DNA of 32,671 nucleotides from an uncultured Granulosicoccus sp. (GTDB taxonomy: Bacteria > Pseudomonadota > Gammaproteobacteria > Granulosicoccales > Granulosicoccaceae). This document shows, in pieces, positions 1 to 32,671 of the stretch. Below the pieces are notes generated by a model. The model had not been told where the DNA came from, did not search any database, and saw only the letters and a program-made list of their open reading frames with translations. The stretch lies in the NCBI GenBank assembly GCA_937991945.1, contig CALKLO010000052.1, positions 1-32,671 on the forward strand. The letters are read 5' to 3'. Numbering within the stretch: the stretch's first letter is position 1; every line of letters starts with the position of its first letter. A program made the position numbers and the translations under genes.

Positions 1-1
1 C

Positions 2-238
2 CTTGACGATATAACGAGTAAGTCCGTGGCTAAAACCATTGTGACATTAGCCCAGTCATTCGGTTTAGAAACTGTTGCAGAAGGTGTAGAAACAGATGAA
101 CAAGCCGACATGATAGCCGAACTTGGCTGCGATTATATTCAGGGCTATTTCTATTCAAAACCTGTCACCGCTGAAGAACTTCCGCAGCAAGTACAATCAA
201 TAAACGAATACTGCCGCAAAGACAACCGCGCAGCTTAA
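2..238 (+). CDS. EAL-domain protein, C-terminal fragment (c-di-GMP phosphodiesterase family)
   Basis: The reading frame is open from the window edge and ends at TAA 236-238, so only the last 78 residues are visible. They match the end of an EAL domain: an LDDITSKS segment at the edge, the AEGVET loop, then GCDYIQGYFYSKP and a short tail. EAL domains hydrolyse cyclic di-GMP to pGpG, and the Glu of AEGVET is one of the conserved active-site-region residues. The EAL signature itself, and any GGDEF, PAS or membrane parts, lie outside the window. It is therefore unknown whether the enzyme is active or is a GGDEF-EAL hybrid. It converges on the CoA-transferase gene with a 21-nt gap and no visible terminator. 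Confidence 0.9.
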   Translation, partial: LDDITSKSVAKTIVTLAQSFGLETVAEGVETDEQADMIAELGCDYIQGYFYSKPVTAEELPQQVQSINEYCRKDNRAA

Positions 239-259
239 TCCCGGTAGCACCCCCTGCCC

Positions 260-1387
260 TTAAGATGCAAATTCAGCTCTAAGCGCGAAACCGTGCTCAT
301 TGAGCTTAGGGACACTTGGCACCGTATCGTCTGCACGCTGACCATGACAGACGGGATTAACCGGCATATGCAATGTTTGGCCTTGCGAGTTACTGATCGT
401 TCTTTGCTGCAAAGCAGCATGGTCTAACAGCTCGGATACTGAGTTTAATCCACCAAATGCAATGGAGGCTTGCTTTAGCGATGCGCGTAATTGCTCCGTA
501 CTCTGCTGGTTGGTGATAGCCTCTATGTCTCCATCAAGCGACGCCCGATGCAGCACCCGCTGATCGTTACTTAAATAGCGATCATCTTCATACATTGCGG
601 GGCTGTCGAGCACTTCAAGGCACAAACGCTTCCATTCTCGTTCATTCTGAATAGACAACAACGTCAAGGTACCCGCCTTGTCTTTAAACGCACCGTATGG
701 GGCTATAGAGGGGTGCTTTAAACCAACACGCGAAGGAGCTTGACCATTAGCCGCATGCAGAAACGGCACCGTCATCCACTCTGAGGCAACACCAAACAAA
801 GACACCTCTACTTGTCCGCCTTTAGCGGTTATGGAGCGTCGCAACAATGCCTCGAGTATGCCTGTGTAGGCTGTAACGCCTGCACCAATATCGCATAGCG
901 AAATACCGATTCTGCCCATCTCCCCTGGGCCGCCAGAAATGCTGATAAGTCCAGACTCTGCCTGCACCAATAGGTCATAGGCTTTCATGCCTTGCATGGC
1001 CTCAGAGTCGCCATAACCCGAAATACTGCATGTCACCAGCGAGGGATAATCACGCCGAAGTCTATCTGGATCAAAACCGGCACGAGTGAGTGCTCCGGGA
1101 GCTAAATTTTGAATAAGCACATCAGCTTTACTGATCATGGCCTCTAACAACGCTGCATCAGCAGCAGCTTTAAAATCCAAAACGATGGATTCTTTGCCAT
1201 GGTTTATCCACGCAAAATAACTGCTATCACCTTTGGCAGCTGTGTCGTAGCTACGACCAAAATCGCCCCCAGCTCGTTCAATTTTGATAACCCTAGCACC
1301 GGCATCAACGAGTCGCGACGAACATAGAGGTGCTGCCACGGCCTGCTCAATGCTTATGACCGTCAAGCCTTCCAGTGGCAGCGTCAC
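260..1387 (-). CDS. CaiB/BaiF family (class III) CoA-transferase
   Basis: The 375-aa product moves CoA between carboxylic acids through a covalent aspartyl-CoA intermediate. Family marks include the N-terminal LEGLTVISIEQAVAAPLCSSRLVDAGARVIKIE block, KAYDLLVQAESGLISISG, and GISLCDIGAG. Asp166 in the last of these is the likely counterpart of the catalytic Asp169 of formyl-CoA transferase. The length is near the usual 380-430 aa. It starts at GTG 1387, only 2 nt after the soxG stop, so it is almost certainly co-translated with the sarcosine oxidase genes. The natural CoA donor and acceptor cannot be read from the sequence. The operon suggests a methylated amino acid or carnitine/betaine-type acid, which is inference only. 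Confidence 0.88.
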   Translation of the reverse strand: MTLPLEGLTVISIEQAVAAPLCSSRLVDAGARVIKIERAGGDFGRSYDTAAKGDSSYFAWINHGKESIVLDFKAAADAALLEAMISKADVLIQNLAPGALTRAGFDPDRLRRDYPSLVTCSISGYGDSEAMQGMKAYDLLVQAESGLISISGGPGEMGRIGISLCDIGAGVTAYTGILEALLRRSITAKGGQVEVSLFGVASEWMTVPFLHAANGQAPSRVGLKHPSIAPYGAFKDKAGTLTLLSIQNEREWKRLCLEVLDSPAMYEDDRYLSNDQRVLHRASLDGDIEAITNQQSTEQLRASLKQASIAFGGLNSVSELLDHAALQQRTISNSQGQTLHMPVNPVCHGQRADDTVPSVPKLNEHGFALRAEFAS

Positions 1388-1389
1388 TG

Positions 1390-2055
1390 CTAACTATCCA
1401 GTAGCTGACAGTGCATATCGTATTCCCTACCCGCACGTTGCAACCACAGCCATACGTAGTCAGCAAAACTACGACGAACCACAAGCTCGAACGCGCCATC
1501 AGACAACGCGCGCATGGTGATCTGCGACTTCGCCAATGTGGTGTTCACCACTTTACCTTCCGGGAAGTTTTCAGGGCTAACATCGTACACCGTACTTTTC
1601 TTTAAAACGTTTAGCGCATTGATACCAGACAGCGTCAATAGGCTGTATCCACCCGAGACATTCACGACAGCAATAGGACCTTTGACAGCAGAGCGTAGTG
1701 AATTTTCGAGATTGAAGGCCGATTCATTTGGGCAAGAGAGTAGCCACTCGTCCGGAGTCATCCATCGCGCACAATAGTCACCCTTCTCATCGCTCTGAAG
1801 CGTTTCAGGCAGGCTAAGACCCGTTTCTTGAAACAGCGCCTCTGACAACGCTTGCCTGGTGTCATTCGCTCGCAGCACTAACAACCCGGTCACCGCGTGC
1901 TCAGTTAATAAAACACTGGATGTAGGCTTTGCTGCGGCCTTGGCGTTTACAGCGGCTCGAACATGCTCCAACGGCGTTTGAACGGCGGTGTTCGCCGATA
2001 CCGCGGTGGCGTTTGCCACTTGGTCCATGACTACGACGTTATTGAGATCGCTCAT
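1390..2055 (-). CDS. soxG: Sarcosine oxidase gamma subunit
   Basis: This 221-aa protein is the smallest GcvT-like subunit of heterotetrameric sarcosine oxidase. In known complexes gamma packs against alpha near the tetrahydrofolate-binding domain. Visible family features are the CARWMTPDEWLLSCP block and the C-terminal MRALSDGAFELVVRRSFADYVWLWLQRAGREY segment. The first 50 or so residues are rich in Ala/Val/Thr and poorly conserved, as is common for this subunit. Its ATG overlaps the soxA stop by 4 nt (ATGA), the classic sign of translational coupling. The order B-D-A-G is the standard one for sox operons. Confidence 0.93.
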   Translation of the reverse strand: MSDLNNVVVMDQVANATAVSANTAVQTPLEHVRAAVNAKAAAKPTSSVLLTEHAVTGLLVLRANDTRQALSEALFQETGLSLPETLQSDEKGDYCARWMTPDEWLLSCPNESAFNLENSLRSAVKGPIAVVNVSGGYSLLTLSGINALNVLKKSTVYDVSPENFPEGKVVNTTLAKSQITMRALSDGAFELVVRRSFADYVWLWLQRAGREYDMHCQLLDS

Positions 2056-5000
2056 GACTTTTGCCTCTTAGAATCAGCATCCAGAAATACCGTGGAGCAA
2101 ATAGTCGCCTCGATAGTCGTGCCATCGGATAATGGGAAGTAAACCTTTTCACCCATTCGTTGCAACCCGTCCTTTATCACACCCATAGCAATACGACGAT
2201 CAAGAAACGCACTATGGTAGCTAGAAGTCACATGCCCCACCATGCTCATTGGAATGGATTGCTCAGGATCTCGAACAGCCTGTGCCCCTTCTGGTAGTAC
2301 TGCAGATGCATCCGTTGTCATTAAACCAACCAGTTGCTTACGATCTTGACGTAGACAATCGGCACGGTTCATTCCACGCTTTCCGATAAAGCTGAATGGT
2401 TTGTTGTTAGCAACAGCCCAATTATGGTTTAGATCCGGTGGTGTCATAGAACCATCCGTGTCTTGACCCACTATCACAAAGCCTTTCTCAGCACGCAATA
2501 CGTGCATAGTCTCGGTACCATAAGGGGTTAAGTTGTAATCTTTTCCCGCTTTAAACAAGGCTTTCCACACATGCAACCCGTACTGTGCCGGTACGTTAAT
2601 CTCGTACGACAGGTCACCGGTAAATGAAATACGGAAAATACGCGCAGGAATACCTGCCACATTCGCCGACCGCCAATCCATGAAACCAAAGGCTTCTGGT
2701 GATAAATCAATTTCGGTAAGGCTTGCCAACAACTTGCGGCTGTCAGGTCCGGCAATAGACATCGTGGCCCATTGATCCGTCACACTGGTGAAAAAGACTT
2801 CCATCTCAGGCCATTCGGTCTGATGGTATATCTCCAACCAAGAGAGCACTCGTGCTGCCCCACCTGACGTTGTCGTCATTAGGTAATGGTTTTCAGCTAA
2901 GCATGAGGTAACGCCATCGTCCATCACCATGCCATCTTCGCCACACATTAAGCCGTAGCGGCAACGCCCAGGCGCAAGCTTAGCCCACGCATTGGTGTAA
3001 ACACGGCCTAGAAATTCTCTGGCATCTTTACCTTGGATATCAATTTTACCCAGCGTAGAGGCATCCAAAATACCGACGTTATTGCGCGTTGCGATTTGCT
3101 CGCGCGCAATAGCCTCTTCCATGGTTTCGCCCGTTTGCGTGTAATACAACGGTCGCTTCCATTGCCCAACATTCTCAAACTCAGCACCGTTGTCTAGGTG
3201 CCATGTGTGCATGGGGGTGAAACGCTGCGGATCAAACAGTTCGTCGGTGCTTGCGCCTGCTACAACACCGAAACTGATTGGCGTGTAGTTAGGACGAAAT
3301 ACCGTTGTGCCTGTCTGAGCGATTGTCTTATTCAGACTCTTGGCAACAATGGCTAATCCGTTGATATTACCGGTCTTACCTTGATCAGTTCCGAAGCCCA
3401 GCGCGGTGTAACGCTTAACGTGCTCGATAGATTCAAAACCCTCACGCGTCGTCATCTCGATACCCGCAGCTGTAACATCATTTTGCATGTCAACAAATTG
3501 CTTGGGAGCACGACTCATTGGCTTCAGATGGGGCACCACGTATAAAGGCATCGTCTCACCCACAACATCATTACCTGACGCCGTTACAGGCAATTCCAGG
3601 TTTTCCTCTACGCTATGCCCCGAGGCCTCAACCGCAGCTAAGCCTTCGGCTGCACCTTCAGCTAAACACTCAGCCAGCGTTTGCTTACCCGTTATAGAGC
3701 CAGCACTCCAACGTTGTTCAGTTGTCGTGCCCGGTACAAATCCTAAGACGTCTTCTGACCAAACTGGACGACTACCGGTATGACACGATAGGTGCACCAC
3801 TGGACTCCAACCACCACTGGTAGCGATGGTGTCACACGGCAACCATCTTGTGTCACCGGTGACAAACGTCCCTTGCGCATTAATCGGCGCAACAACAGCT
3901 CCAGAGACGCGTTTGCGTCCTTTCGCCTCGATGATGACAGACCCTGTCAGCACACGTATGCCACGCTCAAGCGCTAGGTCTACAACACGTCCCTCTGGGG
4001 CTTTGCGAGTATCTACAATTGCAACAACGCTACGTCCAGCGTCAAGCCAATCTAAGGCGCTTTGATAGGCGCTATCGTTGTTGGTCATCAGTACTAGGCT
4101 CTCACCCGGCACTACCGCAAAACGATGTATGTAATGACTTAAGCTAGAGGCAATCATGCAGCCTGGTAGATCATTATTGGCAAATACCAATGGCCGCTCG
4201 TGTGCGCCAGTTGCCAACACAACACTGCCTGCACGAACCTTATGAAAACGGTGACGAGCGGTGCCGTCAGTTGCGGTGTCACCAAGGTGATCTGTACGCC
4301 GCTCACTGATGGTTAAGAAATTATGATCGTGATACCCATTAACAGTTGCACGCCTAAGCAAGGTGACCCGAGGATTATCGGACAGCTCGTTGATAACCGT
4401 CTCGACCCAATCCATTGGCTCTCGTGCATCAATACGCTCAGAACTGTGCAACAACGAGCCACCAAACTCAGCGCGCTCATCCGCCAGTATCACTCTGGCC
4501 CCTGCGCGAGATGCTTGCAATGCAGCCATCAAACCAGAAGGGCCTGCACCGACAACGAGTACATCAGCATGGTGATGCATGTGATCGTAACGATCGACAT
4601 CTGGCTTCGTCGGTGCACGACCTAGTCCAGCCGCTTTACGAATAAATTTTTCGTAGTTTTCCCACTGTGATTTTGGCCACATAAACGTTTTGTAGTAAAA
4701 ACCTGGAGACATCAGTGCTCCACCAAATTTACCGAACAATCCCATGATGTCGTTATCAGCGCTAGGCCAACCGTTAACGGGGCTACTCACCAAACCGTTG
4801 TACAACATTTGCTCAGTCGCTTTGATGTTCGGAATTTGAGTGGCCTCAGAGCCGCCTATTTGCAACACGGCGTTAGGCTCTTCAACTCCCGCTGTCATGA
4901 TTCCGCGCGGGCGACCGTACTTAAAACTACGACCGACAACGTCAACACCATTCGCTAACAAAGCTGACGCTAAGGTGTCGCCCTCGTAGCCCATGAGGCG

Positions 5001-5102
5001 CCTGCCATCGAACGTGAACATAAGCGGCTTGCGGCGGTTAATACGACCCCCTTCTGACAAGCGGTTACGTTGCTGCAGCTTTAGCTGCTTGGCCGACATC
5101 AT
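2052..5102 (-). CDS. soxA: Sarcosine oxidase alpha subunit
   Basis: This 1016-aa protein is the large subunit of the enzyme that oxidatively demethylates sarcosine to glycine, passing the methyl carbon to tetrahydrofolate as 5,10-methylene-THF and producing H2O2. Domains in order: a ferredoxin-like N-terminal fold (about 25-105) without the iron-sulfur cysteines, as is normal here; a dinucleotide-binding domain starting with VLVVGAGPSG (about 181-190), which binds NAD+ in known enzymes; and a GcvT/aminomethyltransferase-like C-terminal half from about residue 620. The length is typical (about 965-1010 aa). It begins with two adjacent ATG codons, and the soxD TGA lies across them (5102-5099). 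It probably acts in the cytoplasm with SoxB, SoxD and SoxG. Confidence 0.97.
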   Translation of the reverse strand: MMSAKQLKLQQRNRLSEGGRINRRKPLMFTFDGRRLMGYEGDTLASALLANGVDVVGRSFKYGRPRGIMTAGVEEPNAVLQIGGSEATQIPNIKATEQMLYNGLVSSPVNGWPSADNDIMGLFGKFGGALMSPGFYYKTFMWPKSQWENYEKFIRKAAGLGRAPTKPDVDRYDHMHHHADVLVVGAGPSGLMAALQASRAGARVILADERAEFGGSLLHSSERIDAREPMDWVETVINELSDNPRVTLLRRATVNGYHDHNFLTISERRTDHLGDTATDGTARHRFHKVRAGSVVLATGAHERPLVFANNDLPGCMIASSLSHYIHRFAVVPGESLVLMTNNDSAYQSALDWLDAGRSVVAIVDTRKAPEGRVVDLALERGIRVLTGSVIIEAKGRKRVSGAVVAPINAQGTFVTGDTRWLPCDTIATSGGWSPVVHLSCHTGSRPVWSEDVLGFVPGTTTEQRWSAGSITGKQTLAECLAEGAAEGLAAVEASGHSVEENLELPVTASGNDVVGETMPLYVVPHLKPMSRAPKQFVDMQNDVTAAGIEMTTREGFESIEHVKRYTALGFGTDQGKTGNINGLAIVAKSLNKTIAQTGTTVFRPNYTPISFGVVAGASTDELFDPQRFTPMHTWHLDNGAEFENVGQWKRPLYYTQTGETMEEAIAREQIATRNNVGILDASTLGKIDIQGKDAREFLGRVYTNAWAKLAPGRCRYGLMCGEDGMVMDDGVTSCLAENHYLMTTTSGGAARVLSWLEIYHQTEWPEMEVFFTSVTDQWATMSIAGPDSRKLLASLTEIDLSPEAFGFMDWRSANVAGIPARIFRISFTGDLSYEINVPAQYGLHVWKALFKAGKDYNLTPYGTETMHVLRAEKGFVIVGQDTDGSMTPPDLNHNWAVANNKPFSFIGKRGMNRADCLRQDRKQLVGLMTTDASAVLPEGAQAVRDPEQSIPMSMVGHVTSSYHSAFLDRRIAMGVIKDGLQRMGEKVYFPLSDGTTIEATICSTVFLDADSKRQKS

Positions 5103-5461
5103 GAGCCTTGCTCCAATTGAACTTTGGCATCACCATGAACGGCCATATTAAGCGTTGAGCCTGTTGCCGTAACCGTTGGGTTCTCGTCCAGTTCAAGCGT
5201 GTCACCGCTTTTGTATGTGGCGTATATTTCGTAGGTTTGCGTGTTGCGAGCAATATTAAAATATTTACGACAACCCGCAGCATGAACCCAAAGTTCACGA
5301 TGTACGCCGCGAGGGTTTTTTCGATAATACAAGAAGTGCCCCCACTCCTCGTCCGTCATAGAATCAGGATCGAGGGGTCGGGGTAAATGCGCCTGTCCGG
5401 CAGCATGAAACTCTTCTTCTTCGCGGTGCTCACCACAGTAGGGGCAATGAATAAGGAACAT
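5099..5461 (-). CDS. soxD: Sarcosine oxidase delta subunit (zinc-binding)
   Basis: SoxD is the small zinc-binding subunit that stabilises the sarcosine oxidase complex. I chose the ATG at 5461 (120 aa). The frame also opens at a TTG at 5488, but family members start with a short M-hydrophobic-HCPYCGE sequence, which fits the ATG. With this start the zinc ligands are Cys6, Cys9, His60 and Cys64, almost the same positions as in characterised enzymes. Neither start has a strong Shine-Dalgarno sequence. The gene lies 53 nt after soxB and overlaps soxA by 4 nt. Confidence 0.93.
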   Translation of the reverse strand: MFLIHCPYCGEHREEEEFHAAGQAHLPRPLDPDSMTDEEWGHFLYYRKNPRGVHRELWVHAAGCRKYFNIARNTQTYEIYATYKSGDTLELDENPTVTATGSTLNMAVHGDAKVQLEQGS

Positions 5462-5514
5462 GGCAAAGTCTGTCTGGTTATCGTGCAAATTATGTAAGTG
5501 TGGAAAGCCGCAAT

Positions 5515-6768
5515 CTAATGCGCTACGCCTGCAGCACCATGCTCATCGATGAGTGAGCCATCCTGAAAGCGCCAATAATTGAAAGCTTTACTTAATTGAT
5601 TAGGCTCACCGGTTGCCAACATGTCAGCAAACACATGACCGGAACCTGGCGTTGCCTTAAAACCACCGGTACCCCAACCACAATTGAAAAACAGATTCTC
5701 GACAGGCGTCTTGGAAATGATCGGACACGCATCAGGTGTGGTATCGACGATGCCTCCCCACTGACGGTTCATGTGGACACGCGACACAACCGGGAACAAC
5801 TCGATGATGGCTTGCATGGTGTGTTCGATAACCGGGAATGAACCACGTTGCCCATAACCCACATAGCCATCAATACCCGCTCCGATAACTAAATCACCTT
5901 TGTCCGACTGAGACATATATCCATGCACCGCGTTAGACATCACTACCGTGTCAAGAATCGGCTTAATAGGCTCTGACACATACGCTTGTAACGGATGAGA
6001 TTCAATAGGCAGCTCAAAACCTGCGTAGCCTGCCAAGACACCTGAGTTGCCAGCGGTTACACACCCAATTCGACCTGCCTTAATGACACCGTGTTGAGCG
6101 GTGACAACACCTGTGGCAGCACCGTCTTCAATCACTATGTCGGTGACTTCAGTTTGTTGGATGATATCGACGCCATAACTGTCAGCTCCGCGGGCATATC
6201 CCCACGCCACAGCATCATGACGAGCAACACCTGCGCGTGGCTGCCATGAGGCTCCCAAAATGGGATACCGCGTTGAACCAGAGCAATCCATGATGGGGAC
6301 GATTTCCTGGCATTGTTGAGCGTCGAGCACTTCCCCATCAATACCGTTCAATCGATTAGCGTTTACGCGTCGATTAATATCGCGCATATCTTGTAGGTTG
6401 TGTCCAAGGTTCATAACGCCACGTTGCGAGAACATGACGTTGTAGTTCAGGTCTTGCGACAAACCTTCCCACAACTGCATGGCATGCTCGTACAAATGGG
6501 CCGCTTCATCCCACAGGTAGTTTGAACGCACGATGGTTGTGTTACGGCCAGTATTGCCACCGCCTATCCAGCCTTTCTCAATAACCGCGATATTGATCTT
6601 ATCGTGCAGTTTGGCTAGGTAATAGGCCGTTGCAAGACCATGCCCACCGCCGCCCACTATGATCACGTCATAGTGCTTCTTGGGCGTCGGGTTGCGCCAC
6701 ATGCGCTGCCAATGCTCCTGATGCTTAAATGCCTGTTTAATCAGGCCAAATCCGGAAAAGCGATTCAT
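5515..6768 (-). CDS. soxB: Sarcosine oxidase beta subunit (FAD/FMN flavoprotein)
   Basis: The 417-aa beta subunit carries the sarcosine-oxidising flavin site. The FAD-binding Rossmann motif is DVIIVGGGGHG (34-44), followed by GNTGRNTTIVRSNYLW. The ARHDAVAWGYARGA segment contains His184, the likely counterpart of the histidine that binds FMN covalently in heterotetrameric sarcosine oxidases. The C-terminal NCGWGTGGFKATPGSGHVFADML closes the flavin fold. The length agrees with the family (about 405-417 aa). It is the first gene of the minus-strand operon, with a 144-nt divergent promoter region shared with the regulator at 6913. The operon provides no glyA, folD or purU, so glycine and C1 units must be handled by genes elsewhere. 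Confidence 0.97.
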   Translation of the reverse strand: MNRFSGFGLIKQAFKHQEHWQRMWRNPTPKKHYDVIIVGGGGHGLATAYYLAKLHDKINIAVIEKGWIGGGNTGRNTTIVRSNYLWDEAAHLYEHAMQLWEGLSQDLNYNVMFSQRGVMNLGHNLQDMRDINRRVNANRLNGIDGEVLDAQQCQEIVPIMDCSGSTRYPILGASWQPRAGVARHDAVAWGYARGADSYGVDIIQQTEVTDIVIEDGAATGVVTAQHGVIKAGRIGCVTAGNSGVLAGYAGFELPIESHPLQAYVSEPIKPILDTVVMSNAVHGYMSQSDKGDLVIGAGIDGYVGYGQRGSFPVIEHTMQAIIELFPVVSRVHMNRQWGGIVDTTPDACPIISKTPVENLFFNCGWGTGGFKATPGSGHVFADMLATGEPNQLSKAFNYWRFQDGSLIDEHGAAGVAH

Positions 6769-6881
6769 TGTGTTTACTCGACACTCGATTCGGTGGAACT
6801 AGTCGGTATTGTGGACGCTAGACAGATTCAAAAACTGACTCTTTACGAACATTTTTTGATCTTAGGCGTCATTTATAGCAT

Positions 6882-6900
6882 TATGCGACAAAATCGCATA
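6882..6900. promoter_or_regulatory. Perfect 7-bp inverted repeat between soxB and its regulator (candidate operator)
   Basis: The arms TATGCGA and TCGCATA are separated by CAAAA, 12 bp upstream of the regulator ATG and 113 bp upstream of soxB. On the minus strand, CATAAT at about 6886-6881 resembles a -10 box for soxB, so the dyad would sit over that promoter. A second, looser pair (TCAAAAA 6828-6834 and TTTTTGA 6853-6859) lies nearer soxB. Binding by the adjacent regulator is inference. Confidence 0.45.
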
Positions 6901-6912
6901 GCATGAACGTAC

Positions 6913-7959
6913 ATGAGCGAAATCACAGACCCTAATTTACACGCAACATCCCCCACTTTCACAGTGGTTTTCCTGCTGCAGCCCCATTTTAGCCTGCTTG
7001 CGTTTACCGCCGCAGCAGATGCTCTAACCACGGCCAATCTGGTTATCGGCAAGAAGCATTTCAAATTTCAGACTCTTTCACTGGGTGACGAGCAAGTTAT
7101 TTGTGATTTGGGTATTCCTATTGGCAGTGACTACACTATCGCGCCGCTATCAGAGCTCAGCACCACACGAACTCTGCGAGAAAACTACGAGCACGTTCTC
7201 AGTCATGCCGACTTACTCATCGTATGCGGTGGCTATCGATGCAACCTCGATGAGCAATCCCGCTTTACCGCACTGCTAACGTCTGCTCACGAGCGGAACA
7301 TCATGCTTGGTGGTTTATGGAATGGAATTTTGAGCGTTGCCGCAGCGGGCCTTATGGACGGGTTTGCCGCAGCGCTACACCCGGACAACCAAACACTGGC
7401 GGTTGAACGATACCCGCACATGTTTGTTCGTCAGGACACGGTTGTCATGGATAGAAAAAGAGTATCGGCTGCCGGGCCCAACAGCGCATTCGATTTAATG
7501 CTGCTGCTGATTCAGCGACACGATACGTTGGAGACAGTCCAAGCAATTCGAAGAATTCTTAAAGCCGATACCGGCTCAGCTGACAATGTGGAATCAGCGT
7601 TACAGCGTGACGATGAAAGTCGCTTTCCAGCAAACCTGCAGAACGCCTTACAACTGATGCGCAGTAATCTAGATGAGCCTGTCGATAAACAAGTGCTTGC
7701 TCAACACATGAATATGTCTACACGGGCAATGGAGCGTATTTTTCGCCGATACCTTCACACCAGCCCTGCAAGACATTACATGCAGCTGCGCCTAAACAGC
7801 GCCTACGAATTATTGCAACAAACTGATCAGAGTATTAGCGAAGTCAGTGATGCCTGTGGATTTGTTAGTAGCGCACATTTCAGTCGCACTTTTAGTCAGC
7901 GTTATGGGTTTGCACCAAGCGCCCTGAGAAAATTAGTGAGTCGTGTTTTAGACGTTTAA
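6913..7959 (+). CDS. GlxA-family transcriptional regulator (DJ-1/PfpI-like plus AraC HTH)
   Basis: This 348-aa regulator joins an N-terminal class I glutamine-amidotransferase/DJ-1-like domain (about 14-180) to a C-terminal AraC double helix-turn-helix (about 235-340). The second HTH is clear in ISEVSDACGFVSSAHFSRTFSQRYGFAPS. The position where DJ-1 enzymes carry a nucleophilic Cys reads LGGLWNGILSVAAAGLMDG, so this domain is a sensor and not an enzyme. The same architecture occurs in GbdR (glycine betaine/dimethylglycine) and SouR (sarcosine) of Pseudomonas, which activate sox genes. Its divergent position next to soxB makes a sarcosine- or betaine-responsive activator the best guess. The effector is not shown by sequence. 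It starts at ATG 6913, and its stop overlaps the convergent astacin stop. Confidence 0.88.
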   Translation: MSEITDPNLHATSPTFTVVFLLQPHFSLLAFTAAADALTTANLVIGKKHFKFQTLSLGDEQVICDLGIPIGSDYTIAPLSELSTTRTLRENYEHVLSHADLLIVCGGYRCNLDEQSRFTALLTSAHERNIMLGGLWNGILSVAAAGLMDGFAAALHPDNQTLAVERYPHMFVRQDTVVMDRKRVSAAGPNSAFDLMLLLIQRHDTLETVQAIRRILKADTGSADNVESALQRDDESRFPANLQNALQLMRSNLDEPVDKQVLAQHMNMSTRAMERIFRRYLHTSPARHYMQLRLNSAYELLQQTDQSISEVSDACGFVSSAHFSRTFSQRYGFAPSALRKLVSRVLDV

Positions 7960-9227
7960 CCGCAACGACAAGCACGATAACGTCGTATGACGAACAACAG
8001 AAGCAGCGACCAGACAGCCGAAGGTGCAGCAGCTAGTGTAGGCGATGTCTCATCATCTTGAGGCTGTGGTGCCGCAGCCATGACTGGCGCAGTCTCTATA
8101 ACCTCTCTAGAGGTCACCGATACGCTTGTATTGTTAAACGCATTGCTATCTGGGGTTTTAGATCGAACGGCAGCTTCAAACGAACTAATTGCCTCACTCG
8201 GTTCTAAATCTAACGTTAAGACACTCGTGCTACTACCCTGCAATCTGTCCAAGCTACAGACTAGTGCGTTTAGGTTATCTTTACTGCAACTCCATCCGTT
8301 GTCACTATATGCGCGCACCGTCGATGCATCGATAGTGAGTCGCACTTCTACCGTGTTGGCTCCTTGATCGTCGTTATTGGCCACGTATATAGTCGCTTCG
8401 CGACTATCCGTAAATGCCTGAACGCGGGCAATGACTGATAAGTCCGCCGCGTATAGTTCGGCAATCGTATCCAAGTCGCCCTGACTAGGTGCCAATCGCT
8501 GCCCAATAGCATCTGCCGCACCGTAAATAGGCGTAATGGTTGGCTGGCCTGCGGAGGAAAAATTATACTGTCCGTAGTGCATGATAGAACCGTAGTCATA
8601 ATCACCCAGCACGGTTGCACCGGCACTAGCGATATCAAAATTATGTGTTTTACCGACGCTTATATTGTCCCAATGGATATCAATATACTGGTCACGATCT
8701 GGACGGGTATGTTCATGCTCTAACCCCAACACGTGTCCTATTTCATGCATGACACTGCCTTCCGTGCAATTCGTGCCCACCCATACATCCTGAACACCAC
8801 CTTGGCGGCCAACCCAAGATGCACAGCCTGCATTATTTTTAAAATAGACAGAATCTACAACCGAACGCTGCAATTTTTCCACATCGGCCACCTTCATGAA
8901 CGTAATACCGCTAACGGCATTCCAATGTGCAATGGCGGCATTTATGGCCTTTAACGAATGCTGTGGAAACGTGGGATCAAGGCTATATGGCACTACCCCA
9001 TCCACCCATAAATTTCTGGCATCGGGTGATCCGATAGATCGACGGCCTGTGGGAGCTGCCCGCAAAATGTCCCCTTCAAACAGGGAGACGTCTGCATTCA
9101 TCTCGGCCAGCACTGCATCTGTATTGGCCTCGCCTGTCAATGGCAACACAACGCACAGCACAGCAAAACTCATTGCATGGCAAACAATGTTACTTGGCCG
9201 TTTATGGTTGACTACGTAAGACAGCAA
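7956..9227 (-). CDS. Secreted astacin-family (M12A) zinc metalloprotease with C-terminal membrane tail
   Basis: This 423-aa protein has the full astacin zinc signature, HEIGHVLGLEHEHTRPDRD, with His161, Glu162, His165 and His171. The Met-turn SIMHY follows at 214-218, where Tyr218 is the usual fifth ligand. The N-terminus is a signal peptide with a long n-region and a hydrophobic core up to about TGEA (31-34). A short propeptide-like stretch precedes the catalytic domain at about residue 74. After residue 245 comes a beta-rich domain of unknown role, an acidic/Ala/Pro linker, then WSLLLLFVI and RRYRACRCG at the end. This tail resembles sortase-type C-terminal signals but lacks their glycines. 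The TTG start at 9227 is supported by GGAG 8 nt upstream, and the next ATG (9173) would remove the basic n-region. The target protein is unknown. Confidence 0.87.
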   Translation of the reverse strand: MLSYVVNHKRPSNIVCHAMSFAVLCVVLPLTGEANTDAVLAEMNADVSLFEGDILRAAPTGRRSIGSPDARNLWVDGVVPYSLDPTFPQHSLKAINAAIAHWNAVSGITFMKVADVEKLQRSVVDSVYFKNNAGCASWVGRQGGVQDVWVGTNCTEGSVMHEIGHVLGLEHEHTRPDRDQYIDIHWDNISVGKTHNFDIASAGATVLGDYDYGSIMHYGQYNFSSAGQPTITPIYGAADAIGQRLAPSQGDLDTIAELYAADLSVIARVQAFTDSREATIYVANNDDQGANTVEVRLTIDASTVRAYSDNGWSCSKDNLNALVCSLDRLQGSSTSVLTLDLEPSEAISSFEAAVRSKTPDSNAFNNTSVSVTSREVIETAPVMAAAPQPQDDETSPTLAAAPSAVWSLLLLFVIRRYRACRCG

Positions 9228-9342
9228 GGACAGTACTCCGGATAATGCATTGATTCACTGTCAGAAGCGGCACTCATTGGACATTCTTTACTGCAACTAA
9301 CAGGTCGTAATAGCGCCGCCACTGCACTTTTTCCGGTAATAC

Positions 9343-9373
9343 ACAACGCGAACTCTGGGCCGCGTTGTACAAT
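9343..9373 (+). promoter_or_regulatory. 8-bp inverted repeat overlapping a likely peroxiredoxin promoter
   Basis: Arms ACAACGCG (9343-9350) and CGCGTTGT (9361-9368) pair perfectly across a 10-nt spacer. The right arm runs into TACAAT (9368-9373), a good -10 box 31 bp before the peroxiredoxin ATG. No good -35 is present, and the left arm lies at the expected place. This layout suits a transcription-factor site, possibly for an oxidative-stress activator. It does not match the OxyR consensus that I know. Confidence 0.4.
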
Positions 9374-9404
9374 CAACTAACACCTTCACTCGAGATGTAA
9401 CCTT

Positions 9405-10064
9405 ATGTCCCTAAGAATTAACGATGTAGCTCCCGATTTCACGGCGCAAACGACCCAAGGCGAAATCCAGTTTCATAATTGGATTGGCGACGGTTGGGCG
9501 GTTTTGTTCTCGCATCCAAAAGATTTCACCCCCGTTTGCACCACTGAACTGGGCACAGTTGCGCACCTCATGCCTGAGTTCGAAAAACGCAATTGCAAGG
9601 TGGTTGGACTGAGTATTGATCCCGTGGAAAACCACGCTCAATGGGCCGATGACATCCACGAAACACAAGGTGCCAAAGTTAACTTCCCCATGATCGGTGA
9701 CACAGACCTTGCCGTGGCCAAAGCCTACGACATGTTTCCTACCGATATCAGCGGCGATTATGAAGGGCGCACAGCAGCCACCAATGCAACCGTCAGATCG
9801 GTTTACATCGTTGGACCCGACAAGCGTATTAAATTAATCATGACCTACCCAATGACAACCGGTAGAAACTTTGATGAAATATTACGGGTTATTGATTCAA
9901 TGCAACTGACCGCGGCTCATCAAGTTGCCACCCCAGCAAACTGGACTGATGGTAACGAGGTTATTATCGTGCCCGGCGTCAGTGATGAAGAAGCTGACAA
10001 GAAGTACCCACAAGGCTATCGGAAAGTAAAACCTTACCTACGCTTCGTTGATCAGCCTAAGTAA
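9405..10064 (+). CDS. 1-Cys peroxiredoxin (Prx6 family)
   Basis: This 219-aa protein reduces hydrogen peroxide and organic peroxides in the cytoplasm. The peroxidatic cysteine is Cys45 in HPKDFTPVCTTELG. The only other cysteine, Cys64 in KRNCKVVGLS, is not placed like a 2-Cys resolving residue, so a 1-Cys mechanism needing an external thiol donor is likely. The long C-terminal part (ATPANWTDGNEVIIVPGVSDEEADKKYPQGYRKVKPYLRF) is the Prx6-type extension, and the length fits the family. The gene stands alone with its own promoter region and a terminator-like hairpin downstream. Sarcosine oxidase nearby makes H2O2, but the two are not in one operon, so any link is speculation. Confidence 0.95.
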   Translation: MSLRINDVAPDFTAQTTQGEIQFHNWIGDGWAVLFSHPKDFTPVCTTELGTVAHLMPEFEKRNCKVVGLSIDPVENHAQWADDIHETQGAKVNFPMIGDTDLAVAKAYDMFPTDISGDYEGRTAATNATVRSVYIVGPDKRIKLIMTYPMTTGRNFDEILRVIDSMQLTAAHQVATPANWTDGNEVIIVPGVSDEEADKKYPQGYRKVKPYLRFVDQPK

Positions 10065-10082
10065 TGTCTGAAACCTGTATTT

Positions 10083-10118
10083 GGGCCGTACGTCTTGTAC
10101 GGCCCACACTACCTTTTT
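10083..10118 (+). terminator. Hairpin downstream of the peroxiredoxin gene
   Basis: GGGCCGTAC (10083-10091) and GTACGGCCC (10097-10105) form a perfect 9-bp GC-rich stem with a GTCTT loop, followed by TTTTT at 10114-10118. The T-run begins 8 nt past the stem, so termination may be imperfect. It lies between the convergent peroxiredoxin and ppsR genes. Confidence 0.65.
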
Positions 10119-10947
10119 ACTGGCGTTTGCCCGTTTTCGTGCGATTGACAATCATTGCACCAATTTCCTCTACCGACATACGCGTTGTATTGAGAAACGG
10201 TACTGAGGTTTTCCTGAAAAGATTTTCAGCTTGAGCGATTTCTCGCTGACAAGTGTCTGCATTGCTATACGTTGAACCTTGGTAACGCTGCTGCCGAATT
10301 TGCAGTAATCGATACGGGTCGATCGTCAAACCAAATAGCTTGTGCGTATGTTCCTGCAATGCAGCTGGCAACTCCTTTTGTTCAAGCTCCTTATCTGTCA
10401 ACGGGTAGTTAGAGACATACAAACCATAGTGCAATGACAGGTACAACGATGCGGGTGTTTTGCCACACCGAGATACCCCAACGATGATTAAATCCGCTTT
10501 TCGATAGTGATCAATATCCAGCCCATCGTCAGTTTGTAATGCAAAATGAACTGCAGCAATACGCGAGGTATAGGCCTTTTCGTCCTGTACACCATGGGAT
10601 TTGCCAATGGTGTGAGATGACTTAACGCCTAATCGCGCCTCCATGGGGTCGATAAATGAATCAAACAAATCGAAAACCCCAATGTCGGCCGTGGTAAACA
10701 GAGCGCGAAGCTCATCATTCACCATCGTCAGGAATACCAAAGGCGCTGACCCTGTGCTTTTGCGTATGCTCAAGCATCGTTCGACGATCTCTGCAGCCTT
10801 TGCTGCTGTATCGACAAACGTAAATGTCTCAATCGTGAAATCAACACTGGGGAATTGACTCAGTAAGCTATGTGCCATGGCTTCTGCGGTCAGACCCGTT
10901 CTGTCTGAAACAATAAACGCACTACGCTCTATTAACGTCTCTGGCAT
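10117..10947 (-). CDS. ppsR: PEP synthetase regulatory protein (bifunctional kinase/pyrophosphorylase, DUF299)
   Basis: This 276-aa protein (E. coli PpsR is 277 aa) switches PEP synthase off by ADP-dependent phosphorylation of an active-site threonine, and on again by phosphate-dependent dephosphorylation that releases pyrophosphate. The N-terminus has the family pattern AFIVSDRTGLTAEAMAHSLLSQF. The P-loop-like nucleotide site is GVSRCGKT (157-164), followed by PASLYLSLHYGLYVSNYPL. It starts at ATG 10947 and is divergent from ppsA across 171 bp, the conserved arrangement for this enzyme and its target. Confidence 0.97.
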   Translation of the reverse strand: MPETLIERSAFIVSDRTGLTAEAMAHSLLSQFPSVDFTIETFTFVDTAAKAAEIVERCLSIRKSTGSAPLVFLTMVNDELRALFTTADIGVFDLFDSFIDPMEARLGVKSSHTIGKSHGVQDEKAYTSRIAAVHFALQTDDGLDIDHYRKADLIIVGVSRCGKTPASLYLSLHYGLYVSNYPLTDKELEQKELPAALQEHTHKLFGLTIDPYRLLQIRQQRYQGSTYSNADTCQREIAQAENLFRKTSVPFLNTTRMSVEEIGAMIVNRTKTGKRQ

Positions 10948-11118
10948 GTCCTAAACTCTCTTACCATGGGGTTATTTGTGTGCTTGGAGCCGTATGAGCA
11001 CAACGTTGTTTAACAGTTAGCCTTGTATTGTTCTGTATAGACTATGTATTCAAGCAAGCACGGTTTAGGCCGCTACCTTAGCGCATATAAGACACTATCG
11101 GACTCTTAAGGAGAGCAC

Positions 11119-13485
11119 GTGACTCAATACATCCAATGGTTTAAAGAGCTCGGCATGGATGACGTTCCTGTCGTTGGCGGAAAAAACGCTTCCTTGGGCG
11201 AAATGATTGCCAATCTATCCAATGCTGGCATTCGAGTCCCTGATGGGTTTGCTACCACTGCAGACGCCTTTCGCGAGCACTTGCAGGTTAGCGGCCTGGA
11301 TAAACGAATCAATGAATGTCTAGATACCCTCGATACCGATGATATGGCTGCCCTAGCTGAAACAGGCGCTAAAATTCGACAATGGGTAGAAGATACCCCG
11401 TTGCCAGAAGGGTTAGTTAGTGCAGTCTCAGAAGCCTGGCAAACAATCAGTCAAGATGCCGGCGGCGAAGTATCCGTCGCTGTGCGCTCATCGGCAACAG
11501 CCGAAGATCTTCCCGAAGCCTCTTTCGCAGGCCAACAAGAAACCTTTCTTAACGTAAAAACGTTAGATGATGTTCTGGGCCGCATACGTGAAGTGTTTGC
11601 ATCGCTGTATAACGATCGAGCAATTTCCTACCGCGTACACCAAGGCTTCGCACATGCGGATGTCGCACTGTCAGCTGGTATTCAACGCATGGTTCGCAGT
11701 GATATTGGTGCTAGCGGCGTTATGTTCTCAATCGATACCGAATCAGGGTTCTCCGATGCGGTATTCATTACATCATCTTGGGGACTGGGCGAATGTGTTG
11801 TTCAAGGCTCGGTAAACCCCGATGAATTTTACGTTCACAAACCCACTCTTGAAGCCGATCGGCCCGCGATTCTAAAACGCAGCCGAGGTGGCAAAAAAAT
11901 CAAGATGATTTATGGCCAGAAAACAGCTGTTGAAACGGTTGATGTCGACGAAGCCGATCAACTTAAATTTTCTTTAAACGATGCTGACGTTCAGTTGTTA
12001 GCACGCATGGCTATAACCATCGAAAAACACTACGGTCGCCCCATGGATATCGAATGGGGCAAAGATGGCAATGACGGTGAGCTGTACATACTGCAAGCCC
12101 GCCCTGAAACCGTAGAGTCACGAGTTAATAAAAACGTGATTACTCGCTACCAGCTTGCCGCTCACAAAGCAGATATCCTAACCAGTGGTCGCAGTATTGG
12201 CCAACGTATTGGTGCAGGTGTTGTGCGTATCGTGGACAGCATTGCTGACATTGGAAGCGTGCAAGACGGTGACGTTTTAGTCACAGACATGACGGACCCG
12301 GACTGGGAACCTGTTATGAAACGTGCGGCAGCTATCGTCACTAATCGCGGCGGCAGAACCTGTCACGCAGCAATTATTGCTCGTGAGCTTGGCGTACCAG
12401 CGGTAGTCGGTTGCAACGATGCAACGGCAAAGCTTACGGACGGCTTACCCGTAACCGTTAGCTGCGCTGAAGGTGACACCGGATTTATCTACAACGGCAA
12501 CATTTCGTACGATGTTGCAGAAACCCAACTCGACGGCCTACCTGAGCTTCCCTTTAAGCTCACAATGAATGTGGGAAATCCGGAGCGAGCCTTCGGCTTT
12601 AGCCAGTTGCCTCACCATGGCATTGGTCTGGCGCGGCTTGAATTCATTATCAGCAATACCATCGGCATTCACCCGAAGGCACTGATAAATTACGACTCGA
12701 TGCCTGCTGACGTCCAGGCACAAATTAAAGAGCGCATGGCTGGCTACAGCGATCCGCAGAGCTTTTATGTCGAAAAAATTATCGAAGGAGTTGCCACCCT
12801 GGCTGCGGCATTTGCACCACACCCAGTCATTGTAAGGCTCTCCGATTTCAAATCTAACGAATACGCCAACATGATCGGCGGCGACTTGTTCGAGCCCAAT
12901 GAAGAAAACCCGATGATCGGTTTTCGTGGCGCCTCCAGATACCTGTCTTCATCTTTTGAAGACTGCTTTGAAATGGAATGTCGTGCACTCAAGCATGTCA
13001 GGGAAGTCATGGGCCTAACGAACGTTGAACTCATGGTGCCGTTCGTCCGCACCTTAGAGGAAGCCGATCAGGTACTTGCACTCATGGGTCAGCATGGATT
13101 GAAGCGTGGCGATCATGATTTACGTATTGTCATGATGTGCGAAGTTCCCAGCAACGCTATTCTGGCTGAAGAATTTCTAGAGAAATTTGATGGTTTCTCC
13201 ATCGGCTCTAACGATTTAACTCAGCTAACGCTGGGCTTGGATAGAGACTCCGGTTTAGTCGCCCATTTGTTTGACGAGCGCGACCCAGCGGTTAAAAAAA
13301 TGCTGACCATGGCTATAACCGCGGCAAAAAATCAGGGCAAGTACGTCGGTATTTGTGGCCAAGGCCCGTCCGACCACCCAGATCTTGCACGCTGGCTCAT
13401 GGAGCAAGGTATTTCAAGCCTGTCCCTGAATCCGGACACCATTGTTGAAACATGGCAGTTCCTTGCGAGCGAACAGCAAGAGTAG
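11119..13485 (+). CDS. ppsA: Phosphoenolpyruvate synthase
   Basis: This 788-aa enzyme (E. coli 792 aa) converts pyruvate and ATP to phosphoenolpyruvate, AMP and phosphate, the entry step to gluconeogenesis from pyruvate. Domains in order: the N-terminal ATP-grasp domain (about 1-340, with [27 protein letters not shown]); the swivelling phosphohistidine domain with [14 protein letters not shown], where His416 is the phosphorylated residue; and the C-terminal PEP/pyruvate TIM barrel (about 480-785), with [11 protein letters not shown] and the [11 protein letters not shown] loop carrying catalytic Cys746. The regulatory threonine targeted by PpsR is probably Thr414, two residues before the histidine. 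The GTG start at 11119 has AAGGAG 5 nt upstream. Confidence 0.98.
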
Positions 13486-13504
13486 TGATAGTATCCCTCG
13501 GTAG

Positions 13505-13945
13505 ATGAACAAGCCTACCGACATATCAAACAGACGCAACACCCATAAGGGTGTGGCAGCAGATGTCAGCGGTGCCCGTGATACGGCACCGCCACAAAAT
13601 GGTGCTGCATCCCAAGACTTGACGCCTGTTATCACAGACTTAGGTGAAAACGAGCAAGAGCAACGTCGCAGCGCCCTTCGTTCGATGTTAGCGGCCAGCG
13701 AAGCTCGCCAGCACCACATGAAACGTGCACGCAACCAAACACTCGCAGCGGGCCTCACGGTAGGCATAAAAAGCGGCGTACACGCTGGTGCACGCGGTGT
13801 CATTCTAGATGCCGATTACATTCATAACAGAGTGCTAATCGATCTAGCCGATGGCAGCGAATACATTTGGGTTAATTTCAACGTCGTATCTTCCGTTGCG
13901 CAAGACTCCAACGAGGATGACAATCCCCAAACAACACCCCGTTGA
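13505..13945 (+). CDS. Unrecognised 146-aa protein with a KOW-like C-terminal segment
   Basis: I do not recognise this family. The first half is polar and probably disordered. A basic, likely helical stretch follows (about 57-80, EQRRSALRSMLAASEARQHHMKRARNQ). A compact beta-rich segment comes next (about 88-125), with GVHAGARGVILDADY and RVLIDLADGSEYIWVNF. The pattern of Gly followed by short strands resembles a KOW or SH3-like barrel, but this is by eye only. There is no signal peptide or membrane segment. It starts 19 nt after ppsA and its TGA overlaps the ATG of the next gene by one base, so the two are translationally coupled. No clear Shine-Dalgarno sequence precedes its ATG. Confidence 0.75.
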   Translation: MNKPTDISNRRNTHKGVAADVSGARDTAPPQNGAASQDLTPVITDLGENEQEQRRSALRSMLAASEARQHHMKRARNQTLAAGLTVGIKSGVHAGARGVILDADYIHNRVLIDLADGSEYIWVNFNVVSSVAQDSNEDDNPQTTPR

Positions 13946-15771
13946 TGAATCTGCTATTACGTGTTTTTAGTCTAGATCTGCGCTCCATTGCTTTATTCAG
14001 AGTCTTGCTCGGGATCTTGCTGTTAACAGATCTGATCTTGCGCAGTTTTGACCTTACAACCTTTTACACTGACGACGGCATACTTCCGCGCAGCTACCTG
14101 CTCGATCTGAGCAATCAATGGTATTGGTCGTTACACAGCGCTGGCGGTGAACTTTGGTGGCAGATACTGCTCTTTACGATAGCGGGTCTTGCAGCCCTAG
14201 CCCTGATTTTTGGCTATCGTAGTCGCATTGCCGCAGGCGTATCTTTCGTACTGCTTGCCTCATTGCTCAATAGAAACGGGCTGATCCTACAAGGTGGTGA
14301 CCAACTGTTGGTCATCATGTGCTTTTGGAGTTTGTTCTTGCCACTGGGTGCCCGCTATGCAATCGATGCAGCGCTGACACCGCAGCTCAAAGACAATCCA
14401 AACTCAGCTGCAACCATAACCGAGAAAGAACAGCCGTATTTTTCCGTCGCAACTGTTGCGATCGTATTCCAAATTCTCTACTTGTATTTTTTCACAGCCA
14501 TCATGAAAACTGGTGATGCTTGGCTGGTCCGGTTTGATGCCGCCTACTATGCGGTCAGCTTGCAGCAATTTGCCACGCCAATTGGGCAATGGATGACGCA
14601 ATACCCGGAGTTTCTTAGCGTAGCCACTCGCTTCGTCATCGTTGTTGAATACCTGGGCCCACTCTTAATTCTTTGCCCATTGTTCTGGCCTTGGTTACGC
14701 ATAACCGGTGTGTTATTGCTTGCCAGCCTGCATGCAGCTTTTCTCTTAATGCTGCATATCGGTTTGTTCCCGCTTATCGATTTTATGGCCCTCAGCCTGT
14801 TGTTACCGGCAGCTGTTTGGAGCATAGGCACTCAGCGCCCGACAGCGTCCAGAAAGAGCTCTCGTATCGATGCAATAATCATTTACTACGATGTAGATTG
14901 CGGATTTTGCTTAAAAATGTGCCTGCTGCTGCGGTTATTTTTATTGAGTAAATCTGTGCAGATACTCCCCGTTCAGCAGCATCCAGATATGTTCGCCATT
15001 ATGCAAGAGCACAACTCTTGGGTTGTCACCGATGCCGATGGCAACACGTACATCCACTGGCATGCCATGGTGTTTTTATTCTCTGCGCGTTGGCCGTTTA
15101 AGCCCATCGCCTGGCTGATGTCCATTTCACCACTACTAGCTTTAGGAAATCAGGTCTATGCCTGGGTAGCCACTAACCGCGGCATTATGGGTCAGTTTTC
15201 CAGCCGCTGGTTTGCTTACCGTGCAGTCTCAGTAAAACCAACCTTAGTGGGTTCAGTTGTGGCGGGTTTCATGTTCTATGTGGTCACCAGCTACAACGTA
15301 CATAGTCTGCCTCAAATAAAACAAAACATACCTGATCATGTTTATGCCGTTGCAAAAACTGCACGCATAGATCAACGATGGGATATGTTCGCACCGTACC
15401 CACTGACTAACTCCATGTACATGCAGATACCGGGTAAGTTGCGAAATGGAACGACCGTGAACTTGTACCCTTTAACATCAGCAGACGAAACATGGGAACC
15501 CCCTGAACGCTACCATTCATTGTTTGAAAACTATCGCTGGCGAAAACTAGTTGGACGCATCGATGGCCACAAAAACAATGCCGTAAGGCGTGCCTTTGGG
15601 AGCCATGTGTGTAAAGCCTGGAATGATCAACCACGACCCACGAACACGCAGTTAGCAACGTTTGAAATAAACATCGTCAAACATCGAACCAATACCGAGA
15701 ACAAGCCCAAAAAGGAAACTCGGCGCCGCGTATGGCGACATTGGTGCTATCCAGAATTCGCGGACAAATGA
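13945..15771 (+). CDS. HTTM-domain membrane protein fused to a DCC thiol-disulfide oxidoreductase-like domain
   Basis: This 608-aa protein begins with an HTTM domain (horizontally transferred transmembrane domain, related to vitamin K-dependent gamma-carboxylase). Marks are LDLRSIALFRVLLGILLLTDLILR, YTDDGILPR, then several hydrophobic helices up to about residue 295. A DUF393/DCC-type domain follows with YYDVDCGFCLKMC, where Cys319 and Cys322 form the CxxC pair. The last 170 residues include one more hydrophobic segment (about 432-450) and a soluble part with QRWDMFAPYPL. HTTM-DCC fusions exist in other bacteria, but their reaction is not established and gamma-carboxylation should not be assumed. 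ATG 13945 overlaps the previous stop (TGATG). A TTG at 13942 is an alternative that adds one residue. Confidence 0.85.
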   Translation: MNLLLRVFSLDLRSIALFRVLLGILLLTDLILRSFDLTTFYTDDGILPRSYLLDLSNQWYWSLHSAGGELWWQILLFTIAGLAALALIFGYRSRIAAGVSFVLLASLLNRNGLILQGGDQLLVIMCFWSLFLPLGARYAIDAALTPQLKDNPNSAATITEKEQPYFSVATVAIVFQILYLYFFTAIMKTGDAWLVRFDAAYYAVSLQQFATPIGQWMTQYPEFLSVATRFVIVVEYLGPLLILCPLFWPWLRITGVLLLASLHAAFLLMLHIGLFPLIDFMALSLLLPAAVWSIGTQRPTASRKSSRIDAIIIYYDVDCGFCLKMCLLLRLFLLSKSVQILPVQQHPDMFAIMQEHNSWVVTDADGNTYIHWHAMVFLFSARWPFKPIAWLMSISPLLALGNQVYAWVATNRGIMGQFSSRWFAYRAVSVKPTLVGSVVAGFMFYVVTSYNVHSLPQIKQNIPDHVYAVAKTARIDQRWDMFAPYPLTNSMYMQIPGKLRNGTTVNLYPLTSADETWEPPERYHSLFENYRWRKLVGRIDGHKNNAVRRAFGSHVCKAWNDQPRPTNTQLATFEINIVKHRTNTENKPKKETRRRVWRHWCYPEFADK

Positions 15772-15800
15772 GTGTTGGCGTTACGCGTACAAGCGAGCTC

Positions 15801-16298
15801 TTAACTCACCATATACGTTGCATTGCCCGTCGCAATTAACACGCCTTCGTCATTGCTTAATTTCATAGTGCAAACAGCCACGCGACGGCCGAGGCGAACA
15901 ACCGTAGATTCAGCTGTAAACTGCCGACCCAAACCTTGACGTAAATAATCTACGCGCAAATCAATGGTGGATAAAGCCGCAAAGCGTTGCATGATGTCAT
16001 CGCAGCTTTCACTCTTATGAAAGTTAGCTATTTCCATCATCACAGCCAATCCGCCAGCCACATCCAACACCGACGATATTACGCCGCCATGGAGCCGTCC
16101 GTACAGGTAATGACCGACTAGCTCTGGCCGCATATCAAACGTTATTAATACCGGCTGTGGCTCTAGCTGAGATATTTTAAACCCGAGAAATTCATTGTAT
16201 GAAATTTTGTGTTCAAACAACGTCGTAATCGCGTCCACAAGTAGCTGCTGCTGCTCGCTTGAACGCGGCACGCTCGATGGTGGGTTGTCTGATGTCAC
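15801..16298 (-). CDS. yigI: Medium/long-chain acyl-CoA thioesterase, YigI family (hotdog fold)
   Basis: This 165-aa protein belongs to the PaaI-like hotdog thioesterases and matches E. coli YigI along its length. The GRLHGGVISSVLDVAGGLAVM segment holds the active-site helix. The C-terminal half (STIDLRVDYLRQGLGRQF through GNATYMVS) is close to YigI as I remember it. It hydrolyses acyl-CoA thioesters in the cytoplasm, and the physiological substrate is not fixed. The start is GTG 16298 with only a weak GAGCG upstream. It follows the RND permease on the same strand after an 81-nt gap holding a hairpin, so it may be transcribed separately. It converges on the HTTM gene. Confidence 0.87.
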   Translation of the reverse strand: MTSDNPPSSVPRSSEQQQLLVDAITTLFEHKISYNEFLGFKISQLEPQPVLITFDMRPELVGHYLYGRLHGGVISSVLDVAGGLAVMMEIANFHKSESCDDIMQRFAALSTIDLRVDYLRQGLGRQFTAESTVVRLGRRVAVCTMKLSNDEGVLIATGNATYMVS

Positions 16299-16358
16299 GC
16301 TAACGCTCGACTAGTAAAGTTGTTAGTGCTGAGCATAGCAGCCCTCAATAAACACAGA

Positions 16359-16389
16359 CGATGCATCCAACAAGCTGTTTTATGCATCG
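16359..16389 (-). terminator. Hairpin at the 3' end of the RND permease gene
   Basis: CGATGCAT (16359-16366) and ATGCATCG (16382-16389) form a perfect 8-bp stem. Inside it, AACA and TGTT can pair around a 3-nt loop. The stem overlaps the permease stop codon (16382-16380). Only a weak U-rich stretch follows on the minus strand, so it may be a transcript 3' stabiliser or a partial terminator. Confidence 0.4.
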
Positions 16390-19300
16390 CTTACTTGATT
16401 TCGCCGAGCCAACCAATTGCGAGCACGTCGAACACCTGTGCGCATATCTTCCAACACCAGGTAGTTGACGGGTATCAGTATGAGCGTTACAGCGGTTGCA
16501 AATAAGATTCCGTAGCCAAGCGAGACCGCCATAGGGATGAGAAATTGCGCTTGCGTGCTGGTTTCGAAAATCAATGGCAATAACCCAAAAAACGTTGTTA
16601 GCGATGTCAATATTACTGCTCGAAAACGCGCAACCCCAGAGGTGCGAACCGCATCGATAAGAGGCACACCGTTGCGCCTTTGTCGATTGACCCAGTCCAC
16701 AAGCACCAGTGAGTCGTTCACCACAACGCCACACAGCGCCAACATACCCATGTAACTCATAAGACTTAATGACATCCCCATAATCATATGCCCAAGAACA
16801 CCGCCCACTACGCCAAACGGTATGACAACCATCACTAGCAACGGCTGTACATAACTCTTGAAGGGGATAGCTAGCAAGGTATAAATCAACAATAAAACGA
16901 ACAACAAACCGACGCGTAAACTAGCAAACGATTCACGCTGCTCTCGCGCTTCCCCCTCTAGAGAGACCCGAATATCAGGAAACTGCAATTCCAGATCTGC
17001 AGCAAGAGTTGCCAGCTCGGCCTTGATACCTTCCACGTTTGCCGTTGTCTTATCGACCTCAGCTTGAACATTCACCGTTCGACGTCGATCAACACGGCGA
17101 ATTTGTGAATACCCACGACCAATATCTAATACGGCAACACTGGCTAACGGCACGGTCTGCCCATCGTTTAATTGAATGCTGAGACGTTCGAGTTGTGCAA
17201 GCGAGGCACGTTCAGCTTTCGGGTACCGCACGATCACCTTTACCTCATCGCGATTTCGCTGAATACTTTGCACCTCAGTGCCCAAGTAAGCGGTACGAAC
17301 CTGATTCGCGATATCCGCCAGTGTTAAACCTAACTGCCTTGCCGATGGCTTCAGGCTCAGTTGTATTTCCTCCTTACCTCCTTCGAATGTGTCAGTGATT
17401 TCGCTAATGCCCGGGTAGTTCGCTAACTGCTGTTTGATTTGCTCAGCCGCGTTGGTCATTTGATCGAAGGAAAAACCTGACACCTCAACATCGATAGGGC
17501 TACCACCTCGGCCTATCTCTGCTCGATAACTCACCTTAACTGCCCCTGGTATGTTGCCGATCTCTCTTTGCCACTGTGCAACGAGTTCTTGACTACTAAT
17601 TTCCAGGGTACGTTCTTCTGGTGGAGTGATCTCGAACATGACACGACCCAAGTGACTAGCTTTACCGCCGCCCCCTGCACTACCTGCCGTGGCCAAGATA
17701 GATTCAATAACGCTCTCTTGAGTCACAGGGTCGATATGCTCTGCCTGCAGCTTAAGCACCGCATCACTCATGGTATCGATATGTTTCTGTGTTACCTCAA
17801 ACGGTGTTCCAGCTGGCATCTCAAGGACGACCCTGGCCGTTTCGCTTTGCACCCGTGGAAAGAATACAAACCGCACATGGCCCGACGACACCAAGCTGAA
17901 TATGATGATAGCCCCTCCGATAAACAGGGATAAAACCAGATAACGATTGCGCAGTGCTGAAGCCAGTAACGGTTGATACACCGTATCAACAAACCGTTCA
18001 AAGGAATCAGCAATGGCATGCTGCCCACGAGCAAAAATATTGGGTTTCTTCTCGGAGTGAAAATTAAGGTGGCTCATGTGCGATGGCAGCACAAACTTCG
18101 ACTCGATGATAGAGAAAAACAACACCGGAATAACGATTAACGGTATCTGAGCAAATAGCTGCCCGCGAGCGCCTTCTATCATGAGTAGTGGCGCGAACGC
18201 TGCCATGGTGGTTAGCACACCAAAGGTCACAGGCATAGCGACTTCCTGTGCACCTTCAATGGCGGCTTGTACTGGGTCTTTTTTACGCCGCATGTGCGAG
18301 AAGATATTTTCACCGGTCACTATGGCATCGTCGACGACTATGCCCAGTACAAGAATAAACGCGAATAAGCTCAGTAAATTAAGCGATACGCCAAAAAACG
18401 GCATTAGGGCGATGCCCCCTAAGATAGAAACCGGCACACCCACAAACACCCAAACGGCAACCCAAAAGCGCAAGAATAACGACAACAGCAATACCACAAG
18501 AATGCCCCCTTGCATGGCACTGTTGGTTAGGGTGTCCAGTCGAGCTCTAACGGTACGTGACCAGTCTCGCCAATACCCTAGAGTGACACCATAAGGCATG
18601 CTAGCTTGAGCGGTCTGTAGATACTCTTTCACCTCATCTGCAACAATGATGGCACTCTGAAGTCCTGTGCGGTATACATCAATTTCAATGCTGCTTTGAC
18701 CATTGAACTCTTGCTTAACTTGAGCCTCTTCAAACCCATCAACAATCGTTGCTATGTCGTCTAACGTTACGCGCGTACCGTCACTGCCTGAACGCACAAC
18801 AATACTGCCAAAATCTGCAGCATCGTAAGCTTGCCCCCGAGTACGCAGTAACACTTCACCGCTACCGGTGGTGATAGCACCTGCTGCCAAGTCCAACGAA
18901 CTGGCTTCAATCGCTTGTGCAACACTTGCCAGCGTTAATCCATACCCTTGCAATGCACGTTGCGATACTTCTATCCCGATTTCATACGATCGTGCACCAG
19001 ACACTGAGACTGCCGATACATTAGGCAATGCTTCCAAATCATCGCGTACACGAGACGCAATGATGCGAAGCTCTTTCTCAGGTAATGCACCGGCCACCAC
19101 CACGCTAATGACTTCACGTGTTGCCGATGGGATGCTGACTCTCGGTGTACCCACCTCTGATGAAAACGTACTGATGCCATCGACGCTTTGCTTAATTTCG
19201 TCTAGGAGTTCTTGCGTGTCATAGCCATTGGCTACTTGCACAAACACGGTACCAATGCCTTCATTTGCCGTCGAGGTTATCGATTTGATGCCTTCAATAC

Positions 19301-19523
19301 TTTGAATGGCCTCTTCGACTTTAACCGTCACGCCTTCTTCTACCTCACTGGGCGAAGCCCCACGAAATGGAATACTGACGTTGACACTGTCGAGTTCAAA
19401 ACTTGGGAAAACCTCCAACGGTATTTTGGTGGTCAGCATCGACAACCCCCACATGATGATAAAAACCATCAATAGGTTGGCAGCAACAGAGTTCCTAGCG
19501 AACCAGGCAATAAGGCTGTGCAT
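16380..19523 (-). CDS. RND-family efflux transporter permease
   Basis: This 1047-aa inner-membrane pump has the standard RND plan: a first transmembrane helix (about 10-30), a large periplasmic porter loop, helices around 335-530, a second large loop, and helices from about 850 on. The proton-relay aspartates are present in TM4 as LGIVVDDAIVTGENIF. The TM10 region reads CGVVVNDSLVLVDWVNRQRRNGV, the form seen in the AcrB-related branch that has Asn-Asp here instead of the Ala-Lys of AcrB. Substrates cannot be told from sequence. Its ATG overlaps the adaptor stop by one base. No outer-membrane TolC-type gene is present, so an unlinked one is probably shared. Confidence 0.95.
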   Translation of the reverse strand: MHSLIAWFARNSVAANLLMVFIIMWGLSMLTTKIPLEVFPSFELDSVNVSIPFRGASPSEVEEGVTVKVEEAIQSIEGIKSITSTANEGIGTVFVQVANGYDTQELLDEIKQSVDGISTFSSEVGTPRVSIPSATREVISVVVAGALPEKELRIIASRVRDDLEALPNVSAVSVSGARSYEIGIEVSQRALQGYGLTLASVAQAIEASSLDLAAGAITTGSGEVLLRTRGQAYDAADFGSIVVRSGSDGTRVTLDDIATIVDGFEEAQVKQEFNGQSSIEIDVYRTGLQSAIIVADEVKEYLQTAQASMPYGVTLGYWRDWSRTVRARLDTLTNSAMQGGILVVLLLSLFLRFWVAVWVFVGVPVSILGGIALMPFFGVSLNLLSLFAFILVLGIVVDDAIVTGENIFSHMRRKKDPVQAAIEGAQEVAMPVTFGVLTTMAAFAPLLMIEGARGQLFAQIPLIVIPVLFFSIIESKFVLPSHMSHLNFHSEKKPNIFARGQHAIADSFERFVDTVYQPLLASALRNRYLVLSLFIGGAIIIFSLVSSGHVRFVFFPRVQSETARVVLEMPAGTPFEVTQKHIDTMSDAVLKLQAEHIDPVTQESVIESILATAGSAGGGGKASHLGRVMFEITPPEERTLEISSQELVAQWQREIGNIPGAVKVSYRAEIGRGGSPIDVEVSGFSFDQMTNAAEQIKQQLANYPGISEITDTFEGGKEEIQLSLKPSARQLGLTLADIANQVRTAYLGTEVQSIQRNRDEVKVIVRYPKAERASLAQLERLSIQLNDGQTVPLASVAVLDIGRGYSQIRRVDRRRTVNVQAEVDKTTANVEGIKAELATLAADLELQFPDIRVSLEGEAREQRESFASLRVGLLFVLLLIYTLLAIPFKSYVQPLLVMVVIPFGVVGGVLGHMIMGMSLSLMSYMGMLALCGVVVNDSLVLVDWVNRQRRNGVPLIDAVRTSGVARFRAVILTSLTTFFGLLPLIFETSTQAQFLIPMAVSLGYGILFATAVTLILIPVNYLVLEDMRTGVRRARNWLARRNQVSDA

Positions 19524-20695
19524 TAGTTCAGCCCCTGCTTCTGCTCAGGCTTAGGATTACTCTCTCCAACCACCTCAACCGGCGTCCCATCGGATACCGT
19601 GCTCAACGGCGTTGTGACCAGCATGTCTCCCTGCTCTAAACCGGCACTGATGGCTGCTTCCTCGTCATCAGACCAAGCTACTGTAACCGCTCGTCGTTCT
19701 ATGCGATTGTCGCTGTTCATGATCAACACTTCGCGCTCTTCTCGCAAAGCCGCGCGAGGAATAACAAACACATCGGGTAATACCTGACCCGCTACTCTGG
19801 CACTGACATACTGACCAACTCGCAACGGTTGAAAGCTGTCTCCACCAGCACCCAAGTCATAGGGGTTTGCTACTTGCGCAATCACATTAAGCTGCTGTGT
19901 GGCGGCATCGACACCCTCCACACGAATCAATTGACCTATCCATGCCTGCTGTACAACACCAATTGTGGCACTCAGCTCCACTTCGGCACCGCTTTGAGTA
20001 TCCAAGTAAGCGATTTGTCGGCTACTCAGTGGTAAACGAACATCCACTGATTCAAGCGCGTGTATCTGTCCCACAGGATTTCCTCGGGATACAAATTGCC
20101 CTGGGTCTACGGATCGAGACGACACAATGCCGCTGTAGGGCGCAACAAGACGAGTCCTCTGTAAGTCTAAATCGGCTTTTTGCACCTGTGCCTTCGCAGC
20201 GTCTCGGTTTGCCTTTGAAGCCGCTAATTGCGGCTCTCTTAATGTCAGAGCCGAAGGCGTACCGCGCCTGCCCAACGATTGCCAGTCGGCTGCCGCGCGT
20301 GCTGCTAAGGCAGATTGCTCCTCAAGCTGAGCATCCGCCTGAGCCAAATTGGCTTTTGCCTGCGTTAGGGCAATGTCGTAGTCACGCCGATCAATTTCGA
20401 TCAACACATCGCCTTTATTGAATTGGCCACCCACCACAAACGATGGCCCTACAGCCACCACCGAGCCTGCAACTTCAGGCACAAGCGTGTTTGAAATTGT
20501 GGGCTGAACGGTGCCTTGACTGCGTATGATGACGGGATAGTCCGACGGTTGGAGCTCCACAACATCCACTAACAACGACGTTTTGGTTGGCGGACGGGAA
20601 AAAGGTTCGGGTTTATTCGCTTTTATAAGCTTCGCTGCGGCCAACGCCGCTACAATGACCAAAATGGGTAGAACGATGCTGAGTAAGCGCTTCAT
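19523..20695 (-). CDS. RND efflux periplasmic adaptor (membrane fusion protein)
   Basis: This 390-aa MFP subunit bridges the permease and an outer-membrane channel. An N-terminal hydrophobic segment (about 4-24) is an uncleaved anchor or signal and has no lipobox. Next come a lipoyl/barrel-sandwich half (QGTVQPTISNTLVPEVAGSV), a helical hairpin (about 115-180) rich in Ala and Gln, the second lipoyl half with LVAPYSGIVSSRSVDPGQFVSRGNPVG, and beta-barrel and membrane-proximal domains. The final 20 residues are Pro/Glu/Gln-rich. It is the first gene of a two-gene operon with the permease. Its promoter region is shared with divergent ygiQ (about 150 bp), and no regulator gene lies beside it. Confidence 0.95.
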   Translation of the reverse strand: MKRLLSIVLPILVIVAALAAAKLIKANKPEPFSRPPTKTSLLVDVVELQPSDYPVIIRSQGTVQPTISNTLVPEVAGSVVAVGPSFVVGGQFNKGDVLIEIDRRDYDIALTQAKANLAQADAQLEEQSALAARAAADWQSLGRRGTPSALTLREPQLAASKANRDAAKAQVQKADLDLQRTRLVAPYSGIVSSRSVDPGQFVSRGNPVGQIHALESVDVRLPLSSRQIAYLDTQSGAEVELSATIGVVQQAWIGQLIRVEGVDAATQQLNVIAQVANPYDLGAGGDSFQPLRVGQYVSARVAGQVLPDVFVIPRAALREEREVLIMNSDNRIERRAVTVAWSDDEEAAISAGLEQGDMLVTTPLSTVSDGTPVEVVGESNPKPEQKQGLN

Positions 20696-20846
20696 AGGCG
20701 AGCTGGCATTCTTTATTTATAAAAACGATTAAAAGTCAGTACAAGTGGGAATTTTAAATGTTGTACGGTGCACGTCCTGAACCGATCACACGGCCAAATT
20801 TCCATTAAACAGTTACCATAGGCGATTAGCCTTGAGAACAAGCTTC

Positions 20847-23096
20847 ATGTCTGCACGGCCTACGCCACCTAAGCATCGCGCACTTTTCGACTATCCACCT
20901 TATTGGGCGGAATGTTACGGACGCGCCCCCTTTCTTCCCATGTGTCGGGCAGAAATGGACGAACTGGGCTGGGACAGCTGCGATATTATAGTCGTTACTG
21001 GCGATGCTTACGTCGATCACCCTAGTTTTGGTATGGCTATTGTGGGTCGTCTGCTTGAAGCCCAGGGTTTTCGGGTTGGCATCATTTCTCAGCCAGATTG
21101 GCAGGATGCCAAGGCATTCGAGGCCCTAGGAGCCCCGAATCTGTTCTTTGGCGTGACCGCAGGCAATATGGACTCCATGATCAACCGGTATACCGCTGAT
21201 CGTAAGGTTCGTTCAGACGACGCTTACTCCCCCGATGACATTGGCGGTAAACGCCCTGATCGCAGCTCTATCGTCTACACACAACGCTGCCGTGAAGCCT
21301 ACAAAGACGTGCCTATTATCATTGGCGGCATCGAAGCGTCACTGCGCAGAATCGCCCATTACGACTATTGGCAGGACAAGGTGCGACGATCCATCCTTGC
21401 CGATTCCAATGCCGACATGCTCGTATACGGCAATGGGGAACGCGCCATTGTTGAAATCGCTCACCGTATTGCGGCTGGCCACAAGGTCAAAGAAATAAAC
21501 GATGTGCGCGGCACCGCCATGATGATCGACGACTTGCCCAGTGATTGGGTTGTTATCGATTCAAGCAAGGTCGACAAGCCGGGCCGCATTGAAGAACCTG
21601 TTAATCCGTACATCGTCCCTGAAGATGCACAAGGCGGCGACGATGCGTCACCGTGTCAAGACGGCTCATCAGCCGCAGCAACCACGTCTCCCGAAGGCAC
21701 CGATACTCAAGTACTGACGTTCATGAGCCGCGAAGAGCGCCAATCGATTCGTCAGCAGAAACGTGACAAGACCGTTTTGCGCCTGCCATCGTTTGACATG
21801 GTAAGCAACGACAAGGTGCTCTACGCGCACGCTAACCGTGTGCTGCATTTAGAAACGAACCCTGGAAATGCCCGCGCGCTGGTACAAAACCAAGGCGGCA
21901 AAAAACTGTGGCTAACACCGCCGCCTATCCCGTTGACTACCGAAGAAATGGACTACGTATTCGACCATCCGTATGCTCGCGTGCCTCATCCTTCTTATGG
22001 CAAAGCACGAATCCCTGCCTACGAGATGATTCGATTTTCAGTGAACATCATGCGTGGCTGTTTTGGCGGCTGTACGTTTTGCTCAATCACTGAGCACGAA
22101 GGTCGAGTTATCCAAAATCGCTCTGAAGACTCCATCATCAAAGAAATTGAAACCATCCGTGATGAAGTACCTGGCTTCACTGGTGTCATTTCAGACTTAG
22201 GTGGCCCGACGGCCAATATGTACCGCCTAGCTTGTAAGTCACGAGAAATCGAAGCTAACTGCAGACTGCCATCGTGTGTATACCCTGACGTCTGTTCTAA
22301 TCTGAATACTGATCACTCATCGCTAATTGGCTTGTACAAACGTGCACGCAATTTGCCAGGTGTAAAGAAGGTACTTATCGCCTCAGGCTTGCGATACGAT
22401 CTCGCCATCAAGTCGCCTGAGTATGTGGAAGAGCTAGTCACTCACCACGTTGGTGGTTACTTAAAAATTGCACCAGAACATACCGAACGCGGCCCATTAG
22501 ATAAAATGATGAAGCCGGGCATTGGCGCTTATGATGAATTCAAAGCCATGTTCGAAAAATTCACCAAAAAAGCGGGCAAACAACAATTTTTGATTCCGTA
22601 CTTTATCGCTGCCCATCCAGGTACAACCGATAAAGACATGATGAACCTTGCGTTGTGGCTTAAACGTTACGGCTTTAGAGCAGACCAGGTACAAAATTTC
22701 TATCCGTCCCCAATGGCGACAGCAACCGCCATGTATTACACCGGTAAGAACCCGTTGAAACGCGTCCGTAGAGACGGCGGTGATGTGCCTATCGCAAAAT
22801 CTAGCATTCAACGAAAGCTGCACAAGGCGTTCTTACGCTACCACGACTCAAACAACTGGCCCATGCTTCGTGAAGCGTTGAAATCAATGGGACGATCCGA
22901 TTTGATTGGAAACGGTAAACAGCATTTGATTCCTACTTATCAACCTAAAGGCGACAAGGGTTATCAAAGTGCTCGCAGTAAAAACAGTACGCCTAATGAG
23001 CGCGCTCGTGGGCGTGGAGCCGCGGGTTCGGGCAAGGTGCGTAAAGGTCAGATACTGTCTCAACACACAGGCTTACCTCCTAGAGAGACCGAATAA
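20847..23096 (+). CDS. ygiQ: YgiQ-family radical SAM protein
   Basis: This 749-aa protein is close to E. coli YgiQ, beginning with [20 protein letters not shown] and [23 protein letters not shown]. The N-terminal third is a B12-binding-like or UPF0313-type domain. The radical SAM core carries the [4Fe-4S] ligands Cys405, Cys409 and Cys412 in [10 protein letters not shown]. Its reaction is not established. An acidic/Ser/Thr linker at about 256-292 is where the family varies, and the tail (about 700-749) is basic and low-complexity. I preferred ATG 20847; the frame also opens at TTG 20832, but the ATG fits the family N-terminus better. Neither has a strong Shine-Dalgarno sequence. Confidence 0.94.
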
Positions 23097-23103
23097 TTAA
23101 ATA

Positions 23104-23142
23104 ACCCTGCTGGGTGTGAGCTGTTCGCTCACCCCACAGGGT
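23104..23142. terminator. Long hairpin between convergent ygiQ and the DUF2059-like gene
   Basis: ACCCTG (23104-23109) pairs with CAGGGT (23137-23142), and GAGC with GCTC pair around TGTTC near 23118-23130. The intervening bases pair with one bulge. AT-rich flanks extend the stem on both sides, so it can act in both directions. There is no pure T-run, only TATTAATTATT. Confidence 0.6.
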
Positions 23143-23150
23143 ATTAATTA

Positions 23151-24011
23151 TTAAGCGCCTTGACCTATTCGACCTGCAAGAATATCTTGAATAGAGACAC
23201 CCAGTTGCTCGGCTGCATCGAACAATCCTCGCGTTAAACCTCTATTAATTGCTTTAACGAAATGCTGCCCAGCGTCAGTTTTGAGAATCGCTGAATACGC
23301 TCTGATCGCATCGATAGACTGGTCTTGATATATAAACGCCAAACCAGCCAATGAGCTCTCTAAGTAGGCGTTGGTCAGTTCTTCGCGCTGCTCTTGTGCA
23401 ACCATTAAAAACTCACGTGGACTGAGACGCTGCTCTACGGGTAATGCTGGGCTTAAGCTCACTTGCATAGCTACCTGCATTCCGATCATTGCATCTACAG
23501 CACCAACGGTTGCTTTCATAGACCACTCTAAATCTTCTATGGCCAGCCGACGTTCATGATTGAGTGCGTATAGGCCAGAGTTGTCATACCACTGTTGAAA
23601 GCGCTCAGGATGCTGTAGCACACTATTGGTAAGTTCGGACTTGCGTAACGCTATACCTCTATCACTTAAGTAGAAACGTATTAAGGTCTCTAAATCGGTC
23701 GTAGACAGGGTTTGGCGCATTTCAGTGAGCAATGAATTGCGCAGCGCATCTGTTTGAAATACTGACGCTACCGCATCTTGCAGTAACGGAATATCTTGGG
23801 TTTCAAAGGGATCAATAACTCCCTCTGTTTCCATAATGTATTCGAAGCTTTCGTTGACAGCTTTCGGCAAGGCAGCAAGCTGGTCATCGAAACCACTTAA
23901 TTCTATTAATGCCTGTACGTCGTAACGCTGAGCACCAACGACTGGACTAGAAAAAATCAAAGTCAGCAACATCCCTGTTGCTGACCAAATTACTGCAGTG
24001 CGCTTAATCAT
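23151..24011 (-). CDS. Secreted DUF2059-like protein of unknown function
   Basis: This 286-aa product has a signal peptide (MIKRTAVIWSATGMLLTLIFSSPVVGA, cleavage near residue 27) followed by an almost wholly helical, soluble domain without cysteines. Segments such as TLIRFYLSDRGIALRKSE (middle) and AYSAILKTDAGQHFVKAINRG (near the end) recall the FY-S--G pattern of DUF2059. They suggest two related helical halves. DUF2059 has no fixed function. It is likely periplasmic. The ATG at 24011 has GAGG about 10 nt upstream. It is a single gene, convergent with ygiQ and divergent from the GlyGly-CTERM protein. Confidence 0.8.
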   Translation of the reverse strand: MIKRTAVIWSATGMLLTLIFSSPVVGAQRYDVQALIELSGFDDQLAALPKAVNESFEYIMETEGVIDPFETQDIPLLQDAVASVFQTDALRNSLLTEMRQTLSTTDLETLIRFYLSDRGIALRKSELTNSVLQHPERFQQWYDNSGLYALNHERRLAIEDLEWSMKATVGAVDAMIGMQVAMQVSLSPALPVEQRLSPREFLMVAQEQREELTNAYLESSLAGLAFIYQDQSIDAIRAYSAILKTDAGQHFVKAINRGLTRGLFDAAEQLGVSIQDILAGRIGQGA

Positions 24012-24309
24012 GTGCCGCGCCTCTTATTGTTGTTTTTATCAAGCCGACACATGCAGTGCCGACCAGTAAAAACTCTAACGGCACGAAACCCAAAGAGCCG
24101 ATAGCTAACACTACGTTATGTGCTCGAATGCCCAATAGGTTACATCTAATGCCAAGCACGTCACACCGACACAATGGTTTTCGCGAGTTCGAACACAGAG
24201 TCCTCGTGCATCGCTACCTAGTAGATTTGTATAGGTACACAAACCCTTACGCTTCGGCTTTTGTACGACATAAAGGCTGCCGATACCGTTCGTACATACG
24301 CATCTTTAG
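24012..24309. other. Divergent intergenic region, no gene recognised
   Basis: About 300 bp separate the DUF2059-like gene from the GlyGly-CTERM protein. I see no RNA gene or known riboswitch. A weak stem (CGGC 24079-24082 with GCCG 24097-24100, 14-nt loop) is too short to call. Promoters for both genes must lie here or, for the right-hand gene, just beyond. Confidence 0.5.
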
Positions 24310-25806
24310 GTGTCTCAAACAATGAGCCTAACGCCACACCACCGCATTCCCGTCTTAATGAGATCTTCGATAGTTCGAAGGCTATTCACAGCCACTGTGC
24401 CGTTTATTGCGCTATCAACACTGCCTGCCATGGCAGATAACAACCAAATTTATCTTGAGGATGGTGGATACGTCCAATTCGAAGTCGAAGATGCAGATGT
24501 AATTGCTGATTGGAGACTCAATAATGACATTGGCGGATACACAGGCACCGGCTACTTTGAATGGGCAGGCGCCGACTACTTTTTTGAAAACAATGCGGGT
24601 AATGGAATCATTACCTACCACTTTAGAGTGGAAACAGCCGGTAACTACGAACTACGATGGCGCAGCAGAATAGCCAAAGGTGATAGCAATACAGAATCCA
24701 ACGATTCATGGGTACGCTTTAACACTGGCGTGAACGTCTCTGAAGAAGAACCACTGAGTGGTTGGACAAAGGTCTACATGGGAGAAGCCGATATATGGTC
24801 ATGGAGTTCACGCACAGTTGATCATGTGGCCCAACCGGTAAGGCAGTACTTCACTCAAGGGGATCACACGGTAGAAATATCTGGCCGCTCATACGGCCAT
24901 GCTATCGATAAAATTGCGCTGTATCGCTACGCAGATGTCAGCTTTGATCCAGGCCTGAATGGGACGCTTCCACTATCACGGTACCTCCGACAAGACGGCA
25001 GCGTAATAGATCCAAACCCTATGCTCACATCAGAGCCCGAGCCTGAAACCGAAGTGGAGTCGGAATCCGAATCTCAGACCGTTTTATCTGAGCGAGTGAA
25101 TGCTGAAACCACCGTGGTTGATGCCAATGAATCAAACGTAGCCTTTTGCGTGGCTGACACGCTGACCATTCCTACGGACCGGTACGCATCGGTTAGCACG
25201 CTGACTCAGTCTATCAATGGCAGCATTGATGAACTCAACCTTGAGGCTGATACTCAAAACCTTTTATTGTCATACGATTTATCATCGCTTCCGAGCTACT
25301 CAACTGCCAATTTACGTTATGCAACCGGCACTACTATCAGTAACGGTGCGCTTGATATCCACCTCGGATCACATAACGATTGGCCAACGGGCAACAGCGA
25401 GAATGTTCCTGCAGCGTCTGTGAGTATTGCAACGGCTCAAGGAGGTTGGGATGCAAACTCATCGTATACAACCTTTCTAGATGCATCGCTGCTGCCGCGC
25501 GACGAGACAACATTAATACTCTCGCTACAAACAGGTAGTGACAACCTAACGTTAGGAACAACAAATCTGCCAAGCACCCTACCCGACTTACTCATAACAG
25601 GCGACGCTAGCTTTTGCGCAAACTGGGAATCCAGCGTTGCTCAAAGCACCCCTGAAAGCCCGACTATCGATGAGACGGACACGGAATCTGGAACAGAGAC
25701 AGACACTAAGAAATCAGGCATTGGTGGAAGCAGTCTCTGGTTTGCCATGTTACTTCTGTCAGGATTCTTAGCGAGACACTCGAGCTCCAGAGGGAAGCCG
25801 TCGTAA
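24310..25806 (+). CDS. Secreted carbohydrate-binding-like protein with GlyGly-CTERM sorting tail
   Basis: This protein of up to 498 aa has three visible parts after the signal peptide (MRSSIVRRLFTATVPFIALSTLPAMA, cleavage near 42). Residues 47-215 form a beta-sandwich resembling the galactose-binding-like module attached to some marine glycoside hydrolases (GYTGTGYFEWAGADYFF, NDSWVRF, HAIDKIALY). A Glu/Ser linker follows (about 238-258). Residues 275-440 resemble DNRLRE-type adhesion modules (NLLLSYDLSSLPSYSTANLRY). The C-terminus KKSGIGGSSLWFAMLLLSGFLARHSSSR is a GlyGly-CTERM signal, processed by rhombosortase in known systems. No catalytic domain is seen, so surface binding is inferred. The GTG at 24310 gives the longest frame, ATG 24322 is next, and ATG 24358 begins exactly at the signal peptide and may be the true start. 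Confidence 0.82.
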   Translation: MSQTMSLTPHHRIPVLMRSSIVRRLFTATVPFIALSTLPAMADNNQIYLEDGGYVQFEVEDADVIADWRLNNDIGGYTGTGYFEWAGADYFFENNAGNGIITYHFRVETAGNYELRWRSRIAKGDSNTESNDSWVRFNTGVNVSEEEPLSGWTKVYMGEADIWSWSSRTVDHVAQPVRQYFTQGDHTVEISGRSYGHAIDKIALYRYADVSFDPGLNGTLPLSRYLRQDGSVIDPNPMLTSEPEPETEVESESESQTVLSERVNAETTVVDANESNVAFCVADTLTIPTDRYASVSTLTQSINGSIDELNLEADTQNLLLSYDLSSLPSYSTANLRYATGTTISNGALDIHLGSHNDWPTGNSENVPAASVSIATAQGGWDANSSYTTFLDASLLPRDETTLILSLQTGSDNLTLGTTNLPSTLPDLLITGDASFCANWESSVAQSTPESPTIDETDTESGTETDTKKSGIGGSSLWFAMLLLSGFLARHSSSRGKPS

Positions 25807-25835
25807 CAAACCCTGTTAAGTAATCCTATTGAGAG

Positions 25836-26525
25836 TTACCCCAGACAAGCGTCATTGAAGGCACTGAGCGACTCAACACAAATAACGGCGACTAACCGCA
25901 GTGCCTCACCCGGTTGGTCGCCGTATTGTATTCGCAACAAAGCCGATTGGTTTTGAGTAAGGGCCGATTCAATACTCGGACAAGATGTAGCATCACACAA
26001 CAGTGTTTGATAGCCAGCCAACAGATATTCCCCTGGAGCTACCTTGACTAGACTCTCCTGTGTATAACGGGCCGCATACTCAAAGCTCTGCTGATACGGG
26101 TAATCACTTTTGGAGATGACTTCAACAAGCTGATGGCTGGGTTGAAGTGCATCGGCCAACTGAGACGCCTCAGAAGCCACTCTAACGAGTAATTCGTACT
26201 CGTAGCCCCATTCATAGTCAAACCCTTCAATAGGGCCGTAGAGGATCTGTGCGCCAGCCTGTTCGCCCGGCATGTTCAATAGGCACAGAGCTAGCTGAAA
26301 GCCTTGGCATTCCAATTGGTAGGGAGCGATGTGAAAACGCTGCACCACGGTATCAGCTTGCACAGTTGCAACCCTTGAGAGTGCGTCATCAGCCAACTCG
26401 TCATTAATTGCCGTCGTCATAGGAGAGCTGTATTGAACGAGATCACCGATAGGATCAGTCCCTGTGCAACCTGTGATACCCAACGCTACAGCCAACACAA
26501 CATACTTGAAATTTGAAACTACCAT
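25836..26525 (-). CDS. Predicted outer- or inner-membrane lipoprotein of unknown function
   Basis: This 229-aa protein starts with a lipoprotein signal, MVVSNFKYVVLAVALGITGC, with the lipobox LGITGC and lipidated Cys20. The next residues are TGTDP, with an Asp at +4 and not at +2, which in enterobacterial rules would favour outer-membrane sorting. The mature part has four to six further cysteines (for example in ECQGFQLALCLL, LLCDATSCPS and VICVESLSAFNDACLG), so periplasmic disulfides are likely. I recognise no domain; the PFEYAARY-like and EYELLVRVASEA segments are not diagnostic. A 27-bp dyad lies 15 bp upstream of the ATG, between it and the response regulator gene on the same strand. Confidence 0.8.
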   Translation of the reverse strand: MVVSNFKYVVLAVALGITGCTGTDPIGDLVQYSSPMTTAINDELADDALSRVATVQADTVVQRFHIAPYQLECQGFQLALCLLNMPGEQAGAQILYGPIEGFDYEWGYEYELLVRVASEASQLADALQPSHQLVEVISKSDYPYQQSFEYAARYTQESLVKVAPGEYLLAGYQTLLCDATSCPSIESALTQNQSALLRIQYGDQPGEALRLVAVICVESLSAFNDACLG

Positions 26526-26539
26526 TGTGCACTTCCACT

Positions 26540-26566
26540 ATTGCCGTTACAGGGTGTAACGACAAT
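26540..26566. promoter_or_regulatory. 27-bp dyad upstream of the lipoprotein gene (candidate operator or leader hairpin)
   Basis: Arms ATTGCCGTTACA (26540-26551) and TGTAACGACAAT (26555-26566) are complementary at 11 of 12 positions around GGG. In a minus-strand transcript the odd pair becomes a U-G wobble, giving a 12-bp stem with a CCC loop. It lies 15 bp before the lipoprotein ATG and about 90 bp after the response regulator stop. No T-run follows on the minus strand, so a simple terminator is unlikely. Confidence 0.5.
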
Positions 26567-26653
26567 ACGCCGCGCAATTTCAATGAGCGTTACCGGCTAT
26601 TCTGCTTGTTTACAATACGAAACGTTTGCTCGCACATCAACGAGCACTACTTC

Positions 26654-27373
26654 TCACAAAACCGGTGATGAGCTGCCAATACGATTTAATCGATAGCCGT
26701 AACCGTGGATCGTTTCTAATTGCCATCGACCTAGCTCTCGTAGCCGAATGGTTTTCCTGAGCTTGTGAATATGCGATTCAATTCGCTTTTTATCCATTTC
26801 ACCCGCGTGTTCTCTGACGATGTTTAATAACGCTTCGGTGGATACGACGCGTCCTGCTTGCGCAAATAAGTACGATGCAAGCGCGTAATCGCCCGTGGAC
26901 ATGTCAACAGTTTCACCGTGCAAGCTGAATTTTTGATTAATCGTGTCGTCTTGATAGGGACCATAGCCAATGACACTTACACATTTCGGTCTATTTTGAA
27001 CGTAGTTGTTTAGCAGTTTGATTAAATCATTTTCCGCAACTGGCTTAGATAAAAAGTAATCAGCGCCCGCGTTGTAGATAGTCGCAATATCGCTTTTTGT
27101 ATTTTTAGATGACAAAAACACAACGGGTAAGTGGCTGCGTTGCGTAATGCGTAAGTACCTTAAAACATCCAAACCAGACCCACCGGCTTCAAGATGCCAA
27201 TCCAACAGTACAGCAACAAATTTGCGTGTTTCAAACGCTTTTTGCATTGTTTCCGCGTCGCTAAAGCAACTGCACTGATACCCGGCTTTAATTAACCATG
27301 ATGAGACCTGCGCGCTTTGTATTGCATCATCCTCCAAGTAGGCAATTCTGCCTTTATTTGAATCACTTATCAT
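26654..27373 (-). CDS. OmpR/PhoB-type response regulator (orphan)
   Basis: This 239-aa protein has an N-terminal receiver domain (about 8-125) with the acidic pocket Glu14-Asp15-Asp16, the phosphorylation site Asp58 in VLLDWHLE, the switch residue in FLSSK (about 87-90), and Lys110 in LSKP. The C-terminal winged helix (about 150-235) is of the Trans_reg_C type, with TEALLNIVREHAGEMDKKRIESHIHKLRKTI and the GYGYRL hairpin. It is probably a DNA-binding transcription factor controlled by phosphorylation. No histidine kinase gene lies on either side, so its partner is unlinked. The ATG at 27373 has AAGG about 8 nt upstream. Its targets are unknown; the downstream lipoprotein gene is one possibility. 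Confidence 0.93.
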   Translation of the reverse strand: MISDSNKGRIAYLEDDAIQSAQVSSWLIKAGYQCSCFSDAETMQKAFETRKFVAVLLDWHLEAGGSGLDVLRYLRITQRSHLPVVFLSSKNTKSDIATIYNAGADYFLSKPVAENDLIKLLNNYVQNRPKCVSVIGYGPYQDDTINQKFSLHGETVDMSTGDYALASYLFAQAGRVVSTEALLNIVREHAGEMDKKRIESHIHKLRKTIRLRELGRWQLETIHGYGYRLNRIGSSSPVL

Positions 27374-27660
27374 ATTCGCCTTACGTAAATGCAGCTACTC
27401 AATCAGGGGTGATGCTGACATATACAACGACTTTGTAAACGGGCTCTTAAGCGGTGTTTACCTTTATTGACAAACGGGTGCGGTAAATTGCGATCTAGGC
27501 GCAAATGGCAATTAATCTAGTTGGAAATATGCCCTGTTTCAGTGTTTTTTTCGCTATTTCGCAGTCTTGCATTAGCCAGACTCTAAAGACGTTCAACGCG
27601 TATTTTTTTCAACAAAACTCAAAGTGAGATGTCCGTCACACAATACAATGTCGACCCTCT
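27374..27660. other. Intergenic region upstream of the response regulator, no gene recognised
   Basis: This 287-bp stretch holds the promoter of the response regulator gene (minus strand) and the 3' end of the upstream operon. It has two T7 tracts on the plus strand (27545-27551 and 27603-27609), which read as A-tracts toward the regulator gene. It also has a loose dyad, GTAAAC (27435-27440) and GTTTAC (27456-27461), around the palindrome CTTAAG. I see no tRNA, riboswitch or clear terminator. Confidence 0.5.
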
Positions 27661-28539
27661 TTAATCCACTAAGCCTCGAGCACTGACAAGTGTGTCGACG
27701 ACATCGACTGACCAAGGACCTGCGCAGATTGTCTTGTTACTAGGCAACGATAAAACAAGTGGGTCCAATCCTGTTTGTCTTAGTGCTGGATGCTTCGCCA
27801 ACATCTGCCCTCGCGAAAATGTCCCTTCACTATACGGCGATTCAATAAGTGCATCAGGAGCCAACTGGATAAGGTCTTCTAGGTTGATAACGCCATAGGA
27901 CTCTATGCCTTTATCCAGTGCCACGTTATGCCAGCCCGCTAGTTGCATGGCTTCACCACGCATAGATGCCTGACCCACCGTATATCCATTTGGATCGTAC
28001 ACAGCGGCTTTCGGTCTTGGCTTTCCCAACGCTGTTAAGTGTGTATCCAATGCAGCGACTCGCGCTTCGATAGCTACTAAACGCAATTCTAACGCCTCAA
28101 CCACTGAGGCAGCCTTAGCGTCTTGCTTGAGAATCTCTCCTACCAAACGAATATTTTGGAGCATGCTCTCCATGGAGTTAGCAATCTCCAACGATCTGAC
28201 GTCTAAGCCAAGCTCTGCTAGTAAGGCAAGCGTGTGTCTGGGTGTATAAGGGCCTGTCAGCACGATATCCGGCATACGGGGAAGGATATCTTCCGCGGTC
28301 GCAGCCGCTACAGGATAACGTTGAGCCTGCTCATGAAAATACGAACCCGCTTGGTCATGGCTCAGTGCAGACAACGCTTTAATTTGCGATGGATCGGCCA
28401 ACAACATGACCATTTGATCCGCACATAAATTAATCGATAAAACACTTGGAGCCGGCACTGACGCACCGACCCCTAAGCTGACAACAGTGAGTAAACCCGC
28501 AGACACTACTCGACGACACTTTTTAATCGTAATAGACAT
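27661..28539 (-). CDS. Periplasmic ABC-type substrate-binding protein, BtuF/FecB type
   Basis: This 292-aa protein has a signal peptide (KKCRRVVSAGLLTVVSLGVGASVPA, cleavage near 30) and the class III binding-protein fold. The start VLSINLCADQMVMLLADPSQIKALSALSHDQAGSYFHEQAQRYP is typical of the BtuF/FhuD/FecB group. Later blocks are ILPRMPDIVLTGPYTPRHTLALLAELGLDVRSLEI, a long helical backbone (about 125-165), and GVINLEDLIQLAPDALI. Cobalamin or ferric siderophore are the usual ligands, and the sequence does not decide between them. No permease or ATPase gene is adjacent. It lies 26 nt downstream of the nucleotidase gene on the same strand and is probably co-transcribed with it. Confidence 0.87.
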   Translation of the reverse strand: MSITIKKCRRVVSAGLLTVVSLGVGASVPAPSVLSINLCADQMVMLLADPSQIKALSALSHDQAGSYFHEQAQRYPVAAATAEDILPRMPDIVLTGPYTPRHTLALLAELGLDVRSLEIANSMESMLQNIRLVGEILKQDAKAASVVEALELRLVAIEARVAALDTHLTALGKPRPKAAVYDPNGYTVGQASMRGEAMQLAGWHNVALDKGIESYGVINLEDLIQLAPDALIESPYSEGTFSRGQMLAKHPALRQTGLDPLVLSLPSNKTICAGPWSVDVVDTLVSARGLVD

Positions 28540-28565
28540 CGACTGAAGGCTACTCTTGCGAAATT

Positions 28566-30173
28566 TTACTGAGAGATACGACCGTCTAGCGAAGGAGAAT
28601 ACGGAGCGTTTGCTGCTAGGTAGTCTGCCAATACGTCTTCCATATTCGGACCAAAATCATACGCATTGCTTGCGTTGGTTTCGAACATCTTGTAACCGTC
28701 ACCACCACCGCGTACATAGTTGTTAGAGACAACGCTGTACGTTTTAGCAAGATCAATCGGCTGGAATTTACCGTCGGTCTCTACCATCACTTCAACGATT
28801 CGGCCTTCATTAGGAGCAATGGTTGCATCCCACTTGAACGTTAATCCTGATACCTGAGGAAAGCGCCCTTTTACTTCTTCAACCTGGCTTACACCATTTT
28901 CTAAGGCCGCAACAACATCCGCTCCACTAATGTCAAACGTCGACAATGTATTTTGGAATGGTAGTACTGATAGCACCTCACCCATAGTAACGTCGCCTTC
29001 ATCAATTGAAGAACGTAACCCACCTGAATTCATGATGGCAATGGAGACGCCCTGATCTCTAACGCGGTCTAGCATGGCATCGGCAACTAGGTTACCCATC
29101 TCACATTCTTGTATACGACAAACAGCACGGTTGCCTTCAATAACAGCCGCTGACGTGGCAACAATTTTGTTGCGAATTTCTTCCAAAGGTGCGGCTAGTT
29201 CAGCAACGCGTGTCACGATGGCAGCTTCTTCGCTTATGGTGCCATCAATAGTGATGGGGTCACCCGTTGCAGTGATGATCTCACCAGCATCATCGAACAC
29301 GACTGACAGCTCACCAACATACTTACCGTAGGCATAAGCTTGAACCACAGCCGTATTGCCAACCATAGTTGGGTAAGGCCCTACTGCACGATCATTGGTA
29401 TTAGACAAGAACGTATTCGTGTGGCCACCAACGATTACGTCAACACCCGTTGTTTCAGCAGCCACTCGCTTATCCACTGCATAACCCGAATGCGACAAAA
29501 CAATGATTTTGTTGATGCCTTGCTCTGTTAGTGAATCAACTTCACCTTGGACTGCTGCTACAGGATCAGAAAAAGTTACATTTTTACCTGGGCTTGATAG
29601 GTCGAGGGTGTCCTGTGGTGTTAAACCAATAATTCCGAATTTCTCACCACCCTTTTCTACAATGGTGGACTTCATAAGCTTATTAGCTAGTGCAGGCTCT
29701 GCACTAAAATCGGCATTGGACATAACGACAGGGAAATTGACGTTATCGATAAACTCACGCAATACCTCAGGTCCGTCGTCAAACTCATGGTTGCCCACGG
29801 TCATGCCGTCGTACTGCATGGTGTTCATGATTTCTGCAGCGACCTTACCTTTGTAGTAGGTGTAGAACAAAGAACCTTGAAATTGATCTCCGCCACTGAA
29901 CAGTAGAGCGTCAGGGTTGCGAGCGCGGGCTTCTTCTACAGCGGTTACCAAGCGTGCATAACCACCGAAACATTTACCTTCAGTGTTGTCTTCAGCAGAA
30001 CAAGGACTGTCGTACTTGCTGATAGGCTCAACACGAGAGTGAAAGTCGTTGGTGTGCAAGATCGTGACACTAGTGTCAGCGTGTGCTGTTGAGAGCGCGC
30101 CAACTGACGCCATGGCAGCTAAAACGTAGGAAGCCGCAATGGCAGGCTTTAAGGGGAATCCGGTTAATTTCAC
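28566..30173 (-). CDS. Periplasmic 5'-nucleotidase/2',3'-cyclic phosphodiesterase, UshA family
   Basis: This 535-aa protein has a signal peptide (cleavage after AHA near 32) and the two UshA-type domains. The metallophosphatase domain shows the metal ligands Asp43 and His45 in LHTNDFHSRV, Asp97 in SGGDQFQGS, Asn129 and His130 in GNHEFDDG, His229 in LSHSG, and His252 in GGHTNT. The C-terminal 5_nucleotid_C domain has NSGGLRSSIDEGDVTMGEVLSVLPFQN and the nucleotide-binding loop NNYVRGGGDGY. It dephosphorylates external nucleotides so that nucleosides and phosphate can be taken up. The GTG start at 30173 has GGAG 9 nt upstream. A 97-nt gap separates it from the aldo/keto reductase gene, so it may have its own promoter. 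Confidence 0.95.
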   Translation of the reverse strand: MKLTGFPLKPAIAASYVLAAMASVGALSTAHADTSVTILHTNDFHSRVEPISKYDSPCSAEDNTEGKCFGGYARLVTAVEEARARNPDALLFSGGDQFQGSLFYTYYKGKVAAEIMNTMQYDGMTVGNHEFDDGPEVLREFIDNVNFPVVMSNADFSAEPALANKLMKSTIVEKGGEKFGIIGLTPQDTLDLSSPGKNVTFSDPVAAVQGEVDSLTEQGINKIIVLSHSGYAVDKRVAAETTGVDVIVGGHTNTFLSNTNDRAVGPYPTMVGNTAVVQAYAYGKYVGELSVVFDDAGEIITATGDPITIDGTISEEAAIVTRVAELAAPLEEIRNKIVATSAAVIEGNRAVCRIQECEMGNLVADAMLDRVRDQGVSIAIMNSGGLRSSIDEGDVTMGEVLSVLPFQNTLSTFDISGADVVAALENGVSQVEEVKGRFPQVSGLTFKWDATIAPNEGRIVEVMVETDGKFQPIDLAKTYSVVSNNYVRGGGDGYKMFETNASNAYDFGPNMEDVLADYLAANAPYSPSLDGRISQ

Positions 30174-30270
30174 AGTGTTCTACTCCGTGGCAATAGTTTG
30201 AAGGACGAGCCTAACAGATGCCGACACACGCTGTGTTACGAGCGTATGCCGACTACGAGTCGCATTGGTG

Positions 30271-31254
30271 CTACTCGTAAATGGGATAAAACGTGTTGAA
30301 CGCAAGTTCGGTGAAGACACCTGGATCATTGAATCGTTGGTTTTTGTTGAGGCCGTTTATGGCAGCCATATCTTCACCTGAGAGTTCAAAATCGAACAAC
30401 GCAGCGTTTTCAATTAAACGTTCAGGCTTCGATGTCTTAGGAATAATGGCGTTACCACGCTGCACGCCCCAACGTAACACCACTTGCGCAGGTGTCCTAC
30501 CCAGTCGTTCAGCTATGGCAACAACAGCCGGTTGAACTAACACCGACTCGTTGGCTTGAGCCATGTCGAGCTCTAGATAGGACAAGGCACCTAACGGTGA
30601 AAAAGCCGTCACTGCAATATCTTCCTCAGCACAAAATCTGATCAATTTTTCCTGCGTCAAATACGGGTGAGATTCTATTTGTAGAACCGCAGGTGAGATC
30701 CGTGCGTAGTTGAGCAGGTCACGCATCAGACTGACACCGTAGTTACACACGCCAATGTGACGAGTTAAGCCGCTGTCTACCAATGTTTCCATGGCCTTCC
30801 ATGTATCGGACAAAGGCACACGGGCGGGCTTCATTACAGGTAGCTCGGCTTCTGGATCAAACACCCACTCAGGCGGGTAGCGGGTTTCGAAAGGAACGAA
30901 CTCTAGCGCGATAGGAAAATGTACCAAGTACAGATCAACGTAATCTAAACCTAGGTCATGGAGTGTTTGATCCATAGCCATAACCACATGATCAGGGTGG
31001 TGGTAGGTATTCCATAGCTTTGAAGTAATCCAGAGCTCTTCTCGAGTGCACAAGCCTTCATCGATAGCGCGTTTGATGCCCTCGCCGACTTCTTTCTCAT
31101 TGCCATAGTCGCAAGCGCTGTCCAGATGCCGGTAACCTGCACGGATAGCGTCAACGACGGCGTCAGCGACTAGTGGCTTATCAATTTTCCACAGCCCCAA
31201 ACCGATGAGTGGCATTTGCCCATCTGCGCCCACATCGAGCGTAGGTATAGTCAT
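30271..31254 (-). CDS. Aldo/keto reductase, xylose reductase-like
   Basis: This 327-aa (alpha/beta)8-barrel oxidoreductase has the catalytic tetrad Asp45, Tyr50, Lys79 and His112 (HLDSACDYGNE, ITSKLWNTYH, DLYLVHFPIALEF). It resembles the xylose reductases (AKR2) beyond the common core: the segment PPEWVFDPEAELPVMKPARVPLSDTWKAMETLVD, the PAVLQIESHPYLTQEKLI block, AIIPKTSKPERLIEN for the cofactor phosphate, and the RFNDPG motif near the end. It probably reduces an aldose or related aldehyde with NAD(P)H in the cytoplasm. The substrate is inferred from similarity only. The gene follows the Gfo/Idh/MocA gene after 16 nt, with GGAA upstream of its ATG, so the two form an operon. Confidence 0.92.
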   Translation of the reverse strand: MTIPTLDVGADGQMPLIGLGLWKIDKPLVADAVVDAIRAGYRHLDSACDYGNEKEVGEGIKRAIDEGLCTREELWITSKLWNTYHHPDHVVMAMDQTLHDLGLDYVDLYLVHFPIALEFVPFETRYPPEWVFDPEAELPVMKPARVPLSDTWKAMETLVDSGLTRHIGVCNYGVSLMRDLLNYARISPAVLQIESHPYLTQEKLIRFCAEEDIAVTAFSPLGALSYLELDMAQANESVLVQPAVVAIAERLGRTPAQVVLRWGVQRGNAIIPKTSKPERLIENAALFDFELSGEDMAAINGLNKNQRFNDPGVFTELAFNTFYPIYE

Positions 31255-31270
31255 AGAATTATTCCAGCGC

Positions 31271-32407
31271 CTATCGCGACGCGTTCATTAAAAAAGATTT
31301 CATATCGACTGCTTGCCCGGTCCGAATCGACTCTTGGGCAGCAGCCCCCATTTGCACAGCAATGACGCCGTCTTGCGCGCTCACTTCAACAGCTCCATTG
31401 TGCAATACAGCCTGTCCGAATTGAATGTGCTGGTAGAACGTTGAACCATGATGATCTCCAGCAGCAGCCAGTGTGGGGTCGACCTCTACTATATCCACCA
31501 CGGGTGCACTTTGGTCTCTGGGACTCAATACTACCCGTGAGTGACGCTCTCCCGCTTCAGGCCAAAACCGATCGGGCCCGGGAATGTACGCGTCTAATTT
31601 TCCTTTGTCACCGATTGCCGTGAGCTGCTCTTGCGGCTCCGCGCCATCAGCAAACATGCATAACTCTAGCGAAGCTCTAACACCATTCTCAAAATCAACA
31701 ATGACTAGAGCATTGTCGAGAATATCTGGGGTCTTGCCGTTATAACGTTCGTCGAGGTGATTGACATCCATACCGCCACTGGCAAAAACACGAAGGGGCT
31801 CCGAGCCTGTTAAAAGACGCATCAAATCGAAATGGTGACAACATTTTTCAACCAAGGTACCGCCTGTATTGTCGCTAAAGCGATTCCAGTCGCCGATTTT
31901 TTCTAGGAATGGGTATCGATGCTCTTTGATGGTTAGCATGCGAACCTGTCCTATTTCTCCCGTTGCCAGACGCTCAATAAACCGCGCCGTAGGCGGCATA
32001 TAGCGGTATTCCATGGCCACCCAAAATGCTGCGGGGTATCCCTCTAGGCGTTGGAGTAGATCTTGGCAATGTTCAAGTTTTGTACAAACGGGCTTTTCAG
32101 CCAAAATGGCTTTGCCTGTTGGCAACAACTCTGTAATGACCTGATGGTGTGTAAAGTTTGGTGAAACGATAACAAATGCGTCTATATTATCCATTGGTAC
32201 GGTAGAAAGCTGCGAGTAAGTTATCGCTGAATTGAAACCCAGAGAGTGTGCAAGATCGGCAGCTTCATTGCGCATGGTTTCATCGGGATCGATGAGCGCA
32301 ACGACTTCAGTTTTCCATGTTTGAGTCTGATTCACCAGCGCCAAATTGCGCAGATGTTCCTGACCCATCATGCCTGTGCCTATAATGGCGTATCGCAGTG
32401 TATTCAT
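31271..32407 (-). CDS. Gfo/Idh/MocA family oxidoreductase
   Basis: This 378-aa NAD(P)-dependent enzyme has the N-terminal Rossmann motif YAIIGTGMMGQEH (glycines 10, 12 and 15), the family EKP motif at 104-106 in ILAEKPVCTK, and the C-terminal alpha/beta domain with KCCHHFDLM (Lys189, His193 and Asp195 near the active site). The family oxidises or rearranges sugars, inositols and related polyols. The exact substrate cannot be read here. It is the promoter-proximal gene of a pair with a xylose reductase-like aldo/keto reductase, which suggests a small sugar or polyol conversion pathway. It is divergent from hspQ across 85 bp. Confidence 0.93.
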   Translation of the reverse strand: MNTLRYAIIGTGMMGQEHLRNLALVNQTQTWKTEVVALIDPDETMRNEAADLAHSLGFNSAITYSQLSTVPMDNIDAFVIVSPNFTHHQVITELLPTGKAILAEKPVCTKLEHCQDLLQRLEGYPAAFWVAMEYRYMPPTARFIERLATGEIGQVRMLTIKEHRYPFLEKIGDWNRFSDNTGGTLVEKCCHHFDLMRLLTGSEPLRVFASGGMDVNHLDERYNGKTPDILDNALVIVDFENGVRASLELCMFADGAEPQEQLTAIGDKGKLDAYIPGPDRFWPEAGERHSRVVLSPRDQSAPVVDIVEVDPTLAAAGDHHGSTFYQHIQFGQAVLHNGAVEVSAQDGVIAVQMGAAAQESIRTGQAVDMKSFLMNASR

Positions 32408-32492
32408 AACTCAAGTTTACCGTGTATTAGTACTGAACCGTAACTAGACCCTAGCTATCTCGAAACCATCTCGACAGGTACACTCCTCACCT

Positions 32493-32671
32493 ATGATTAA
32501 AGCCGCTAAATTCAGTATTGGACAGGTTGTACGTCATCGGATCTTTGCCTTTCGAGGCGTGATTTTTGACGTTGATCCAGAATTCGGTAACTCCGAGGAC
32601 TGGTATCAAGCCATTCCAGAATCTGTCAGACCTCGAAAAGACCAACCCTTCTATCACCTCTATGCCGAGAA
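32493..32671 (+). CDS. hspQ: HspQ (hemimethylated-DNA-binding/heat-shock protein), N-terminal part
   Basis: The first 59 residues are visible and the frame runs off the window end. The sequence AAKFSIGQVVRHRIFAFRGVIFDVDPEFGNSEDWY and PRKDQPFYHLYAE is the YccV/HspQ domain, whose full length is about 105 aa. In E. coli this small protein binds hemimethylated DNA and is also a specificity-enhancing factor for Lon protease. ATG 32493 fits the family N-terminus. No strong ribosome binding site is visible. The gene is divergent from the Gfo/Idh/MocA gene. Confidence 0.93.
   Translation, partial: MIKAAKFSIGQVVRHRIFAFRGVIFDVDPEFGNSEDWYQAIPESVRPRKDQPFYHLYAE

Follow-up and report, generated by a model that had tools for sequence, protein, structure and literature searches.

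In an uncultured Granulosicoccus, a class III (CaiB/BaiF) CoA-transferase gene forms the end of a sarcosine oxidase (sox) operon, and we confirm that this coupling to soxG is real and not confined to a single genome. On balance we think it probable that a branched C5-dicarboxylate CoA-transferase has been appended to the operon at its 3′ end, where it would be co-expressed with the sox genes and would feed a dehydrogenase encoded elsewhere in the genome. The window, by which we mean the whole 32,671-nucleotide stretch analysed here (contig CALKLO010000052.1; genome G000), carries the operon on the minus strand within its first 7 kb, in the reading order soxB, soxD, soxA, soxG, CaiB/BaiF gene. 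The features, from low to high coordinate, are as follows.

260..1387, minus strand: class III (CaiB/BaiF) CoA-transferase, 375 aa, GTG start, final gene of the sox operon (PF02515)
1388..1389, minus strand: spacer of 2 nt between soxG and the CoA-transferase gene (read from the sequence)
1390..2055, minus strand: soxG, sarcosine oxidase gamma subunit (PF04268, 135.6 bits; TIGR01375, 112.6 bits, cut-off 143.95)
2052..5102, minus strand: soxA, sarcosine oxidase alpha subunit (TIGR01372, 1418.8 bits, cut-off 1164; matches solved chain 2gag_A)
5099..5488, minus strand: soxD, sarcosine oxidase delta subunit (TIGR01374, 122.6 bits, cut-off 116.5)
5515..6768, minus strand: soxB, sarcosine oxidase beta subunit (TIGR01373, 688.8 bits, cut-off 529.45; solved chain 2gag_B)
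6913..7959, plus strand: divergent GbdR-like AraC-family regulator (GbdR model, 203.9 bits, below its cut-off of 480; HTH_18, 74.2 bits)

SoxA, SoxB and SoxD pass the NCBIfam cut-offs for their subunits, and residues 18-417 of SoxB match the beta chain of the solved heterotetrameric enzyme (2gag_B) at 558.6 bits; SoxG is above its Pfam cut-off of 21 bits and below that of NCBIfam. The GbdR-like protein is presumed to regulate the operon. The first-pass annotation, which set the start of the CaiB/BaiF gene 2 nt past the soxG stop, was exact. It had also remarked that the usual sox partners are absent, and this holds as far as the scans reach: PurU has no homolog in the window (tblastn E ≤ 1e-15) and no match in the genome (E ≤ 1e-40), and neither GlyA nor FolD is among the 16 window proteins scanned. 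As a side observation, an astacin-type metalloprotease (window 7956-9227; L066:14981-16279) has diverged fast: our genome and G015 share just 59% identity in it, against 92-97% for soxB and for the two genes next past the metalloprotease.

Across 27 Granulosicoccus genomes, the CoA-transferase was found in 13 (E ≤ 1e-95) and lies directly after soxG in four, with gaps of 2 nt in our genome and in G015 and of 5 nt in G005 and G016. The next gene in G015 encodes a GGDEF/EAL protein and converges on the CoA-transferase gene, which is therefore the end of the operon there. The remaining nine carriers have the gene away from sox, adjoining an acyl-CoA dehydrogenase gene in G001 and G013 and in varied places in the other seven, so the earlier description of the transferase as 'locked' into the operon is too strong: it is sox-linked in just four of its 13 carriers. 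This survey left out the sox locus of G018, and in G004, G006, G020 and G022 the contig stops at the sox locus or close to it; in G020 about 300 readable nt past soxG hold no transferase.

Beyond the genus the linkage was not seen. None of 40 sox loci from other Pseudomonadota (16-kb stretches, HMM E ≤ 1e-8) has a CaiB-like ORF; we picked these loci by hand, a single one for each genome chosen, among the higher-scoring soxA places of a 398-genome sample of the phylum, where 95 genomes, our own included, have such a place. Over that whole sample, with coordinates compared by eye, no transferase match (E ≤ 1e-75) outside our own genome falls within 10 kb of soxA (E ≤ 1e-150). A scan of named genomes gave seven transferase loci, and the single one with sox linkage was the G015 locus again. 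In high-GC genomes the ORF caller chose some antisense ORFs, and counts there come from tblastn or HMM matches. The survey of related operons that the first pass proposed finds the linkage in four of 27 Granulosicoccus genomes and in none of the 40 loci elsewhere. Our search of open-access papers, including those on Granulosicoccus with sarcosine and on sarcosine oxidase with branched dicarboxylates, found no description of such a linkage; a SAR202 paper that covers both sarcosine oxidase and CaiB deals with them in separate sections (PMC5395668).

The identity of the CoA-transferase is clear at the level of the family. It matches PF02515 over its full length (residues 5-365; 286.8 bits, cut-off 23.3), and its Asp166 aligns with Asp169 of E. 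coli Frc, which we take to be the catalytic residue of class III CoA-transferases; the Asp is present in all 64 aligned rows. Seven NCBIfam models matched, none at its cut-off. The best score was that of CoA:oxalate CoA-transferase (NF008511; 223.2 bits against 522), and three further named functions likewise scored below their cut-offs: succinate--glutarate CoA-transferase (NF052585; 186.5 against 750), succinyl-CoA:mesaconate CoA-transferase (NF041294; 160.9 against 700) and formyl-CoA transferase Frc (TIGR03253; 143.1 against 504.2). A tree places the protein in a 58-row group with relatives from dicarboxylate gene clusters (split 94) and puts E. coli CaiB, YfdE and Frc, together with three paralogs from our own genome, outside it; this tree came from a short search, with many inner forks open and long outgroup branches, and with the same caveat the protein shares the group with the transferases of L262, L266 and L269 without being nested among them. 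The sox-linked transferases form a separate branch, and their substrate may therefore have shifted.

The gene neighbourhoods of relatives point in the same direction as the tree. Outside our own genome the phylum sample contains 68 transferase places; we read 30 of the best 31, which are 46-52% identical to the window protein, ten of them (L165, L167, L171-L174 and L176-L179) with only about 1.5 kb of flank; five of the 38 places outside this count were read separately. An acyl-CoA dehydrogenase gene is directly adjacent in 19 of the 30 loci, a count that rises to 21 if a distance of about 3 kb is allowed, the encoded enzymes being 63-79% identical to a dehydrogenase of our own genome, and nine loci have no such gene. 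A FAS1-type hydratase is nearby in 15 of the 30 and a CitE-like lyase in four. Among six loci of named genomes the dehydrogenase is adjacent in two, one from a Hyphomicrobiales MAG and one from Pseudohalocynthiibacter. Three gammaproteobacterial genomes (G112, G116 and G361) have lyase, transferase, MmgE/PrpD, dehydrogenase and hydratase genes in a row, the MmgE/PrpD gene being 57-59% identical (tblastn) to a copy beside the transferase of G022. The same set of genes (ccl, ict, mmgE, mcd, ich) makes up a cluster that is assigned to the use of itaconate and methylsuccinate (PMC12290011), a match made by content and not by sequence against PA0882.

Five plasmid loci, opened from 153 matching records, extend the pattern. 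On Ensifer and Gemmobacter plasmids the transferase gene sits between those for a methylaspartate ammonia-lyase, a mesaconate-making enzyme, and a CoA-ester lyase; on a Caballeronia plasmid it is followed by a MaoC-type hydratase gene, with a CoA-ester lyase further along; on a Sphingopyxis plasmid it follows an acyl-CoA dehydrogenase gene, and a distant MmgE/PrpD relative lies about 3 kb beyond. The Sulfitobacter copy is part of a larger CoA cluster without the dicarboxylate pattern. Judged by their gene content, the clusters of the relatives appear to serve itaconate, methylsuccinate, mesaconate and citramalate, and the best reading of tree and context together is that the window protein is a putative CoA-transferase of the branched C5-dicarboxylate type. 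It groups with a family whose neighbouring genes belong to itaconate/methylsuccinate and methylaspartate catabolism and not to that of carnitine or betaine, and so falls largely with transferases of a known pathway unrelated to sarcosine. The first-pass suggestion of a CoA-linked substrate upstream of sarcosine accordingly finds no support among the relatives' partners. Of its second suggestion, that of a side route serving a related acid, an altered version remains: the acid in question is probably a branched dicarboxylate with no relation to sarcosine. Separately, one transferase of this family (locus L110) has a selenium-binding-protein-like gene nearby (14575-15975); a link to DMSP or methanethiol was considered for it and rejected, at 122 bits against a cut-off of 650 for the methanethiol oxidase model.

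Our own genome encodes a candidate partner in its acyl-CoA dehydrogenase (G000:C37:5705-6865), on a contig other than that of the window. Of 36 genomes of the bacterial family, 19 have the transferase, and 17 of these also have this dehydrogenase (in G032 and G035 as fragments only), as do four of the 17 genomes that lack the transferase (Fisher p 1e-4, uncorrected for relatedness). The usual FAS1-type hydratase and CitE-like lyase have no match in our genome (E ≤ 1e-25), and the standard route would therefore be incomplete there. A crotonase encoded on the same contig (C37:1220-2011) could possibly substitute for the missing step; it occurs in 13 of those 19 transferase carriers and in three of the other 17 genomes. 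As a constant partner it was rejected, its neighbours not being conserved and no HMG-CoA-lyase homolog being found in 14 neighbourhoods (tblastn E ≤ 1e-12), and we keep it as a weak lead.

The crotonase also enters into a different reading, one that takes up the first-pass idea of a substrate upstream of sarcosine: the transferase would activate an acid of the betaine type, such as carnitine or gamma-butyrobetaine, for breakdown by way of glycine betaine to sarcosine. A shared contig with the acyl-CoA dehydrogenase would suit such a route, as would the GbdR-like regulator beside the operon and, in G005, G016 and G004, a BKACE-family (beta-keto acid cleavage) gene divergent to soxB in the position of the window's regulator (L068:8639-9472, L069:14335-15177 and L096:7485-8363). 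The BKACE family includes an enzyme of a carnitine pathway. We nevertheless regard this reading as improbable: the L-carnitine CoA-transferase model (NF002914) scores 63.9 bits against a cut-off of 413, the tree excludes E. coli CaiB from the family, the relatives are located in dicarboxylate clusters, and the BKACE-family gene reaches no named model at its cut-off. A further proposal accepts the dicarboxylates and makes the enzyme a salvager of mesaconate or methylsuccinate that escapes in free form from the ethylmalonyl-CoA pathway during growth on C2 and C1 units derived from sarcosine. Substrates of the mesaconate and methylsuccinate type are indeed intermediates of that pathway, and they are the apparent substrates of this transferase family. 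The key enzyme, crotonyl-CoA reductase, has no match (E ≤ 1e-100 or over cut-off) in any of 57 draft-genome relatives, our own included, in a search that found it in one of 14 control genomes (Caulobacter), and, barring a non-homologous carboxylase in its place, we give this proposal almost no credence.

The position behind soxG is variable. In G013 the ATG of a FAS1-type hydratase gene (PF13452; L093:2292-3266) lies 2 nt past the soxG stop; G001 has a related gene (L263:3-590; 59% identity over the on-contig part) about 190 nt behind soxG. Both genomes have their transferase-dehydrogenase pair elsewhere. The G001 gap itself contains a short tandem-repeat-like stretch. The stretch after soxG has thus accommodated, in different species, two different steps of one CoA module, and the second module enzyme seen there in these two genomes suggests a metabolic connection for which co-regulation alone would not account. 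The cases are too few for a probability, and the slot also takes other genes: its contents include the hydratase, convergent genes, others, and a GyrI/SRPBCC protein (G002, G008, G014 and G021). A fused SRPBCC and GyrI-like protein (L068:995-1951 and seven relatives) is seen after soxG or slightly further along, and in G005 and G016 it comes after the transferase. In the 40 sox stretches of other Pseudomonadota, PurU is present in 16 and directly after soxG in 14 (one HMM-confirmed). It has no match in 23 of the 27 Granulosicoccus genomes, our own included (E ≤ 1e-40; several of the genomes are incomplete); most of these 23 do have a sox locus, so sarcosine's C1 units may leave the folate pool by a different route. 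Our genome has a second soxBDAG locus (L105, G000:C24:1-16000), with a SoxA 43% identical to the window's and a GbdR-like regulator of its own (246.7 bits, cut-off 480), in which a formate--tetrahydrofolate ligase gene begins at about the end of soxG.

A variable slot is also what would be expected of a neutral passenger, a gene rearranged behind soxG without harm and expressed with sox to no purpose, and the junction's presence in just four of 27 genomes fits that account as well. This is the main rival to our explanation, and we consider it unlikely, although a good deal less so than the betaine reading. Between our genome and G015, identity is 97% for SoxB, 90% for SoxA, 67% for SoxG and 74% for CaiB, with a synonymous distance beyond what the method can estimate; the CaiB genes of G005 and G016 differ by a dN of 0.10 and a dS of 1.52. 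The transferase gene thus evolves under purifying selection, and the junction is long-lasting. That the junction was kept in G015 despite this divergence, and is also found in G005 and G016, points to more than chance. All four sox-linked transferases fall into a single clade (support 82/80 in one CaiB tree; SH-aLRT 89 in a wider one), and in the SoxA tree the G000/G015 and G005/G016 pairs fall in different clades, which forces at least two changes. A single joining followed by several losses and a spread of the transferase between lineages would both fit. The 16-row alignment left out the G004 copy, which has a stop inside the frame, and four distant rows (L082-L085); the G004 transferase entered both trees as a shortened ORF of 352 aa. 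The neutral account must further accommodate the hydratase of the same CoA module behind soxG in two other genomes.

Under our preferred explanation, the CoA-transferase would have been joined to the operon's 3′ end within Granulosicoccus and would be read on the same transcript as the sox genes. It would move CoA, probably from succinyl-CoA, through an acyl anhydride at Asp166 onto a small dicarboxylate, and the resulting CoA ester would pass to the acyl-CoA dehydrogenase encoded on contig C37. The enzyme would then stand outside sarcosine chemistry, the coupling serving to place two catabolic capacities under one control. A more speculative variant, to which we assign a low probability, is that the operon twice gained steps of a branched-dicarboxylate pathway (the transferase in four genomes, the hydratase in two) because a single natural compound, such as an N-methylglycine linked to a C4-C5 diacid, yields a branched dicarboxylate together with sarcosine (or some other N-methyl amino acid), and the cell burns both halves at once. 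Granulosicoccus is a marine, algae-associated genus, and the independent arrival of the hydratase behind soxG hints that these marine bacteria may meet sarcosine and branched dicarboxylates together. A CoA step that seemed out of place in the breakdown of sarcosine can in this way be recast as a borrowed branched-dicarboxylate enzyme with a concrete set of candidate substrates.

Several known systems resemble parts of this arrangement. The window protein falls into the 58-row tree group that also includes, without its nesting among them, the transferases of clusters with the same content as that of the itaconate/methylsuccinate CoA-transferase Ict (P. aeruginosa PA0882 and Cupriavidus necator), and in the Ict-type clusters of G112, G116 and G361 the dehydrogenase is 62-64% identical to ours. 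The likeness is one of gene content: their transferases are 41-44% identical to the window's, which forms a separate branch and sits in a sox operon, and our genome has the dehydrogenase alone, without hydratase or lyase homologs at the threshold given above. The methylaspartate-cluster transferases of Ensifer and Gemmobacter, of the same family, are closer in sequence (51% and 50%); their genes lie between those of the ammonia-lyase and the CoA-ester lyase, and their putative function comes from annotation. E. coli YfdE, an acetyl-CoA:oxalate CoA-transferase, is the best solved relative by sequence (4hl6) and has the aligned Asp, but the window protein's 223 bits are below the cut-off of 522 and YfdE lies outside its tree group. 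The operon itself most resembles the gammaproteobacterial soxBDAG-purU arrangement, with the same four subunits and SoxA proteins 61-65% identical in the best gammaproteobacterial matches; where PurU follows soxG in those 14 loci, the window, from a genome without PurU, has the CoA-transferase.
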